Assembly: GCA_002726915.1 (NCBI GenBank)
Contig: PBSY01000074.1
Span: 1 to 64,000 of the forward strand
Length of the DNA: 64,000 nt
Direction: 5' to 3'
DNA from: Verrucomicrobiales bacterium
Lineage (GTDB): Bacteria > Verrucomicrobiota > Verrucomicrobiia > Verrucomicrobiales > DEV007
Part shown: positions 1 to 64,000 of the stretch, one piece after another
Layout: each line of letters begins with the position of its first letter
Position numbering within the stretch: position 1 is the first letter of the stretch
Notes under the pieces: generated by a model
Told to the model about the DNA's origin: nothing
The model's database searches: none
What the model saw: the letters and a program-made list of their open reading frames with translations, nothing else
Position numbers and translations under genes: made by a program

Positions 1-1600
1 GACGAAATCCGTCATATCAGAGATGCACGTGAAGGGTGCTTCATATCTCAATCCGGCCATTCCGGAAGAGATTCGTGGTAGCTATGCCGCGCTCGCTCAT
101 CCTGCCAGCATTCGCTATTTCCAGGAGGTCGGGATCACCGCCGTGCAACTTCTCCCAGTACACCAACATCTCGATGATTCCTTTATCCTCGAAAAAGGCC
201 TCGTGAACTACTGGGGCTACAACACGATTGGCTTCTTTGCTCCTGAAGCCCGCTATGCCGCTACGAATGATCCGATAACTGAATTTCGGGATATGGTGAA
301 AGCACTTCACCTCGCCGGCATCGAAGTTATTATCGACGTAGTCTACAATCACACTGGCGAAGCCGGCACCGACGGGCCCACTTGCCTGTTCCGGGGTTTC
401 AACAACCTCGACAGCTACCACACCGAATCCCGCTTGCCAGGTAACTACCGGGATTACACCGGCTGTGGTAATTCGGTCGACGTTTCCCACCCTCGAACCT
501 TACGGACGGTGATGGACAGCCTGCGCTACTGGGTCAAGGAAATGCACGTCGATGGATTTCGTTTCGATCTAGCGGTAGAAATGGGACGCTCTCCGGATTC
601 CTTCAAGCGACGCGCTGCTTTTTTCCAAGCAGTTAGCCAGGATCCGGTCCTCTGCCAGACCAAGCTCATTGCCGAGCCCTGGGACCTTGGTCCCGGCGGC
701 TACCAGATCGGTAACTTCCCTAACGACTGGTGTGAGTTGAATGGAAAATTCCGGGACACAATTCGCCGATTCTGGCGCGGTGAAAATGTCCTCGGTGAGT
801 TTGCCACTCGTATCACCGGGAGCGAAAGTATTTTTGCTCACAATCATCGTGGCCCCGGATCGAGCATCAACATGATCACTTCGCACGATGGGTTCACCTT
901 GAACGATCTCGTCAGTTACAATCACAAACACAACTTCGCTAACGGCGAAAACAACCGCGACGGCGATTGTCACAATCTTTCCTGCAACCACGGAGCCGAA
1001 GGCCCCACGGATAATCCCGATATCATCGAACTGCGCCTGCGCCAGATAAGAAACTTTCTCGCCACGATGATTTGTTCCCAGGGCGTACCCTTCCTTCTTT
1101 TCGGCGACGAGCGACTGCACACTCAGCACGGAAACAACAACACCTACTGTCAGGACAACAAATTGAGCTGGATCAGTTGGGATGATTCAGAAGAGGCCAT
1201 CGAGATGAGAGAATTTGTGCAACGCCTCACCACCCTGCGACGCGAAAACAGTTCCCTGAATCGTGATTCATTCTTCACTGGCAAGGTGTGCCCGAGCAGG
1301 GGGCTTCCAGATATTTGCTGGATGCGTCCGGATGGAACCACCATAAACAGGACAGATTGGAACACCAGTGAAGCCGGCGCGCTTGCCATGTTGATTCATC
1401 AGACTGAATCTCAAAAACCGCTACTTTTCTTCTTTAATGCCCGCGCGGAGGCGGTGAATTTCCATTTCTCAAAAGAGCCAGTCTGCGAGTGGCAGTTGCT
1501 CATCGATACGCAGAACCCCAAGATCTCCGGCCATCAAGCCAACAATGGAGCCACGGTGACCTTAAATAATCATTCCATGCAGATCTGGGAAGCAGTCTAA
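1..1600 (+). CDS. glgX: Glycogen debranching enzyme / isoamylase (5' truncated by window edge)
   Basis: GH13-family alpha-1,6-glucosidase that removes branches during glycogen breakdown in the cytoplasm. The frame is open from base 2. The first ATG (base 23) lies inside the conserved ISEMHVKG strand, so the true start and the N-terminal CBM48 domain are upstream of the window. The GH13 catalytic triad is visible: Asp in DGFRFDL, Glu in AEPWDLG and Asp in TSHDG. The GNNNTYCQDN stretch is typical of GlgX. The stop is one base from the stop of the convergent ABC permease gene, so there is no room for a conventional terminator between them. Confidence 0.93.
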   Translation, partial: TKSVISEMHVKGASYLNPAIPEEIRGSYAALAHPASIRYFQEVGITAVQLLPVHQHLDDSFILEKGLVNYWGYNTIGFFAPEARYAATNDPITEFRDMVKALHLAGIEVIIDVVYNHTGEAGTDGPTCLFRGFNNLDSYHTESRLPGNYRDYTGCGNSVDVSHPRTLRTVMDSLRYWVKEMHVDGFRFDLAVEMGRSPDSFKRRAAFFQAVSQDPVLCQTKLIAEPWDLGPGGYQIGNFPNDWCELNGKFRDTIRRFWRGENVLGEFATRITGSESIFAHNHRGPGSSINMITSHDGFTLNDLVSYNHKHNFANGENNRDGDCHNLSCNHGAEGPTDNPDIIELRLRQIRNFLATMICSQGVPFLLFGDERLHTQHGNNNTYCQDNKLSWISWDDSEEAIEMREFVQRLTTLRRENSSLNRDSFFTGKVCPSRGLPDICWMRPDGTTINRTDWNTSEAGALAMLIHQTESQKPLLFFFNARAEAVNFHFSKEPVCEWQLLIDTQNPKISGHQANNGATVTLNNHSMQIWEAV

Positions 1601-1601
1601 T

Positions 1602-2456
1602 TCACGACTTAACGTCGCGACGCTCGAAAACAAGCCAGCCGACTACAAACCCGGTCAGGCCAATCCCAAGCAACCATCCAGTCTGCTCCCAGAATTGTGC
1701 CCACGGCACATCCTGATACATCAGCAGCAGCCAGGCATCCATACGAGACGTGATGAAATACTCACGGTAAGGATCAATTGCAGGGAGCGGTATCGAGGAA
1801 AGGATCCGATCTCCTAGTAAAACAGCTACAGTGACAATGGTCGCAGCTGCAGGCTTAATTCGAAAGCATCCTAACATAAATGCAATACCGGTCACTGGTA
1901 GATACACGACAGAGTATCCGATGATCCCAATAAAGTAGCGAACCATGCCCTCATCCCATTCGAACAAACTTACCCTTGGCAGGTCAGGACTCCAAACCAT
2001 CATGGCACCTCCCCACCCCCGGCTAAGCACCCCAACCAACAAAGCTGAGGCCCCTACAAAAAGAAACAGAACCGTCGTGTAAATCTGGCAGGACAGAAAT
2101 TTGAGCACAAGAAGACGAAATCTCGAAATTGGCCTTGCAAGAATAAGCCGGAGGTTTCCATCCTCTGTTTCTTTAGCCAAAATATCTCCTGCCACGAGAG
2201 CAACGAATACAAGGCCAAGCAACAACATCGTGAACGCCACAATAATGAACGCCAACGTTAGGGCAGAAAAATACTCATCCACACCACCCGCTACCCGCTC
2301 GATGAATCCCTCCATGCGATCAGCACCGCGGCCTACAGAAAGAAAGTAGAAAAACAATAACTCCACCGCTAGGAACACACCAAACCCAATGTAAGTCCGC
2401 TTTCTGGCAAAGAGCCGAAACAACTCCCATCCCAACTGGCTTAAAAAAAGCTTCAT
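1602..2456 (-). CDS. ABC-2 type transporter permease
   Basis: Membrane subunit of an ABC exporter, 284 residues. About six hydrophobic segments are visible: one near residues 20-40, two around 65-95, one near 120-145, and pairs toward the C-terminus. The cytoplasmic stretch AKETEDGNLRLILARPISR after the third segment is characteristic of ABC-2 permeases of the NatB/gliding-export type. The start codon overlaps the stop of the ATPase gene upstream by four bases (ATGA), so the two are translationally coupled. The substrate cannot be told from the sequence. Confidence 0.88.
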   Translation of the reverse strand: MKLFLSQLGWELFRLFARKRTYIGFGVFLAVELLFFYFLSVGRGADRMEGFIERVAGGVDEYFSALTLAFIIVAFTMLLLGLVFVALVAGDILAKETEDGNLRLILARPISRFRLLVLKFLSCQIYTTVLFLFVGASALLVGVLSRGWGGAMMVWSPDLPRVSLFEWDEGMVRYFIGIIGYSVVYLPVTGIAFMLGCFRIKPAAATIVTVAVLLGDRILSSIPLPAIDPYREYFITSRMDAWLLLMYQDVPWAQFWEQTGWLLGIGLTGFVVGWLVFERRDVKS

Positions 2457-3358
2457 TGCCCACTCCCTTCCGAGCTACCCTGACTGAATTTAAGGTAAAG
2501 CTCTTCAAGGGACTCTTCCTTCTCAGAAAATTTTGTTATCCGTGCTCCATCCGCTACCAATTTTGAAAGCAGATCTGCTGCTGTAACTTCGGAGGGAAAT
2601 TGGAAAAATTCACCAGCCTCCTTCCCTCTCTGAGCTTTGATGCTTTCTCCAGTAACTTCAGGATTCTCCGACTCGATCACGAAATGGCTCCACCCCTCAT
2701 TGATGCCACGCACTTTCCCTTCGTAGACCTTTACCCCTCGCTGCAAGATCACCACCTCATCGCAGACCTGTTCGACCTCGCCGAGCAAGTGCGAACTGAG
2801 AAGAACAGTGAGGCCCAACTCTTCGCGCAAGGTCAAGAGTTGCTCGCGAAATTCGAAAATTCCCTCCGGATCTAGACCATCAGTCGGCTCATCGAGAATG
2901 AGAACTTCCGGTCGGGGTAAGAGAGCCTGAGCCAAGGCAAGACGTTGGCGCATCCCGTGGCTGTATGTTCCGACACGATCATGTATTCTCTCACCCAAGC
3001 CGACCCATTCGACAGTCTCCTCAAGGAGTTTTCGCTCAACCGCACCGGAATAGGCCGTCAGGATCTTGAGATTATGCCATCCTGACAAATACTCATAGAA
3101 AGCGGGAGCCTCGAAGATTGCACCCACTTTGCGGATGGCGCCATGCCGCTCCGTCAGAACCGGGCATCCGCCGATTAACACATCACCCGCGTCCGGATAG
3201 ACCATCCCAAGCATCACTCCGAGAGCCGTGCTCTTCCCGGCTCCATTGTGGCCCAGCAAACCGCATATACTTCCCTTATCCACCTCAAAAGAAACCGCGT
3301 CCAAGGCCGCTGGACGTCCTCGATCAAATCGCTTGGAGACTCTACGAAACGACAGCAT
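2453..3358 (-). CDS. ABC transporter ATP-binding protein
   Basis: Nucleotide-binding subunit that pairs with the permease directly downstream. Walker A is GHNGAGKST (about residues 34-42), the signature is SHGMRQRLALAQ, Walker B is VLILDEPTDGLDPEG, and the switch His is in LSSHLL. The 301-residue length and the C-terminal extension after the ATPase core fit the CcmA/NatA-like family that energises ABC-2 exporters. A short gap separates it from the prepilin gene upstream on the same strand, so the five minus-strand genes from 4.5 to 1.6 kb may form one transcription unit. Confidence 0.92.
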   Translation of the reverse strand: MLSFRRVSKRFDRGRPAALDAVSFEVDKGSICGLLGHNGAGKSTALGVMLGMVYPDAGDVLIGGCPVLTERHGAIRKVGAIFEAPAFYEYLSGWHNLKILTAYSGAVERKLLEETVEWVGLGERIHDRVGTYSHGMRQRLALAQALLPRPEVLILDEPTDGLDPEGIFEFREQLLTLREELGLTVLLSSHLLGEVEQVCDEVVILQRGVKVYEGKVRGINEGWSHFVIESENPEVTGESIKAQRGKEAGEFFQFPSEVTAADLLSKLVADGARITKFSEKEESLEELYLKFSQGSSEGSGQ

Positions 3359-3393
3359 ATACTCACTTAAAACGATTCCAATTCATTCGAAAC

Positions 3394-3945
3394 CTAGTTT
3401 CTTCTCGTTCCAACGGTGAACTGCAACTCCTTTTGAACGTGGCCATCCGCGTAGAGAATGTTCACCCCGTCTCCAATGTGTTGATGGAAGTTCTCCTTAT
3501 CTGACATCAGCGGAATCCCCCCGGCGTCTTTCGTGATCCCGAGAAAGTTCATGTTGCTGAGTCGCTGACCATTCATGAGACTATTCCAGAAGTAGCTCGT
3601 GCCGGTTTCTTCAAAGATCCCCCCGTGATCTGCTGGACACTTAAAATCCTGTCCATCACGCACGTATTCCGCGAGAACCGTATCCATCGCTGGATCATCC
3701 TGATTACGACTTTCCCGCGCCGCTACCATCTCGGGAAACTGGTCTCCGTTATCGAAGAAATAGCTGCTCAAGCTGATTCCCAGGTTTTTAAGCTTTGCAA
3801 TACACTGCGTCGAGGTGGCCGATTTCTTCATTCGATCCGAGACTGGAACAATGATCGCGGCAATAATCCCGAGAATTGCTACCACGACGAGAATCTCGAC
3901 CATCGTCAAACCTTGGTCAGAACGTTTCCCGCGCTTCGTCATCAC
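3394..3945 (-). CDS. Prepilin-type protein with H-X9-DG motif
   Basis: Type II secretion/type IV pilin-like protein, 183 residues. The N-terminus has a short basic leader ending in Gly, then TMVEILVVVAILGIIAA, the prepilin peptidase cleavage and methylation signature with Glu at +5. The C-terminus holds HIGDGVNILYADGHV, the H-X9-DG processing-associated motif common in planctomycete and verrucomicrobial pseudopilins. It probably sits in the inner membrane as a pseudopilin-like subunit. Its start overlaps the stop of the upstream membrane coiled-coil gene by four bases. No secretion ATPase or secretin lies nearby, so the partner apparatus is unknown. Confidence 0.85.
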   Translation of the reverse strand: MMTKRGKRSDQGLTMVEILVVVAILGIIAAIIVPVSDRMKKSATSTQCIAKLKNLGISLSSYFFDNGDQFPEMVAARESRNQDDPAMDTVLAEYVRDGQDFKCPADHGGIFEETGTSYFWNSLMNGQRLSNMNFLGITKDAGGIPLMSDKENFHQHIGDGVNILYADGHVQKELQFTVGTRRN

Positions 3946-4544
3946 CGTCGTCCTCCCATCCGGCTCATAGCCCGCTGCATCTCCTCCATCAGGGGAGCAA
4001 GATCAATTTTAGTTTCAGCATCAGCCTCTGAATAGTAGGCCTTAAAGCCTGCCTCGGCCATTTTGTCCACGAGCTCTGGATTCTCCTCTTCGAGACGTTC
4101 TCTTTGGGGGCGTCGGTTATCGTCATTCTGCATTTGGCTCAAGGCCCGCTCAACGATACGCTTTCTTTCGTCCCGTTCCATTTCATTGAAAGACTGCATT
4201 AGCTGCTCAAAGGCTCGGCCGGCCCGCTTCTCAAAGAAGTAGAGCTGCTCTTCCGGACTCAGCTGCTCAAACAACTCTCTGCGAGGATCGACTTCCATCT
4301 CTTCGCGAAGCTTATTGAGCTCTGAAACTTCGAGTTGGTTGAGAAGTTGTGCGACCTCATCGATTTTTTTAAGGCGTTCCTCGGGATCCGTCACCTCGGC
4401 TAAAGAAAACTTGGTCAAATAGCGGTTTACCTTACTCGCGGTCGGCTTCATCGAACCCGCTAATTTGACCACCCCAAAAACAGCTGCCCAAATAATAACG
4501 AGGACGACCAGTCCACGAATCAACATTAGATTCCTTAAGCTCAT
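3942..4544 (-). CDS. Membrane-anchored, charged coiled-coil protein of unknown function
   Basis: No recognised family. The 200-residue product has one N-terminal hydrophobic segment (about residues 9-30, GLVVLVIIWAAVFGVVKLAG). A highly charged, mostly helical soluble part follows, rich in Glu and Arg (for example LREEMEVDPRRELFEQL and MERDERKRIVERAL), which suggests coiled coil. The C-terminus is basic (MGGRR). It is coupled by an ATGA overlap to the prepilin gene downstream, so the two products may work together, perhaps as anchor and pseudopilin. That pairing is inference from gene order only. Confidence 0.7.
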   Translation of the reverse strand: MSLRNLMLIRGLVVLVIIWAAVFGVVKLAGSMKPTASKVNRYLTKFSLAEVTDPEERLKKIDEVAQLLNQLEVSELNKLREEMEVDPRRELFEQLSPEEQLYFFEKRAGRAFEQLMQSFNEMERDERKRIVERALSQMQNDDNRRPQRERLEEENPELVDKMAEAGFKAYYSEADAETKIDLAPLMEEMQRAMSRMGGRR

Positions 4545-4577
4545 TCTAAAAAAGAGACGACAATCTTTGCCATTTAG

Positions 4578-6125
4578 TTACAACCGAGAACGCCTTGTCA
4601 GGCGATTCTTTAATTCGGCAACAGAATAGACTCGCGTAGCAATGACGGCGAATAAATAAAATACCACGCCAACCGCCACGAGCGCTCCCAGAAGAACGAC
4701 CCGAATCACGATGTTCTTTTCGCTAAGAATCCATGGCTCACCATATTTCGCAAGAATCCACACCAGCACCCCCATGACAGCCGAGGCAATAAGGATACGA
4801 GTTACCCTGCCGGTGAAACGGGCCGTTACCTTGAGGAAACCCGCTTTGCGCAATCCAAACCAGAGCAGCAGAATATTAACCCAACCGGCCACTGAAGTCG
4901 CTAACGCACAACCAGTCGGCCCAAGCCAGAGAAAGGCAGGGTAAGCCAACACCATATTGACTGCAGCGGAAGCGATCGTGAACCGCATAGGAGTCTTCGT
5001 GTCCTCCCGGGCGAAGTAAGCTGGCTGAAGAACTTTGGCGAGCACGTATGTTGGCGTTCCCAGCGCGAAAGCGGCCAGAACCCGACCGGCTTCATTGGCT
5101 GAAGCGGCGGTGAATTCTCCATCAACAAAAAGTGCGTGCATGATCGGCACCGGAATGACGAGCATGGCCGCGGTTGCCGGCAGCACAAAGAGCAAAGCAA
5201 GCTCCATACCTTGAGTCAGGGTAACGTGTGCTCCCTTCTCGTCCCCGCCGCGTAACTTGCGAGTCAGTTCCGGAAGGAGCACCGTTCCAAGAGCAATACC
5301 GACTAGGCCGAGGGGGAGCTGGTTAATACGATCTGCATAAAAAATCAAAGCCACACCGCCCACCTGCAAGGACGCCACCGCCTGACCCACGATCAAGTTG
5401 AGTTGCTGTATTCCGGCACTGACGAGTCCGGGTGCCATGAGGCCACCCAATTTCTTCATGTCATCATCGATGACCGGCTTGCGAAAGCGGAGCTTCACCC
5501 CTCGCCTTATGCAAGCCACAACGACCACGAGTAATTGGAGGAAACCACTCACGAGTACTGACCAGCACAATACAGTGAGTGGCTCTTCGGTTTGAGGAAT
5601 CACTCCCACCAGGGTGATGATGAAAACAACATTTAAGACGACGTAGGCAAAAGCTGGAGCCCCGAAAACCCGACGGCTGTTCAGCACTCCACTGAGGGCG
5701 GCCACGAGGCAAATAAAGACGAGGTATCCAATCGTGATTCTAGAAGCAGCTACGGCAGGCCCCAGGCGCCCTCCCTCCGCAAAGCCTGGGCTCATCACCC
5801 GGATCACGGGATCCATGAAGATAAACACCAACGCACACGTGATCATCAAGATCACGAACATCACTGAGATCGTCCTCTGAGCGAGATCGTCCGCAGCCTC
5901 CTTCCCTTTCTCTTCGAGTCGACCGCTGTATATCGGCACGAAAGCTGTATTAAAAGCTCCCTCCCCAAAAATACGACGGAACAAGTTCGGCAGACGAAAC
6001 GCTGCCACCCAGACGTCAGCAGTTGCTCCCGCACCAAGATACTTCGCAATGAGCACATCTCGGGCAAACCCGAGAAGACGGCTCACCAGCGTGAATCCAC
6101 TGACCGTGAAAATGGAGCGAAACAT
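4578..6125 (-). CDS. murJ: Lipid II flippase MurJ (MviN)
   Basis: Integral membrane flippase that moves the peptidoglycan precursor lipid II across the inner membrane. The 515-residue length and about 14 hydrophobic segments fit the MOP-superfamily MurJ fold. The N-terminus shows the family hallmark SRLLGFARDVLIAKYLGAGATADVWVAAFRLPN-like pattern, with RDVLIA (about residue 22) and the Arg-rich FRRIFGEGAFNTAFVPIY loop. It is preceded by the LRR lipoprotein gene and followed by the coiled-coil/prepilin pair on the same strand. Confidence 0.94.
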   Translation of the reverse strand: MFRSIFTVSGFTLVSRLLGFARDVLIAKYLGAGATADVWVAAFRLPNLFRRIFGEGAFNTAFVPIYSGRLEEKGKEAADDLAQRTISVMFVILMITCALVFIFMDPVIRVMSPGFAEGGRLGPAVAASRITIGYLVFICLVAALSGVLNSRRVFGAPAFAYVVLNVVFIITLVGVIPQTEEPLTVLCWSVLVSGFLQLLVVVVACIRRGVKLRFRKPVIDDDMKKLGGLMAPGLVSAGIQQLNLIVGQAVASLQVGGVALIFYADRINQLPLGLVGIALGTVLLPELTRKLRGGDEKGAHVTLTQGMELALLFVLPATAAMLVIPVPIMHALFVDGEFTAASANEAGRVLAAFALGTPTYVLAKVLQPAYFAREDTKTPMRFTIASAAVNMVLAYPAFLWLGPTGCALATSVAGWVNILLLWFGLRKAGFLKVTARFTGRVTRILIASAVMGVLVWILAKYGEPWILSEKNIVIRVVLLGALVAVGVVFYLFAVIATRVYSVAELKNRLTRRSRL

Positions 6126-6172
6126 GATGGTTAAATTTTACGCCGCTCAGTTAGTCACTTCTTTCAATAAAC

Positions 6173-7219
6173 TTACTCGCCCTCTTTCCTCCCGGGGATA
6201 CCACTTTGGGAGGGTTCAAGATCGGGAACCGGCGCTCCGGGCTTCGCTTCGGGCACTTCCAATGATGGCCAAAAGACCGCCGGAGGTGCCAAATCATTAT
6301 TCCCGTCCTCAAACTTTCTTCCAATCTGCTGAATCGTCCGAATGGCTTTCACCGCATCCATACCCTTCTCAATCTTTTCCGGGTCAAAAACAAGACGCGT
6401 CAGTCGCATGCCGGCAAGCGGAGACAAATCCGTCACCGGGGTTTCCCCGATATGGAGCCGTTGCAGGGCCGTGTTGGAAAATGGAGAGAGGTCAGTCACG
6501 TTGGTCTGGTGCAGTGTCACGCTGACGAGCGGACTCTCCGACAGGCCCGATACATCTTCTATCGGAGACCCCGTCAACCACAGCATCTGCAAGGGCATGC
6601 CTTTCAGTGGATCGAGGTTCCTCACCTGAGTGTGGACAAGGTTCATCTCAACAATAGGAAGACCTTCGAGCGGCGTTAAATCGCTCACATCCGTGTCACT
6701 GAGATAGAGCTTGCGCAGCGTCGTTGCACCCTTGAGTGGGGAAAGATCGGTGACCCCAGTCTGCTCGACATAAAGTTCTACCAGCGGCATGCCCGAGAGC
6801 ACGTTGATATCCGGGACGGCGCAACCAAGCAAATAGAGCACCTGCAGTCGCATCCCGGAGAAGGGAGAAAGGTCAGTCACACCACAATTATCTAGTGCGA
6901 TTGCCTGGACCTGACCATTAGGATCGATCTGGAATTGACCGTTGCCCGTATAACCGGGGTTTGCAGCCCGGACAGCCTCGTGAAGTTTCACTTCACTCCA
7001 GATACGGGGGCGACCTGTGGAAGCACCTTGGGAAGCCGGCTTGGGCTCAAATTTCGCGGTTGGCGGCGTCTCAGCCGGCCCCGAATCAGCAGAAAGAGCG
7101 CCTTCATCCTCCTCAGAAAGAGTGACGGTTACCTCCGTCGTGTCAGAGGCGGAGGGCTCACCGCAGGCAGTAAAAAACAGGGCGACTGAAGCCATTAGGC
7201 TTAGAAAGCGGGAATCCAT
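6173..7219 (-). CDS. Leucine-rich-repeat lipoprotein
   Basis: Probable surface or periplasmic lipoprotein, 348 residues. The signal peptide ends in a lipobox-like FFTAC with Cys near residue 19. After a low-complexity acidic linker and a PxPxS-rich stretch come about eight short repeats of 20-22 residues with the pattern VTDLSPLxGMxLxxLYLxxT (about residues 115-290), resembling SDS22/internalin-type LRRs. The repeats probably form a solenoid for protein binding. The partner is unknown. It precedes murJ on the same strand with a 47-base gap, but a functional link is not supported. Confidence 0.75.
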   Translation of the reverse strand: MDSRFLSLMASVALFFTACGEPSASDTTEVTVTLSEEDEGALSADSGPAETPPTAKFEPKPASQGASTGRPRIWSEVKLHEAVRAANPGYTGNGQFQIDPNGQVQAIALDNCGVTDLSPFSGMRLQVLYLLGCAVPDINVLSGMPLVELYVEQTGVTDLSPLKGATTLRKLYLSDTDVSDLTPLEGLPIVEMNLVHTQVRNLDPLKGMPLQMLWLTGSPIEDVSGLSESPLVSVTLHQTNVTDLSPFSNTALQRLHIGETPVTDLSPLAGMRLTRLVFDPEKIEKGMDAVKAIRTIQQIGRKFEDGNNDLAPPAVFWPSLEVPEAKPGAPVPDLEPSQSGIPGRKEGE

Positions 7220-7510
7220 CTCCGAGCCTCAACGCATCCAGCCTTTCAATCAAGCGCCGTATTTTCCACTCCGGAGATCTACAGACCGCAGGAGCAAATA
7301 GGGGCAAGGCTTGTAGAGGAGATGGTCAGTGGCGACGTCATAAGATAATCGTCTCCCCAGACAACTTGGCGACTTAAATGCGATCACCGGAACCACAACC
7401 AGAAATATGAAGTCTTTGATTTTTGGGATTCGGAGCATTCGATTCATCTCCAATCTCACCTTTGACATTTCCTACGCCCCCCTTTTACTGCGCACCAGCA
7501 ACGCTTTTTT

Positions 7511-8191
7511 ATGACCACCTCTTCATCTCCTCTCGGCGTAGTTTTCGATCTCGACGGCGTTTTGATCGACTCCCACGACCAGCATGAGAGTTCCTGGTTT
7601 ACCCTGGCCAAGGAAATCGGTAAGCCAATGACCAAAGAACTGTTCAAAGAGTCTTTCGGGATGAGAAATGAAATGTGCATTCCCAACGTGTTCGAATGGA
7701 GCCATAACGAAGCCGAGATCAAAGAACTCGGCGAACGGAAGGAGGAACTCTACCGTGAGCTCCTCATCTCACGCAATCTCGATCCTCTGCCCGGTGTCCT
7801 CGATCTTGTTGAGAATCTCAAACGATCTGGCATTCCCATATCACTCGGATCCTCCACTTCCCGCAAGAACATCGAAGTCTGTTTCCAATCTACCGGACTG
7901 GACTCATACTTCGGATCTCACTACACCGGCGCCGAAGACGTCGCCCGCGGCAAACCGAATCCAGATGTTTTCCTCAGAGCTGCCGAAAAAATCGAAAGAG
8001 AACCTGCGAACTGTCTGGTCATTGAAGACGCTCACGTCGGCGTGGAAGCCGGACTCGCTGCTGGAATGAAAGTGATCGCAGTGACCACAACTCATCCCTC
8101 TGAGAGTTTTGCCAACTCTGGTGCTCACCTCATTGTGGGTTCTCTTACCGTGGTGAATGCGGAGGTCATCTCAGGGATTATTGGATGCTGA
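7511..8191 (+). CDS. HAD-superfamily hydrolase, beta-phosphoglucomutase-like
   Basis: Cytoplasmic phosphatase or phosphomutase, 226 residues. Motif I is FDLDGVLIDSHDQHE near the N-terminus, with the nucleophilic Asp and the general acid Asp two residues later. Motif II is the Ser in SLGSSTSRKN, and motif III/IV is KPNPDVFL followed by VIEDAHVGVEAGLAAGM. The helical cap between motifs I and II identifies subclass IA, which contains beta-phosphoglucomutase and phosphoglycolate phosphatase. The exact substrate cannot be chosen from the sequence. Confidence 0.88.
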   Translation: MTTSSSPLGVVFDLDGVLIDSHDQHESSWFTLAKEIGKPMTKELFKESFGMRNEMCIPNVFEWSHNEAEIKELGERKEELYRELLISRNLDPLPGVLDLVENLKRSGIPISLGSSTSRKNIEVCFQSTGLDSYFGSHYTGAEDVARGKPNPDVFLRAAEKIEREPANCLVIEDAHVGVEAGLAAGMKVIAVTTTHPSESFANSGAHLIVGSLTVVNAEVISGIIGC

Positions 8192-8485
8192 TCCAACCCT
8201 GATGGCAGGCCAACAGCTTCCAACTTGATAGATTCGCACATAGCTCTACGGAGCAGACTCGAAGACCACGCCAAAGGGTTCTTCCTCGTAGACCATGCGG
8301 TAAGGTTTCCCGCTTGAAAAATACCCACTGACAGGCCTGCGTTGATTGCCTCGCCCACAACGGTCTTTTCCCTTTGGCCTTCGAGATTACCTCATCCTTA
8401 AGGCAGAAGTTGCACCCAACCGTTGCAATTTTGTGGGTTGTGATCCCATCGCTTCCGTGTAGGTGTTGGAATCCTATCAACAAAC
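8192..8485. other. Intergenic region, nothing recognised
   Basis: No convincing gene, RNA or terminator hairpin was seen between the HAD gene and the DUF1015 gene. Short minus-strand frames exist, but they have no recognisable motifs and overlap each other. Confidence 0.4.
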
Positions 8486-9718
8486 ATGAGAGTAAAAGCT
8501 TTTCCTTCACTCGTGCCAGGCCCTGGCAATGCAGAAACCGTCGCCTCTGTGCCCTACGACGTGGTTAATACCGAAGAGGCCCGAGCCTTGGCCGGTGACA
8601 ACGCGCACAGTTTTCTGCGCGTGGTCCGGGCAGAAATTGAGTTCCCGGCAGGAACTGATCCGTACGGCGACGAAATCTACGCCAAGTCCAAAGAGAACCT
8701 CGATAAATTTCAGTCAGAAGGCATCCTCGTCCGTGAGCCTGAACCCTGTGTTTATCTTTACCGCCAGATCATGGATGGTCACTCCCAGATTGGGATCACC
8801 CTCGCCTGCCATATCGAAGATTATGAAAACGATATCATCCGCAAGCATGAAAAGACTCGACCAGTCAAAGAAAACGACCGCACCAAGCTCACTGATGTCC
8901 TCAGCGCCAATACTGGCCCTGTTTTCCTAACCTATAAGGACGAGGCCGCTATCGATGTCTTTGTTGAAGACTGGATTACCAACCATGAGCCGACCGTCGA
9001 TTTCACAGATGACGTCGATGTGCAACACACTGTCTGGCGTGTCAATGAATCGGAAGGTGGCCCGATTCTGAAATCGTTCCGCGATATTCCCCTTTCCTAC
9101 GTGGCAGATGGTCACCATCGTAGCGCCAGCGCCGCCCGCGTAGGTCGCGAACGTCGTGAGGCGAATGCAAATCACGACGGCAACGAGAACTATAATTGGT
9201 TTCTTGCGGTGCTTTTCCCGGCGACCCAACTCAAGGTGCTTTCCTACAACCGCGTCGTAAAGGATCTAAACGGTCTCTCAGTGGAAAGCTTCCTCGAGAA
9301 ATTGGCTGATAATTTCATTCTCGATTCCAATGGTAAGAAAACACCCGAGTCGAGCGAATCCCTCTGCCTCTGCGTCAACGGCCAATGGCACGAGTTAAAT
9401 TGGTCCCCCGTCGAATCTGAGAGTCCAATCGATAGACTCGACGTGGCCGTTCTTCAGGATCGCGTTCTAACCCCGATACTCGGTATCGGAGACCCCCGCA
9501 CCGATGAAAGGATCGACTTCATTGGCGGAATCAGGGGCACTGAGGAACTCGAAAAGCGCGTCGACAGCGGAGACTGGGCCGTGGCCTTCTCCATGTATCC
9601 CACTACAGTCCAACAGCTCATTGACATCGCCGATGCCGGCGAAATCATGCCACCCAAATCGACATGGTTTGAGCCAAAACTGCGTTCTGGGCTCTTCATC
9701 TATACCCTAGACAACTAG
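8486..9718 (+). CDS. DUF1015 family protein
   Basis: Soluble protein of 410 residues in the widespread DUF1015 family, whose biochemical role is not established. Family hallmarks are the N-terminal SVPYDVVNTEEARAL, YLYRQ, the central IRKHEKTRPVKENDR segment, and YVADGHHRSASAA, a His/Asp-rich motif that resembles a nucleotide- or metal-binding loop. The C-terminal FSMYPTTVQQLIDIADAGEIMPPKSTWFEPKLRSG pattern is also diagnostic. In other genomes the family often sits near serine-biosynthesis genes, but none are here. Confidence 0.9.
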   Translation: MRVKAFPSLVPGPGNAETVASVPYDVVNTEEARALAGDNAHSFLRVVRAEIEFPAGTDPYGDEIYAKSKENLDKFQSEGILVREPEPCVYLYRQIMDGHSQIGITLACHIEDYENDIIRKHEKTRPVKENDRTKLTDVLSANTGPVFLTYKDEAAIDVFVEDWITNHEPTVDFTDDVDVQHTVWRVNESEGGPILKSFRDIPLSYVADGHHRSASAARVGRERREANANHDGNENYNWFLAVLFPATQLKVLSYNRVVKDLNGLSVESFLEKLADNFILDSNGKKTPESSESLCLCVNGQWHELNWSPVESESPIDRLDVAVLQDRVLTPILGIGDPRTDERIDFIGGIRGTEELEKRVDSGDWAVAFSMYPTTVQQLIDIADAGEIMPPKSTWFEPKLRSGLFIYTLDN

Positions 9719-9810
9719 TTAACGGGCCTCGATCTCATTGCTTGGAGTGGTTTGAAATAGCCTGTAAATTAGCGCCTTAAGCTGATAAAAGCAGACCAAA
9801 AAACAACGAA

Positions 9811-10278
9811 TTAGGTCTCGGGAAACCCGCCTCCTTCGTTATTTTCTTCCATTTTTTTCAGCACAATCGACATGTCTTCAACAGACTCCCAGACGTGTAA
9901 AGCGACCAAAATCGGAGCTTCAGCCTGCACTGCGAGGGCAATAGAATCGCTCGGACGGGCATCAATTTCGACAATTTTTCGCGCCTCCAGCTCATTTTCT
10001 GCCTCCACGATCAGGCGGGCATAATAGACCGTATCTGAGAAATCGTTGATCACGACCCGGCTCACACGAGCGCCCAAAGCGATGAGCACATTGCCGAACA
10101 AATCGTGAGTTTGTGGGCGAGGCTTCGGAGTTCCGTGCATAAACATGTTAATGGCCGATCCCACAGCGTGGTCTACGTAAATAACGAAGACTTTTTCTTC
10201 GTTCCCGAGGAACACGGCAGACCCTGCGCTGGTAGCCAGCACATTCTTCACTTCAACTTCAACAACCGACTTATCCAT
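9811..10278 (-). CDS. Bifunctional nuclease (BFN/DUF151) family protein
   Basis: Protein of 155 residues in the BFN (DUF151) family, some members of which have reported DNase and RNase activity. The fold is indicated by IYVDHAVGSAINM near residue 33, the TYYARL-type strand (here VYYARLIVEAE), and the conserved IDARPSDSIALAVQ motif near residue 105. The C-terminal tail is charged (KKMEENNEGG). Catalytic activity is known only for some homologues, so nuclease function here is inference. Confidence 0.85.
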   Translation of the reverse strand: MDKSVVEVEVKNVLATSAGSAVFLGNEEKVFVIYVDHAVGSAINMFMHGTPKPRPQTHDLFGNVLIALGARVSRVVINDFSDTVYYARLIVEAENELEARKIVEIDARPSDSIALAVQAEAPILVALHVWESVEDMSIVLKKMEENNEGGGFPET

Positions 10279-10357
10279 CGTTTCTTAATCTCCTACTATC
10301 GCGAGCGATACCTCGCTTGGCAAACGGCGACTTTATCAGCGCTTTGCGCTTGAAGCT

Positions 10358-10909
10358 TCACTCCGGGATTGGTGCTCGGTCTTGCTCGGCGAGGAAGGCC
10401 CGATGTTCAGCTGAGACTTTTATATACTTTTCAGCCCATTCTTTGATGCCTTTTTGTTCATTGATACTCAATGACTTAACGATTTTTCCTGGGGTTCCTA
10501 CGACGAGCGATCCCGGAGGCACCTCCACTCCACGGGTCACCACCGTTCCAGCTGCGACGATGCTGCGAGCCCCAATCCGTGCGCCGTCCATCACGATCGC
10601 TCCCATCCCAATAAGGACCTCGTCTTCCACCTCGCAAGCGTGCAACAAAGCCCTGTGTCCGACCGTGACATACTCCCCGACTCTGGTGCCGAGATCACTC
10701 GCCAAGTGGATTACCGTACCGTCCTGAATGTTGCTGCCCTTACCCACTTGGATAGCCTCGATATCACCTCGCAAAATACATCCATACCAGACGCTAGAAA
10801 ACTCCTCCAACGTCACATTGCCCAGAACGTCCGCTCCCGGCGCGACGAACGCAGTTGTGTGTATGTTAGTTTGATTACGGAGGTGAGTACAGATAGTTTC
10901 GGAGCTCAT
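10358..10909 (-). CDS. Gamma-carbonic anhydrase-like left-handed beta-helix protein
   Basis: Hexapeptide-repeat protein of 183 residues related to gamma-carbonic anhydrases (YrdA/CaiE type), expected to form a trimer with metal between subunits. Repeats with the pattern V-x-x-G-x-x-I are visible from about residue 20 (ADVLGNVTL, YGCILRGD, GSNIQDGTVIH). The candidate metal-binding His residues are in TVIHLA and the VGHRALLHACEV stretch. The C-terminal helix is typical. The substrate is uncertain: many YrdA-like proteins lack measurable carbonic anhydrase activity. Confidence 0.87.
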   Translation of the reverse strand: MSSETICTHLRNQTNIHTTAFVAPGADVLGNVTLEEFSSVWYGCILRGDIEAIQVGKGSNIQDGTVIHLASDLGTRVGEYVTVGHRALLHACEVEDEVLIGMGAIVMDGARIGARSIVAAGTVVTRGVEVPPGSLVVGTPGKIVKSLSINEQKGIKEWAEKYIKVSAEHRAFLAEQDRAPIPE

Positions 10910-11021
10910 GAGAAAGCGTGATATTACAACTAAAAGAGACAGAGACCCTAAAAATTAAACTTGCTAAACTAATTTTTACTTCTTAGTAAAGAGGTGATAA
11001 GAAGCTAGAACCGTTGATCCG

Positions 11022-11046
11022 CGGAGGATTCAGGCTGATTCCTCCG
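11022..11046 (+). promoter_or_regulatory. Stem-loop in the HU leader
   Basis: A perfect 7-bp inverted repeat, CGGAGGA and TCCTCCG with an 11-base loop, lies about 48 bases before the HU start codon. No U-tract follows it, so it is not a typical terminator. It could be a leader-RNA structure or a protein-binding site. No function is known. Confidence 0.4.
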
Positions 11047-11093
11047 TGAAAAACGGCTATATTATTCGTTTGACCCAAACTACCAAAATTACG

Positions 11094-11369
11094 ATGAACA
11101 AGGGAGAACTCATTGAAGCAGTACAATCCACCCTCGGCGAAGAAACCTCCAAGAAGGGCGCCGAAGCAGCAGTAAAAGCTGTGCTCGAAAACATCGCCTC
11201 TGGCGTTAAAAAAGACGGTAGCGTTCAGCTGCTCGGCTTCGGTACTTTCGAAGTCCGCAATCGCTCCGCTCGCACCGGCCGCAACCCGAAGACTGGCGAA
11301 ACTATCCAAATCGCCGCTTCGAAGACGGTTGGTTTCAAGCCTTCCTCCGCTCTTAAAAATTCTTTGTAA
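11094..11369 (+). CDS. hup: HU-family DNA-binding protein
   Basis: Small histone-like nucleoid protein of 91 residues that bends DNA as a dimer. The start is set at MNKGELIEAV, the canonical HU N-terminus; the frame continues 16 codons upstream but that part is not conserved. The hallmark GFGTFEVRNRSARTGRNPKTGE, the beta-arm with the intercalating Pro, and the closing FKPSSALKNSL are all present. A strong intrinsic terminator follows directly, so it is probably monocistronic. Confidence 0.95.
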   Translation: MNKGELIEAVQSTLGEETSKKGAEAAVKAVLENIASGVKKDGSVQLLGFGTFEVRNRSARTGRNPKTGETIQIAASKTVGFKPSSALKNSL

Positions 11370-11407
11370 GAACGGATTAAGGATAAACCATAAAGTTATC
11401 ACTTCAA

Positions 11408-11439
11408 AAACGCGGCAGGAAACTGCCGCGTTTTTTTTT
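11408..11439 (+). terminator. Rho-independent terminator of the HU gene
   Basis: Perfect 8-bp GC-rich stem CGCGGCAG / CTGCCGCG closed by a GAAA tetraloop, extended by A/T pairs and followed by nine T residues. Confidence 0.95.
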
Positions 11440-11450
11440 GACCTTGGCGA

Positions 11451-11795
11451 TCAATCATCGACTCGGTGATCCATACGCTCAGGGACTGCCTCACACTTTT
11501 CCTGCCATCCCGGAAAATTCCATTGGTTCGGAAACCCGGCACATTGATCAGGCTTCACTTCCTGAATTCGGCAATCAATTCCATCGAGGAACTCGCAGGC
11601 TCCACCTCGCTGTTCTCGCAACGTCAAGCCACCCCGGTTCAACCGCAGGGCAGTATGTTTTGCGACGAAGTCATAAACGTTCATCTCGAGGAAATCAGCA
11701 ATGCGATTCACCTCTCGGTCGGTCAAGGGCACCTCTCCAGGCCACTGACAGCAGTTGGAGCATCGCTGGCAACGGTAAAACACGCCTCTCTCCAT
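11451..11795 (-). CDS. YkgJ-family cysteine cluster protein
   Basis: Small protein of 114 residues with the YkgJ (CxxCxxCC) zinc- or iron-binding pattern: CQRCSNCC near the N-terminus, and further Cys in GGACEFL, IDCRI and DQCAGFP. Homologues often act near flagellar, Fe-S or methyltransferase genes, but their role is not established. The ATG at 11795 is chosen. A TTG at 11828 would add 11 unconserved residues. It is convergent with the HU gene and separated from it by the HU terminator. Confidence 0.85.
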   Translation of the reverse strand: MERGVFYRCQRCSNCCQWPGEVPLTDREVNRIADFLEMNVYDFVAKHTALRLNRGGLTLREQRGGACEFLDGIDCRIQEVKPDQCAGFPNQWNFPGWQEKCEAVPERMDHRVDD

Positions 11796-12371
11796 GTTGT
11801 AGACACTCACGGAAGGAACGTTGCCCAATCCATAAAAAAGTCAGGAGTTTATTTTCGCCTGTCGATGTAAATATTTTCCCCGAAAACGGTGACTCCGGAG
11901 GCGGCAGCGCTACCCCGATCGCGAAGCACATTTATAAAAATGACACAATTATAATGAAGGCCACAAAATCGACTTCATGCCCCTACCCTGGCCACTGAAC
12001 AGACTGGTCAGGTGATGAACGTCCCCGTTTGACAACAACGACCTCATGACCTTTGAATCAAGCCGGCGCTGACTCAGAATCTGTGGTGGACGTGGCCGCA
12101 TTCGTGCCCGAGACTCCGTGGCGGCGTTATTTTCGTCCATTCGGAGGCTTACTGGCTCCTCCCACGATCAGACAAAATTCTGACCAACGTGGCCAAGTAG
12201 GCAATATGAATTCAAAACCCAAACCTAAGTTCCGCCTCCTTTAATGGCTGCGGATGTGCAACTAGTCACGTGTTTCGCCGACCTTCAATACTCTGCCCTG
12301 GGATTTCGCGTTTGCCCCTACCGCTCAGGCACAAGGGCCCGAAACCCTTTAACCATCCTTTAAAAAAAATC
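11796..12371. other. Long intergenic region before RNase G
   Basis: About 575 bases without a supported gene. Frames of roughly 60 codons exist on both strands (for example minus 11949-12140 and plus 12053-12244), but they have no recognisable motifs, and no ribosome-binding site was confirmed. A poly-A run lies just before the RNase G start. A decayed gene or a long leader for the RNase transcript is possible. Confidence 0.35.
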
Positions 12372-13994
12372 ATGTTCAGTAAAATTCGTAAGTTTTTTGG
12401 TCCCAAGAAATTAGCCGAAGGAAATAAAATTGTCGTTAACTGTGAGAAACTTGAAACCCGTGTAGCACTGCTAGAAAACGGCTCGCTGGAGGAATACACA
12501 GTAGAACGCTCCAATGAAGAAAATATTGTCGGCTCAATCTTCAAGGGAATCGTCCGAAATATCGAGCCGGGCCTCAACGCGATGTTCGTTGATATCGGTC
12601 TCGAAAAGAACGCCTTCCTCCACTTCTGGGACGCGATTCCCGAAGCTCTCGACTCAAGCCTCGAAGAGATTCAGAGAAATGGAGGGAAAAGCCACAGCAA
12701 GGCCCAGCAAGGTGGCGGCGGCAAAGGAAAAGGAAAAGGGAAAGGCCGTAGTAAGAATCGGATCCAGTCCAAAGACATTCCCAACCTCTACCCGGTCGGT
12801 TCTGAGGTGCTTGTCCAAGTGACCAAGGGACCCATCGGAACGAAGGGCCCCCGAATCACCACCAACATTTCTCTTCCAGGCCGCTACATGGTCCTAATGC
12901 CGCGCAATGACCAACTCGGCATCTCACGCAAGATCGACGACCCCAAAGAACGTGCCCGTCTTCGCAAGATCATGGGTGAAAAGCTGACCATCCCTGCCAA
13001 AATGGGGGTGATTCTTCGCACCGTCTCTGCCGGCCAGAAAGTTCGCTATTTTGTCCGTGACCTCGCTATCCTCCTGGATCAGTGGGATGAGATCGAAGAA
13101 GAGGCCGCCAACAGCAAGGCGCCCGCCTGCGTCTTTCGCGAACCCGACCTCATCGAGCGAACCGTCCGTGATTTTCTGACTGACGAAATCGACGAAGTCC
13201 TTTGCGACGATTCTGAAGCGGCTGAGCAGATGAAAGAGCTCATCGGTGTTATTTCACGTCGTTCCAAAAAGAGAATCCAATACTTTGAGACGCCTATTCC
13301 GATTTTTGAAAAGCTGGGCATTCAGCGCCAGATCGATGACGCATTCTTCCGCCAAGTTTGGCTACCCAGCGGCGGCTACCTCGTCATTGACGAAACCGAA
13401 GCGCTCATCGCTATCGACGTAAATACTGGCCGGGCCAAGAATCAGGACAAAATGATCCTGCAAACTAACCTCGAAGCTGCGGAAGCAGTTGCCCGCCAAT
13501 TGCGACTCCGCAACATCGGCGGTCTTGTCGTGATCGACTTCATCGACATGAGGGCTCGCCGTGATCAAATGGCTGTCTACAAGGTGATGCGCGAGCGCCT
13601 TAAGAAAGATAAGGCAAAGACCCAAGTTACTCAGATTTCGCAGCTCGGTCTGATGGAAATGACCCGCCAGCGCCTCCACGAAAGCCTCAACATCACGATC
13701 AATGAACCCTGCCACTTCTGTCAGGGGCGCGGCATGATCAAAAGCGCCGAATCCATGAGCGTGGAATTACAGCGGAAACTCAAAGGCATTCTTGCCAAGA
13801 ACGAGAGCCAGAAAGAACTCATCGTAATCGTTCACCCAGACGTTATGGAACGGCTTCGTACTCACGATGGCGAACTATTCGTGGAACTTGAGCGTCGCCA
13901 CAACGCCCGACTCACATTCCGCAGCGATGCGACCTACTATCGCGATCAAGTCGTCGTCGCCGACGCAAAAACGCAGAAAGAAATTCGAGATTAG
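12372..13994 (+). CDS. rng: Ribonuclease E/G family endoribonuclease
   Basis: Single-strand endoribonuclease of mRNA decay and rRNA processing, 540 residues, with no long C-terminal degradosome scaffold, so closer to RNase G. The start MFSKIRKFFG is preferred over an in-frame upstream start 34 codons earlier because it lies next to the conserved S1 region. The S1 domain (residues 35-150) holds a Lys/Gly-rich insert (HSKAQQGGGGKGKGKG). The catalytic DNase I-like region shows IDVNTG and VVIDFIDM with the metal-binding Asp residues. The Zn-link is CHFCQGRG. Confidence 0.95.
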   Translation: MFSKIRKFFGPKKLAEGNKIVVNCEKLETRVALLENGSLEEYTVERSNEENIVGSIFKGIVRNIEPGLNAMFVDIGLEKNAFLHFWDAIPEALDSSLEEIQRNGGKSHSKAQQGGGGKGKGKGKGRSKNRIQSKDIPNLYPVGSEVLVQVTKGPIGTKGPRITTNISLPGRYMVLMPRNDQLGISRKIDDPKERARLRKIMGEKLTIPAKMGVILRTVSAGQKVRYFVRDLAILLDQWDEIEEEAANSKAPACVFREPDLIERTVRDFLTDEIDEVLCDDSEAAEQMKELIGVISRRSKKRIQYFETPIPIFEKLGIQRQIDDAFFRQVWLPSGGYLVIDETEALIAIDVNTGRAKNQDKMILQTNLEAAEAVARQLRLRNIGGLVVIDFIDMRARRDQMAVYKVMRERLKKDKAKTQVTQISQLGLMEMTRQRLHESLNITINEPCHFCQGRGMIKSAESMSVELQRKLKGILAKNESQKELIVIVHPDVMERLRTHDGELFVELERRHNARLTFRSDATYYRDQVVVADAKTQKEIRD

Positions 13995-14012
13995 ATCTCC
14001 ACTAACTCGGCC

Positions 14013-14335
14013 ATGACGCAGAGGCTATTCAGGAATGTGTTTGGCCTATTGGCTGTGGCGTCTCTTCTCTCATCCCGTTTGGCAAAATCGACTTATTTCG
14101 TCACTCGAGCGAAGTCAACAACACCAGTCTCGATGATTCTCAGCTGATTTTTGAGGGGGAAGACCAGCGTCCTGTCAGGATTCGCTGGGGCTATGCCGGC
14201 GACCAAGCGAGACAGAGGTGCCTGCAATTCTTAAAAACTCGCGGCGAGAGTTGTCTCTCTGACTCGGGCCAAAGCAGGCCGGGTATCCTAAGGCCGGTCT
14301 GGATTCCCCCGCCTGCCCGGAGCCGGGAGAAATAA
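14013..14335 (+). pseudogene. Possible frameshifted secreted protein gene
   Basis: An ATG at 14013 begins a signal-peptide-like sequence (MTQRLFRNVFGLLAVASLL). The frame that then looks coding is a different one, open from about 14006 to the TAA at 14333. It encodes a hydrophilic stretch including FGKIDLFRHSSEVNN and LIFEGEDQRPVRIRWGYAG but has no start codon. A single -1/+2 shift near 14055-14070 would join a secretion signal to that stretch, giving about 107 residues. No family is recognised. Either a decayed gene or chance. Confidence 0.28.
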
Positions 14336-14420
14336 TTGACTAGATTTCCCGCGCGCTTCGTCAGTCTTGTGAAAGTTCGTTGTTCGTTGTATCCCCTTTA
14401 TATCCTCAATCTCGCCTATC

Positions 14421-15179
14421 ATGAACATTCGAGCCTACACGACGCTGCTCATTACATCTTTCTTCTTCCTCCCTGCTTTGCAGGCACAACTTCGACGCCC
14501 CGGCGTGGTCACGATTAAAAAAGAGGACCGAAAGTCCAGCCAACTTGTCAAAGAAGACGGAGTAATTTATCTCGAGGGCATGGTCGTCAATGACGTAGTT
14601 GTTCGTATTTCCATCGCTGCGCCAGCTTACTCGACGCTCGCGGCCGACCGATGGCTTGGGACCTTGCTCCCCAACCAAAATGCGATCCTCTTAGCCGTTA
14701 GCGAAAAAGCTTACCGGGTCCGCGCCAAAGCCAAGCAAGGCCAAATCGCTGGCTGGATCAGCAAAGGGGCTGTTGCTGGACTGCACGAGAGCTTCGAAAC
14801 CAATCTCCACGCATTTTATGATCGCTACGTGGGAGTCAAGGACCTGATTGACAATCATCAGGTCGCTCTTGGTATGACGCTCAGCGAGGTCATCGCGTCG
14901 ATAGGCCCCCCCGACAAGCGGAGTTCCAAGGTGACGGAGGAAGGGCGCAGCGATACTCTTGAGTTCATTGCCTATGAGAGGGTTCCCCGAACCGTGGTCG
15001 GTTATGACTCTTTTGGCGTTCCCTACAACACCACTACCTACGTAGAGGTCGAGTCCAGCCGCGTTACCATCGAACTTGAAAATAACACCGTCATCACGAT
15101 TGAGGATTCAGAGGGTGTCGATCTCAGCCGGAATGGCGGCACCCTCTCAGTTGTGCCACCACCGGTGTTTTTGTTCTAA
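14421..15179 (+). CDS. Secreted protein with SH3-like and SmpA/BamE-like regions
   Basis: Exported protein of 252 residues with a clear signal peptide (MNIRAYTTLLITSFFFLPALQAQ). The middle part (about residues 45-115, ending in AGWISKGAVAGL) looks like a bacterial SH3-like barrel. The later LGMTLSEVIASIGPPD motif, followed by strands YERVPRTVVGYD and RVTIELENNTV, matches the SmpA/OmlA (BamE) pattern. No exact family was identified. It probably acts in the periplasm or envelope. Confidence 0.65.
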   Translation: MNIRAYTTLLITSFFFLPALQAQLRRPGVVTIKKEDRKSSQLVKEDGVIYLEGMVVNDVVVRISIAAPAYSTLAADRWLGTLLPNQNAILLAVSEKAYRVRAKAKQGQIAGWISKGAVAGLHESFETNLHAFYDRYVGVKDLIDNHQVALGMTLSEVIASIGPPDKRSSKVTEEGRSDTLEFIAYERVPRTVVGYDSFGVPYNTTTYVEVESSRVTIELENNTVITIEDSEGVDLSRNGGTLSVVPPPVFLF

Positions 15180-15361
15180 GAAGCAGCGGCAAGTTGCGTT
15201 ATTTCTGCCCAAAAGATCGAGTTTCGGAAAAAAAACGCTTTTCCGCACGTAACCGGTTTTGACAATCTGCTGCGAGTGTTTCTCCTTGATGCACGGCAGC
15301 GATTTATGATTCCATCTACATTCTAAAAACCAACTAAATTTATCACCAGGCACAAAAGACT

Positions 15362-15985
15362 ATGGCACACGAACTACCCGAACTACCCTACGCCCAAGAA
15401 GGCCTCGAACCTCATATCGACTCGGCTACCATGGGCATCCACCACGGAAAGCACCACGCGACCTACATCGCTAACCTCAACAAAGCGTTGGATGGCAATG
15501 CTGAACTTGAGACCAAATCAATTGAGGATCTCATTTCGAATCTCGAATCCGTTCCCGAAGGAATTCGCGGAGCCGTTCGCAACAATGGGGGTGGCCACGC
15601 CAATCACTCCCTTTTCTGGTCCAGCATGAGCCCTAGCGGCGGCGGAACCCCATCTGGGGATCTCGCCAATGCTATCGATGCAGCTTTCGGCTCTCTCGAC
15701 GAATTTAAAGCAGCATTTAAAGCAGCGGCTCTGACACGCTTCGGTTCTGGCTGGGCTTGGCTCGTGAGAAAAGATGACGGTACCGTTGCGGTGACCAGCA
15801 CCCCAAACCAAGACAACCCGATCATGGGCGCCGCAGCCGGTTGCGATGGCAGCCAACCGCTGCTAGGCCTCGACGTCTGGGAACATGCTTACTACCTCAA
15901 CTATCAAAACCGCCGTCCAGATTACGTCGACGCATTCTGGAATGTAGTAGACTGGGACGCTGTGGCAGCACGTTTCGCAGGCTGA
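15362..15985 (+). CDS. sodA: Superoxide dismutase, Fe/Mn family
   Basis: Converts superoxide to peroxide and oxygen, 207 residues. Metal ligands are all present: His in [12 protein letters not shown], His in GHANHSLFW, and Asp and His in [20 protein letters not shown]. The NQDNP stretch and GGGHANH are more typical of Mn-type or cambialistic enzymes than of Fe-SOD, so sodA is preferred, but metal use is not certain. No signal peptide. A strong terminator follows, so it is probably transcribed alone. Confidence 0.95.
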
Positions 15986-16006
15986 TCCGCTTCATACACC
16001 GATTTT

Positions 16007-16041
16007 AAGGGGCGAATCTACCTGAATTCGCCCCTTTTTTT
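16007..16041 (+). terminator. Rho-independent terminator of the superoxide dismutase gene
   Basis: An 11-bp perfect stem AAGGGGCGAAT / ATTCGCCCCTT with an 8-base loop, running into a T-tract. Confidence 0.95.
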
Positions 16042-16198
16042 GGGCCTTTTCTCTGAATTTCGGCTGTCATATCTGAATCTAGCTGACTTTTAATGTATTT
16101 TGATATTCAACAATTTTGTAATCAGTTGGCGCCGATTTAACTGTTTGTTGGGTAGAAAAAAAGAAAATGAGTAAATTTGTCAAATTAGTCTTGAACAA

Positions 16199-16214
16199 CC
16201 ACTACATATTGTGC
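16199..16214. promoter_or_regulatory. NrdR-type box 1 upstream of nrdB
   Basis: The 16-mer CCACTACATATTGTGC matches the known NrdR-box consensus acaCwAtATaTwGtgt at 13 or 14 of 16 positions, depending on how the end bases are counted. It starts 224 bases before the nrdB ATG and is paired with a second box exactly 31 bases downstream, the usual three-turn spacing of NrdR sites. Confidence 0.65.
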
Positions 16215-16229
16215 ATTTTTATCTGCGTG

Positions 16230-16245
16230 CACCCAGATGTGGTGT
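16230..16245. promoter_or_regulatory. NrdR-type box 2 upstream of nrdB
   Basis: The 16-mer CACCCAGATGTGGTGT is a weaker match (about 9-10 of 16) to the NrdR consensus but is itself an inverted repeat (CACC...GGTG). Its start-to-start distance of 31 bases from box 1 is the main support. Confidence 0.5.
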
Positions 16246-16273
16246 TTGTGACGTAACGTCGGTGCGCTATGTA
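16246..16273 (+). promoter_or_regulatory. Candidate nrdB promoter
   Basis: TTGTGA, 16 bases, TATGTA. The match is weak. It abuts NrdR-type box 2, where a repressor would occlude the -35 element. A perfect inverted repeat GACGT-A-ACGTC (16250-16260) lies in the spacer. Confidence 0.3.
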
Positions 16274-16422
16274 AATTGTTTCTTTTCCGGATAATTACCC
16301 TTTTTTACAGGTGGTCATTAAAACTCTGGAAATTAAAAATTTACCAAACTTAGGGAGTGTAATCAGTCCCTGATACCGCATATAACCCGTTATTCCGAAC
16401 CTCAATACCTATCCGACACAAT

Positions 16423-17505
16423 ATGGAAAAAAGCTTCAAAATAGGAGATCGTAAATTTGTCCTGAATCAAGAAAAAGCAGAAGAAGCATTCTCTGCCAAA
16501 AGAGTTATCAACGGACGACAAACAGAAGCTTTCAATCTTTTGCCCCTCAAATACACGTGGGCCTATGACTTGTATGGCAAAATGAAGGCCAACCACTGGG
16601 AGCCAGAGGATATTCAGATGCAGAAGGACATCGAGCAGTGGCAAGGCAACGATCTCAGTGACAGCGAACGCTGGATCATTAGAATGGGTATCGGTTATTT
16701 TTCTGCTGCCGAAGGTATTGTAGGTGACAACGTGCTTCACGTTATCCGTGAAAAAGTAACCGCGCCCGAACTCAAACTAGTTCTCGGTAGGCATGCCCAC
16801 GAAGAGAACATTCACGCTGACAGCCTTCTCTACATGATTTCCTCTCTTGGAATCAATCCGCATGAGTGCGAAGCGATGTTTGAGCAAATCCCAACAATTA
16901 AGAAGAAGAACGAGTTTATCACTAATATTTCTCACGATGTTCGTCGCGAAATGGATCTGACGGACCCTGAGAACAAAAGGCTCTTCGCCAAGAACGTGTT
17001 TCTATTCGGCCAGTGCATGGAGGGCACTCAATTCTATGGTCTCTTCGGAATGATTTTGAGCCTTTATCGCCAAAACAAATTTCCCGGCATTGGTCAAATG
17101 TTTCGCTACACCCTGCGTGACGAATCCAACCACATCGAATTGCTCCGCAATCTCTTCATGGATTTGATCAGCGAGAACATGGAAATTTGGACTGAAGAAT
17201 TTAAGAATGAGCTCGTCGACACCATGAGACAGGCTATTGTGTTGGAGAAAGAATTCATCAATGATTGTCTCCCAGTTAGTCAGGTTGGTCTCAATGCTAA
17301 CGAATTCTGCCAATATATTGATTTCATCGCTGATCGACGTCTTGAGGGAGTTGGACTCAATCCTCTCAACCCCGGTGTTCAGAATCCCTTCCCATGGCTC
17401 GCTGAGACCATGGATATTAAGAAGGAAGCCAATTTCTTCGAGCAGCGTGTCACGGAATATCAGAAAGCCTCCGCCCTTTCTACCGTCGACGACGACGAGC
17501 TTTAG
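16423..17505 (+). CDS. nrdB: Ribonucleotide reductase small subunit, class Ic-type (R2c)
   Basis: Radical-generating subunit that pairs with NrdA to make deoxyribonucleotides, 360 residues. Metal ligands can be read: Glu97 (SAAEGIVGDN), Glu128 and His131 (EENIHADSL), Glu200 (CMEGTQF), Glu234 and His237 (RDESNHIEL). The first ligand is Glu, as in Chlamydia R2c, not Asp as in E. coli. The position of the radical Tyr122 is Leu135. Chlamydia has Phe there and uses a Mn/Fe cofactor instead of a tyrosyl radical. Overall similarity to chlamydial R2c is strong (IQMQKDIE, QNKFPGIG, NPFPW, EYQKAS). The C-terminal Tyr needed for radical transfer is present. Confidence 0.95.
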   Translation: MEKSFKIGDRKFVLNQEKAEEAFSAKRVINGRQTEAFNLLPLKYTWAYDLYGKMKANHWEPEDIQMQKDIEQWQGNDLSDSERWIIRMGIGYFSAAEGIVGDNVLHVIREKVTAPELKLVLGRHAHEENIHADSLLYMISSLGINPHECEAMFEQIPTIKKKNEFITNISHDVRREMDLTDPENKRLFAKNVFLFGQCMEGTQFYGLFGMILSLYRQNKFPGIGQMFRYTLRDESNHIELLRNLFMDLISENMEIWTEEFKNELVDTMRQAIVLEKEFINDCLPVSQVGLNANEFCQYIDFIADRRLEGVGLNPLNPGVQNPFPWLAETMDIKKEANFFEQRVTEYQKASALSTVDDDEL

Positions 17506-17517
17506 TCCCCATTTGCC

Positions 17518-17548
17518 GACACGGGCAGGTTTCATCCCTGCTCGTGTC
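17518..17548 (+). other. Intercistronic hairpin between nrdB and nrdA
   Basis: A 12-bp stem GACACGGGCAGG / CCTGCTCGTGTC with one G.T pair and no following T-tract. It may stabilise the nrdB message or attenuate read-through into nrdA. Confidence 0.5.
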
Positions 17549-17633
17549 GTGCCTGCGGACTAATACTTACTGAGACAATTCCCCGGTTTATATTCTCTAC
17601 GCCTAACCACTTACCGCACATTCCCATTCGCAC

Positions 17634-20600
17634 ATGATAACCCGCAATTTTATCGAACAAGATATTGAACTTCAGCGTGCTGCAGAAACGCCAGAGGACA
17701 TGAAACCCCGCTTCAACTGGGGCGAAATGGCGAAAGCGCCTGAGCTTCCTTCGCCACGGATTCATGTTGAAGCGGGTAACGGTCAGGAAGAGCTTAGCGT
17801 TGAGCAGATCGCGGAAACGGTGGGTAAGGCAGTCACTGACTTGGCACTTTCGAGAAAACAAGACGACATATTCAACGAATCAAATCAGCAGCTTGTAGCC
17901 AACATCGTAGCTTCGGTTTCAGATATGCTTCACGCCAAGGTTAGCGGCGAAGACAACGATGCTCCAGTTCTTCTTTCCGGGGAGGAACTCACCTCAATCA
18001 TTGAGCAAGCCCTCGTTAGACAAAATGCTCATGATGTGGCTAAAAGTCTCCTCATTCGTCGTAAGAAAACTGAACCTGGGTTCAATCTTATCTCTGATAA
18101 CGAAAAGCCAGTTTGCAAAGTGATCCGCCGCAACGGTGAGGTCGTGGCGTGGTTGCCCCATAAAATCGAAGTCGCCGTGCGAAGCGCCTTTCTCTCCCAG
18201 GGCATGGACTCTTCTCCAGCCAAAGAAGTCTCCGAAGCTTTAACCGATCGCCTCGCTCACAGCGGTCAGGAATTTATTCGTATCGAAGAACTCCAAGACT
18301 GTGTTCAGGAGGAACTGATGCGTCAAGGCCACTTCAAGGTCGCGGAAGCCTACATACTCTACCGTGCTCACCGCGCAGCCGAGCGTGCCGTCGACGAGGA
18401 AGAGCAAACACTCGAACTAGAGTCCACCCAAGAGTCGATGATCGTGGTCAACCGCGCCGATGGATCCAGCGATCTCTGGGATGGCCTCGACCTTCGTAAA
18501 CGCATCGAATTCGCCTCAACAGGTCTTGAACTCTGCCTCAACGCTGAAGAGATCGAGCAGGAACTTCGTCGTGCCTTCTTCAACGAGATGAGCGAAAGCG
18601 ATCTTAAAAAGACCGTCATTCTTAACGCCAAGAGCCTCATCGAAAAGGATGGAGATTTCGCCAAGTTTGCGGGTCGTATTCTTCTCACTTATATCTACGA
18701 GGAAGTCCTTGATTGGGACATCGTTCGCGATGGCGTCCGCTCTCTCGGAGAATTCCATCGTCGTGCCTTCAAGCAGAATCTTGTTCGCGGCACTGAGATT
18801 GAACGCATCCACCCACGATTGCTCGAATATAATCTCGACCGTCTTGCCGACGCAGTGAACCCGACTGCTGACCTTGACTTTGACTATCTCGGTATCCAGA
18901 CCCTTTACGACCGCTATCTCATCGTCGACAAGACCGCTGAAAAACACCGCCGTCTTGAAACGCCCCAGCTATTTTGGATGCGCGTTTCCATGGGGTTGAT
19001 GATCGACGAAAAGAACGATCGCGAAAACCGTATTATTGACCTCTACCGCCTCTACTCGAGCCGTCGTTTCTGTTCGTCTACGCCAACTCTTTTCAACTCA
19101 GGCACCCTGCACAGCCAACTGTCATCCTGTTACCTTTACAAGGTTGACGACAGCATTGAGTCCATTATGCAGCGAGGTGTCGCTGACAACGCCTACCTCT
19201 CCAAGTGGGCGGGCGGCCTTGGTGGCTCGTGGACATCGGTTCGTGGAACGGGCAGCTACATCAAGGGTACCAACGGTGAAAGTCAGGGCGTAATCCCCTT
19301 CCTTAAGCTCCACAACGACCAGCTCGTCGCAGTCAACCAAGGCGGCAAGCGCCGCGGGTCTGGTTGTGCCTACCTTGAATCGTGGCACAATGATATCGAC
19401 GACTTCCTTGAGTTGCGCAAAAACACCGGTGATGAGCGTCGACGTGCTCACGACATGAATACCGCAAACTGGATTCCAGATTTGTTCATGAAGCGCATGG
19501 AGGCTCGCGGCAGCTGGACCCTCTTCCGTGCCAACGAGGCAGCAGACCTCCACGACCTCTACGGCAAAGCTTTCGAGGAACGCTACGAGCAATACGAAGT
19601 CGATGCCCGTGAAGGCAAGATATATGGTAAGGAAGTCCCGGCGATCGATCTATGGAAGCGCATGCTGAAAATGATCTTCGAAACCGGTCACCCATGGATA
19701 ACTTTTAAAGACCCCTGCAACGTGCGCAGCCCTCAGGACCACACAGGTGTCATCCACAGCTCCAACCTCTGCACCGAGATTACCTTGAACACTTCGCACG
19801 ACGAGACCGCCGTGTGTAACCTTGGCTCGGTGGTGCTCGACTCTCACCTCACCGACGAGGGCGAGCTCGACCTGATCAAGCTCAAGGAAACTATCTTCAC
19901 CGCTGTCCGTGCTCTAGACAACGTCATCGATATTAATTTCTACCCAACTGATGCCGCTGCTAACGCCAACCAGCGCCACCGACCAGTAGGCCTTGGGGTT
20001 ATGGGCCTCCAAAATGCACTTTTCCTCCGCAACACGTCGTTCGCCAGCGAAGAGGCAATCGACTTCAACGATGAGTTCATGGAGGCCATTGCCTATTTTG
20101 CCTATGAAGCTTCCAGCGATCTTGCCGCAGAGCGGGGCAGTTACTCTACCTACGACGGTTCCAAGTGGAGCCGAGGCATCATGCCACACGATACAGTCGA
20201 CATGCTCGAAGAGCAACGCGGTGAGCCCATTGATGTTACCCGTGGTGGCAAAATGGACTGGGATGCTCTGCGCGAAAAAATCCAAAAGCAGGGTATGCGC
20301 AACTCGAACGTGCTCGCCATTGCTCCGACGGCGACAATTTCCAACATCATGGGGAGCACTCCGTGCATTGAGCCGACCTTTAAAAACCTTTTTGTGAAAG
20401 GTAACCTTTCCGGTGACTTCATCGTGCTAAATCAGTATCTCGTTCGCGATCTTAAAGAACTCAATCTCTGGGGTGAAGAAATGGTAGATCGTCTCAAGTA
20501 TTACGATGGAGAACTCGCCGATATCGACGAGATCCCCCAACACCTCAAAGAGAAGTATGCCACCGCATTCTCCATCGACTACACTTGGCTCATCGACGCG

Positions 20601-20894
20601 GCAGCCCGACGCCAAAAGTGGATCGACCAGTCTCAGTCTGTGAACCTCTTCCTGGCTACCCCGGACATGAAGACCCTGTCCCACATGTATCGAGCGGCCT
20701 GGCGTAAGGGTCTCAAGACCACATACTACCTCCGGACTCTGCAGGCTTCCAATATCGAAAAAGCCACAACCAAGGTGAAAAAAGAAGTTCGTATCGGAAA
20801 TGAAGAGACAAAGAAAGAACACACCGAGGCCGAAAAAGAAGCCTGCTCGCTCGAAGCTCTAATGAGCGGAGAGGAATGTGAGGCCTGCCAGTAG
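17634..20894 (+). CDS. nrdA: Ribonucleotide reductase large subunit, multi-ATP-cone
   Basis: Catalytic subunit of class I ribonucleotide reductase, 1086 residues against about 760 in E. coli. The extra N-terminus holds ATP-cone-like units. The first (about 45-140, ending VAKSLLIRRKK) is degenerate. The second (about 155-250, from CKVIRRNGEVVAWLPHKIEVAV to AEAYILYRAHRAA) is intact. A third cone-like piece (about 270-365) merges into the R1 N-domain. Catalytic residues are seen in LSSCYLY, NLCTE and AVCNLGS, with the Tyr pair in TTYYLRTLQ. The C-terminal redox Cys pair is ECEACQ. The chlamydial NrdA also has an extended ATP-cone region. Cotranscription with nrdB is likely. Confidence 0.95.
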   Translation: MITRNFIEQDIELQRAAETPEDMKPRFNWGEMAKAPELPSPRIHVEAGNGQEELSVEQIAETVGKAVTDLALSRKQDDIFNESNQQLVANIVASVSDMLHAKVSGEDNDAPVLLSGEELTSIIEQALVRQNAHDVAKSLLIRRKKTEPGFNLISDNEKPVCKVIRRNGEVVAWLPHKIEVAVRSAFLSQGMDSSPAKEVSEALTDRLAHSGQEFIRIEELQDCVQEELMRQGHFKVAEAYILYRAHRAAERAVDEEEQTLELESTQESMIVVNRADGSSDLWDGLDLRKRIEFASTGLELCLNAEEIEQELRRAFFNEMSESDLKKTVILNAKSLIEKDGDFAKFAGRILLTYIYEEVLDWDIVRDGVRSLGEFHRRAFKQNLVRGTEIERIHPRLLEYNLDRLADAVNPTADLDFDYLGIQTLYDRYLIVDKTAEKHRRLETPQLFWMRVSMGLMIDEKNDRENRIIDLYRLYSSRRFCSSTPTLFNSGTLHSQLSSCYLYKVDDSIESIMQRGVADNAYLSKWAGGLGGSWTSVRGTGSYIKGTNGESQGVIPFLKLHNDQLVAVNQGGKRRGSGCAYLESWHNDIDDFLELRKNTGDERRRAHDMNTANWIPDLFMKRMEARGSWTLFRANEAADLHDLYGKAFEERYEQYEVDAREGKIYGKEVPAIDLWKRMLKMIFETGHPWITFKDPCNVRSPQDHTGVIHSSNLCTEITLNTSHDETAVCNLGSVVLDSHLTDEGELDLIKLKETIFTAVRALDNVIDINFYPTDAAANANQRHRPVGLGVMGLQNALFLRNTSFASEEAIDFNDEFMEAIAYFAYEASSDLAAERGSYSTYDGSKWSRGIMPHDTVDMLEEQRGEPIDVTRGGKMDWDALREKIQKQGMRNSNVLAIAPTATISNIMGSTPCIEPTFKNLFVKGNLSGDFIVLNQYLVRDLKELNLWGEEMVDRLKYYDGELADIDEIPQHLKEKYATAFSIDYTWLIDAAARRQKWIDQSQSVNLFLATPDMKTLSHMYRAAWRKGLKTTYYLRTLQASNIEKATTKVKKEVRIGNEETKKEHTEAEKEACSLEALMSGEECEACQ

Positions 20895-20920
20895 AGGAAA
20901 GAGTTATCATTAAAACAAAT

Positions 20921-20950
20921 AAGAGCGGCTCGAAAGGGTCGCTCTTTTTT
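20921..20950 (+). terminator. Rho-independent terminator of nrdBA
   Basis: Stem AAGAGCG / CGCTCTT, continued by wobble and GC pairs to a GAAA loop, followed by a T6 tract. Confidence 0.9.
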
Positions 20951-21070
20951 GTAGTCGGCAACGGGCCCACTTATTCAACAGGAATCCTCAAGGGCGGTAA
21001 ATTTGCGACTATAATTGCGACAGCGAGCTTTCCAGACTTGGTGAAAGATCGTGCCTTCTCCTACCATGAC

Positions 21071-22102
21071 TTACGCGGGCAGTCTTTCGAGGTGGCGTCG
21101 CGTTAGCGTCTCGATTCCCTCAAGCCAGCGAGGATGTTCATTGACGCAAGGCACGAGGATCAGATCGTCTCCACCAGCCTCAACGAAATCTTCCTTCGCT
21201 CGCATGCCAATTTCCTCGATCGTCTCAAGGCAGTCAGCAACGAAAGCAGGGCATATTACGAGCAGTTTTTTCACTCCCTTACCAGCTAGCTCTTTTACCG
21301 TAAAGTCCGTGTAGGGTTTTAACCACGGATCTCGGCCGAGACGCGACTGGAACGAAACAGAATGCTTATCTGCGGGCACATCAGCTTTCTCAACAAATGC
21401 CTCCACCGTCTTGTAACATTGGGAACGGTAGCACGTCTTGTGGGCTGGATAGGTTCCCTCGCAACAATTCTCGCACGAAAGACAATGCTCACCAGTCGGA
21501 TCTGACTTCCTTAGGTGACGCTCTGGTAACCCGTGGAAGCTAAAAAGAATATGATCGTAACCCTCACTAAGATAGCCTGCCGATGAGGCTACCATAGCGT
21601 TGACGAACTCATCGTCGTCATAGAAAGGGGGCACGACCTCCAATTCGACTTGTGGAGCTTTTTTGGCCAACACGTTCTGGGCTTTTACCAAGGCGCTCTC
21701 GTAACTCGACATCGCGTAGTGAGGAAAGAGCGGGAGAATGACGAGTTGTTCCACCCCCTCAGCGATCAGTTTATCGACTGCGTTTTCGATCGAGGGATTC
21801 TGGTAACGCATCGCCAATTCCACTGGAATATCTTCAAGCTGCTTCTGCAGTGCGTCAGCCTGATGCTGGCTCGTAACAATGAGAGGCGATCCTTCAGGGA
21901 GCCAGACTTCGCTATAGGCTTCTGCCGACTCTTTTGGCCGAGTCGGCAGAATGAGGGCGTGGACAACGAACCAACGGATTGGAAATGGTGCATCCAGAAC
22001 GCGACCATCCATCAGGAATTCCCGGAGATACTTGCGAACATCAGCCACCGAAGTTGAATTGGGAGAACCAAGGTTAAGAAGTAATACGCCCTTTTTCTTC
22101 AT
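21071..22102 (-). CDS. hemH: Ferrochelatase with internal cysteine cluster
   Basis: Inserts Fe(II) into protoporphyrin IX, the last step of the pathway coded by this operon. The start MKKKGVLLLNLGSPN at 22102 is the canonical N-terminus; a longer frame would run into hemY. The catalytic His190 is in FSFHGLPERH and the Glu is in DCLETIEEIG. Between them Cys207, 210, 213, 214, 224 and 229 form a dense cluster (HCLSCENCCEG, KTCYRSQC). Some bacterial ferrochelatases carry a [2Fe-2S] cluster held by Cys residues inserted here, so a cluster is plausible. The gene follows hemY after a 28-base gap. Confidence 0.95.
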   Translation of the reverse strand: MKKKGVLLLNLGSPNSTSVADVRKYLREFLMDGRVLDAPFPIRWFVVHALILPTRPKESAEAYSEVWLPEGSPLIVTSQHQADALQKQLEDIPVELAMRYQNPSIENAVDKLIAEGVEQLVILPLFPHYAMSSYESALVKAQNVLAKKAPQVELEVVPPFYDDDEFVNAMVASSAGYLSEGYDHILFSFHGLPERHLRKSDPTGEHCLSCENCCEGTYPAHKTCYRSQCYKTVEAFVEKADVPADKHSVSFQSRLGRDPWLKPYTDFTVKELAGKGVKKLLVICPAFVADCLETIEEIGMRAKEDFVEAGGDDLILVPCVNEHPRWLEGIETLTRRHLERLPA

Positions 22103-22130
22103 CTTGAAAATTGTCGTCTGGTAAGTCGTT

Positions 22131-23507
22131 TTAAGCTTTAGAAATTTTATCGAAATAGCTTCCGATTCTTTCAGCAATCTCGGCACCAGATACGATTGAA
22201 TCAGCTAATGAGATGCCATCTCGGCAATGCCCCGCCACGAATATTCCCGGATGAGCCGCCTCGCAATGAGTCATGAGATCACGGAAACGTCTGTAGCCAA
22301 CCACATACTGAGGAATCGCTTTTGGGTAGGGAAAAACTTGCTCAAAAACAGGTTCCCCGCTGATTCCGTAGATGGCACGAAGATCCTCAACCGTCAGCGC
22401 CACAATCTCTTCGGATGATTGCATCGCTAAGTCGGGAGAGCGCATTCCACCCACATAGCTTGTTAAAGTAACACAGCCCTCCGGGGCACGGCCCGGGAAC
22501 AGAGACGAGGAGAAAATCGTCCCTAAGGTCTTAACCTTTTCAACTTCAGGGTTCAAGGTTCCAAAGCCCGAAAGAGAATGAGCGACTTCATCCCTCTTAA
22601 ACCCTAGGACAACGCTGGCAACAGGGGGGTAAATCACCTCACTCAATTCGGAAAGGGCCTTTTCTCCACCGGGAAATTCAAGCTCGGCGAGACGGTAGGC
22701 GGGCATTGCGAGGAGCACTCCGTCAAAGGTTTTGGTCTCTTCCGCAACTTTCACCCCAATTTCGTTCTCGCCGACTCGATTCAATCCGTTGACAGAGGAT
22801 TTAAGCCTAATCCGATCACCGAGCGTTTCAGCAAGACGGTCGGTCAGCACTTGCAGTCCATCATCAAAAGATAACTTTGGTGCACGATCCTTGGACACAG
22901 TTCCTGATCTCTTTCGCTCCTTAGCCCCGCAGATCTGGCCCTTGATGAGAGAACCATATTTCTGCTCCAGCTCCCAAATCTTTGGGAAAGCCTCCTTAAC
23001 CGAAAGCTGATGCGGGTCGCCCGCATAGATACCGGCAACAAACGGGTTAATTGCGTAGTCGAGGAACTCCTGACCGAGGCGTCGTTTAACGAATTCAGCC
23101 AAACTTTCCTCTGCGTTCGATGACGACGCCCTGATAAAAGGTTCCCGCAAGAGAGCGAGCTTGGCTCGCCACGTAAAGAGCTTTCCTGTAAAAAAGCCCA
23201 TGGGGCTCGAAGCCATCGCGTTCGGTTCACCGTTACGAAGGATATATCGGGCATCCGAATCTGGGTTAGGATCGAGACGCCGCTTCTCCAGATCGAGATC
23301 TTTCAGTAACTGGGATATTTTGGGAGACGTCTCAAGGAGCGTGTTGGGACCGCACTCGGCAAGGAAACCATCCCGACGAATTGTCTGGATCACGCCACCT
23401 ACCCGATCAGCCGCTTCGAATAAAGTCACCTCGTGTCCCTGCTCCACAAGGCGATAAGCAGCCGTGAGGCCAGTAATACCCCCTCCAATGACAGCAACGC
23501 GGCTCAT
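22131..23507 (-). CDS. hemY: Protoporphyrinogen oxidase, FAD-dependent (HemY type)
   Basis: Oxygen-dependent six-electron oxidation of protoporphyrinogen IX, or coproporphyrinogen III in some lineages, 458 residues. The N-terminal dinucleotide-binding motif is VIGGGITGLTAAYRL, then the FAD-binding RVGG in DRVGGVIQT. The C-terminal VAGHCRDGISLADSIVSGAEIA motif matches the FAD-binding end of the family. Its start overlaps the stop of the 98-codon gene by four bases. Because hemH follows, a protoporphyrin-dependent route is assumed. Confidence 0.95.
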   Translation of the reverse strand: MSRVAVIGGGITGLTAAYRLVEQGHEVTLFEAADRVGGVIQTIRRDGFLAECGPNTLLETSPKISQLLKDLDLEKRRLDPNPDSDARYILRNGEPNAMASSPMGFFTGKLFTWRAKLALLREPFIRASSSNAEESLAEFVKRRLGQEFLDYAINPFVAGIYAGDPHQLSVKEAFPKIWELEQKYGSLIKGQICGAKERKRSGTVSKDRAPKLSFDDGLQVLTDRLAETLGDRIRLKSSVNGLNRVGENEIGVKVAEETKTFDGVLLAMPAYRLAELEFPGGEKALSELSEVIYPPVASVVLGFKRDEVAHSLSGFGTLNPEVEKVKTLGTIFSSSLFPGRAPEGCVTLTSYVGGMRSPDLAMQSSEEIVALTVEDLRAIYGISGEPVFEQVFPYPKAIPQYVVGYRRFRDLMTHCEAAHPGIFVAGHCRDGISLADSIVSGAEIAERIGSYFDKISKA

Positions 23508-23800
23508 ATAAATTTGAAGTAGCTCTCCCAGCGTTTCGCGCAGTCAAAATACCGAACAATCTTGTCCTGCTTTGTCTTCATTACCAAAGAGCTATGGGAG
23601 TCTCGGCACAAGCTCAATCGGAACAGAAGATGAGAGCGAGGGTGTAAGCAGCATTCCGTCCTCTCGTTGTTATTGAGAGTCTTTTTGATCAACAGATCCA
23701 TCGACATGCCTTCGATGGCATGAGTCTTCTGAGAATGCGATATGTATACTGACTCCGAAACGTTCGGGATTAAATCAGCGGCCGTTCTGGTATTTCTCAT
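23504..23800 (-). CDS. Small protein of unknown function inside the heme operon
   Basis: Unrecognised 98-residue product. Its ATG overlaps the hemE stop, and its TGA overlaps the hemY start, both as ATGA, so it is built as a coupled middle gene. An AGGAG ribosome-binding site lies 6 bases before the ATG (23807-23811). The middle of the protein carries a Cys/His-rich stretch (ECCLHPRSH followed by LCRDSH), with two Cys, His, His, then Cys and His, which could bind metal or porphyrin. The C-terminus is aromatic (YFDCAKRWESYFKF). No signal peptide or membrane segment is evident. It has lower G+C than its neighbours. Confidence 0.68.
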   Translation of the reverse strand: MRNTRTAADLIPNVSESVYISHSQKTHAIEGMSMDLLIKKTLNNNERTECCLHPRSHLLFRLSLCRDSHSSLVMKTKQDKIVRYFDCAKRWESYFKFI

Positions 23801-24891
23801 CTGAAACTCCTAACGGTGGATCGCACCGCCTCGATGCAATCAATCTTCGCTTGTGGCGTCACCCCATGACCCAGATTGAAAACATGGCCAGAAAGACCAC
23901 GCATGCGTCGAAGAAGGCGCTGAGTTTCTGCCGCCGCCGCTTCCGGCGTGGTCGTCAACAAAGTTGGGTCAAGATTCCCCTGCACCGCCATCTTATCTGG
24001 CAGCGCCCGGCGAAAGTCAGCGAGGTCACAGGTCCAATCGGCACTAAGCACAGTCGCTCCGGTTTTTTCGAGTGCCTCACGATTACCACTCGCTCCCTTG
24101 GAAAAAATAATTACCGGCACTTGGTCCCTCAGGGCAGAAACGATTTCTCCCATCCAGCGACCGGAAGCCTCGTGAAAAACATTATCCGCCAGCACACCCC
24201 CCTGGGTGTCGAAGACCTGCACGGCATCCACCCCACACTCGATCTGCATCTGCAGATATTCGATGCAGGCAGCGGTCAGTTTCTCAAGTAAAGAGTTGAG
24301 TATCTTGGGATCGGTATAGAGCAAGTTCTTAGCAGCGACGAATTCACGGGAGCTGCCACCTTCCATCATGTAGTTGGCAAGCGTCCAGGGCGAACCGGCA
24401 AAGCCAATCAAGGCTGTCTTACCGTCGAGGCCATCGCGGATCAAGGGAAGCGCCTGCGCCACGTAGTCAAGACGCTCACGAATGGCGCCAGTTTCGAGTC
24501 GATTTACGTCCGCTTCAGACTGAACCTTGAAAGCCATCTCGATTCCCCCTTTATCACTGAAGCCGTAAGACTGACCCATCGCTTCGCATATCACGAGAAT
24601 ATCGCTGAAAAGAATCGCAGCATCATAGTCAAACCGACGAATCGGCTGCAGGGTCACTTCTGTGGCCAGCTCCGGCGTCTGCACAATTTCGACAAAACTA
24701 TGCTTCTCTTTCACCGCCATGTATTCCGGTAGGGAACGCCCAGCCTGGCGCATCATCCACATGGGTGGGTAATCGAGGGGCTCGCAGCGGCACGCCTTCA
24801 GGAAGCGTTCACGGTTGGAAATCGCTTTACCTGCAACGTCTGTGTTCTCTGAATCGCCTGAAATCATTAGATTGGGGTAGTCTCTATCCAC
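23797..24891 (-). CDS. hemE: Uroporphyrinogen decarboxylase
   Basis: Decarboxylates the four acetate side chains of uroporphyrinogen III to give coproporphyrinogen III, 364 residues. Hallmarks are PPMWMMRQAGRSLPEY near residues 42-57, FSDILVICEAMG, the GFAGSPWTLANYM motif and LGHGVTPQ near the C-terminus. The first ATG is used; an in-frame ATG eight codons later would also keep the conserved core. It is the first gene of a tight minus-strand operon hemE-orf98-hemY-hemH. The hemN/hemF step is not in the window. Confidence 0.95.
   Translation of the reverse strand: MDRDYPNLMISGDSENTDVAGKAISNRERFLKACRCEPLDYPPMWMMRQAGRSLPEYMAVKEKHSFVEIVQTPELATEVTLQPIRRFDYDAAILFSDILVICEAMGQSYGFSDKGGIEMAFKVQSEADVNRLETGAIRERLDYVAQALPLIRDGLDGKTALIGFAGSPWTLANYMMEGGSSREFVAAKNLLYTDPKILNSLLEKLTAACIEYLQMQIECGVDAVQVFDTQGGVLADNVFHEASGRWMGEIVSALRDQVPVIIFSKGASGNREALEKTGATVLSADWTCDLADFRRALPDKMAVQGNLDPTLLTTTPEAAAAETQRLLRRMRGLSGHVFNLGHGVTPQAKIDCIEAVRSTVRSFR
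23807..23811 (-). promoter_or_regulatory. Ribosome-binding site of the 98-codon heme-operon gene
   Basis: AGGAG on the minus strand, six bases before the ATG at 23800 and within the end of hemE. This ideal spacing is the main evidence that the small gene is translated. Confidence 0.7.
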
Positions 24892-25221
24892 CGATTTTAC
24901 GCCGAACGCCTTGTGTTTATTACGAATTTCAGCTCAAAAATTGTCCAGCGAAGAGGGGCAACTACGAGGAGGAATGCGCATTTTCAACCTCGAAAGGCAA
25001 CGCGAAGCGGCGCCAAGCACAGAAGAAGGCAGGCGATCGCCTTCAAGGATCATGAGAACATTAGAAGTGAGCCACAGGTATGTCCGTTGGCACCAACATC
25101 TTGTTCGAGTTCTTCATCCTGCAAAGAACGTAGTCCGGAAGCTAGCTGGCCTCGACTGTGGCATCGGTAAAAGGCTTTTTTAAACTTATAGATTGAGTCC
25201 GGCTTCCAAGTCGAGACGCCA
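24892..25221. other. Intergenic region between hemE and the HNH-like gene
   Basis: About 330 bases with no supported gene, RNA or convincing terminator. Short frames in three phases have no recognisable motif. Confidence 0.35.
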
Positions 25222-25782
25222 CTAACCCATGACTTCGTGCTGGCTGACAAAACTTTGCCACTGCATCGGGCGCATCGCGTAAACACCTTGGGAGTGACGT
25301 CCCACGCCGGGATCGAAAATCTCCCAGCCGAACTCAGAGGAGCGTCGGCCGTAGTCAAGGCGATAGATCCAGTTGCCAAACTCGTCCTTGCGCCAGAGAT
25401 CAGGATCGTTTCCCGGCACAACCTCAGAAAATTCCCAGATACTACGAATCACATCGCGGTCGTATGCTGCTGCCAAGCCCGAGAAATCTAAGCATTTGGT
25501 CTTGGCAGTATCACTCGCTTCGCTGAGGCGCCGATCATTGATCTCGCTAATAGGATAATGAAAATTTCCGTGGCTTCCGTGGTATGCCTGCTTTTCATGA
25601 ACACCTTCATCTTGAAAGGCCTCATCTTCTCCAATCGTTACAGCCTCAAGGACCATACCGTCACAGTCACTATCGTCACTACCTCTTGAATGCTGTGCAC
25701 GATCAGCATGATCAAGTTCACTGGCTTCATCTAATGCGTCCCACCAGTTTGGGAACACCTCTTCTCTACTATCGTAAAACAT
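25222..25782 (-). CDS. HNH-nuclease-like protein with a diverged active site
   Basis: Protein of 186 residues. The C-terminal third (about residues 118-186) follows the pattern of HNH-fold proteins: VVPGNDPDLWRKDEFGNWI, then YGRRSSEFGWEI, then MRPMQWQS. In active relatives the WEI is followed by Asp-His and the later part has Asn/His ligands. Here the stretch reads EIFDPGVGRHSQG, so the catalytic His-Asn-His set appears lost or rearranged. The N-terminal two-thirds is acidic and unrecognised. It sits alone, behind a region with a 14-bp palindrome and a repeated 12-mer. DNA or RNA binding without cleavage is possible. Confidence 0.55.
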   Translation of the reverse strand: MFYDSREEVFPNWWDALDEASELDHADRAQHSRGSDDSDCDGMVLEAVTIGEDEAFQDEGVHEKQAYHGSHGNFHYPISEINDRRLSEASDTAKTKCLDFSGLAAAYDRDVIRSIWEFSEVVPGNDPDLWRKDEFGNWIYRLDYGRRSSEFGWEIFDPGVGRHSQGVYAMRPMQWQSFVSQHEVMG

Positions 25783-25794
25783 AAAAGCTGGATA

Positions 25795-25864
25795 TTTGAA
25801 CAGTATCTACTGTAAGTCGCTTTTAGAAATTTCAAAATAATAAATGTGATTTTTTGAACAGTAT
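25795..25864. repeat. Two 12-bp direct repeats upstream of the HNH-like gene
   Basis: TTTGAACAGTAT occurs at 25795-25806 and again at 25853-25864, 58 bases apart, in the AT-rich region in front of the minus-strand HNH-like gene. Confidence 0.7.
25800..25813. promoter_or_regulatory. Perfect palindrome, candidate operator
   Basis: ACAGTA-TC-TACTGT is a perfect 6+2+6 inverted repeat 18 bases before the HNH-like gene start. The second 12-mer repeat preserves only its left half. A repressor site is the simplest reading. No matching regulator was found nearby. Confidence 0.45.
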
Positions 25865-25985
25865 TTCGCTAAGCGGTTAGCCAATCGCTTTTGAGCCATC
25901 ATGACTCGCTCGCCTCCCGGAAAAAGATCGGGAGCCCGTTTGGAGGCTAAAAATCGAAATAGCGAATCGCTAAACGACTCAGACA

Positions 25986-28900
25986 CTACGCGTGGTATTC
26001 CTGCAATGCCATAACATCCAAATCAGAAGCCCTCAGCGACTTAATCGATCGAATCGCAGCTTCCGCACCCCGCATCGTAGTGATGATGGGCACGCGGTTA
26101 GCCAACGCACCGCTGCGGATCCTCACCTCGTCACGACGCGGTATTCGACCGCTCGGAGTGTTAATGACCATGGCGATCTCACCGTTCTTGACCATGTCGA
26201 GCACGTTGGGTCGCCCTTCAGCCAACTTGTGCAGGGTGGTTACTTCTATCCCAGCTTCCTCAAAGGTTCGCGCGGTGCCGGAGGTGGAGTAAATTTCGAA
26301 CCCAAGTTCGGCAAATTCGCGAGCAAGCGGGATGGAGGCTTCCTTATCACGATCTTTAACACTGAAGAAGATCTTGCCCTCCAACGGCAACTGAGAAGAC
26401 GCGGCCATCTGCGACTTGGCGTAGGCCATGCCGAGGTCTGCATCAATACCCATGACTTCTCCGGTCGATTTCATTTCCGGCCCAAGACTAATGTCGATGC
26501 CAGGGAACTTGGAAAACGGGAAGACGGCTTCCTTCACGGAATAGTGCTCCGGATGAATCGGCTCTGTGAAGCCCATGTCAGCCAACTTTTCGCCAGCCAT
26601 GACTTTTGCTGCCATCTTAGCAAGCGGCACGCCAATAGCCTTGGAAACGAACGGCACGGTCCGAGAAGCCCTTGGGTTCACTTCGATAACATAAAGTTCC
26701 TCATCCTTCACCGCGAACTGAATATTCATGAGGCCATGCACTTTTAGTTCAACAGCGAGGCTTTTTGCTGCCGCAGAAATCTGCGAACGCATGTCATCGC
26801 TTAGCGAGAATGAGGGAATCACGCAGGCACTGTCACCGGAGTGAATGCCTGCTTCTTCGATATGCTCCATAATGGCACCAACCACGGTGGTCTCGCCGTC
26901 AGAGATACAATCCACGTCAACCTCAACAGCGTCCTCGAGGAAGCGATCGACAAGGACAGGGCGCTTAGGACTGACATCGACGGCGTTCTGCATATAAGTC
27001 TTCAACTCCTCATCGTTGTAGACGATCATCATGGCTCGACCACCCAGCACGAAAGACGGACGAACGAGCACGGGGTAACCTATACGACCAGCGATCTCGA
27101 CAGCTTCGTCAGGCGACACCGCCGTGCCGGCCGGAGCCTGTTGAAGGCGCAGTTTGTCGAGTAGGGCAGAGAAAAACTTTCGGTCCTCCGCAAGCTCAAT
27201 ACTCTCGGGCGAAGTGCCAATGATGTTGCAGCCATGGCGCTCAAGGTCTGCAGCAAGGTTGAGTGGAGTCTGACCACCAAACTGGACAATGACGCCCCAG
27301 CACTCCTCCTGCTCATAGATATTGAGCACGTCCTCTAGCGTGAGCGGCTCAAAGTAAAGTTTGTCGCTGGTATCATAGTCGGTCGAGACAGTCTCAGGAT
27401 TAGAGTTCACCATGATGGTCTCGAACCCCAGTTCCTTGAGGGCGAAGGAGGCGTGCACACAACAGTAGTCAAACTCGATCCCCTGACCAATCCGGTTGGG
27501 ACCACCGCCGAGAATCATGACCTTCTTCTTGTCGCCGCCACGGGCTTCGTTCTCGATGCCGTAGGTGGAGTAATAGTAGGGCGTGTAAGCTTCGAACTCT
27601 GCCGCGCATGTATCGACGAGTCGGTATGTTGGAACAACCCCGGCTTCCTTTCGCTTAACGCGGACATCGTCAGGATGGCTGTTAGTCAGCTCAGCGAGCT
27701 GGTGGTCAGAGTATCCAAGTCGCTTGGCGACTCGGAAGTCCATCTTTTCGAGATTGGTCCCGAGTTCTTTCTCAGCTTCGAGAAGATCCTCAATATTTTT
27801 TAAAAACCAGGGATCAATGCCGCTGAGCTTGTGAATCTTCTCAAGCGAGAGGCCAGCTTCAAACGCAAGGCGCAGGAAGAAGATCCGTTCGGCATTCGGA
27901 GTGGCGAGACGCTCGCGGATATAATCAACGTCCGGAGTGCCGTCCTTGCCGTCCATACCAAGGCCAAAACGACCGGTCTCGAGAGATCGGAGTGCTTTCT
28001 GGAGAGACTCCTTGAAGGTTCTTCCGATGGACATGGCCTCGCCCACACTCTTCATCTGAGTGGTGAGGGTCGCATCGGCGTCACGAAACTTCTCGAAGGT
28101 AAATCGTGGGATCTTGACCACACAGTAATCGATCGTGGGCTCAAAGCTGGCCGGAGTCTCACGAGTGATATCATTAGGGATCTCGTCGAGTGTGTAGCCA
28201 ACGGCGAGTTTGGCAGCGATCTTAGCGATGGGGAAACCGGTTGCCTTGGAGGCCAGTGCGGAAGACCGCGACACGCGTGGGTTCATCTCAATGACGATCA
28301 TCCGACCGTCAGCAGGATTCACGGAAAACTGGATATTAGATCCACCAGTCTCGACGCCGATCTCACGAATCACGGCGAAAGACGCATCCCGCATGATCTG
28401 GTATTCCCGATCGGTTAGAGTTTGTGCGGGTGCCACAGTGATGGAGTCACCGGTGTGAACGCCCATCGGGTCAAAGTTCTCGATGGAACAGATCACGACA
28501 CAGTTGTCCGCCTTGTCGCGCATGACCTCAATCTCGTATTCCTTCCAGCCAAGCAAGGACTCTTCAATGAGCACTTCCGTCACCGGCGAAAGGTCGAGGC
28601 CGCGCCGCACGATTGTTTCAAAGTCTTCCCGATTGTAAGCAATGCCGCCACCAGTTCCACCCAGAGTGTAAGCCGGACGAATAATGAGCGGGTAAGTACT
28701 AATCTCCTCGGCGATCTGAAAGCCTTCATCGATGGTGTGAGCAACACCGGAATGAGGCATGTCGAGACCGATTTTCTCCATGGCCTGCTTAAATAGCAAA
28801 CGATCTTCCCCTTTCTCGATCGCATCAGCTTTTGCACCAATCATGCGAACGCCAGACTTTTCAAGGAAGCCGGACCGAAACAACTCCATCGCCGTGTTTA

Positions 28901-29186
28901 GCGCCGTCTGGCCACCGAGAGTCGGAAGTAAGGCGTCGGGTTTCTCTTTTTCGATGATTCGCTCGACCACGCTCGGGGTGATTGGCTCGATGTATGTTTT
29001 CGCTGCAAACTCTGGATCGGTCATGATCGTGGCCGGGTTCGAGTTAACGAGCACCACAATGTATCCTTCCTCTTGCAGTGCCTTACAGGCTTGAACGCCG
29101 GAGGAGTCGAACTCACAGCCCTGTCCGATAACAATGGGCCCTGAACCGATCAGGAGGATTTTCTTAATCGAGTTGTCGCGAGGCAT
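25986..29186 (-). CDS. carB: Carbamoyl phosphate synthase large subunit
   Basis: ATP- and glutamine-dependent (with CarA) carbamoyl phosphate synthesis for pyrimidines and arginine, 1066 residues, full length. Two ATP-grasp halves are present, each starting with a [20 protein letters not shown]-type strand ([11 protein letters not shown] and [11 protein letters not shown]) and carrying the NPRVSRSS and NPRASRTV metal sites. The C-terminal methylglyoxal-synthase-like allosteric domain is present ([14 protein letters not shown]). carA is not adjacent. Long frames on the opposite strand of this gene are antisense shadows. Confidence 0.97.
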
Positions 29187-29709
29187 CTTTTTTTGGGATC
29201 CAAAAGTTTAGACTTCTTGCATCTGCGGCACCAATTCGCAACGGATGAAAACGCTTTTTTAGCTGGTTTAGCGACGTTTCTTCCAAGATTCCCCGAGAGT
29301 GGCTGAAATTCCGCCTGAAATGGACCTGTTTTCTCGGAAAAAAGTGACCCTCGATCTGTTTGAAGATTCAAACAATCAGAAATCACTGACCATGTTCCGC
29401 CTTTCCCTTCCTCTCGCCGCTCTCTCTGCCGGCTTCTTCAGAAATCCCACAGATCCCGAGATGCTCTTCGTCGATCCAGACCAGTTTGTGCCCATTGTCC
29501 GCATGGAAGTCCCTGCCACAAGCAAGACCACTCCCAGATGCCAAGGCCGGATGAGACGAAATTTCCCTCTAACCAGCAGTAAAATAGTTTGGCAAAGTGA
29601 AATAATTCGCTTCATTGGGAGATAAGGATCATGGTTAAATAGCACCGGTTATCCGGAATAAGCTTATTCTCTGAAACCTACTATTCTACCCCACCCCCAC
29701 CGTTCCACG
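29187..29709. other. Intergenic region between carB and the dynamin-like gene
   Basis: Divergent promoter region of about 520 bases. It contains one doubtful small frame (29392-29625, listed separately) and an overlapping antisense frame. No RNA or strong hairpin was recognised. Confidence 0.35.
29392..29625 (+). CDS. Doubtful small exported protein
   Basis: Frame of 77 codons. Its beginning reads like a short signal peptide (MFRLSLPLAALSAG) and its third codon positions are rich in C/G, as in the real genes here. No Shine-Dalgarno sequence is visible and no family is recognised. It may be a remnant. An antisense frame with a hydrophobic segment overlaps it, and at most one is real. Confidence 0.22.
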   Translation: MFRLSLPLAALSAGFFRNPTDPEMLFVDPDQFVPIVRMEVPATSKTTPRCQGRMRRNFPLTSSKIVWQSEIIRFIGR

Positions 29710-31476
29710 TTGTCCGAAGCATCCACAGATCTGCTTGGAAAAAACTACTTCCAGACTCGGGAGAAGCTGGCTGGAGCTATTAAGGCGCTCAAAGTCATGG
29801 GCAAGGACAGTGGCATCGATCCAGGTCGCCTCGCACTGCTCGACAACCTCATGGCGAATCTGGAGGATCCGTTCCTATTTGTGGTCGTCGGAGAAGTCAA
29901 CGCTGGCAAGTCGACGCTGCTGAATTCCCTTTTTGGCGAGGACTTCTGCGAATCCGACGTCGTCCCGACCACGGAGCGAATCGCATTCTTCAAATACGGG
30001 GAAGAAGCTCACGATTTCGACTTTTCAAAAGACATCGTCGAGATCTTCCGACCAAATGCTTTTCTGCGTGACTTCAATATTGTCGACACGCCCGGAACCA
30101 ACTCGATTGAATCCGAACATCAGCAAATAACGGAGCAATTCCTGCCAATGGCAGATCTCGCCCTGTTTGTTTTTTCAGTCACGAATCCCTGGGGTGCGAC
30201 GACTTGGGATTTCCTCGACCGTATTCATCACCAGTGGAAGAAAAAGATCGTCTTTATTCTCCAGCAGTGCGACCTGCGAACCGAAGAAGAGGTCGCTGCC
30301 ATTCTTGAGCACCTGCAGAAGACAGCGCATCATCGCTTCGGACAGCACTTCCCCACTTTCGCCATTTCCGCTAAGCAAGCCTTTTTAGCCAAGACATCGG
30401 AGTCCGGTAATGATGAGTTGGCCGCAGCCAGCAAGATCCAAGGCCTCGAGGGCTACATTTCCGGTGTGGTTGAATCCTCGGAACCTCGCCTCGTCAAGCT
30501 CGTCCACGCTTGGCGCGCTGCCTGCTATGTGTTGGGCGAAGTAAAGGACCGCCTTGGTGCCGCCGCTGAAATTATTCGGGCGGACAACGAACTACTTAGC
30601 GAGCTGGAACCCGCCAGTCAGGTTCAGCAAAAGCGAACCCTTAAAAAGTGCGAGCCTCTCTTTGAAGCATTTGACCAGAGCTTTATGGCCGCCGGCCTTC
30701 AGGCCGAACCTCTCCTGGACGCGGAGGTTCGAATTATCTCCGCCCTCGTTCCAAAAAAGAGCGCGGCCGAAGAAATTGAAGGACTGATTTTTGCGACGAC
30801 GATGAAAGCCGTGCACCGCAGTGTTGGTGCCGGAGCCAACGCCATCCAAGAAGACGTGCAGCACCTTTGGGAACGAGTTTCGCAAGAAATGCGCGATGCC
30901 TTCAAACTGGAACTAAGCGTTGGCGAAGATGGCGACCCCAACTGGAAAGAATCCCATGCGAGGATTGGCGAGGGAGTCGCCACCGCGACACAACAAGCGC
31001 TACGCGAACTCCACCTCAAGGATGAACTGGCTCGCCTCTTTATGAGGCGCAGCAAGATCATATGGGGAGCCATTTTCACCGCTATACTTTTCATACTTGC
31101 TGGTGTGATTCTATCGATGCTCCAAATCAATCCATGGAACGCAATTGCCTTCGGTGTCGCTGGTGGGTGCCTAGCCCTTGGGGCGGTAGCCGGAGCCTCC
31201 TCGGTTCGGAAGATCCGTGGCTACTACATGGGTGTGCTGAAGAAACATCGAGGCATGGTTGCCCAGAAACAACGTGATGCGTTCACCAAGGGTACATCAG
31301 AATTCTACAAAGACTTCGTAGCCCTCTTCAACCCGCTGCGCAGCGTCTGTCAGGAGCATCGCGACAAGTATGAACCCCAGCTCAAGGTGATTCGTGAAAC
31401 AGAGAAATCACTGGCTCAGCTGGAACAAATCCTCGCTCCCGTAGAGAAAGCTCTCAGCGCCAAGAAAAAAAGATAA
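29710..31476 (+). CDS. Dynamin-family GTPase with C-terminal membrane hairpin
   Basis: Bacterial dynamin-like protein of 588 residues. G1 is GEVNAGKST (residues 61-69), G3 is DTPGTNS, and the G4 site reads QQCDLR in place of TKxD. A long helical middle follows, then two closely spaced hydrophobic segments (about residues 440-490: AIFTAILFILAGVILSML and IAFGVAGGCLALGAVAG) that would insert in the membrane, then a helical tail. Homologues are thought to remodel or repair membranes. The start used is TTG; no ATG in a good position lies before the G domain. It converges with gmhA. Confidence 0.85.
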   Translation: MSEASTDLLGKNYFQTREKLAGAIKALKVMGKDSGIDPGRLALLDNLMANLEDPFLFVVVGEVNAGKSTLLNSLFGEDFCESDVVPTTERIAFFKYGEEAHDFDFSKDIVEIFRPNAFLRDFNIVDTPGTNSIESEHQQITEQFLPMADLALFVFSVTNPWGATTWDFLDRIHHQWKKKIVFILQQCDLRTEEEVAAILEHLQKTAHHRFGQHFPTFAISAKQAFLAKTSESGNDELAAASKIQGLEGYISGVVESSEPRLVKLVHAWRAACYVLGEVKDRLGAAAEIIRADNELLSELEPASQVQQKRTLKKCEPLFEAFDQSFMAAGLQAEPLLDAEVRIISALVPKKSAAEEIEGLIFATTMKAVHRSVGAGANAIQEDVQHLWERVSQEMRDAFKLELSVGEDGDPNWKESHARIGEGVATATQQALRELHLKDELARLFMRRSKIIWGAIFTAILFILAGVILSMLQINPWNAIAFGVAGGCLALGAVAGASSVRKIRGYYMGVLKKHRGMVAQKQRDAFTKGTSEFYKDFVALFNPLRSVCQEHRDKYEPQLKVIRETEKSLAQLEQILAPVEKALSAKKKR

Positions 31477-31513
31477 GCGGATCGCGAATAGAGCAATCCA
31501 GCAGTGGCGGCAT

Positions 31514-32107
31514 TCAAACGGACTGTGAAGGCTGATCCACAAATGCTTTTTCAGCGATGTCACAGATAAGGTGTCCGGCAATGAGATGGCATTCCTGAAC
31601 CCTTGCCGTGATATGGGAAGGAACTGCAAGAAGACAATCGGCTATATCCCCACACTTACCGCCACTTTGACCGGTGAAAGCGAAAGTCTTTATTCCTAAA
31701 CTTTTTGCGAATTCTAGCCCGCGAATCACGTTGCCACTGTTACCTGATGTGGAAATTCCAACGGCGATATCGTTCTTGTCGCAAAGGGCTTCTATCTGGC
31801 GGGCGTAGATAGCTTCATAACCGAAATCGTTGGCGCAGGCCGTAATAATTGAGGTGTCTGTAGTGAAAGCCATCGAGGGAAGACCCTTTCGGTTTTCCAC
31901 AAAACGCACCACGAACTCAGCTGCAAAATGCTGTGCATCTGCTGCGCTACCCCCGTTGCCGAAGAAGCAGATCTTGCCACCCCGCCGGAGGCACTCAACC
32001 ACCTCGACACCCATCTCATCAATCGCATCGGAGCAGGCCTCTTCGAACTTGGCCACGGTGACAGTGTGCTCGGCAATAGTCTGATGAATCAATTCACTGG
32101 ATGACAT
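31514..32107 (-). CDS. gmhA: Phosphoheptose isomerase (SIS domain)
   Basis: Converts sedoheptulose 7-phosphate to D-glycero-D-manno-heptose 7-phosphate, the first step of ADP-heptose synthesis for LPS core, 197 residues. SIS-fold motifs are FFGNGGSAADAQHFAAE (about residues 49-65, with the zinc/active-site His and Glu), GISTSGNSGN and the C-terminal ECHLIAGHLICD. It follows the heptose kinase gene with a 20-base gap on the same strand, so the two act in sequence in one operon. Confidence 0.92.
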   Translation of the reverse strand: MSSSELIHQTIAEHTVTVAKFEEACSDAIDEMGVEVVECLRRGGKICFFGNGGSAADAQHFAAEFVVRFVENRKGLPSMAFTTDTSIITACANDFGYEAIYARQIEALCDKNDIAVGISTSGNSGNVIRGLEFAKSLGIKTFAFTGQSGGKCGDIADCLLAVPSHITARVQECHLIAGHLICDIAEKAFVDQPSQSV

Positions 32108-32127
32108 GGATCAACGGTATTAAGAGA

Positions 32128-33165
32128 TTATAAGGCGACAGGAACACCAGCAGGAAATTCGTCTTTCATGGCTACCAGCAGCTCCTCTCTCCCGATAGGT
32201 GTCGTACCCAACTTTCCCACTACGATGCTGCTGGCGAAGTTTGAAATCTGAGCGGCAACGACAGGATTGAGGCCAGCACAAAGACCCAGCGTGTAGATCG
32301 CGATAGCTGTGTCTCCAGCACCAGACACATCAAACACCTCCCTCGCCTTCGCCTCAATATGCACAGGCTCACTACCTTCAATAAAAACAAGCATGCCCTG
32401 CTCACCGAGGGTCAGGAGCACTTGCTGACAAGCCCAGCGGTCTAGTAGTGATCGCCCAACGGCAAGTAAAGGGGCGTCCTGCATGGGATCGACTGCTTCG
32501 TCACGATTATTATCTTCAACGCCAGCACAGGCAAAAGCTTCAGAACGATTCGGTTTTAACGCAGTGACTCCTTTCCATTCGATCAGATTGCCCGGCTTCG
32601 GATCAACCGTTACAACGACGTCATGCTTGCCGGCAAGTGCGAGAATGCCACTAACCAACCTCTGGGTAATGAGACCCTTCCCGTAATCTTCAATGATGAT
32701 GCCATCCAAGTTAGGCAGAATCGGCTCCACTTTGCTAAGCAGTTCTGCGACTTGCTCCGGGCTCGTGGTGCGACGCTTCTCGCGATCGATTCTGACGACC
32801 TGTTGGTGACGAGCCACCACGCGGGTTTTAGTGATAGTAGGGTAATCAGCGCTCTGGATGCAGCATCCGACGCCGATACCACATTCTGCCAACGTTTCGG
32901 TGAGCAGACTCCCATTCGCATCCTGACCAAATAATCCGGCCAACTCGAGCGATGTCTCAAAGGGAGTCATGTTTCGGGCTACGTTAGCCGCGCCGCCGGG
33001 GTAGCGTGATTCACGCTGCACCTCCACGACGGGGACTGGGGCCTCAGGTGAGATGCGCGACACGCTGCCCCAGATAAACCAGTCCAGCATAACGTCACCG
33101 ACTACGAGAATGCGCTGCTTCGAAAAGCGCTCAAGCAAAGCTTTCGGTGAGATTGTTTCTCCCAT
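32128..33165 (-). CDS. hldE1: D-glycero-beta-D-manno-heptose-7-phosphate kinase
   Basis: PfkB/ribokinase-type kinase, about 345 residues, that phosphorylates heptose 7-phosphate at C1. Only the kinase (RfaE1) half is present; the nucleotidyltransferase half must be elsewhere. Motifs are GDVMLDWFIWG near residue 24, YPGGAANVARN, and the C-terminal VFDVSGAGDTAIAIY with the catalytic Asp. The start at 33165 (MGETISPKALL) replaces a longer frame whose first 17 residues are not conserved. It is followed by gmhA and preceded by the NusG paralogue. Confidence 0.93.
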   Translation of the reverse strand: MGETISPKALLERFSKQRILVVGDVMLDWFIWGSVSRISPEAPVPVVEVQRESRYPGGAANVARNMTPFETSLELAGLFGQDANGSLLTETLAECGIGVGCCIQSADYPTITKTRVVARHQQVVRIDREKRRTTSPEQVAELLSKVEPILPNLDGIIIEDYGKGLITQRLVSGILALAGKHDVVVTVDPKPGNLIEWKGVTALKPNRSEAFACAGVEDNNRDEAVDPMQDAPLLAVGRSLLDRWACQQVLLTLGEQGMLVFIEGSEPVHIEAKAREVFDVSGAGDTAIAIYTLGLCAGLNPVVAAQISNFASSIVVGKLGTTPIGREELLVAMKDEFPAGVPVAL

Positions 33166-33240
33166 ATTTGGTGCCAAGCTACGACTTCTGAAGAGTGAAT
33201 GCAACCGCCGAGGCATCAGGATCCAACGGACAAAGTTCGA

Positions 33241-33801
33241 TTATAACCTTCGGATTCCATGCCTAATTTCCCCCGGACGGGTAACCGACTTTAATGATAC
33301 TTCGGCTTCTCTTTCCTGTCCCAGCCATTCAAGCAGCACCTTGATCCGGTTCTGGCCGCAAACCAATTGCGTCACGATCGTTTTGAGGCCCGCCATGGGA
33401 CCTTCTGTCAAGACCACATCGTCTCCTTCGGAGATATTGGGCTCGATCACGCGGATCTCATTTTCTTTTTCAGGAAACTCCTGCTTCAATTCATGGATAT
33501 AAACATCCGAAATCTGAGGGTAATGATCGGCAAAACGAAGCACCCCGGTGACGCTCGTAGTAGCATTAACGGCCCGAAGTTCCTGAGTCAGACTAAACTT
33601 TGCAAACAAGTAACCAGGAAAAAGGGCCTCAACGAACCAGACCTTGCCGCGTTGAGTCGATTTCTCAAAGCGAATGCGAGGGCAAAACACCTCGTCAAGG
33701 TTTGCAAAACCCTGCAGGTGACGGGCCGCTAAATACTCACTTTTTGGCTTCGTTCGAACGCAATACCAGCCATTTTCGGGCTGCTCAACGGGTTCCGGCA
33801 T
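33241..33801 (-). CDS. NusG-family specialised antiterminator (RfaH/UpxY-like)
   Basis: Transcription elongation factor paralogue of 186 residues. The NGN domain begins WYCVRTKPKSEYLAARHL and contains ALFPGYLFAKF, the strand that contacts the RNA polymerase clamp. The C-terminal KOW-like part includes ISEGDDVVLTEGPMAGLKT. Housekeeping NusG is usually beside secE/rplK, which are absent here. Placement upstream of hldE1 and gmhA and divergent from an MsbA-type exporter points to a specialised role in transcribing LPS or polysaccharide operons, as RfaH and UpxY have in other phyla. Confidence 0.85.
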   Translation of the reverse strand: MPEPVEQPENGWYCVRTKPKSEYLAARHLQGFANLDEVFCPRIRFEKSTQRGKVWFVEALFPGYLFAKFSLTQELRAVNATTSVTGVLRFADHYPQISDVYIHELKQEFPEKENEIRVIEPNISEGDDVVLTEGPMAGLKTIVTQLVCGQNRIKVLLEWLGQEREAEVSLKSVTRPGEIRHGIRRL

Positions 33802-33965
33802 AATTTAAAATTACATTAGAGTCACGGGGAAGCCTACTCCGAGTCAGATGGGATGAAAGATTGTTTTAACTTCTGGCGACAGATTTCGTAAACCTTGAAT
33901 TCTTGCGCAAACGGGGATTTTCCTTTACCAATCCCCGTCGGCAGGCTCCTGTCGAATCAACCAAA

Positions 33966-35843
33966 ATGCCCAAAAACCCAGAAAAGCAGGCTCCCATTCG
34001 GGCGATTGATATCGCCACAGCCTCTCCTGATGAGCTGGCGGAACAGCGCAAAGCGGTCTTTCGCCGCCTCCTTGGCTATATCCTGCCCTACCGCAGCCGC
34101 CTTGCGTGGGGGATCTTCTTTGGGATCCTCGCCGGTGCGGTGAACGGATTTCTCGTTCTGGTCATCCGCGTGGTGCTGGAGGTGGTCGACACTTCGGAAA
34201 AAGTTGCCGAAGCTTACTATCCTTTCGAAGGGATGCCGATTTTCAGCGATTTCGCGATTCGACCCCCAGCGACCGATAACCCTTGGACCTTCGTGGCAGC
34301 GGTTTGCCTCAGCATCCCAGTGCTGCTCCTCCTTCGCGGTATCTTTCACTACCTTCATGCTTACTGCATGTTGTGGATCAATATGAAGGTACTCTACCGC
34401 CTGCGGGATGAATCTTTCAGTGGCCTCATCCAGCAATCCCTCTCCTTCTTTAACAAGGTAAAGCAGGGCGAACTGATCCAAACTGTCGCCAACCAAACTC
34501 GTACGACAGCCGACGCGAGCAGCCAACTTCTCAGCGGAATCATCCAGCACCCCACTGGAATCCTTGCCATTGTCGTAATGATCGCCTTAATCGATCCACT
34601 CTATACTTTTGGTGCACTCGTGGTATTTCCCATCTGCATTCTTCCAGTCGTCATGGTCAGCCGAAAAGTGCGGAAAGCAGGCGGACGCGAAGAAAAAGAA
34701 TCCGAGGGACTCATGGTCACGCTCCACGAGAGCTTCAGTGGCATCCGCCTCGTCAAAGCCCACGGACGAGAAGATTACCAGAGTAAGCGTTTCAACGTTG
34801 GTAATAAGCAGATCACCAAATTTATTATTCGCTGGAGAAAAGCGATGGAGATTTCAAGCCCCTCTGTAGAAATTGTCGCTTCCTTGGGAATCTGTGTCGG
34901 GCTCATTTACGCCTGGCTAACCGACGTTCAACCAAAGGATTTTATGGCCGTAAACCTTGGTTTAATCAGCCTCTATCCGCACGCCAAAGCACTGAGCCGA
35001 ATCCAGATTCAAGTTCAGAAGTGCTTCGTCGCCGCTCTCAAGGTTTTCGCCTACATCGATGCTGAACCTGAGGTAAAAGACAAAGCCGATGCTGCCGAAT
35101 TAAAAGATTGCAGGGGCAACATTGAACTCGATGAAGTCTCTTTCGCCTACATCGAAGATCGTGCCGCTCTCAAAAGCGTTTCGCTAAGATTCGAAGCCGG
35201 CAAACGCTACGCCCTTGTTGGACAAAGTGGTTCCGGCAAGTCAACTATCCTGTCGCTAATGATGCGTTTTTACGATACCGACTCTGGTGCCGTCAAAATC
35301 GACGGTCATAACATTCGCGATTACACCCAGTCTTCCCTGCGGGATCAAATTGGACTGGTCAGTCAGGACACTTTCCTTTTTCACGATACGATCGAAAACA
35401 ATATTCGTTATGGCCGACTGGATGCCAACGATGAAGAAGTCCGCGAAGCAGCTCGCCTCGCTCACGCTGAGGAATTCATCGTCGATCAAGTCAACGGTTA
35501 CGAATCGGTCATAGGCGACAAGGGCTGCAACCTATCCGGCGGCCAACAGCAACGGCTCTCTATCGCACGCGCAATTCTGCGTGATGCCCCGATCCTTTTT
35601 CTTGATGAAGCGACCTCTGCCCTCGACTCGGAATCAGAAAAAGCAATTCAGAAGGCCATCGAGGAACTCGCGCGCGGTAAAACCGTCATCGCTATCGCGC
35701 ACCGACTCTCTACAGTACTCGACTCACACGAGATCGTGGTAATGAAAGATGGTGGCATTCTCGACGTTGCCCCTCACGACGTTCTTCTAGAACGCTGCGA
35801 AGAATACCAACGACTTTATCGAATCCAGTTCGCCGAGGATTGA
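33966..35843 (+). CDS. msbA: MsbA-type ABC exporter (ATP-binding/permease)
   Basis: Half-transporter of 625 residues that probably flips lipid A-core across the inner membrane. The N-terminal six-helix domain spans about residues 40-350. The ATPase domain has Walker A VGQSGSGKST, Q-loop SQDTFLF, signature NLSGGQQQRLSIARA, Walker B ILFLDEATSALD and switch IAHRLST. ATG 33966 is chosen over an upstream TTG. It diverges from the NusG-like gene, and the neighbouring heptose genes favour an LPS substrate over a drug exporter. Confidence 0.88.
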   Translation: MPKNPEKQAPIRAIDIATASPDELAEQRKAVFRRLLGYILPYRSRLAWGIFFGILAGAVNGFLVLVIRVVLEVVDTSEKVAEAYYPFEGMPIFSDFAIRPPATDNPWTFVAAVCLSIPVLLLLRGIFHYLHAYCMLWINMKVLYRLRDESFSGLIQQSLSFFNKVKQGELIQTVANQTRTTADASSQLLSGIIQHPTGILAIVVMIALIDPLYTFGALVVFPICILPVVMVSRKVRKAGGREEKESEGLMVTLHESFSGIRLVKAHGREDYQSKRFNVGNKQITKFIIRWRKAMEISSPSVEIVASLGICVGLIYAWLTDVQPKDFMAVNLGLISLYPHAKALSRIQIQVQKCFVAALKVFAYIDAEPEVKDKADAAELKDCRGNIELDEVSFAYIEDRAALKSVSLRFEAGKRYALVGQSGSGKSTILSLMMRFYDTDSGAVKIDGHNIRDYTQSSLRDQIGLVSQDTFLFHDTIENNIRYGRLDANDEEVREAARLAHAEEFIVDQVNGYESVIGDKGCNLSGGQQQRLSIARAILRDAPILFLDEATSALDSESEKAIQKAIEELARGKTVIAIAHRLSTVLDSHEIVVMKDGGILDVAPHDVLLERCEEYQRLYRIQFAED

Positions 35844-35895
35844 TTCTACCTGTAATCCTTTTGCGGTGCTACCCATTACGGTTATAATCAGCACC

Positions 35896-37089
35896 ATGTC
35901 CTACTCTTCCGGACCACCCCACAAGGGCGCCCATTTCCTTAATGTGGTGGTGGCCACAATGTTCCTTTTACTCTCGATCTGGAATCTTGTCGCTGATGCC
36001 CGCTTAACCACCCATCTCCTGCTGCAATCATCCTTCGCTCTTTGTTTTCTTTGGCTCTTTCTGTCGGCTTGGTTTCTTGGTGGACTGATCCTTGCATATT
36101 TCCCTAAGCGCGTCTTCATCACTGCCTTTGTGATCCTCACTTTTCGCTCCTCGCTGGGTTGGCCCCTCTCACTCGCCACCGGACTCGAAGCGGCCTGCCA
36201 CGCCCTTAATTTCCTGCTCGTAGCTATTGCTGCCCTCTACCTTGTCTGGTTGTTTCTGAGACCAACGCATTTCTACGGACGACCTCGGTTCCGCTGGCAG
36301 CATAGTGCCGTTTCCCTTGTCTCATGGATGGGAATCACCGCGCTCTCCTTTGTTACAGGGTTACTTGGTGTCGCTGCCACCGTGGATGAAATCTCTAGTG
36401 GCTTTGTTCAGATCACCCCCAGAGGTATCTTCTTTACCGAAAAAATCTTTCAAAAAGATGAGCATCGTGTCCATCTCATCGGATTGGCTCATATTGGCGA
36501 ATCCGATTTCTACCGCGATCTCCAAAACGCCTTTAAGCAACCAATCGATGGAGACCGACTGGTTCTTACGGAAGGGGTGACCGATGAGGGTAATATACTT
36601 CCGGCAGGATTTAAGTCGGGCAACACCTATGCAGGCTTCGCCAAACAACTTGGGCTCGAAGAGCAAAAGAGCTTTGCAGGTCAAGATGACGCCAATTCAG
36701 AAATAGGCGGCGCCGACCTTGGCAGCGTCACTTTTGGCAGCGTCACTTTCATGAATGCCGACATCGATATCTCAGAGCTCAAGCCCATGCATCTCAATCT
36801 ACTTATTACCCTACTTGAAACCATGGAATCGGGAAACCTGATCGAGAGCTTAATCGCCTCTTCCAGCATCCAGATTTCTTCTGAAGAGATGGAGGACTTT
36901 CTCCTCGAAGGCCTCATCGGTCAACGTAATGAACACCTCATGACCATATTCGAAACCGCGCATCGAGATTTCGAAGAGATCCACGTTCCCTGGGGTGCTG
37001 CTCACCTTCCCGATCTTGAGCGCCGCTTCTTATCAGAAGGCTTCTCACTGATGTCCAAAAAGAAGCGGCTAGGTATCAGATTTAATTGA
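35896..37089 (+). CDS. Polytopic membrane protein with a TraB/TIKI-like C-terminal domain
   Basis: Protein of 397 residues. About five hydrophobic segments fill the first 170 residues (VVVATMFLLLSIWNLVA, LCFLWLFLSAWFLGGLILAYF, LNFLLVAIAALYLVWLFL, SWMGITALSFVTGLLGVAA). The rest resembles the TraB/TIKI fold: an opening VHLIGLAHIGESDFYRDL strand-helix with a GxxH site, a Glu in LVLTEGV, and a closing HVPWGAAHLPDLERRF with a second conserved His. TIKI-type members are metalloproteases; activity here is untested. It contains a 15-bp in-frame tandem duplication (GSVTFGSVTF). ATG 35896 is preferred over GTG 35866. Confidence 0.6.
   Translation: MSYSSGPPHKGAHFLNVVVATMFLLLSIWNLVADARLTTHLLLQSSFALCFLWLFLSAWFLGGLILAYFPKRVFITAFVILTFRSSLGWPLSLATGLEAACHALNFLLVAIAALYLVWLFLRPTHFYGRPRFRWQHSAVSLVSWMGITALSFVTGLLGVAATVDEISSGFVQITPRGIFFTEKIFQKDEHRVHLIGLAHIGESDFYRDLQNAFKQPIDGDRLVLTEGVTDEGNILPAGFKSGNTYAGFAKQLGLEEQKSFAGQDDANSEIGGADLGSVTFGSVTFMNADIDISELKPMHLNLLITLLETMESGNLIESLIASSSIQISSEEMEDFLLEGLIGQRNEHLMTIFETAHRDFEEIHVPWGAAHLPDLERRFLSEGFSLMSKKKRLGIRFN
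36721..36750 (+). repeat. 15-bp tandem duplication inside the TraB-like gene
   Basis: GGCAGCGTCACTTTT is followed at once by GGCAGCGTCACTTTC, giving two in-frame copies of GSVTF. It looks like a replication-slippage insertion. Confidence 0.95.
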
Positions 37090-37381
37090 TCATGAAACGG
37101 GTTCAACCAGTGGAATTTATTCACCTGAATCGGGATTAAGGGAGAAAGACAGCCCCGCTAAAAATCCAACCTTGTCGTGCCTAGCCCCCTCGAAGCTTAC
37201 CACGATCCTGCCCGCAGTATTTTCCGATGTGCCTTAAGCAAATTCAGATAAACCCTCTTGTCGCCCCCCTAAATAAGCTTGGTTTCAAGGCTTAGGCCGG
37301 AGTCTCATTCTTACTTTTACGGTGGCACCAGGCCTCTCCTTCATCACCGGTCGCAAAACATAGGTCTTTTAAAGTCGCTTA
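37090..37381. other. Intergenic region, nothing recognised
   Basis: The convergent space between the TraB-like gene and the PfkB kinase gene holds no supported gene or clear terminator. Confidence 0.35.
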
Positions 37382-38305
37382 CTAGGCAAGGTAGCGTTCC
37401 ACTTCAGAAATCGTCGGGAGATGACCACGTCCCCCAAGCGCCGCAGCATTGCACGCAGCAGCAGCACTCGCGAGGCTGGCGCATTTTTTCCAAGAATCCC
37501 CGCGATTTGCGGCAAATAAAAACGTCCCGTGGAAAACATCTCCGCAGCCCGTAGTATCAACCACGGAATCGACGGGATAAGTAGGCTGGTGAAAATAGTT
37601 CCCTTCTTTATCAAGAAACCAGCTACCTGATTCTCCATCGGTGATTCCTACAACGGAGGCATTCCATTGAGCCAACGCTTCCAACTGGGCATCGCGTTCA
37701 ATTGATCCCGAGAGTTTCGCGGCGAAGTCAGAGGCCACGACGAGGATATCAACGAGTGGCAGCAGCCGGAGGAACTTCTCATTGAATCGATGGGCTCCCC
37801 CATCGAACGAGACCCGCCCACCCTTTTCACGAACGAGGCGAGACGCATCAATGCAGGCTGGCCAATGCCGACCGTTTAGATGAAGTATAGAACAATGCTC
37901 CAGTGCCTCTACTGGCAACTCCTCTTTCGCCAAAGGTGTGAAGTCTCCCGCGCGAAAAACGATATGGCGTTCGCCATCGCTTCGTCGCACTAGCACTGTT
38001 CCGAAGCTACTGCGACAGCCTTGCTCGAGTTGCAGGTGCTGGGTAGAGACGCCGTAGTCACGGTAATCATCCCGAATCAATTCCCCGGCCCAGTCCAAAC
38101 CGATACGGTCAATGATTCCTGCCTTGGCTCCAAGTCGAGAGGCTGCACACAGGGCTGTTGGCACCGGGCCACCACCCATCATTACCGATTCCACCACTTC
38201 GGTTACACCGGAAATCTCCGGAAAGGCGTCGACCATCAGGATCGAGTCCATCATGGACATCCCCAGTCCGAGGATTTCCAATTGATGGCTCGAAATCGCC
38301 GACAT
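37382..38305 (-). CDS. PfkB-family carbohydrate kinase
   Basis: Ribokinase-like sugar or nucleoside kinase, 307 residues. The N-terminal GLGMSMMDSILMVDAFPE strand and MGGGPVPTALCAASRLGAK give the substrate-binding start, and the C-terminal VVDTTGCGDVFHGTFLFA is the anion-hole/catalytic Asp motif. The substrate cannot be assigned. It is coupled to the hydrolase gene upstream: the hydrolase TGA and this ATG share one base (TGATG). Confidence 0.88.
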   Translation of the reverse strand: MSAISSHQLEILGLGMSMMDSILMVDAFPEISGVTEVVESVMMGGGPVPTALCAASRLGAKAGIIDRIGLDWAGELIRDDYRDYGVSTQHLQLEQGCRSSFGTVLVRRSDGERHIVFRAGDFTPLAKEELPVEALEHCSILHLNGRHWPACIDASRLVREKGGRVSFDGGAHRFNEKFLRLLPLVDILVVASDFAAKLSGSIERDAQLEALAQWNASVVGITDGESGSWFLDKEGNYFHQPTYPVDSVVDTTGCGDVFHGTFLFAANRGDSWKKCASLASAAAACNAAALGGRGHLPTISEVERYLA

Positions 38306-39039
38306 CAGCTATGGTGAGTCTTCAGCCAGGAGATCACAGCTTCAGTCATCTGGCCCTCGGCGTCGCCACTGAACACATGATTGGCACCTTCGAGGATTAC
38401 CAGCTCCTTTGGCTCATAAGCAGCCGCATACATTTCCTGACCTTCTTCCACTGGAACGACATCATCCTTGTCGCCGTGCACGAGCAACCATGGTACTTCG
38501 ATCTTTTCAGTCTTATTAGCCAGAGTATTGATCTTAGCCATGTCATCGACATAGGCCTTAGAAAGCGGGCAGCCTTCTTCTTCCCACATATTACCCTTCC
38601 CCGGAGTGACGTCTCCGAACTCGGTTTCGCAGAATTTCTTGGTGTGAACCATACCAGCCAGGGAGATAAGCAGTTCGATCCTCTGGTCCTTAGCTGCCGC
38701 CAAAACACCGACAGCGCCACCCATACTGTGTCCGACATAACAGATGCGATGGTAACCTTCATTCTCAGCTGCATCGACGATCGCCCTCAGATCTTTCACC
38801 TCCTTCGAAATGGTGCAGGCTTCAAACTTGCCCTCAGAGTTACCATTGCCAGCAAAGGAAAACCGCAACGCGTTGAATCCGGTAGCGGCAAGCGACTCAG
38901 CCAACGCAATCGACCAGGGTCGATCCTTATTGCCAGTGACACCGTGACCAATAATCACTAGTAGTGACGAGTCAGTAGGATCCCCATGGAACTCGTAATC
39001 GAGGATTTCCTTGGAGGAGTTGAGGATTTCAAAATTCAT
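38305..39039 (-). CDS. Alpha/beta hydrolase
   Basis: Serine hydrolase-fold protein of 244 residues. The oxyanion and nucleophile elbows are visible: IIGHGVTGNKDRPW early, YVGHSMGGAVGVLAA with the GxSxGG nucleophile (about residue 102), Asp in VHGDKDDVV and His in GANHVFSG near the C-terminus. The pattern is that of esterase/dienelactone-type hydrolases. No signal peptide, so probably cytoplasmic. The substrate is unknown. It is followed by the PfkB kinase and preceded by the Dabb protein on the same strand. Confidence 0.85.
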   Translation of the reverse strand: MNFEILNSSKEILDYEFHGDPTDSSLLVIIGHGVTGNKDRPWSIALAESLAATGFNALRFSFAGNGNSEGKFEACTISKEVKDLRAIVDAAENEGYHRICYVGHSMGGAVGVLAAAKDQRIELLISLAGMVHTKKFCETEFGDVTPGKGNMWEEEGCPLSKAYVDDMAKINTLANKTEKIEVPWLLVHGDKDDVVPVEEGQEMYAAAYEPKELVILEGANHVFSGDAEGQMTEAVISWLKTHHS

Positions 39040-39071
39040 AGAAAACAGAGGGTGAAGGAACAGGTAACTGA

Positions 39072-39374
39072 TTAAAACTGGATATCAAATACACGCACCT
39101 CTTTGAACCACAGGCTAAACTTTTCAACAAAAACCTTGTGCTCCGGGTGTGCTTGGTAAGCGTTGTGCTTCTCGATATTTTCGAATTCCAGAACCAATGC
39201 GTAATCAAAGCCATTGTGAGTGACCGTGCGTTCCGGTGTTCCAGCCGCGCGGCCAAAACTTCCTGCGGACACTACTTCGATTTCGAAAAGTGCCGCGAGA
39301 CCTCCCTCGAACGCGGCTTTGTCGTCATCGCAAAGCGAGTCATCAAGCCAAAAAAAGACACTGTGTCGAATCAT
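39072..39374 (-). CDS. Dabb (stress-responsive A/B barrel) protein
   Basis: Small ferredoxin-like fold protein of 100 residues in the Dabb family. The start MIRHSVFFWL, the FGRAAG / DYALVLEFEN pattern, and AYQAHPEHKVFVEKF near the end are diagnostic. Such proteins form dimeric barrels. Some have cyclase- or stress-related roles and most are uncharacterised. It is 32 bases upstream of the hydrolase gene on the same strand. Confidence 0.88.
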   Translation of the reverse strand: MIRHSVFFWLDDSLCDDDKAAFEGGLAALFEIEVVSAGSFGRAAGTPERTVTHNGFDYALVLEFENIEKHNAYQAHPEHKVFVEKFSLWFKEVRVFDIQF

Positions 39375-39463
39375 GCTGCGGAGCCTAGATTAGCGATTTG
39401 GCAATATCAACCAGCGACTCGCTAACTGACGAATTTTTTGCGCTACTGCCGTTTTGGGAATTT

Positions 39464-40627
39464 TTAGCTTCCACCCTGCAAGACTGCCTGAATGTGGGGC
39501 GTGTAAAGATCGGGCTCAAGAAGGAAGGAATCGTGGCCCTTATCGGAGTGCACCGTTAGGTAAATGTGAGATACCCCTGCAGCCTTGAGTTGGCGAACCA
39601 GTGCAGCTTGCTCTTCTGGATAGAAGCAGTAATCCTCGTCGATACTGAAGACAAGGTATTGATGACCAGCCTCATGGGAACGAGAAAGGAGATCCACTGG
39701 GTCAGCCGCCTCACCCTCTGCAACCGGATCGTGACGGCTCCACATTTCGCAGATGCGAAGGTAAGTATTTGCGTCGAAACGATCCGTAAATTTTTTTCCT
39801 TGGTGAAGCATGTAACTCTCAACATGATCGTGCGCCCGATACCACGAAAAACGATCCTCAGGCTGAACCACATCTTTGCTTGCGCGACGTTCAATCGCGT
39901 TGAGATGCACAAAAGTTTTGTGGCTGATCATACGTGCCAGCCCAAGTCCGGTTTCCGGCACACCAGTTTCGTAATATTCACCAGACTGAAACTTGGGATC
40001 ATTTTCGATCGCGAGGATCTGCTCCAGAAGGATGATCCGATTCAATACCGTAGTGCGGACGCCGGTCGCAATTGGAATGACGACACGAACACGATCAGGA
40101 AAGCTGGTCGCAAAGTTTATGGCACAGAGCCCTCCAGTTGAGGGCCCCACCACTGCCAACAACTGGCCTATACCAAGGGCATCAAGCAATAGTGTTTGGC
40201 TCCGCACAACATCGCTGACCGCCACGTGAGGAAACGTTGACCCGTAGGCCTTAAGTGTTTCTGGGTTGATCGTCGAGGGGCCGGTCGATCCATAGCATCC
40301 GCCCAGATAGTTCGCGCAGATAATAAAATACTTTTCTGTATCGAGGGCTTTTCCGGGGCCGATGAAGAGTTCCCACCAACCGCCAGTGCATTCCTGAGTC
40401 CAGAAATCATTGCCTTCGACCTCAGGATTGTATCCGGACGCGTGCTGGCTTCCTGAGAAGGCATGGAAGAGCAGGATCGCGTTTGATTTCTCTTTATTCA
40501 GCGTGCCGTAGGTTTCGTAGGCGATCGTAACATGATCCAGAGTCTTGCCGCTTCGAAACTCAAAGGGAGTCGCGGGAGTCGCAATAACTTGGAATTGGGT
40601 TTCAACCTGTTGCAGTTCACTCATCAA
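39464..40627 (-). CDS. metX: Homoserine O-acetyltransferase (MetX-type)
   Basis: Transfers an acyl group to homoserine in methionine synthesis, 387 residues, alpha/beta-hydrolase fold. Family motifs are DHVTIAYETYGTLN, LLFHAFSGSQHASGY and the YFIICANYLGGCYGSTGPS region. The nucleophile elbow reads VVGPSTGGLCA, where most MetX have GGSMGG; the Ser is kept. The Asp and His of the triad lie in the C-terminal FSIDEDYCF and SDKGHDSFLLE stretches. Acetyl versus succinyl specificity cannot be settled from motifs alone. Confidence 0.92.
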   Translation of the reverse strand: MMSELQQVETQFQVIATPATPFEFRSGKTLDHVTIAYETYGTLNKEKSNAILLFHAFSGSQHASGYNPEVEGNDFWTQECTGGWWELFIGPGKALDTEKYFIICANYLGGCYGSTGPSTINPETLKAYGSTFPHVAVSDVVRSQTLLLDALGIGQLLAVVGPSTGGLCAINFATSFPDRVRVVIPIATGVRTTVLNRIILLEQILAIENDPKFQSGEYYETGVPETGLGLARMISHKTFVHLNAIERRASKDVVQPEDRFSWYRAHDHVESYMLHQGKKFTDRFDANTYLRICEMWSRHDPVAEGEAADPVDLLSRSHEAGHQYLVFSIDEDYCFYPEEQAALVRQLKAAGVSHIYLTVHSDKGHDSFLLEPDLYTPHIQAVLQGGS

Positions 40628-40765
40628 AAATTCGGAGAGGCAGAAAAGCTAACCCTGATTCCTACATCCTGCCAATTGTTTAGATGTCATAAGGCAAGGG
40701 CAGCCAGAACCAGAAAATGCATCTCGATCAACCCATAGCTTGCCCGTCGTCCCGCTTGGGACATA

Positions 40766-41401
40766 ATGAACAGCGTGAGTTTGCTCGATCAAATTTTTTC
40801 CCAACTGCCTGAGAACTGTGAATCCGACGATGGCCACATCCGGCTTGTCGTCGGTCTCGGCAATCCAGGGCCAGAGTATGACACGACCCGCCACAACATT
40901 GGTTTTGAGCTCGTCAACAAAATGGCCAAAGCAAAGGACTTGAGTTGGAAAAGAGATCGAAAATTCCGCGCCAAAATTGCTTCAGCAACCTCCTCCCTCG
41001 TGCTGGCTAAACCGATTACCTACATGAATCTAAGTGGTAACGCGGTGGCTCGCCTCGCGCGGTTCCACAAGCTTCAACCAGACCAGATTCTCGCCGTCTA
41101 TGACGACGTCGACCTACCTATTGGTCGTCTTCGCTTCCGCGCCAGTGGATCGGCAGGAGGTCACAACGGCATCAAATCCATCATCGAATGCCTCGGGACG
41201 GACACTTTTCCCCGATTGAAAATTGGAATTGGCTCCGCCGGGGGGCAAGATGCCATGGTTGGGCACGTTTTGGGCCGATTTAACGAAGAAGAATGGGACA
41301 AAATGCAAAAAGTCCTAGCCATTGCTGTAGATGGAGTAAACTGTGCGCTTTCCGACGGGTTGGACGCGGCCATGAACCAGTTCAACCGGCGGACCGAATA
41401 A
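40766..41401 (+). CDS. pth: Peptidyl-tRNA hydrolase
   Basis: Recycles peptidyl-tRNAs dropped from ribosomes, 211 residues, cytoplasmic. IRLVVGLGNPGPEYDTTRHNIGF carries the catalytic His, and KPITYMNLSGNAV and YDDVDLPIGRLRFR carry the conserved Asn and Asp. SGSAGGHNG is the tRNA-binding loop. The start ATG adds about 24 residues before the conserved core. No better in-frame start was found. A small GTCCC/GGGAC hairpin lies just before the start codon. rpsF follows after 49 bases. Confidence 0.95.
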   Translation: MNSVSLLDQIFSQLPENCESDDGHIRLVVGLGNPGPEYDTTRHNIGFELVNKMAKAKDLSWKRDRKFRAKIASATSSLVLAKPITYMNLSGNAVARLARFHKLQPDQILAVYDDVDLPIGRLRFRASGSAGGHNGIKSIIECLGTDTFPRLKIGIGSAGGQDAMVGHVLGRFNEEEWDKMQKVLAIAVDGVNCALSDGLDAAMNQFNRRTE

Positions 41402-41450
41402 AGCGAAAATCGCGAAACATAACCGTCGGATTATCAATCAGATACAGTTC

Positions 41451-41738
41451 ATGAAACGTAAGTACGAAGGAGTATATGTCCTAAAAATGCAGGGACAAGA
41501 AGAAGGCGTCGAAGAAATGGTGGGCAGCATCACCAAGGAACTCGAGTCCAGTGGCGCTGCTCTTGAGCAAATCGATCGCCTTGGCCGCAGGGAATTTGCC
41601 AACACTAACCACGCCAAACAAAGCCACGGCTACTACGTTCAGTTCCAGTTCGAAGCTGAGCCTGCCGCTATCGAGAATGTTGAAGCACGCCTAAAACTCA
41701 ACGACCAGGTGATGCTACAACACTACCGCCGCCTCTAA
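41451..41738 (+). CDS. rpsF: 30S ribosomal protein bS6
   Basis: Primary 30S protein that pairs with bS18, 95 residues. The N-terminal RKYEGVYVLKM strand, the LGRREFANTNHAKQSHGYYVQFQFEA core and the final LNDQVMLQHYRRL match S6. The usual partners ssb, rpsR and rplI do not follow. A terminator comes next, so in this genome rpsF is coupled only to pth. Confidence 0.95.
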   Translation: MKRKYEGVYVLKMQGQEEGVEEMVGSITKELESSGAALEQIDRLGRREFANTNHAKQSHGYYVQFQFEAEPAAIENVEARLKLNDQVMLQHYRRL

Positions 41739-41804
41739 CCGTCTGGTTCGCCGGACGGCCCTGACGAAGAAGGAAATCTTATCGATTTCCCTGCCCTTCG
41801 TAGC

Positions 41805-41841
41805 AACCTCCTCAGGTTTTCTTCCCTTTGGAGGTTTTTTT
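41805..41841 (+). terminator. Rho-independent terminator after rpsF
   Basis: AACCTCC / GGAGGTT stem with an 18-base loop, followed by a T-tract. Confidence 0.75.
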
Positions 41842-41975
41842 GGCGACAGGATGGAAAAACGAGACCATATTTCTCGCCCTAATTTTCCTTACCCGACAGT
41901 AGCTTCCAGCTGTCGATTCCACTCCTCGCGGGCCACGGCCCACTCTTTTAAAACCGATTTTTCTCCTGTCCATAT

Positions 41976-44900
41976 ATGAACGTAGATCGCGCGACGCTCG
42001 ACTTCCTCAATGCCTTTTCTGACGATGAAAAGAGAGAAGGCCAGAAGCTCCACGATGAGGGTGCTGTTGTTCAAATTTTTGGAAACCATCTCCTCATTCA
42101 GGGAAAGATTGAAGATGGCGACTGGTCTTGCCGCACCCGCCTGCAACTCCAAGGAAACGAGTGGGTCGGCGAAGCTGATGAGAAAAGCGACTCCGGGCGT
42201 GCCGCCCTCTATGCCACCATGCTGGAGAAAGTGGCCCGCAAAGGTGATCTACCTGAGGCTCCCAACGAGGTGGGTGAGCAGTCGCTAACCGAGGTTATCG
42301 AAGACAAACTTGGCCGCGGTCTGACAGGAGAAGAGGACGAGTTCCTCGGAAAACTCGAGCGCCGCTACCGCCGTTTCGAACTCGAACGCGAGATCTTTGA
42401 TTCTGATCTGGTGCGTCTCAACCCACGCTGGCCGATCGATAACTTCGATCCCCTCACCCTTTGGCCCACACCGCCAAACGATATTCTTGAATTTTGGAAC
42501 TACATCGCCCATGCCTTTGAGAAAGGGAACTTTGAATATCCCGAGTTTCTCGAGATCGTGACCGATCGCGAATGGACCCGCCAGCGCATGGAGGAATGGG
42601 AACGCCGTCGCGAAGAGAGCGAATGGCGCTACCAAGTCGAAGTCTTCGAAAAAAGACCCATCGAAGACGGGGTCGAAGGCATTGAGTTTCACCTGCGCAT
42701 CACCACTCGCGAAGCTCGCCTCATGGTAAAACGCGCCAGCGAAGACGAGTTCTCTCGCATTTCCGAAAAGGAGGACTACGAGAACATTCAGGAACGCTAC
42801 AGTAATGGTGGCTTACGCATGGATGCCGGCTCTGAGATTCTCTGGAGTAAATTCAACCTCGCGGTCGATCCTGAAGAGGGCACTGATGGAGGCCTTCCGC
42901 TCGACAACATTGAGAACTGCCGCTTTCTTAATCGCTTGTTCCACCAACCTGAGTTGAAAGGCCTCATCGTCAATCTGGACGAGATTCCCTACCAGATCAG
43001 CGACAAGCCGCTGCACTGGGTTTGCCGCGAAGATTCAATGGGCTCTCAGGACTACGAGCTACAACTCGTGACAGGCGATGACCGCGATGTGTCTCATACC
43101 GTGCGTCTCCTTCCCGGCGACGAAGCGCTCTACATGAGTGACGAATGGGTCTTCAAGGGTCCTGAACACTGGGTGAAGTCTGAAACGCTAATTGATCCCC
43201 GCGTCACCATTCCGAACACTGTGGTTGAGAGTGAATCAGGCGTCGCCTTTCTCTTCCGCCTCGGTGCCAAAGTCCCCGAGTCTCTCGAGAGCCGCATCGA
43301 AGAGGAAGATCTTAATGTCACGTTCGATTTGAGCATCTCATCTCAGGCCACCGGTGCCAGCAGTGAGCACATGCTGATGAAAATTCTTGCTGAGAATAGT
43401 TCAGGGACGCGCGAAGAAATTCTTGGCCGCGAAGGTTGGGACGTTACCAAGCGTCCTCAATTTGCCGGGGAGATTCTCCACCGCTACGACCGCACCCTAC
43501 AACGTCGCGTTGGATCTCTCATTGCCCCGATGCAGCCCACTTATGACGGCAACCTTGGTTGCTATCGCTCACGGGTAACCAAAAACTTTCCCGAAAAATA
43601 CGCTGAGTGGTTGGAGAACTTGCCGGAAGGAATTACGATTCGCGCCGACAAAGAACTCGCCACGCTAGAGTCTGACCCGGTCGAAGCTCAGGTCTCCTTC
43701 GAGGTCGTCGACGAGAATATCGACTGGTTTGATCTCAAGGTCGTCGTCAAAGTCGAAGGCATGGATCTCTCCCAGGAAGAAATTCGCGCTCTTGTTCAGG
43801 CGCGCGGAGAATTCGTTCGAATGGAGCGGGGCGGCTGGCTCAGACTTAAGATGAACCTCAGCGAGGAACAGCAGCAGGCAGTTTCGAGGATTGGTCTCGA
43901 TCCGTTTGACCTCACCGGCGAAGTGCATCGCATGCACGCCCTCCAACTCGCTGAGCCGATGGCCAGGGAAGTTTTCGATGCCGCAGCCTGGGAAAAGATT
44001 TCCAATCGTGCCAACAACCTCAAGCTGCAGGTCCGGCCTGAAATACCTCCTGGTCTTAACGTGAATCTTCGTCCTTACCAGATCGAAGGTTTCCACTTCC
44101 TTTCCTACCTGGCGACCAATCAGTTCGGCGGAATCCTCGCTGACGACATGGGTCTGGGTAAAACGATCCAATCTCTCACCTGGCTGCTATGGATGCGTGA
44201 CCAATTCGGCGATAATCCACCGCCATCCCTCGTCGTGTGTCCCAAGTCAGTGCTCGATGTCTGGGGCGACGAGGTCATCAAGGCTGCCCCAGCAATTCGA
44301 GTGCAGGTTCTACGCAACCGCACCGAACTCGACATTTCCCGTCTCGGTAAAGACGTTGATCTTCTCGTTATTAACTACAGCCAACTGCGAACCTGTGCCG
44401 AAGAACTCCATTCCATGGAGTGGCTCGGGATCATCCTCGATGAGGGACAGCAGATTAAAAACCCAGATTCAAAGGCAGCCAAGTCAGCCCGCACTCTTGC
44501 AGGCCAAAACCGGCTTGTTCTCACTGGAACTCCAATCGAAAACCGCCTGCTTGATGTCTGGAGCCTGATGTCTTTCGCTATGCCCGGCATCCTTGGTGAC
44601 CGCAAGTATTTCCGCGAACACTTTGACCGCCGAAAGGACACTCAGTCACAAACGCGCCTCACCGCCCGCCTGCGTCCGTTTCTGCTGCGCCGGACCAAAG
44701 GAGAAGTTGCTCTCGACCTACCGCCCAAGATCGAAGAGGACGTTTTCAGCGAAATGGAAGACGTCCAACAGCGACTTTACCAAGAGGAACTAGAGCGCAT
44801 CCAGAAAGTTCTGCTTGGCATTGAAAACGACGATAGCCTGCGCAAAAACAGCTTCGTTATTCTGCAGGGCCTGATGCGGCTGCGCCAGATCTGCTGTCAC

Positions 44901-45485
44901 CCCGGCCTTTTAGATTCCAAGTATTTGGGTGAGCCGAGTTCGAAAATGAACGGACTCTTCTATCTGCTGGATCAACTCCACGAGGAAGGCCACAAAGTGC
45001 TCGTCTTCTCGCAATTCGTAAGCATGCTTGACATCATTCGCGATGAGCTAGAGGAACGTGACCGTCCCTTTAGCTATCTCACGGGTCAGACCAAGAACCG
45101 CCATGAGGTCATCAGTGACTTCCAGGAAAGTAAGGATCCTAAAACCTTCTTACTCTCTCTCAAAGCGGGCGGAAGCGGCCTAAATCTGACCTCAGCCAGC
45201 TATGTGGTGCTCTACGACCCATGGTGGAACCCGGCAGTGGAAAATCAGGCAATTGACCGATGTCACCGTATTGGTCAAGAGAGCAAGGTAAACGCCTACC
45301 GTCTCCTCGTACGTGAATCAGTTGAAGAGAAGATTCGCGTTCTCCAACAACAAAAGAGCGCTATGATGACCAGCGTGCTTGGTGAGGAAGGCTTCACCCG
45401 CAACCTTGAGATGGACGATCTCAAGTTTCTCTTCAATGCCGGCCACGTGGTCGAAGAGAAAAAGGAAGAGAAAGTTAAGACCTAA
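41976..45485 (+). CDS. SNF2-family helicase/ATPase with large unassigned N-terminus
   Basis: Protein of 1169 residues. The C-terminal half is a Swi2/Snf2 ATPase: motif I ADDMGLGKTIQSL (about residue 720), motif II ILDEGQQIKN (about 820, DEGQ in place of DEAH), motif III LTGTPIENRLLDVWS, and the helicase-C part with FSQFVSMLDII, KAGGSGLNLT and IDRCHRIGQE (about 1094). The first 700 residues are acidic, full of beta-type segments and without a domain I can name. Bacterial Snf2 proteins are linked to RNA polymerase recycling or DNA remodelling. No restriction or defence genes are adjacent. Confidence 0.9.
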   Translation: MNVDRATLDFLNAFSDDEKREGQKLHDEGAVVQIFGNHLLIQGKIEDGDWSCRTRLQLQGNEWVGEADEKSDSGRAALYATMLEKVARKGDLPEAPNEVGEQSLTEVIEDKLGRGLTGEEDEFLGKLERRYRRFELEREIFDSDLVRLNPRWPIDNFDPLTLWPTPPNDILEFWNYIAHAFEKGNFEYPEFLEIVTDREWTRQRMEEWERRREESEWRYQVEVFEKRPIEDGVEGIEFHLRITTREARLMVKRASEDEFSRISEKEDYENIQERYSNGGLRMDAGSEILWSKFNLAVDPEEGTDGGLPLDNIENCRFLNRLFHQPELKGLIVNLDEIPYQISDKPLHWVCREDSMGSQDYELQLVTGDDRDVSHTVRLLPGDEALYMSDEWVFKGPEHWVKSETLIDPRVTIPNTVVESESGVAFLFRLGAKVPESLESRIEEEDLNVTFDLSISSQATGASSEHMLMKILAENSSGTREEILGREGWDVTKRPQFAGEILHRYDRTLQRRVGSLIAPMQPTYDGNLGCYRSRVTKNFPEKYAEWLENLPEGITIRADKELATLESDPVEAQVSFEVVDENIDWFDLKVVVKVEGMDLSQEEIRALVQARGEFVRMERGGWLRLKMNLSEEQQQAVSRIGLDPFDLTGEVHRMHALQLAEPMAREVFDAAAWEKISNRANNLKLQVRPEIPPGLNVNLRPYQIEGFHFLSYLATNQFGGILADDMGLGKTIQSLTWLLWMRDQFGDNPPPSLVVCPKSVLDVWGDEVIKAAPAIRVQVLRNRTELDISRLGKDVDLLVINYSQLRTCAEELHSMEWLGIILDEGQQIKNPDSKAAKSARTLAGQNRLVLTGTPIENRLLDVWSLMSFAMPGILGDRKYFREHFDRRKDTQSQTRLTARLRPFLLRRTKGEVALDLPPKIEEDVFSEMEDVQQRLYQEELERIQKVLLGIENDDSLRKNSFVILQGLMRLRQICCHPGLLDSKYLGEPSSKMNGLFYLLDQLHEEGHKVLVFSQFVSMLDIIRDELEERDRPFSYLTGQTKNRHEVISDFQESKDPKTFLLSLKAGGSGLNLTSASYVVLYDPWWNPAVENQAIDRCHRIGQESKVNAYRLLVRESVEEKIRVLQQQKSAMMTSVLGEEGFTRNLEMDDLKFLFNAGHVVEEKKEEKVKT

Positions 45486-45513
45486 ACGGCCAGGGCTGGT
45501 AGTACGAAAATGA

Positions 45514-45543
45514 AAAGGACGAGCGTTCTGCTCGTCCTTTAAA
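45514..45543. terminator. Bidirectional terminator between the SNF2 and cNMP-binding genes
   Basis: Perfect 11-bp stem AAAGGACGAGC / GCTCGTCCTTT with a 5-base loop, flanked by A and T runs, between convergent genes. Confidence 0.9.
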
Positions 45544-45572
45544 CTGATCGACTAGCCCTGACCCTTAGGCTT

Positions 45573-46079
45573 TTATTCCTTCAATTTCTTTCGCAGCTCC
45601 TTCACCTCAGTATCGAGCTGGGCGAGGTAAGCGGAGGTTGCCTTGAGACGCCTAGTCGTCAGCTTAGCGATGAACTCATAAAGAGCGGCATAGAACGGCG
45701 CATTATCGTCCTTTGGCATAAGATGGTCGAGGAACTTCTGGTCCACGGCGAGGCAGAAGGAAGTCTTGTTCGCAACTACGGAAGCCGATCGCTCTTCGTC
45801 TTCGAGTGCCGCGAGTTCGCCAAAAATGTCCCCAACCTGGTCCATCGTCACGAGTTGCTCACCGCCTTTCATTACAGCCACTTCACCAGCTAGAAGAATG
45901 AAAATTCGGGAAGCCGCGTCACCCTCATTAATGATTGTATCACCGGGGTCGCAATCTAGAAAGGCGGATGCATGCAGGACTTGATCGAGGTGGTCCTTAG
46001 AAAAGGCCTCGAGAAAAGGCACTTCCATCAGAGTTTCCGGGATCTCGTCTTCGTCGTGGATGTAGGCGTATTCTTGCAC
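45573..46079 (-). CDS. Cyclic-nucleotide-binding domain protein
   Basis: Single-domain cNMP-binding protein of about 169 residues. The core runs VPFLEAFSKDHLDQVL, CDPGDTIINEGD, IFILLAGEVAVM, the phosphate-binding GDIFGELAALEDEERSASVVA (about residues 85-105), then a helical tail. There is no DNA-binding domain, so it is probably a sensor or localised adaptor. Start choice matters. A near-consensus promoter places transcription start at the GTG at 46079, so the mRNA may be leaderless. An ATG at 46028 just before the domain is the alternative. An upstream TTG (46133) lies before the promoter -35 and is excluded. Confidence 0.82.
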   Translation of the reverse strand: MQEYAYIHDEDEIPETLMEVPFLEAFSKDHLDQVLHASAFLDCDPGDTIINEGDAASRIFILLAGEVAVMKGGEQLVTMDQVGDIFGELAALEDEERSASVVANKTSFCLAVDQKFLDHLMPKDDNAPFYAALYEFIAKLTTRRLKATSAYLAQLDTEVKELRKKLKE

Positions 46080-46085
46080 GCGGGA

Positions 46086-46114
46086 ATTATATGATTCGCT
46101 GCAGCCACTGTCGA
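46086..46114 (-). promoter_or_regulatory. Near-consensus sigma70 promoter of the cNMP-binding gene
   Basis: TCGACA (5 of 6 against TTGACA), a 17-base spacer, then perfect TATAAT. The predicted start of transcription is about 7 bases downstream, at or next to the GTG at 46079. Confidence 0.8.
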
Positions 46115-46153
46115 GTCTAGAAAGGTGGCGCAAATCAAATTTTCACCTTGGCA

Positions 46154-46189
46154 CAAAAAAGAGCGGCGAGGTATTCACCCCACCGCTCT
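46154..46189 (-). terminator. Rho-independent terminator of amtB
   Basis: Stem AGAGCGG / CCGCTCT with further pairing inside (GGGGTGAATACCTC region), followed on the minus strand by a T6 tract. Confidence 0.85.
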
Positions 46190-46215
46190 CTTTAGCCTCT
46201 TTATGAAATTTTAGA

Positions 46216-47616
46216 TTATTGGATGTGGTAAGCAGGACAACCATGCTCCGCCACGTCCAATCCCTCAGCTTCTTCTTCCTCGCTCACTCGGACTCCCATG
46301 ACCAACTTGATCAAGAAGAAGACAGCAAAAGAGAAAATGAAGGCGAAGAGGTAAACGCCGATCACGCCGATAAGCTGAGACATGAAATTGGCTCCGCCAA
46401 AGATGGCAACGGCCAGCGTTCCCCAGATACCGCACGTTCCGTGAACCGAGATCGCACCCACCGGATCGTCGATCTTGATTTTGTCGAAGAAGAGAATGGA
46501 GCCCACCACGATGATCCCGCCGATAGCTCCCATAATCACCGCTGCCCATGGCGATACCGAGTCAGCACCAGCGGTGACACTCACAAGACCGGCGAGAAGA
46601 CCGTTGAGAGCCATGGAGAGATCTGGCTTCTTCAGCACGATCATCGATGTGAAAATGGAAGTCACTGCGCCCGCAGCAGCAGCGAGAGCCGTTGTCGTGA
46701 AGACGAGGCCAAGCGGACCGGGATTGGCCGAAAGAACTGAACCTCCGTTAAAACCGAACCATCCGAAGAAAAGCAGGAAGACACCGATCGCAGCAAGTGG
46801 CATGCTATGCCCCACTATTGGCTTGATGCCATCTTTGGTGTATTTGCCCTTACGAGGCCCAAGAATCATGACGCAGGCGAGAGCAGCAGCACCGCCAAAT
46901 CCGTGCACCACCGTTGAGCCTGCGAAGTCATAGAAAGGATTCTCCATCTGATAGAGCCATCCCTCGCCCCAGTGCCACGAACCAGCAACGGTGTATCCGA
47001 CAGCGACAAGGATTGTGGAGAAAATCATGAAGCTTGAAAGCTTCACTCGCTCAGCAACAGCACCCGAAACGATCGTGGCTGCTGTAGCAGCGAACATAGC
47101 CTGGAAGATGAAGTCACCGTAAGCTGTCATAGCGAGGCTAAGCCCACCATAACCCCAGGTATCATTTTCACCCCCGGTGAGCCCGGATATAGGTCCGTTA
47201 AAACCGATCCAGTTCTCAATCTGCCAAGAACCGCACGGATAATGGGTATTGAAACCCATGGCTGCATACGTCAGAAGACCAATACTGATGATCCAGACGT
47301 TTTTGAAGAGGATGTTAACGGTATTCTTAGATTGAGTCAGACCGGCCTCAAGGGTAGCGAAGCCAAGGTGCATGATGAATACCATCGCAGCAGCGATGAC
47401 CGTCCACAGCATCGAGACAGTGAAGAAGTCGAAGGCAGGGGCAAGATCTGCACCACCGGATGCTTCAACAAGGTCGAGGTATTCTTGGACGGGGCTTTCT
47501 TCGGCTGCAGGAGCAGCTTCAGGAGCCTCATCTTGGGCGTTTACGTTTCCGAACAAAAGTGGCACCACCAGACAGGTAGCCAGCAACAATGTTTTCAGGT
47601 TGAATGTATATCTCAT
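46216..47616 (-). CDS. amtB: Ammonium transporter
   Basis: Inner-membrane ammonium channel of 466 residues. A cleavable signal peptide (MRYTFNLKTLLLATCLVVPLLFGNVNA) and an acidic spacer precede 11 membrane helices. The twin His residues are in TVVHGFGGAAAL and SVHGTCGIWGTL. The GSWHWGEGWLY and GGFN/GFNGGSVLSANP stretches fit the Amt family. No glnK/glnB gene is adjacent. A sigma54-type promoter lies upstream, so nitrogen-limited expression is expected. A terminator follows. Confidence 0.95.
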   Translation of the reverse strand: MRYTFNLKTLLLATCLVVPLLFGNVNAQDEAPEAAPAAEESPVQEYLDLVEASGGADLAPAFDFFTVSMLWTVIAAAMVFIMHLGFATLEAGLTQSKNTVNILFKNVWIISIGLLTYAAMGFNTHYPCGSWQIENWIGFNGPISGLTGGENDTWGYGGLSLAMTAYGDFIFQAMFAATAATIVSGAVAERVKLSSFMIFSTILVAVGYTVAGSWHWGEGWLYQMENPFYDFAGSTVVHGFGGAAALACVMILGPRKGKYTKDGIKPIVGHSMPLAAIGVFLLFFGWFGFNGGSVLSANPGPLGLVFTTTALAAAAGAVTSIFTSMIVLKKPDLSMALNGLLAGLVSVTAGADSVSPWAAVIMGAIGGIIVVGSILFFDKIKIDDPVGAISVHGTCGIWGTLAVAIFGGANFMSQLIGVIGVYLFAFIFSFAVFFLIKLVMGVRVSEEEEAEGLDVAEHGCPAYHIQ

Positions 47617-47955
47617 TTTTCTTTTAGTTGGTTTGCACTCAGCTCTTCGCCTCCTGCTCTCTCCCCCTTTTAAAGCACCCTCCGTGCCAACTTCCTGATA
47701 ATTTAATTTTTATGCCGAAAAATTTACCAGGCCCCCGTTCTATTTGGGTTTCAGCACTACATTTTTTGAAATTACTATCGGCTTAACCTGCTCTTTATGA
47801 GCGGTTTATCGCTAACTCCAAAAAATCACAAGACCGCAGAGAAGTAGAATCCGGATCAACCAATCCGTCTCACTGCCAATAGTCAAACGTGAGAATATCT
47901 CGCCACGTTGAGAAATATAGGGACTTCTACTCTGGGCTTGAATCAACCGTCGCGA
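47617..47955. other. amtB upstream region
   Basis: About 340 bases without a gene. It holds the sigma54-type promoter at 47674-47690 and an AT-rich stretch beyond it that could carry activator sites. No small gene was supported. Confidence 0.5.
47674..47690 (-). promoter_or_regulatory. Sigma54-type (-24/-12) promoter of amtB
   Basis: Minus-strand TTGGCACGGAGGGTGCT matches the RpoN consensus TTGGCACG-N4-TTGCW at all but one core base, with GG and GC exactly 12 bases apart. The GC lies about 59 bases before the amtB ATG, giving a leader of about 47 bases. Confidence 0.75.
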
Positions 47956-48297
47956 TTAATCGGCGTCTCTCAAAACCTTGCCTCCAAGAGAAAGGATTCG
48001 GGCGTTTGACTTGGCATCTTCTGCCTCGCCGATCTGGCCATCTTGAACATACATTTGGGACAAAGCGGTCCAAGCAAGGAGGTCATTCGGCTTGAGGATC
48101 GTTGCCTGGAGGCCCGCTCCAATCGCCTCCTTGATTTTACCCGTTTTCATCAGGGCCATGGCCAGTGCATGCCAGCCATCAAAAAAATCTGCGTCGATTT
48201 CGACACAGCGGCGGTATTTGACTACCGCACTCTCCAGATCCCCAACGGCTAGATCGCCATTGGCATCGTCAAAAATATTCTGGACGTCTTCGCTCAC
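47956..48297 (-). CDS. TPR-repeat protein
   Basis: Small tetratricopeptide protein of 113 residues. About three TPR units are visible: GDLESAVVKYRRCVEIDADFFDGW, then ALMKTGKIKEAIGAGLQATILKPNDLLAW, then MYVQDGQIGEAEDAKSNARIL. No signal peptide, so cytoplasmic protein-protein scaffold is likely. It lies 8 bases after the PpiD-like gene on the same strand and may be cotranscribed with it. Confidence 0.8.
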   Translation of the reverse strand: MSEDVQNIFDDANGDLAVGDLESAVVKYRRCVEIDADFFDGWHALAMALMKTGKIKEAIGAGLQATILKPNDLLAWTALSQMYVQDGQIGEAEDAKSNARILSLGGKVLRDAD

Positions 48298-48305
48298 CCC
48301 TCTTG

Positions 48306-49856
48306 CTACTCGTTGACGAGGCCGCTTGATCCGGATCGACTGTAACTGGATTCCTTTTTCCGTTGGTTAAACCAGGAATTGAACATGCGGTAGCGGAGCC
48401 CTGTCTCCATTGAAGAAGCTATGGCACGTTTGGTCGATTCCTCCTCTTCGTTTTCGTAAAGCTCGATCTTGTCGACATAAACCAGCATGAATCCCTCTCC
48501 ACCGGGGGCTTGGATCACCTCGGAGAGTTTATTCTCACCCATTTCACCGACAGCTACAGCGATCGAGCTCGAGTTTTCAAGGCTCTCGGGCATTTCGTTG
48601 ATCGAGAAAACGGGGAGAGCTTCCACTTCGACCTTCGCTGCCTCAGCGGCTTCGACGAAGGATTTACCAGATTCAAGGGCTTCATTGATGGCCGCTCGCG
48701 CCGCACTTGCAGCATCATTAACCGCGCGGTTTGAATTTTTGGCGGTGAGCGCCTGAACGATCAGAGGCCGCGCCTCTTTGCGGGAAAGAGGCTCAGGATC
48801 TTCCTGTGACGTGAGGGCGAACACATAGTAGCTACCAGCCTCCGTTGATATAGGAACCGTCACACTGCCAACGGTTAGAGCTTCGCTAAAAAGCTGATTC
48901 AGAAGCGTTGTATTTTCAGCTATGTCATCTGGCGCCTCCGACATCTTAAATGGCTCGTAGGTATCGGCAATCATGACATAGTCGGGCTTTTCGCCGGCGT
49001 AGTTCTTGGCTATCTCATTGAAGGATTTTTCCCCATCGACAGGATCAGCGAGATCGGCGTAAGCGTAGTTGATCGCATTCAGAAAAGCCTGTTCCGCTTT
49101 GGCCTGCTCTTCCAAGGTGGCATCTTCAGGGAGAGTATTCGGAGAAAACTTGGCGTAGTCATAACCTCGGTGGACATCAGATTTCAGGTTTTCCGAGTTC
49201 TCATCATAAAAAGTCCGGATTTCGTCTTCGGTTATCTCGATACCAGCAGCAGCCTTTTCGCGGTCAAAATTGATCAGGGAAGCGGTGTAATTTTGGAAAG
49301 CGCGCGTGTAGAGTTTGTTTGTCTCACTTGGGACAGTGGCCAGGCCCGCTCCAATGAGATCGCGGACTCTCAGAAAGGTGAGGTAGTCTTTCACCAATTG
49401 AGCCAAATCCCCGTCGGTAAAGCCATTAGGCCCGAGAATATTATTTTCAACGAAAGCTGCGTTAACCCAAGGCTGCTGGAAAATTGGGAGCGTGGGAATG
49501 GCCGCTTTGATTTCTCCCGCCGAAGGCTCGATTCCTAGTTCTTGGGCTTCCTTACGCAGGATCGTGAGGCTGCGGACGAAATTGGCCCGATCGTCATCCA
49601 CCCGACTTTCACCAAACATGGACACAGTGAATTCGCCCATTCCAAGATCCCGGGCCACATCATAGTAGCTGGCGAGTTTCTGAACCTCCTTAGCGCGCAG
49701 GCAGCGATCGTAAACTTTAAGCACGCAGTTCTGGGTCCCTAGACGCCCTCCTCCCCCAAAATCAAAGTCCGAATAGAGGAATGCGAAAGCGATCACGATG
49801 ATGATCGTAACGACGATAAGGGTGCCCTTTTGAATGTGGCGAATTTGTGTCAGCAT
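48306..49856 (-). CDS. PpiD/SurA-like membrane-anchored peptidyl-prolyl isomerase
   Basis: Periplasmic folding factor of 516 residues. An N-terminal membrane helix (IVVTIIIVIAFAFLYSDF, about residues 14-31) anchors it. The following SurA_N-like helical region includes EVQKLASYYDVARDLG and FVRSLTILRKEAQELGI. The later PPIase-like parts are degenerate: the C-terminal region EVIQAPGGEGFMLVYVDKIE resembles a parvulin end, but a full catalytic set is not clear. A chaperone role is more certain than isomerase activity. Confidence 0.8.
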   Translation of the reverse strand: MLTQIRHIQKGTLIVVTIIIVIAFAFLYSDFDFGGGGRLGTQNCVLKVYDRCLRAKEVQKLASYYDVARDLGMGEFTVSMFGESRVDDDRANFVRSLTILRKEAQELGIEPSAGEIKAAIPTLPIFQQPWVNAAFVENNILGPNGFTDGDLAQLVKDYLTFLRVRDLIGAGLATVPSETNKLYTRAFQNYTASLINFDREKAAAGIEITEDEIRTFYDENSENLKSDVHRGYDYAKFSPNTLPEDATLEEQAKAEQAFLNAINYAYADLADPVDGEKSFNEIAKNYAGEKPDYVMIADTYEPFKMSEAPDDIAENTTLLNQLFSEALTVGSVTVPISTEAGSYYVFALTSQEDPEPLSRKEARPLIVQALTAKNSNRAVNDAASAARAAINEALESGKSFVEAAEAAKVEVEALPVFSINEMPESLENSSSIAVAVGEMGENKLSEVIQAPGGEGFMLVYVDKIELYENEEEESTKRAIASSMETGLRYRMFNSWFNQRKKESSYSRSGSSGLVNE

Positions 49857-50149
49857 GAATCGATGCAGAGTTTTCTGTCCTGCGGCGCCTTGAGGCAGAT
49901 CACAGGGGGAGGGAAGGTAGAGAGAAACGCTGATTCGATCAACAGCTTTTTAGAACGAAGAAAATGCTGGGATTCTGGTGGCTCAGTGCAGTTCAAGGAG
50001 GCCATCACCGAGATAAGTGATCAACACCGCTGCTGTGGCCGCTCGCTTCATGTTTCACGTTTGATCGCCGAAGTGTAGTGTATTATCAGCGAACCCACTG
50101 CCAGCAGCAATGACGCTTCCACGGTACTTTCCTGAGAACCGCTCTTAAT
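49857..50149. other. Intergenic region, nothing recognised
   Basis: Just under 300 bases between the PpiD-like gene and the end of ilvA, with no supported gene, RNA or terminator. Confidence 0.35.
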
Positions 50150-51721
50150 TCACAAGTCAGAGCCGCCTCCGGGACGTCCAAGCACTCGATTCATCTGCGC
50201 TTCGCTGAGGGACAGATAGTTACGGGTAGCGTCACGACTGGTTTCGGCAAATTTGAGAAATCGATCCTTCGCTTTCTTGTCAGGGAAGTCAAAACCAATC
50301 AATGCCCGACCGACTCGTTCTCCCGAATATTGATAATCGAAATAGACAAAATCGGACAATTTTGAAGCCCCTTCGAGGAACGCTGCCAGAGCGCCGGCTC
50401 GCTCCGAGAATTCGATCTGGAGAAACAGCGGTTCATGAAGCAGCCCCGAATCGAGGTTAAAAGCACGAAATTCGATGTCAGGTTCTCCGGTCATGTCCTC
50501 AAACTTCAGGCCTCGTTCTTTCCAAGCAGATTCCAATTCATTAAACGACTCCTCTACGGAATCAAAACCGATCACGGGCCAAGCTTTCTCCGAGTCTGTT
50601 TTGCCGTATTGAAATTCAACAATGCTGGCACGCGTTCTTAACTCATTGAGCAACTGGAACAGCGTTCCTGGCCGCTCTTCAATTTCGAAACAGAGATAGC
50701 GCCTTGTATGAGACCCGATGCGGGCCGCCCTGACCACGCGTTGCAGTTGTGCAAAATCCATGTTCGCCCCGCAGACAATGGCGAGAACTCTACGATGAGG
50801 TGGAAGTCGGTCCCGGTGGGTCGACCAACCAGCCAAACCCATTGCTCCAGCCGGTTCCGGAATGACGCGCTTCTTCTCCCAGAGGAACTGCATAGCTGCA
50901 CAAACTTCCTCATTCGTCACCGTGAGAAACTCGTCGACCAAACCACGACACAACTTAAAGGTCTCATCACCGGCAAGCGCAACTGCCGTGCCATCACAAA
51001 AGACATCAACACTATCAAGGCGAACCGGCTCCCCCGCTTCCATGGCCGCTTTCATCGATGCCTGCCCTACCCCTTCGACACCGTATATTGTAATGTCAGG
51101 GTAATGAAATTTCAGCCACGCCGCCACACCCGCGGCCATCCCTCCCCCACCAATCTGAAGAAAGGCAGCGTCAAATGGTCCCTCCCCGCTCATGACCACC
51201 TCATCAGCGATCGTGCCCTGTCCCCCCATGACAGCGAGGTCATCGAAAGCATGAATAATTTCAAAGTCGTTCTCCAGCGCACACTGCTTCGCGGCGGCGA
51301 CCGAGTCGTCGTAACGGTCACCTACCAAGTCAATTGTGACTGCGTCCCCGCCAAGGCGCCTTACCGCATCCTGCTTCATTTGCGGGGTATTCAGTGGCAT
51401 GAAGATTTTCGTCTCAAAGCAACCGCCAAACTTGGCCGCAGCGATAGCCACCCCTTGCGCATGGTTTCCGGCGGAAGCGGCCACCACGCCTCGCGTCTTT
51501 TCAGGATCGAGCATCGCCATGCGATTATATGCACCACGCCACTTGTAAGCGTGCATCGGAGACAGATCCTCGCGCTTCAGATAAATGGTAGGCCCATCCT
51601 CGATTTCAATCGTTTCCAGTGGCGTTGGTTTACCAACCTCGTAAACACGGGCCCGGGCTCCGAGAATCTCGTCACGAAGCCGGGAAAGCAGTTCATCGCT
51701 TGTCTGGTCTTCTTTAGCCAT
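50150..51721 (-). CDS. ilvA: Threonine ammonia-lyase, biosynthetic
   Basis: PLP enzyme that turns threonine into 2-oxobutanoate for isoleucine synthesis, 523 residues. The PLP Lys is in [13 protein letters not shown]. The Gly-rich [13 protein letters not shown] loop binds the cofactor phosphate. A C-terminal regulatory part of about 190 residues with two ACT-like units ([12 protein letters not shown] and [15 protein letters not shown]) matches the isoleucine-inhibited form. The length equals the biosynthetic class. No ilv leader peptide was recognised upstream. Confidence 0.94.
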
Positions 51722-51832
51722 GCAAACGGTTCCACGCAGTGGCCGTCTTTAGCAAACCCGTTCTCGTCTCAAAATCGGGAAGTATGATGGTTCTCCATTT
51801 ACAATTTCCAGCTAATCCCTCACTCTAACATC

Positions 51833-52891
51833 ATGAAATTACGACTCCATCTGGCAGTTCTGCTAATCTGTTTTCCGCTCATAGCTTCTGCGCAGAACTC
51901 CCCCAACTTTCCCTCGCTACCCAGTGAGGTCCTGTCGAACTACTCCCCGAAGACGCCCCAAAGCGTGACCCCGGAAGTCATGGCCGACCAAGCCAGAAAA
52001 TTTCTTGGAAGTTTAAACGATGAACTTCGAGGTCAAGCGGCTCTCTCATTCGACAGCCCGGAAAAATCCAAATGGACCAATGTTCCCCCACGCGGTCCTC
52101 AGGGCGGGGTGCGACTAGGCGACCTCAATAAAAACCAACTCAAACTGGCCAGCGACCTACTTGCCACCGTCCTCAGTCCCCAGGGCTACGGCAAAGCACG
52201 CAACATCCCCCTTGCCGATGACCGGCTCCTCCGCAACGGAGAACGTCGCCCTGGCTTTGGGGCCGAAGACTACTGGCTCGCCATTTTCGGCACGCCATCC
52301 AAGTCAGAACCATGGGGACTCCAGTTCGATGGACATCATCTTGCCATCAACCTAGCCTTTCACGGAGACGGGATGTCTCTTTCCCCCACCTTCATCGGCA
52401 CTCAGCCAAGAGGATTTGAGCTCGAAGATAAGACCATCGAGCCTATGGCAGGAAAAGATGCTGCCGCCTTGAACTTCCTCCGTAGTTTGAGTGACTCCCA
52501 ACGACAGGATGCCACTCTCGGCAGCGACCGCGGCAACCTCGTTGCCGGTGCCGGCCGTGACGGCATGGTTCCGGAGCCGGTTGGAGTTTCGTGTCAGGGC
52601 CTGAACGAGGATCAGACTGAAGCAATGATGAAGCTACTGAAACTCTATGTCGGTGATTTACCTGAGCCATTCGCTTCGCGCCGTCTCAATGGCCTCTCTA
52701 AGGAGGTCAGCCAAATGTCTTTCGGCTGGTGGGGGCCAGCTACAGACGGCGGTGACTACTCCTACCGCCTTCAAGGACCTAGCCTCATTATTGAATTCGC
52801 AGGACAGAATCTGGGAGGAGATCCTCATAACCACCTTCACTCGATGTATCGCGATCCATCAAACGAATACGGCGCGAAGCTGGGAAAATAA
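51833..52891 (+). CDS. DUF3500 secreted protein
   Basis: Exported protein of 352 residues with a signal peptide (MKLRLHLAVLLICFPLIASAQ). The body matches DUF3500: WTNVPPRGPQGGVRLGDL, then the repeated His-containing FDGHHLAINLAFHGDGMSLSPTFIGTQP, and the closing LQGPSLIIEFAGQNLGGDPHNHLHSMYRD. The last part is rich in His and could bind metal. Its function is unknown. It converges with dld; the stop codons are 4 bases apart. Confidence 0.85.
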   Translation: MKLRLHLAVLLICFPLIASAQNSPNFPSLPSEVLSNYSPKTPQSVTPEVMADQARKFLGSLNDELRGQAALSFDSPEKSKWTNVPPRGPQGGVRLGDLNKNQLKLASDLLATVLSPQGYGKARNIPLADDRLLRNGERRPGFGAEDYWLAIFGTPSKSEPWGLQFDGHHLAINLAFHGDGMSLSPTFIGTQPRGFELEDKTIEPMAGKDAAALNFLRSLSDSQRQDATLGSDRGNLVAGAGRDGMVPEPVGVSCQGLNEDQTEAMMKLLKLYVGDLPEPFASRRLNGLSKEVSQMSFGWWGPATDGGDYSYRLQGPSLIIEFAGQNLGGDPHNHLHSMYRDPSNEYGAKLGK

Positions 52892-52895
52892 ATCG

Positions 52896-54596
52896 TCAGG
52901 TAAACTCTACCCGACGTCGCTTGGATGACTTACCAATCCCGGGATTGAACGTATTGGTAGGATCAAGCGACTCATAGAAGTTTTTCAAAGTGGGGTCTGC
53001 TTCATACATATGCCCGACATTGTGCTCTGCCGGATACTTAGCTCCTTTGGCGTCCAAGCACTCCAGCATTTTTTTCTTCATCGCCTCAATATCAGTGCCC
53101 TTCTTGAAGATATAATCCTGATGAAAAACGTGACACATGAAGTGCCCGTAATAAAGAGCTAGGTCAAGATGCTCCGTAATCTCATGGGGTAACTCTTCGA
53201 CCCATTCCCTATCGTTACCTAACAAAGCAATGTCTAGAGCGAGGACCTCCTCAGTAGTTCTCTGATGGAGATTTTGGTAGCGAATCGCCGCCCCGGCCGC
53301 CGCAAACCGGTGCAATAAGGCAGCCTCCTGCTCTTCTTCGTTGCACTCGAAGAAATCAACTCCTTTGATCTGGCTCCATTCGTCCTCAAGATAGGATCGA
53401 GCCTCATCAATCCCCTCATCGGCCATGCTAAGGATGAGATAATATTCAAAACGATCCCGGTATTTGAGAAGTCGCTTCGGGAGATGCTGCGGAAACAACC
53501 GGCTCGCGCAGTAAAGAAAGAGATCTGGCAGAAATTTTGGCAAAAAGGGGATCTTATTGAGAAAATACTCGGCACTCGACTTAAAAGCATAGGCCTTCGG
53601 CAGTCTCTCTGTGCCAAGGTGCTTGATCGATAAAAAAACGTCTTTGCCGTATCGTTCCGCCGTGTCGAAAATACCACGATTCATGTATTCACACATTTCT
53701 GGAAGCTCCTTGAAATCGCTAAGGATGTGATCGCGAAGCGCCACAAAATCCTCCGCCCGGTCACTCCCTAACATAAAGACTTTCTTTCTCTTCGGGATCG
53801 GATAGGTGTCAACCCTAACTGCAAACGCAGCTACTTTCCCAGCACTGCCACTCACCTCGTAAAGTCGCTCAGGGTCAGCGTTGTAACGATTCGGAACTTC
53901 AGCATCGAGATTCCGAATGCGATCCCCGTAACCCCGGTCAGAGGCCAGCTTGTCCATTCCCTCAAGATCTTCGTCCGGGATATCTCCTTTCTCGAGATTG
54001 GCAAATATTTCTTCGGGCGTGTCACCAAGATTCTTAATCTTCAGGTGATTGATAAGGTTGAGATCGCCGTCAGCATCGACCTGACCAAAGAGAGCGAGTT
54101 CCGTGTAAGAGGAGCCTCGCTTGCAGAGTGCCCCTCCGGCATTGTTGGCAATCCCGCCTATGATCGTGGCCCCAATGGTCGTCGAACCAATGACGGAATG
54201 CGGCGCGCGACCCAACGGCTTCAGGAGTTGCTCTAATTCGTGCAAGGTAGACCCAGGAAATGCGAGCACCTGTTTTCCACCATCCAGCAGGACGATCTTC
54301 TTGATGCGAGTGACATTCACGATAACAACCTCCCGGTCGTAGTTAAAGCCGCTGGGGCAGGAGCCTTCAGTAAGGCCGGTTTTAGTCGCCTGCATGATTA
54401 TGGCGCAGTTTGCCTCGACACAGGTTTGAATAACTCGCCACTGCTCGAGCAAAGTAGCCGGAAACACGACAGCCTCCGCCCCACCGGCGCCCGAGCGGAA
54501 GCCCGAGCGGTAGTAAGCCGTTTTACTTTCCTTGGTAAGAACGTATTTCTTGCCAACAGTAGCGGCGAGTGAGGCAATGAGATCTGGTTTCGACAT
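52896..54596 (-). CDS. dld: D-lactate dehydrogenase, quinone-dependent, membrane-associated
   Basis: FAD enzyme that oxidises D-lactate and passes electrons to the quinone pool, 566 residues, close to the 571 of E. coli Dld. FAD-binding region: IMQATKTGLTEGSCPSG, AFPGSTLHELEQLLKPLGRAPHSVIGSTTIGATIIGGIANNAGGA-type pattern (about residues 110-155), and SGSAGKVAAFAVRVDTYP. The C-terminal ALYYGHFMCHVFHQDYI and EHNVGHMYEA segments match the Dld cap and membrane-binding domain. A peripheral inner-membrane location is expected. Confidence 0.94.
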   Translation of the reverse strand: MSKPDLIASLAATVGKKYVLTKESKTAYYRSGFRSGAGGAEAVVFPATLLEQWRVIQTCVEANCAIIMQATKTGLTEGSCPSGFNYDREVVIVNVTRIKKIVLLDGGKQVLAFPGSTLHELEQLLKPLGRAPHSVIGSTTIGATIIGGIANNAGGALCKRGSSYTELALFGQVDADGDLNLINHLKIKNLGDTPEEIFANLEKGDIPDEDLEGMDKLASDRGYGDRIRNLDAEVPNRYNADPERLYEVSGSAGKVAAFAVRVDTYPIPKRKKVFMLGSDRAEDFVALRDHILSDFKELPEMCEYMNRGIFDTAERYGKDVFLSIKHLGTERLPKAYAFKSSAEYFLNKIPFLPKFLPDLFLYCASRLFPQHLPKRLLKYRDRFEYYLILSMADEGIDEARSYLEDEWSQIKGVDFFECNEEEQEAALLHRFAAAGAAIRYQNLHQRTTEEVLALDIALLGNDREWVEELPHEITEHLDLALYYGHFMCHVFHQDYIFKKGTDIEAMKKKMLECLDAKGAKYPAEHNVGHMYEADPTLKNFYESLDPTNTFNPGIGKSSKRRRVEFT

Positions 54597-54672
54597 GACA
54601 ATGACTACTAGTCACCCTGCAGGACATACTTGCGAAATTCAAGACGCGGAAAAGAGGCGCTTCAGCCACTGA

Positions 54673-55980
54673 TTAAACCACGTCGCGACGAGCCTCAATC
54701 TTCGCCTTCAAAAGTCCCATCAATGAATAGATACCAAAATAGGCACGGTTCAGGTAGATGGAATCAGCAGCACCCCGCGCCGGACGCACTTCTCGAAAAT
54801 CTTGATTTCTACGCTGCTCCTCGCCCATTTCAAAAATACTCGCCATGTAAGACTCATCCGCAAAATCAAAGCTGCCTTCATGAAACGGTTTTCCAAGCAA
54901 ACGAGTCCCGCGCCTCGCACTCTCGATGATGAATCTACGATCACGGGACGAATCCTCAGGTGAAATGACCTCTAAAGTTTCGAGCGCCGCCGCGAAGGCT
55001 GCCTCATCCTCGACGACTTCAGGATCGAGGAACCGAAAGTAATCACGATGAAAGTCATCTCCAATCTGCTTGGTGCAGCCAAAATCTAGGACCACCACCT
55101 TTCCCTCATCATCGACCAGAAAATTTCCCGGATGAGGATCCGCATGAAATCGTTTCAGATGATGAATTTGGAAATGATAAAAATCCCAGATTGCCTGACC
55201 CACTTTGTTGCGCCGATCCTGATCAGTTTCATTCGCCGCGTAGAGATCGAGCGGTTGCCCGTCTATCCAGTCCATCGTCAATACGCGGCGGTTTGAATAC
55301 TCTGAATAATAGCGGGGGAAGCGAATGCCTTTGACCTGCTTCGCTGTCGCCTTCGAAAGCGCCATGGATCGCTCCAGTTCGAGGGTGTAATTGGTCTCTT
55401 CCAGAAGTCGCTCACGCACCTCCTCGAAGTAGGGGGCCACCTCTGCCGACTTCAGCCCGAGGATCTGCAAAGCCACCGGCTTCACGACTGCTAGGTCACT
55501 GTCGAGGCTGTCAGCCACACCGGGATACTGCACTTTTACAGCAAACCTCTCCTCCCCGATTGTCGCGCGATGCACCTGTCCGATTGATGCCCCGTGCACC
55601 GCTGACCGGGTGAAGGTATCAAAAATCGCAAGCGGCTCTTTACCGAACTCGCGCTTGAACGTGCGAACCACAAGAGGGTAGGACAAGGGCGGAGCCGAAT
55701 ATTGTGCTTGAGCAAACTGTTTTCGATAGGCGTCCGGTAAGATATTTCGATCGATGCTGAGCATCTGGGCGAGTTTCAAGGGCCCCCCCTTCAGCTTTGA
55801 AAAGGTGTCGTAGATCGCTCCCGCGTTGGCCTTGTTCAGTGCCTCACTATCAGCTCCTGCTCCAACGACACGTTTGCTGTAGTGCTTGAGGTAATTCACC
55901 CCTACCTTTGCCCCCGCTCCGGCAAGTGCCGTGATTCGGGAAGCACGCCCGGCCGGAATTGATTGCTGTTCTGTAGCCAT
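54673..55980 (-). CDS. ABC1/UbiB-family atypical kinase
   Basis: AarF/UbiB-like protein of 435 residues. The N-terminal lipid-linked motif reads KLKGGPLKLAQMLS, where most members have KxGQ. The A-rich loop is VHGASIGQVHRA (about residue 130). The catalytic region HADPHPGNFLVD and LDFGCTKQI is intact. Relatives act in ubiquinone or isoprenoid-quinone synthesis or membrane lipid homeostasis. It is preceded by a TetR-like gene with a 3-base gap, so the pair is one unit and the regulator probably controls it. Confidence 0.88.
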   Translation of the reverse strand: MATEQQSIPAGRASRITALAGAGAKVGVNYLKHYSKRVVGAGADSEALNKANAGAIYDTFSKLKGGPLKLAQMLSIDRNILPDAYRKQFAQAQYSAPPLSYPLVVRTFKREFGKEPLAIFDTFTRSAVHGASIGQVHRATIGEERFAVKVQYPGVADSLDSDLAVVKPVALQILGLKSAEVAPYFEEVRERLLEETNYTLELERSMALSKATAKQVKGIRFPRYYSEYSNRRVLTMDWIDGQPLDLYAANETDQDRRNKVGQAIWDFYHFQIHHLKRFHADPHPGNFLVDDEGKVVVLDFGCTKQIGDDFHRDYFRFLDPEVVEDEAAFAAALETLEVISPEDSSRDRRFIIESARRGTRLLGKPFHEGSFDFADESYMASIFEMGEEQRRNQDFREVRPARGAADSIYLNRAYFGIYSLMGLLKAKIEARRDVV

Positions 55981-55983
55981 AAA

Positions 55984-56628
55984 TCATTCAGGCCTGCCCC
56001 AACTGCGACCGCTCAGGAAACGAAAGAGATCAAACGCGGAATCCACCGCCTGAGTTCCGATCACATCAAACGCCAATCGCACCGATTTTTCGACATATGC
56101 GTCAGTGCGCTCAAATCCCGAACTGGCGTCAGCGAGATTAAATTCAATAACAGATAAAAAGTGACCAAAAAGGACGATCGGATAGGTTCGCGTCAACGAC
56201 CCACGACAGGCGATCTCACCGTTCGACATACCCCTTTCCAGAATCTCATCAGCCAACTCGGTAAAAGCCGTGCGCATGCCACAGAGACCCTCAGGGGGTT
56301 GACTGCTGCTCCTTTTCCACCTTGGGAATCGTGCCAGAAAGAAGGAACGTTGGTCGAGGATCCGATCGCAATAAGCGTAGAGAAATGTCAGCAAACACTG
56401 GTGGGCATTGAGCCCCGCCCAGTCTTCGCCCGACCTGACGGATTCGATGGTCTCGCGAACAGTTTCCTCCCAGAGGCTTGACTCGAGAGATTCGAAGGAA
56501 CCAAAGTGCTCGAAAAGTTCACGCTCCTCAATCCCCAACTCCTTAGCAAAGGCATACACTGAAGGAGGAGGCTTTCCATGCTCCAACACATAGTGCTGAT
56601 AGCGCCCCATGATTTCACGACGGTCCAT
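55984..56628 (-). CDS. TetR-family transcriptional regulator
   Basis: Protein of 214 residues. The N-terminal helix-turn-helix is SVYAFAKELGIEERELFEHFGSFESLESSLWEE (about residues 22-55), with the TetR-like FxxxFGSxxxL end. The rest is a helical ligand and dimerisation domain (LLTFLYAYCDRIL, IVLFGHFLSVIEFNLADA). Its start is read from 56628, and it is followed by the ABC1 kinase gene, which it probably autoregulates. The ligand is unknown. Confidence 0.8.
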   Translation of the reverse strand: MDRREIMGRYQHYVLEHGKPPPSVYAFAKELGIEERELFEHFGSFESLESSLWEETVRETIESVRSGEDWAGLNAHQCLLTFLYAYCDRILDQRSFFLARFPRWKRSSSQPPEGLCGMRTAFTELADEILERGMSNGEIACRGSLTRTYPIVLFGHFLSVIEFNLADASSGFERTDAYVEKSVRLAFDVIGTQAVDSAFDLFRFLSGRSWGRPE

Positions 56629-56694
56629 CGTAACTACTTACGTCTCCGGAGCCGGGCCAGATGAAACAACGCTCCGAGTTATCGGCTCAAGATT

Positions 56695-57072
56695 TTAGGG
56701 CTGGGCCTGAGCCTTTCTAGCGGCGATGAACGAGCGGACCGCCATCACTGTGAAGAAAAAGGTGACCACAGTCATGATGAGGATGAGGTAAGTCGAAGTC
56801 GCTCCCCAATCCAAGGAGCCTTTGGCCATTGCGGGAATCAGTCGTCCCAAGCCTGCGAGCGCTCCCAATAGGGAGAAAAGCACGGCGATGTGCATGCCTA
56901 CCTTGGTATTCTTCAGGGCAATGATGGCCCCAATCATCATACCAATCCCAAAGAAGGCTGGTATCATGGCCGTGATAGACTGTTTCGAAGCGCCCAGCGC
57001 CTCCCAGGCAAAGTAGCCAAGAAAACCAAGAACGATCAGGATAGCGGAGCAGAGAAAGACAAGATTCTTCAT
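56695..57072 (-). CDS. Small four-helix membrane protein
   Basis: Unassigned 125-residue membrane protein. Four hydrophobic segments are clear: LVFLCSAILIVLGFLGYFAW, ITAMIPAFFGIGMMIGAIIAL, GMHIAVLFSLLGALAGLGRLI and TSTYLILIMTVVTFFFTVMAV. A short basic tail follows. The middle pair with FFGIGMMIGAI resembles small TMEM14-like proteins, but the match is weak. Confidence 0.65.
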   Translation of the reverse strand: MKNLVFLCSAILIVLGFLGYFAWEALGASKQSITAMIPAFFGIGMMIGAIIALKNTKVGMHIAVLFSLLGALAGLGRLIPAMAKGSLDWGATSTYLILIMTVVTFFFTVMAVRSFIAARKAQAQP

Positions 57073-57336
57073 TTAGATATTATTAAGTATTGCAGCAAAC
57101 GGTTGGGATGACAAATCCCCAAAACGGCCAATTAGCAGCGCAAGAGGACGATAGTCTTTGTCGCAAGATAGACCCTTTATCAGTAGAGGTAACGCTTTCA
57201 GAAGACAGAAAGCTCAATTATCTGACTCTCTCTGGGCTCACGTTCTTCGATGTCGCGGCTCTCCTCCCTCGCTTAGCGCTTGTTGCGGTCGAACCGTCGG
57301 AACCGACCTTCCAGTTTGAACCTCACTCTTGATGTA
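57073..57336. other. Intergenic region between small membrane protein and tRNA
   Basis: A plus-strand frame (57090-57332) has no recognisable motifs, so it is not called. The divergence of strands and the tRNA hairpin downstream suggest promoter and leader sequence only. Confidence 0.35.
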
Positions 57337-57374
57337 CAAATGCCCGGACCCAGCGAACTGGGCCCGAGCATTTG
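57337..57374 (-). terminator. Long stem-loop just after the tRNA-Ser gene
   Basis: A near-perfect stem of about 17 bp, CAAATGC...GCATTTG, with GGCCCAG and CTGGGTCC inside and a TTCG loop, starts 3 bases past the tRNA 3' end. The pairing arms contain the short T runs. No separate long U-tract follows. Confidence 0.7.
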
Positions 57375-57377
57375 GAG

Positions 57378-57467
57378 TGGCAGAGAGAGTGGGATTCGAA
57401 CCCACGGTAGGTTGCCCTACACTCGATTTCGAATCGAGCGCCTTAAACCAGACTCAGCCATCTCTCC
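57378..57467 (-). tRNA. tRNA-Ser (CGA anticodon)
   Basis: Full cloverleaf of 90 bases on the minus strand with an encoded CCA. Acceptor GGAGAGA pairs with TCTCTCT, with a first G.T pair. The anticodon stem CTCGA/TCGAG encloses the loop TTCGAAA with anticodon CGA. The long variable arm (TAGGGCAACCTA region) identifies a class II tRNA. The T arm is GTGGG-TTCGAAT-CCCAC. It reads UCG serine codons. Confidence 0.97.
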
Positions 57468-57547
57468 GTTTCGAACTGAACGAGGAGAACCCTATGCTGT
57501 TTGGCCTCGCTTTCAACTACCGCTTTTTCACAGTTGAGTTTGAGGGT

Positions 57548-58279
57548 CTACTCGTCGTCGCTCACCACCGCGTCGCGACCGTAGAACTTGATCTTGCGCT
57601 TGATTTTCTCGCGTCCGTTAGTTTCTCGCCAAGCGTTCGTGTCACGGAGACTGTAAACGCAGCCGCAGTATTCCTGCTGATAAAACTCTTCGTTCTTAGA
57701 GATTTCGATCATACGCTGCGCACCACCCTGCTTCCGCCAGTTAAAAGTCCAGTAGGTCATACCGTCGTGACGAGCGGCGGCTCGCTCACCGCAGCCGTTA
57801 ATCTGGGCCATATTCTTCCAACGAGAGATCCCGAGAGTGCTGGAAATCAGCTTAAATCCATGCTCAGCAGCGTAATCCGCCGTCACCTCGAAACGCATGT
57901 CAAAACAGGCCGTACAGCGAACCCCTCGCTCGGGCTCGTCTTCCATGCCTTGGGTTCGCGCAAACCAATCCTTCGCATTGTAGTCCCAGTCGATAAAATC
58001 CATCCCAAGCTTTTCCGCGTAGCGAATATTCTCTTGCTTGCGAATTTCATACTCGTCCCGCGGGTGGATGTTAGGATTATAAAAAAAGATGGTTGTTTCA
58101 ATCTTGGAAGCTGCCAGCGCATCCATGACCTCGGCAGCGCATGGGGCACAACACGAGTGCATCAATACCTTTTCAGCCCCGTTCGGAGTCTCAAGCACAG
58201 GACGCTCATAAGTATCCACGGAAAACCGAGACATATCGCCGTCGCCCCCATCGTTTCTGCTCATTGATCGTCTACCCAT
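57548..58279 (-). CDS. queH: Epoxyqueuosine reductase QueH
   Basis: Non-B12 epoxyqueuosine reductase of tRNA queuosine synthesis, 243 residues, formerly DUF208. Conserved Cys pairs and motifs are [14 protein letters not shown] (about residues 40-53), RCTACFDMR, and the C-terminal [11 protein letters not shown], which together hold the Fe-S cluster and mononuclear iron. The middle [15 protein letters not shown] and [12 protein letters not shown] are family-typical. Homologous QueG is not present here. Confidence 0.93.
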
Positions 58280-58296
58280 GACATTCCTCTAATCAT

Positions 58297-60708
58297 CTAG
58301 TTCCGCGGATACAATAAGAAAGCTTCACGCCGTTTCAAGAAACGATCGGTTTCAGGGTTCCAGCCTTGGCGGATCTTTTTCTTTGAATCCTGATCCAACA
58401 ACGCCTTGAGCGTTTTTTCGTGTCTCAGGAGAACATTTCCTTTTTCGGCGAGAGTGAAGGTATCTGGGTGAAGATCGTGAAGAGAGCGCATCAGGGCGAG
58501 TCCAAGCTCCATCGGACGCAACTTGTCTCGATCAGTGATCAGAAAACGCACGCCCCCGCAGTCTTCTCCATCAAAGACGCTGGCATTTGGAGTGAACCGA
58601 GTCGGAAGAAACAGAATACCGGGAACGTTTTCTTTGCGGAGTCTCGCCACCAGCCTTCCCTCATGAATCCAAGGGGCACCGATCTGCTCAAACGGGGTGA
58701 TCGTGCCACGCCCTACCGATACGTTAGTAAACTCAATCAAACCGACACCGGGGTAAAGCATCGCCTCGGTCACACTGCGAATATTCGGAGAAGGATTAAT
58801 CCAAGGTAGCCCCGAATCATCCAGTCGTTTCGACGGATCCCAGCCCTCAACCGGAATGACCTGCAACTCAACCTCAATCTGACGTTCCGCGCGAAACAGC
58901 CGCGCCAACTCTCCAACAGTCATCCCGTGTTGCACTGGGATGTCATGAAAGGCGACAAAATCGTTCCCCTCTCCAGACCGAATCGGCCCATCGACGACCT
59001 GCCCCCCAATAGGATTAATCCGATCGAGAACGATAAACTTCACCTTGGCGTCAGCCGCCGCTTCCATGGCAAGCCCCATCGTAGATATGTAGGTGTAGAA
59101 GCGACAACCGATGTCCTGAATATCGAAGATCAGTAGATCCAGTCCTTCCAACTGCTTTCGAGTCGGCTTTCTGTTCTCTGATTGGTAGAGGCTGTAGATC
59201 GGCAAACCAGTCGCCGCATCTGTGTCGTCATCCACGGAGTCCTCTTCGAGAACCCCTCGGATTCCATGCTCAGGAGAAAACAAGGTGACCAGATCAACTC
59301 CTGAAGCCGATGCGAGCAGGTCTATGGTGGAGCGTCGCTGTCGATTGATCCCGGTCTGATTAGTGATCAATCCGATTTTCATACCAGCAAGCTCGCTAAA
59401 TCCATCACGCTCAAGAACATCAATCCCGTTCAACACTTCTTCATTTCCCCCTGCAGCGACTTGTTCTGAGGTCGTCGGGCAGTTCAGTTCTTCGGCGAGT
59501 GGGATCAGTTTTGTATAGCCAACCGCCTCGGCGACTATGGTTCCCACCTCAATACGTAGAGGCTTCACACTGGTGCCCTCTGCCGGGTGATTCCGATTCG
59601 TCAGTAAAATAACGAAAGTCTCAGATGCGGGATCGACCCAGATTGAGGTGCCTGTCCAACCGGTGTGCCCAAAACCTTCCTTCGGGAATTTCTCTCCCCT
59701 CTGGTAAGCGTAGGGAGAGCTGATGTCCCAACCCAATCCACGTTCAATTCCAAGTTCCGCCGGCAACTGGTTACGAGTCGCCTCAGACACCGTTTCCGCT
59801 TTGAGAATCATTCTATCTCCAACCGTGCCTCGATTCATCAACATACGCATCATCAGGGCCATATCCTTCGCTGTGGAGAAGAGCCCTGCGTGTCCTGACA
59901 CTCCTTGCATCCGTCTCGCTGTGGGATCATGCACTTCTCCGCGAATTAAACCAAAACCGGTGATCGCGGTCGTTGGAGCCACCCTTTCTTCAATCGGGCC
60001 CAGCGGGAGAAATCCCGTATCCCTCATGTTGAGAGGTCCAAAAAAGTGTTCATCGACAAACGCATCAAGCCGCTGTTCGGAGACCCGCCTTACAATTTCG
60101 CCCAACAGGACAAAGTTGACGTCGCTGTAACGAAAGCGGGTCCCCGGTCGTTCCAGCAAGCCAATAGTGGCCGCCCGTTTAACTCCTTCATGGTAGCCCC
60201 AGAAATCTTTTTCGCCTAGATAGAGCGAGGGCGGGAGGCCGCTCTGATGGGTTAGGAGGTGGTGGACAGTAACGGCTTCCCGATGTGCCTCAGTCACCGC
60301 TTCGTCCTCAGAGCCTTCCCTGACTCCACCTTCCAGAAATTCAGGCAGGTAATGTGATACCGGATCAGCGAGATCAAGAAGCCCCTCCTCGGCCAATAGC
60401 AAAATCGCGGGTGTCGCCGCCAGAACTTTTGTCAAGCTTGCCACATCAAACACGGTCTCGACCGTCATCTGCTCCTCATCAGGCCAGATCATGCGATTAC
60501 CGTAGGCCTTCTGAAAGACTTCCCCTTTCGACTCCACCCAGAGGACAGCTCCTGGAATCTTACCTTCCTCAATCGCGGTCAGGATAACCTGATTCACCTT
60601 CTCCAACTTACTAAGATCAAGCGCTTCGGAAAGGGGGCAGACTGAAAGTAACACCCAGACCATAGCCAAGGATACCCATCGGTATTGGGAATGTTGCAAG
60701 AGTTTCAC
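58297..60708 (-). CDS. Serine hydrolase (class C beta-lactamase fold) fused to NamZ-type exo-beta-N-acetylmuramidase
   Basis: Secreted or envelope protein of 803 residues. A signal-like hydrophobic start (LAMVWVLLSVCPLSEA) is followed by a penicillin-binding-type serine hydrolase (about residues 33-400) with SLTK at 91-94, YSD near 190, and FGHTGW as the KTG-like element. From about 425 onward comes a DUF1343/NamZ (GH171) domain: KIGLITNQTGINRQ, LFSPEHGIRGV, FDIQDIGCRFYTYISTMG and LDRINPIGG. NamZ releases N-acetylmuramic acid from peptidoglycan fragments. The fusion couples a peptide- or ester-cleaving unit to a cell-wall glycosidase. Confidence 0.85.
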   Translation of the reverse strand: MKLLQHSQYRWVSLAMVWVLLSVCPLSEALDLSKLEKVNQVILTAIEEGKIPGAVLWVESKGEVFQKAYGNRMIWPDEEQMTVETVFDVASLTKVLAATPAILLLAEEGLLDLADPVSHYLPEFLEGGVREGSEDEAVTEAHREAVTVHHLLTHQSGLPPSLYLGEKDFWGYHEGVKRAATIGLLERPGTRFRYSDVNFVLLGEIVRRVSEQRLDAFVDEHFFGPLNMRDTGFLPLGPIEERVAPTTAITGFGLIRGEVHDPTARRMQGVSGHAGLFSTAKDMALMMRMLMNRGTVGDRMILKAETVSEATRNQLPAELGIERGLGWDISSPYAYQRGEKFPKEGFGHTGWTGTSIWVDPASETFVILLTNRNHPAEGTSVKPLRIEVGTIVAEAVGYTKLIPLAEELNCPTTSEQVAAGGNEEVLNGIDVLERDGFSELAGMKIGLITNQTGINRQRRSTIDLLASASGVDLVTLFSPEHGIRGVLEEDSVDDDTDAATGLPIYSLYQSENRKPTRKQLEGLDLLIFDIQDIGCRFYTYISTMGLAMEAAADAKVKFIVLDRINPIGGQVVDGPIRSGEGNDFVAFHDIPVQHGMTVGELARLFRAERQIEVELQVIPVEGWDPSKRLDDSGLPWINPSPNIRSVTEAMLYPGVGLIEFTNVSVGRGTITPFEQIGAPWIHEGRLVARLRKENVPGILFLPTRFTPNASVFDGEDCGGVRFLITDRDKLRPMELGLALMRSLHDLHPDTFTLAEKGNVLLRHEKTLKALLDQDSKKKIRQGWNPETDRFLKRREAFLLYPRN

Positions 60709-60860
60709 GGAGACGAATACGAAGAAGTTTCGAGGATCTTACGGGGGCAGGCGAATTTCCCTTCTCCCCCACTTTGGCTCAACCCGGCACCTGAATCAAT
60801 CCCTCTATTGAGTCTGGGTTCGGGTTGACCAGGTGGGAGCTCACCCATACATTCGCGGTG

Positions 60861-61424
60861 ATGTTGCTCGTTATCGACAACTACGATTCGTTCACCTATA
60901 ACCTCGTCCAGTATTTCGGAGAACTGGGTGCAGAGATGGAGATCTATCGCAATGACCAGATCACGCTCGACGAGATTCGTGAAAAAGCGCCGTCTCACAT
61001 ATGCGTTTCACCGGGTCCTTGCACGCCAAACGAAGCTGGGATTAGCTGCGATGTGATTCGTGAGTTCGGCCGCAACACTCCCCTATTTGGAGTTTGCCTC
61101 GGGCATCAGAGTATCGGTCAGGTTTTCGGTGGGGAGGTGGTTCGCGCCGATGTATTGATGCATGGCAAAACCTCACCAATTCACCACAAGGGCAAGAGTG
61201 TGTTTGCCGGACTAGAGTCTCCTTTTGAAGCGACGCGATATCACTCGCTCATTGTGAAACGCGATACCCTGCCCGATTGTTTTCAGGTAACAGCTGAGAC
61301 CGAGGACGGCATTATCATGGGGTTGCAGCATAAGGACTTCCCCGTTCACGGGGTTCAATTCCATCCCGAGTCCATTCTCACCGCCTCTGGTAAAGTAATT
61401 CTCAAGAACTTCCTCGAGCTCTAG
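60861..61424 (+). CDS. pabA/trpG: Anthranilate/aminodeoxychorismate synthase glutamine amidotransferase
   Basis: Supplies ammonia from glutamine to the TrpE- or PabB-type partner, 187 residues. Start [14 protein letters not shown] is canonical; an upstream in-frame start adds 12 unconserved residues. The class I amidotransferase triad is seen: Cys in [12 protein letters not shown] (about residue 80), with His and Glu in [20 protein letters not shown] is the oxyanion strand. No trpE or pabB is adjacent, so tryptophan versus folate use is undecided. It is a stand-alone subunit. Confidence 0.93.
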
Positions 61425-61615
61425 TCCTTCCAAAATCGAGGGCGAATCCACTTGAATGAGGAGGATCAGGCCAACCTCTCACTTCTACGAAACGGGTTTA
61501 CTGTTTACCGCAATCTGCCTTGGTCACGAGCAGGACCCTTGTATCACATCGTCATCACGACCGTGATGACGCCGCGCATGAAGCATTCTCCGATCAATTC
61601 AATTCCCTCCCAGAC

Positions 61616-62752
61616 TTATTGCAGGCGATTCTCATACCAAGCCACATTAGCCGACGCTCTACCCGCATTCAGCAAATCGAGGTCGCCGTCACCATCCATA
61701 TCAACGGCACGCAGGTCATACGACTCCTGAGCTTCATCGATAACATGAACGACAAAGCGACCCTCCCCGTCGTTCTCATACCAAGAAACCCGCCGGCTCT
61801 CGAATCCACAAGTGGCCCCGTCGAGATCACCATCTCCATCCAAATCAGCAAGGACTAGGCTATGGGGACTTTTAATCGTTCGATCAATTTCATGTAACTT
61901 CCAGTTAGGTCCTTCAAACCAGATCACACCCTGGCTGTGCCCCCGTGAAGCCAGAAAGTCTATCGTGCCGTCGCCGTTCAAATCACCTGGTAGAATATTA
62001 GTGGCAGCCAGTTGATTCTTTGCAATTACAACTTTATCCCACGCTTTCTTCACCCCCGACGGCCCCGGATTTTTCCAATAGGCAAACCAGTTCCCATCCT
62101 CGAAAGGTGCCCCTTTGGCCCCTATTGCAATTTCGCCCCAACCATCTCCGTCCAAGTCACCAAAGCCGAAATAGTGACTACCCCCGCGGGCCGTTCCATC
62201 AGCAAAAACATGGCGTTCCCAATGGTCTGCCATCCTTGGATTTTTAGGTATCTTGAACCAAGCTACCGAATCAGCCAAAGGACCCTCGGGCAGGAAATTA
62301 TTAATGATCAAATCAGATTCCCCGTCATTATCGATATCGGCCTTGAGCAAACAATGAATCCCCTGAATGTCGTGATCTATGATTCTCGCGGCCCATGCTC
62401 CTGAGCCATCACCCGGGTTTTCCAACCAGAACGGACTCTCTTTAGCCTGAGCGCCGGCCCAGTCCATATCACCATCGCCATCGACATCGATTACCTCGCT
62501 GTGAATCAGGTTTCCTTTGGGATTTGGGAACCGATGCAGCACGAACTCTTCCCACTCCGGGGCCAGAAACAAGCTCACTGTTCCGGGATATCCTGAAATC
62601 ACATCCATGTCGCCGTCTCCATCAAAATCAGCCGCCACAGCAGTGCTTGTTCGGCCACTCTCCGTGATCAGGTGCTTCTTCCAAACCCGTGCTTCTGCTG
62701 CATGGCCAGTGAACGCCAGCAAAGCGATTATAAATCCGAGCGTATTTTTCAT
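61616..62752 (-). CDS. Secreted FG-GAP/VCBS repeat protein
   Basis: Exported protein of 378 residues with a signal peptide (MKNTLGFIIALLAFTGHA). The body is a series of calcium-binding-loop repeats of the DxDGDGDxD type, spaced about 45-60 residues apart: AADFDGDGDMDV, VDVDGDGDMDWAG, GDLDGDGWGEIA, GDLNGDGTIDF, ADLDGDGDLDGA and VDMDGDGDLDLLN. This predicts a beta-propeller, common in extracellular binding or adhesion proteins. No enzymatic domain is seen. Confidence 0.88.
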   Translation of the reverse strand: MKNTLGFIIALLAFTGHAAEARVWKKHLITESGRTSTAVAADFDGDGDMDVISGYPGTVSLFLAPEWEEFVLHRFPNPKGNLIHSEVIDVDGDGDMDWAGAQAKESPFWLENPGDGSGAWAARIIDHDIQGIHCLLKADIDNDGESDLIINNFLPEGPLADSVAWFKIPKNPRMADHWERHVFADGTARGGSHYFGFGDLDGDGWGEIAIGAKGAPFEDGNWFAYWKNPGPSGVKKAWDKVVIAKNQLAATNILPGDLNGDGTIDFLASRGHSQGVIWFEGPNWKLHEIDRTIKSPHSLVLADLDGDGDLDGATCGFESRRVSWYENDGEGRFVVHVIDEAQESYDLRAVDMDGDGDLDLLNAGRASANVAWYENRLQ

Positions 62753-62853
62753 TGTAAACCTTGGGAAAATTCTTCTTCCTTTTGCATCAAACCATACGGA
62801 ATCTGCAGTGTCACTCCCGAAGCAGTTGCCGCTTCGCCGGTTGCGCCAATCTC

Positions 62854-63729
62854 ATGAAACTCCAAACTATTCTCACCCTCATCGTTGGTCTGACTGCCAC
62901 TTCGGTCAACAGTGCTGAAAAAGCCTCCATCTGGAAACTATCCGACGAAGACTCAACGGTCTATCTCGCTGGCTCCGTTCATCTACTGCGGGAGAAAGAC
63001 CTGCCATTCCCAGATATTTACAATGCGGTCTATGCAGACTCCGAAGAGTTGGTCTTTGAGATCGACATGAAGGAAATGAACGCGCCCGGCACTGCCAAGA
63101 AGATGCGCGAACTCGGCACACTTTCCGCTGGCGAAAGCCTTAGAGACCATCTCAGAGAGGACACGTTGAAGGCCCTCAAAAAATACCTGCGAAAGAATGA
63201 TCTACCCGGTGGTATGTTTAACAGATTTACTCCGGGTATGGTTTATCTCACCCTCGGGTCGATGGAGGCAATCCGCCTTGGTGCTCGGCCGGATCTCGGA
63301 ATGGAGATGCAATTTCACAATAAGGCGGAAAAGGATAGCAAACCAGCCGGCGGATTGGAAACGATAGAATACCAGATGTCTCGATTCAATGAACTCGATA
63401 CCGATACGCTTGACGAACTGATCAAAGAGACTGTCGAAGGCTCCAACGAAACCGAAGAGACGCTTGACGCGATTATTGATGCCTGGCGAACGGGCGATGC
63501 AGAAGGCCTTGAGAAACTCGTTTACGAGGAGATGGCCGAAACACCAGACGTCCTCGAAATCCTTCTCGTCGACCGGAACAAAAACTGGATTCCCGAAATT
63601 GAAAAAAAACTAGCTGGCGACAGTAACGTCATGTTCATAGTCGGGGCCGCACATCTTGTCGGAAAGTGCAGTGTGATCCAGTTGCTCGAACAAAAAGGGC
63701 TCAACCTTACTCAACTTGGTGGTGAATAA
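62854..63729 (+). CDS. TraB/GumN family protein
   Basis: Secreted or periplasmic protein of 291 residues with a signal peptide (MKLQTILTLIVGLTATSVNSA). Family features are STVYLAGSVHLLRE (GxxH near residue 45), the Glu in ELVFEID, the NKAEKDSKPAGGLET helix region, and NVMFIVGAAHLVGK near the C-terminus, with the second His. TIKI-type relatives are metal-dependent proteases. It is the second TraB-like gene of this window. The start at 62854 is the one adjacent to the signal peptide. Confidence 0.87.
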   Translation: MKLQTILTLIVGLTATSVNSAEKASIWKLSDEDSTVYLAGSVHLLREKDLPFPDIYNAVYADSEELVFEIDMKEMNAPGTAKKMRELGTLSAGESLRDHLREDTLKALKKYLRKNDLPGGMFNRFTPGMVYLTLGSMEAIRLGARPDLGMEMQFHNKAEKDSKPAGGLETIEYQMSRFNELDTDTLDELIKETVEGSNETEETLDAIIDAWRTGDAEGLEKLVYEEMAETPDVLEILLVDRNKNWIPEIEKKLAGDSNVMFIVGAAHLVGKCSVIQLLEQKGLNLTQLGGE

Positions 63730-63752
63730 TTTATCCCGATCCCACTCTTCCT

Positions 63753-64000
63753 ATGAGTTCTGAAAACCAACTTATCGTCTATATCAAACCCGGCTGCCCT
63801 TGGTGTGTTGATGCTGTTGCTTACCTGAGAAAGGAAGGCTTCCCGTTCGAGGAGGTCGATGTGATCTCTGATCCTGAGCAATATCGCTACATGCAAAAAA
63901 TCTCAGGTCAAACCTGCGCTCCGACACTCACCTGCGGAGATTTGCTACTGGCGGACTTCGACGTCGATGAAATGATCGAGTTCTTCGACGAGCACAATAT
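63753..64000 (+). CDS. Glutaredoxin-family protein (3' truncated by window edge)
   Basis: Thiol-disulfide oxidoreductase, at least 82 residues. KPGCPWCVDAVAYL carries the CPWC redox site. A TCAPTL-type Pro loop, where most glutaredoxins have TVPxI, lies about 45 residues later, followed by LLLADFDVDEM. The frame runs through the window end. It starts 23 bases after the TraB/GumN gene on the same strand and may be cotranscribed with it. Confidence 0.8.
   Translation, partial: MSSENQLIVYIKPGCPWCVDAVAYLRKEGFPFEEVDVISDPEQYRYMQKISGQTCAPTLTCGDLLLADFDVDEMIEFFDEHN

Follow-up and report, generated by a model that had tools for sequence, protein, structure and literature searches.

How does a class I ribonucleotide reductase (RNR) hold the oxidising equivalent that starts its chemistry when its small subunit lacks the radical tyrosine? 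The question is raised by a gene at positions 16423–17505 on the forward strand of a 64,000-nucleotide stretch of Verrucomicrobiales DNA (contig PBSY01000074.1 of assembly GCA_002726915.1), which we analysed at its full length and call the window. The open reading frame starts with ATG, encodes 360 amino acids and contains zero internal stops. Its product scored 337 bits against the NCBIfam model NF005550 (cut-off 309) and 236 bits against the Pfam family PF00268, and the closest solved protein by sequence was Chlamydia trachomatis R2c (PDB 1syy, phmmer E=5e-82), followed by 6y2n, which likewise has a Glu/Phe site. The features that define a class I R2 were all found, namely six carboxylate and histidine ligands, a predicted ferritin-like fold, a C-terminal tyrosine and a partner nrdA, and R2 was strongly conserved across relatives. 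Comparison with known families confirms the product as an intact class I RNR small subunit (NrdB/R2), here called the Leu type.

We placed the radical site by alignment to 1syy with phmmer. Leu135 (codon CTT, 16825–16827, forward strand) fell opposite Phe127 of the chlamydial protein, Glu97 (16711–16713, forward) opposite Glu89, Trp59 (16597–16599, forward) opposite Trp51 and Tyr137 opposite Tyr129. Leu135 lies four residues past the ligand His131 in the motif EENIHADSLLY; Glu97, the first metal ligand, lies in SAAEG, where Tyr-bearing rows carry Asp. The preliminary description of this DNA had read both features from the motifs, a leucine in place of the radical tyrosine and a glutamate as first ligand, and both readings held. 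The metal ligands are complete, with six of six present (E97, E128, H131, E200, E234 and H237). Also present are Tyr229 (17107–17109, forward), Asp233 and Tyr346 (17458–17460, forward), which align with Tyr222, Asp226 and Tyr338 of C. trachomatis R2c, and Trp59, Asp233 and Tyr346 were unchanged in every row of a 45-row and a 37-row alignment. We take Trp59 to be the radical-transfer tryptophan and Tyr229 to be the electron relay used in cofactor activation. For the C-terminal tyrosine equivalent to Tyr346, a role in radical transfer is given in an excerpt of PMC8463856.

Two other residues were considered for these roles and rejected. Trp46 is not the radical-transfer tryptophan, since it aligns with Trp38 of the chlamydial protein while Trp59 aligns with Trp51. 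Tyr137 had been named in the preliminary description as a residue that an alignment might place at the radical position; with Leu135 opposite Phe127 and Tyr137 itself opposite Tyr129, it is not the missing tyrosine, and in 11 rows tyrosine stands at both 135 and 137, so that it was discarded as a displaced radical site.

Leucine occupied position 135 in 81 of 81 loci, comprising the window's own and 80 relatives, which are the closest ones because they were the best 80 of at least 575 found in the scan. It also occurred in 60 of the 91 R2 rows from a sample of the phylum, and with both counts in hand Leu135 is not a sequencing slip. R2 was present in 90 of the 288 genomes sampled. The remaining rows comprised 20 with Asp/Tyr and 11 with Glu/Phe as first ligand and radical-site residue, a count that excludes the window's own gene, two genes with Leu-like scores (in G199 and G274) and a 53-bit fragment (G257). 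A second phylum, that of genome G289, was reached via locus L070, whose record says Armatimonadetes; here R2 was present in 17 of 151 genomes, as 13 Glu/Leu genes (one of them partial, L200) and 4 Glu/Phe genes.

The two positions varied together. Across 205 R2 rows, in which some genes count twice (the window's own, for example, and L070 with L196), we counted 155 Glu/Leu, 20 Glu/Phe, 30 Asp/Tyr and 0 mixed pairs, so that glutamate as first ligand always came with a residue other than tyrosine and aspartate always with tyrosine (205/205). A test of the coupling by independent pairs had no power, with just 2 pairs on supported branches (p=0.5). The 3 relatives on viral contigs were all Asp/Tyr; plasmid and phage relatives came from the 7 of 381 matching plasmid records and the 2 of 2224 phage records that were read.

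Several R2s depart from the common pattern. Loci L153 (G116) and L157 (G207) each hold two tandem Leu-type genes, of which the second copies are about 51–53% identical to the window's R2 and keep all six ligands, while Tyr229 is replaced by Asn and Tyr137 by His; these second copies may serve as helper subunits in mixed dimers. L156 (G047) is a deep, divergent Leu-type R2 of about 52% identity with His at 137 and Glu at 46, and its genome also carries a class II RNR. L187 (G317) is a very divergent Glu/Phe R2 with the motifs NPMES and VNHTMAF on a long branch.

The partner gene nrdA (17634–20894, forward strand) encodes an RNR large subunit of 1086 amino acids (NF005544, 1257 bits) with one Pfam ATP-cone at residues 162–247 (PF03477). 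Aligned with the solved R1 5im3, NrdA contained SSNLCTE, AVCNLGS, TYYLR and a C-terminal CEAC, which we take to be the catalytic motifs. Among loci offering 800 bp or more of room, nrdA lay downstream of R2 in 73 of 75, the exceptions being L035 and L070. Upstream of nrdB, a NrdR-box-like site (16201–16212, forward strand) has 1 mismatch to ACWATATATWGT, presumably the NrdR-box consensus, and corresponds to the leading member of a pair of tandem sites that relatives carry. A degenerate second site 31 bp on (16232–16243, forward) was read from the sequence; it falls below the pair threshold here and is clearer in relatives such as L010 and L071. Single sites matching ACWATATATWGT at that level numbered 5 in the window against 2.2 expected; of 78 relatives, 46 had tandem sites 30–33 bp apart ahead of nrdB, compared with a rate of 0.0013 in block shuffles. 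NrdR itself was not found in the window's genome, which is 92.5% complete, and was present in 32 of the 36 genomes of the relatives search (the window's own included among the 36).

Upstream of nrdB lies an Fe/Mn superoxide dismutase gene (15362–15985, forward; PF02777 and PF00081). We rejected it as a conserved partner because 20 of 80 loci, short-flank loci counted in, had it in the vicinity of R2, and these were mainly the nearest relatives. The run from 12270 to 15985, consisting of RNase E/G, a protein at 14421–15179 and the dismutase, followed by nrdB, is kept in the nearest relatives; the protein at 14421–15179 had no Pfam match and has, by eye, a signal-like N-terminus. The sole Rfam match in the window at the gathering score was a tRNA gene at 57381–57467 on the reverse strand.

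We then compared the protein with known systems. A structural model from the 37-row alignment had a pLDDT of 88, with residues 331–360, Tyr346 included, below 50; an earlier model from Leu-type rows alone was poor (pLDDT 70). The top 13 Foldseek matches were C. trachomatis NrdB chains, then came 6y2n, and the others listed scored lower; the best was 4m1i, the chlamydial Mn(II)Fe(II)-NrdB (E=9.7e-25, TM 0.85/0.92, 38% identity). Sequence and predicted fold both support the chlamydial Mn/Fe R2c proteins as the nearest solved relatives. The likeness to R2c (1syy and 4m1i) covers the Glu first ligand, the lack of a radical tyrosine, the same ligands, the same fold as predicted here, and equivalents of Tyr129, Tyr222, Trp51 and Tyr338, at 38–39% identity. 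Leucine replaces phenylalanine, however, further columns separate the two types, and the metals of the window's protein are assigned by analogy; the gene order is nrdB–nrdA in the window and nrdA–nrdB in C. trachomatis, according to an excerpt of PMC3019208.

The mark of class Ic, no tyrosine at the radical position, is present as Leu135, with Leu/Glu in place of the Phe/Glu pairing of the type member. The radical tyrosine and Asp first ligand of class Ia are replaced by Leu135 and Glu97. Class Ib (NrdF), which has a tyrosyl radical and NrdI as partner, is contradicted by Leu135, by a score of 72 bits against the 355 of the NrdF model and by the lack of an NrdI match in the 92.5% complete genome, and class Ie, which is characterised by replaced metal carboxylates and a metal-free DOPA, by the six ligands present. 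Class Id (NrdBi), with its Mn2 cofactor, shares the Glu first ligand and, if our reading is right, a metal-only oxidant. Excerpts of PMC8463856 and PMC6754362 describe class Id as keeping tyrosine at the radical site alongside Glu, with Trp seven residues past the ligand (+7) and, for members of the characterised subgroup, Lys four past it (+4; offsets that we derived from the residue numbers given there); the corresponding residues here are Leu135, Val104 and Gly101. Class O ferritin-like proteins carry either Phe or Leu there, which a passage of PMC9531940 likens to class Ic, but they form another RNR class and have minimal, unusually short C-termini that the Leu type does not share.

Whether the Leu type groups by descent with the chlamydial one is a separate matter, for which we computed trees without the two trait columns, ligand 1 and the radical site. 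The Leu rows were monophyletic throughout, with SH-aLRT support of 94 in a quick tree of 73 rows, 99 in a quick tree of 65 rows and 100/100 in a careful tree of 40 rows, from which the rows belonging to 13 named loci and the majority of the Leu rows had been removed. The 65-row set is the 73-row set minus 8 rows, dropped because in the larger tree long Asp/Tyr branches had joined with the Leu clade. In the 40-row tree, the Phe-type R2s of Verrucomicrobiota fell together with C. trachomatis R2c in a clade supported at 99/99. These Phe-type proteins (L085, L087, L090 and others) resemble the window's R2 in phylum, in the Glu ligand and in having a redox-inert residue, yet they group with the chlamydial protein and are 38–41% identical to the window's.

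A single clade of all Glu rows, a grouping defined after the first trees had been viewed, was rejected (p-AU 0.016). As the trait columns had been left out of the tree, this argues that the first ligand and the radical site changed together, from Asp/Tyr to Glu/non-Tyr, more than once on the tree. A grouping of the Leu rows with the chlamydial Phe clade was absent from the best tree and was not rejected (p-AU 0.105), and the Leu rows grouped with two haloarchaeal Phe rows at 71/85. In these trees, then, the Leu type is a clade of its own. The preliminary description had called the enzyme class Ic-type; in terms of nearest solved proteins, by sequence and predicted fold, that assignment is supported, whereas common descent with the chlamydial Phe clade was neither shown nor rejected.

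Leu and Phe types were separated by 42 alignment columns, position 135 included, each with one residue in more than 95% of Leu rows and a different one in more than 80% of Phe rows; the 8 near Asp/Tyr relatives match the Phe type at the majority of these columns. Several of the columns adjoin ligands (G98, N129, T202, Q203 and T230). Because 42 columns differ, several of them beside ligands, the metal preference of the Phe clade cannot be transferred with certainty.

What, then, takes the place of the tyrosine? With tyrosine lost together with Glu at ligand 1, the relay residues intact and conservation strong, a metal-only oxidant is the simple reading, and we infer that the Leu-type R2 very probably uses one. 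Mn and Fe are its fairly likely metals by analogy, and Mn(IV)/Fe(III), the nearest precedent, is the most likely cofactor. We accordingly lean towards a working RNR of an Akkermansiaceae-like Verrucomicrobiota bacterium, possibly its only one, that stores its oxidising equivalent on an Mn(IV)/Fe(III) dinuclear cluster rather than on a tyrosine. An Mn(II)/Fe(II) pair bound by E97, E128, H131, E200, E234 and H237 would be oxidised by O2 (or peroxide), with an electron for activation delivered via Tyr229 and Trp59; once formed, the Mn(IV)/Fe(III) cluster would accept an electron that the active-site cysteine of NrdA passes on via Trp59 and Tyr346. Leu135 would be an inert filler of the pocket occupied elsewhere by Tyr122 or Phe127. 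The window's genome has four matches to the Nramp family of Mn/Fe transporters.

The metal-only oxidant could also be built on another pair, either the Mn2(IV,III) of class Id or a di-iron state of the Fe(IV)/Fe(III) type, and we regard this as possible though rather unlikely. The clade-specific polar residues beside the ligands point that way, as does a kinship with chlamydial R2c that the trees neither show nor reject (p-AU 0.105); the dismutase neighbouring R2 in close relatives is a hint of oxygen stress only. Yet the Tyr, Lys(+4) and Trp(+7) of class Id are Leu135, Gly101 and Val104 here, and the nearest structures are Mn/Fe proteins. A bolder proposal, which we hold to be doubtful, is that the Leu type constitutes a further class I subclass spanning Verrucomicrobiota and the second phylum, which would have lost the tyrosine separately from chlamydial R2c and rebuilt a polar second sphere, and which would run on a metal pair or an activation route peculiar to it.

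A protein radical kept on another tyrosine, such as Tyr137 or the clade-fixed Tyr92, seems improbable. Tyr137 is only two residues from the radical site, and position 92 is Tyr in 155/155 Leu rows but Phe in 20/20 Phe rows and 8/8 near Tyr rows. Tyr137, however, is common to chlamydial R2c and to Tyr-bearing relatives, and the divergent L156 and the second copy of each tandem pair have His in its place; Tyr at 92 also occurs in E. coli-like class Ia rows, and those enzymes are not known to use it. That the protein is an R2-like ligand-binding oxidase (R2lox) or a decayed R2 is highly improbable: R2lox models do score 20–56 bits, but the five listed fall far below their cut-offs (best 56.4 versus 194), Tyr346 and nrdA are present, conservation is strong, and in a good part of the carrier genomes no further RNR was found.

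The weight that the Leu-type enzyme would carry in the cell depends on what other reductases accompany it. The window's genome has one R2 gene; in this assembly, 92.5% complete, we found no class II RNR (the class II model matched just the genome's own NrdA, below the cut-off), no NrdD and no NrdI (zero PF07972 matches). Given the incompleteness and the missing NrdR, these RNR absences are weak evidence. Of the 58 Leu-type genomes in the phylum sample, 38 had, among the matches listed, neither NrdJ over the cut-off nor NrdD; 14 had NrdJ, in a tally covering 101 of the 103 genomes over the cut-off, and 11 had NrdD, G134 with its near-cut-off NrdJ being counted there. Thirteen of the 38 carry a second, weaker NrdJ match, which leaves 25 by a strict count. 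Five nearly complete genomes of the sample (G010, G075, G080, G099 and G283) have no R2, no NrdD and weak NrdJ matches only; since such genomes must hold a reductase, the R2, NrdJ and NrdD models miss some. Judged by gene content, the Leu-type RNR is likely indispensable in many carriers, and possibly it is the only reductase of the window's bacterium.

We also weighed the findings against the literature. The preliminary description had predicted insensitivity to radical scavengers such as hydroxyurea, which goes too far for a class Ic enzyme, as hydroxyurea reduces the class Ic cofactor (excerpts of PMC8463856 and PMC11883743). The former describes fast interception of the pathway radical in turnover and slow direct reduction of the cofactor; in the latter, hydroxyurea was used to reduce it. 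That R2c-like sequences can carry leucine, as the preliminary description remarked, is already in print: a passage of PMC3824934, citing Hogbom 2010, documents R2c with Leu, Ile or Val replacing Phe, the same substitution as here. A search of one open-access library, judged by titles, found no characterised Leu-type R2, and the class Ic work found in print concerns the Phe-bearing chlamydial enzyme.

The Leu-type R2 is thus confirmed as a real, lineage-wide variant, the substitution itself being already known, and the Leu-bearing RNR, like the Chlamydia enzyme, probably relies on nothing but its two metal ions to initiate catalysis. Because Verrucomicrobiota hold both types, a matched Phe/Leu comparison is possible, and the switch from Asp/Tyr to Glu/non-Tyr gives a testable sequence rule. 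A Leu lineage on which many free-living bacteria seemingly depend for their dNTPs may help to identify which residues, beyond the loss of the tyrosine, make an Mn/Fe site.
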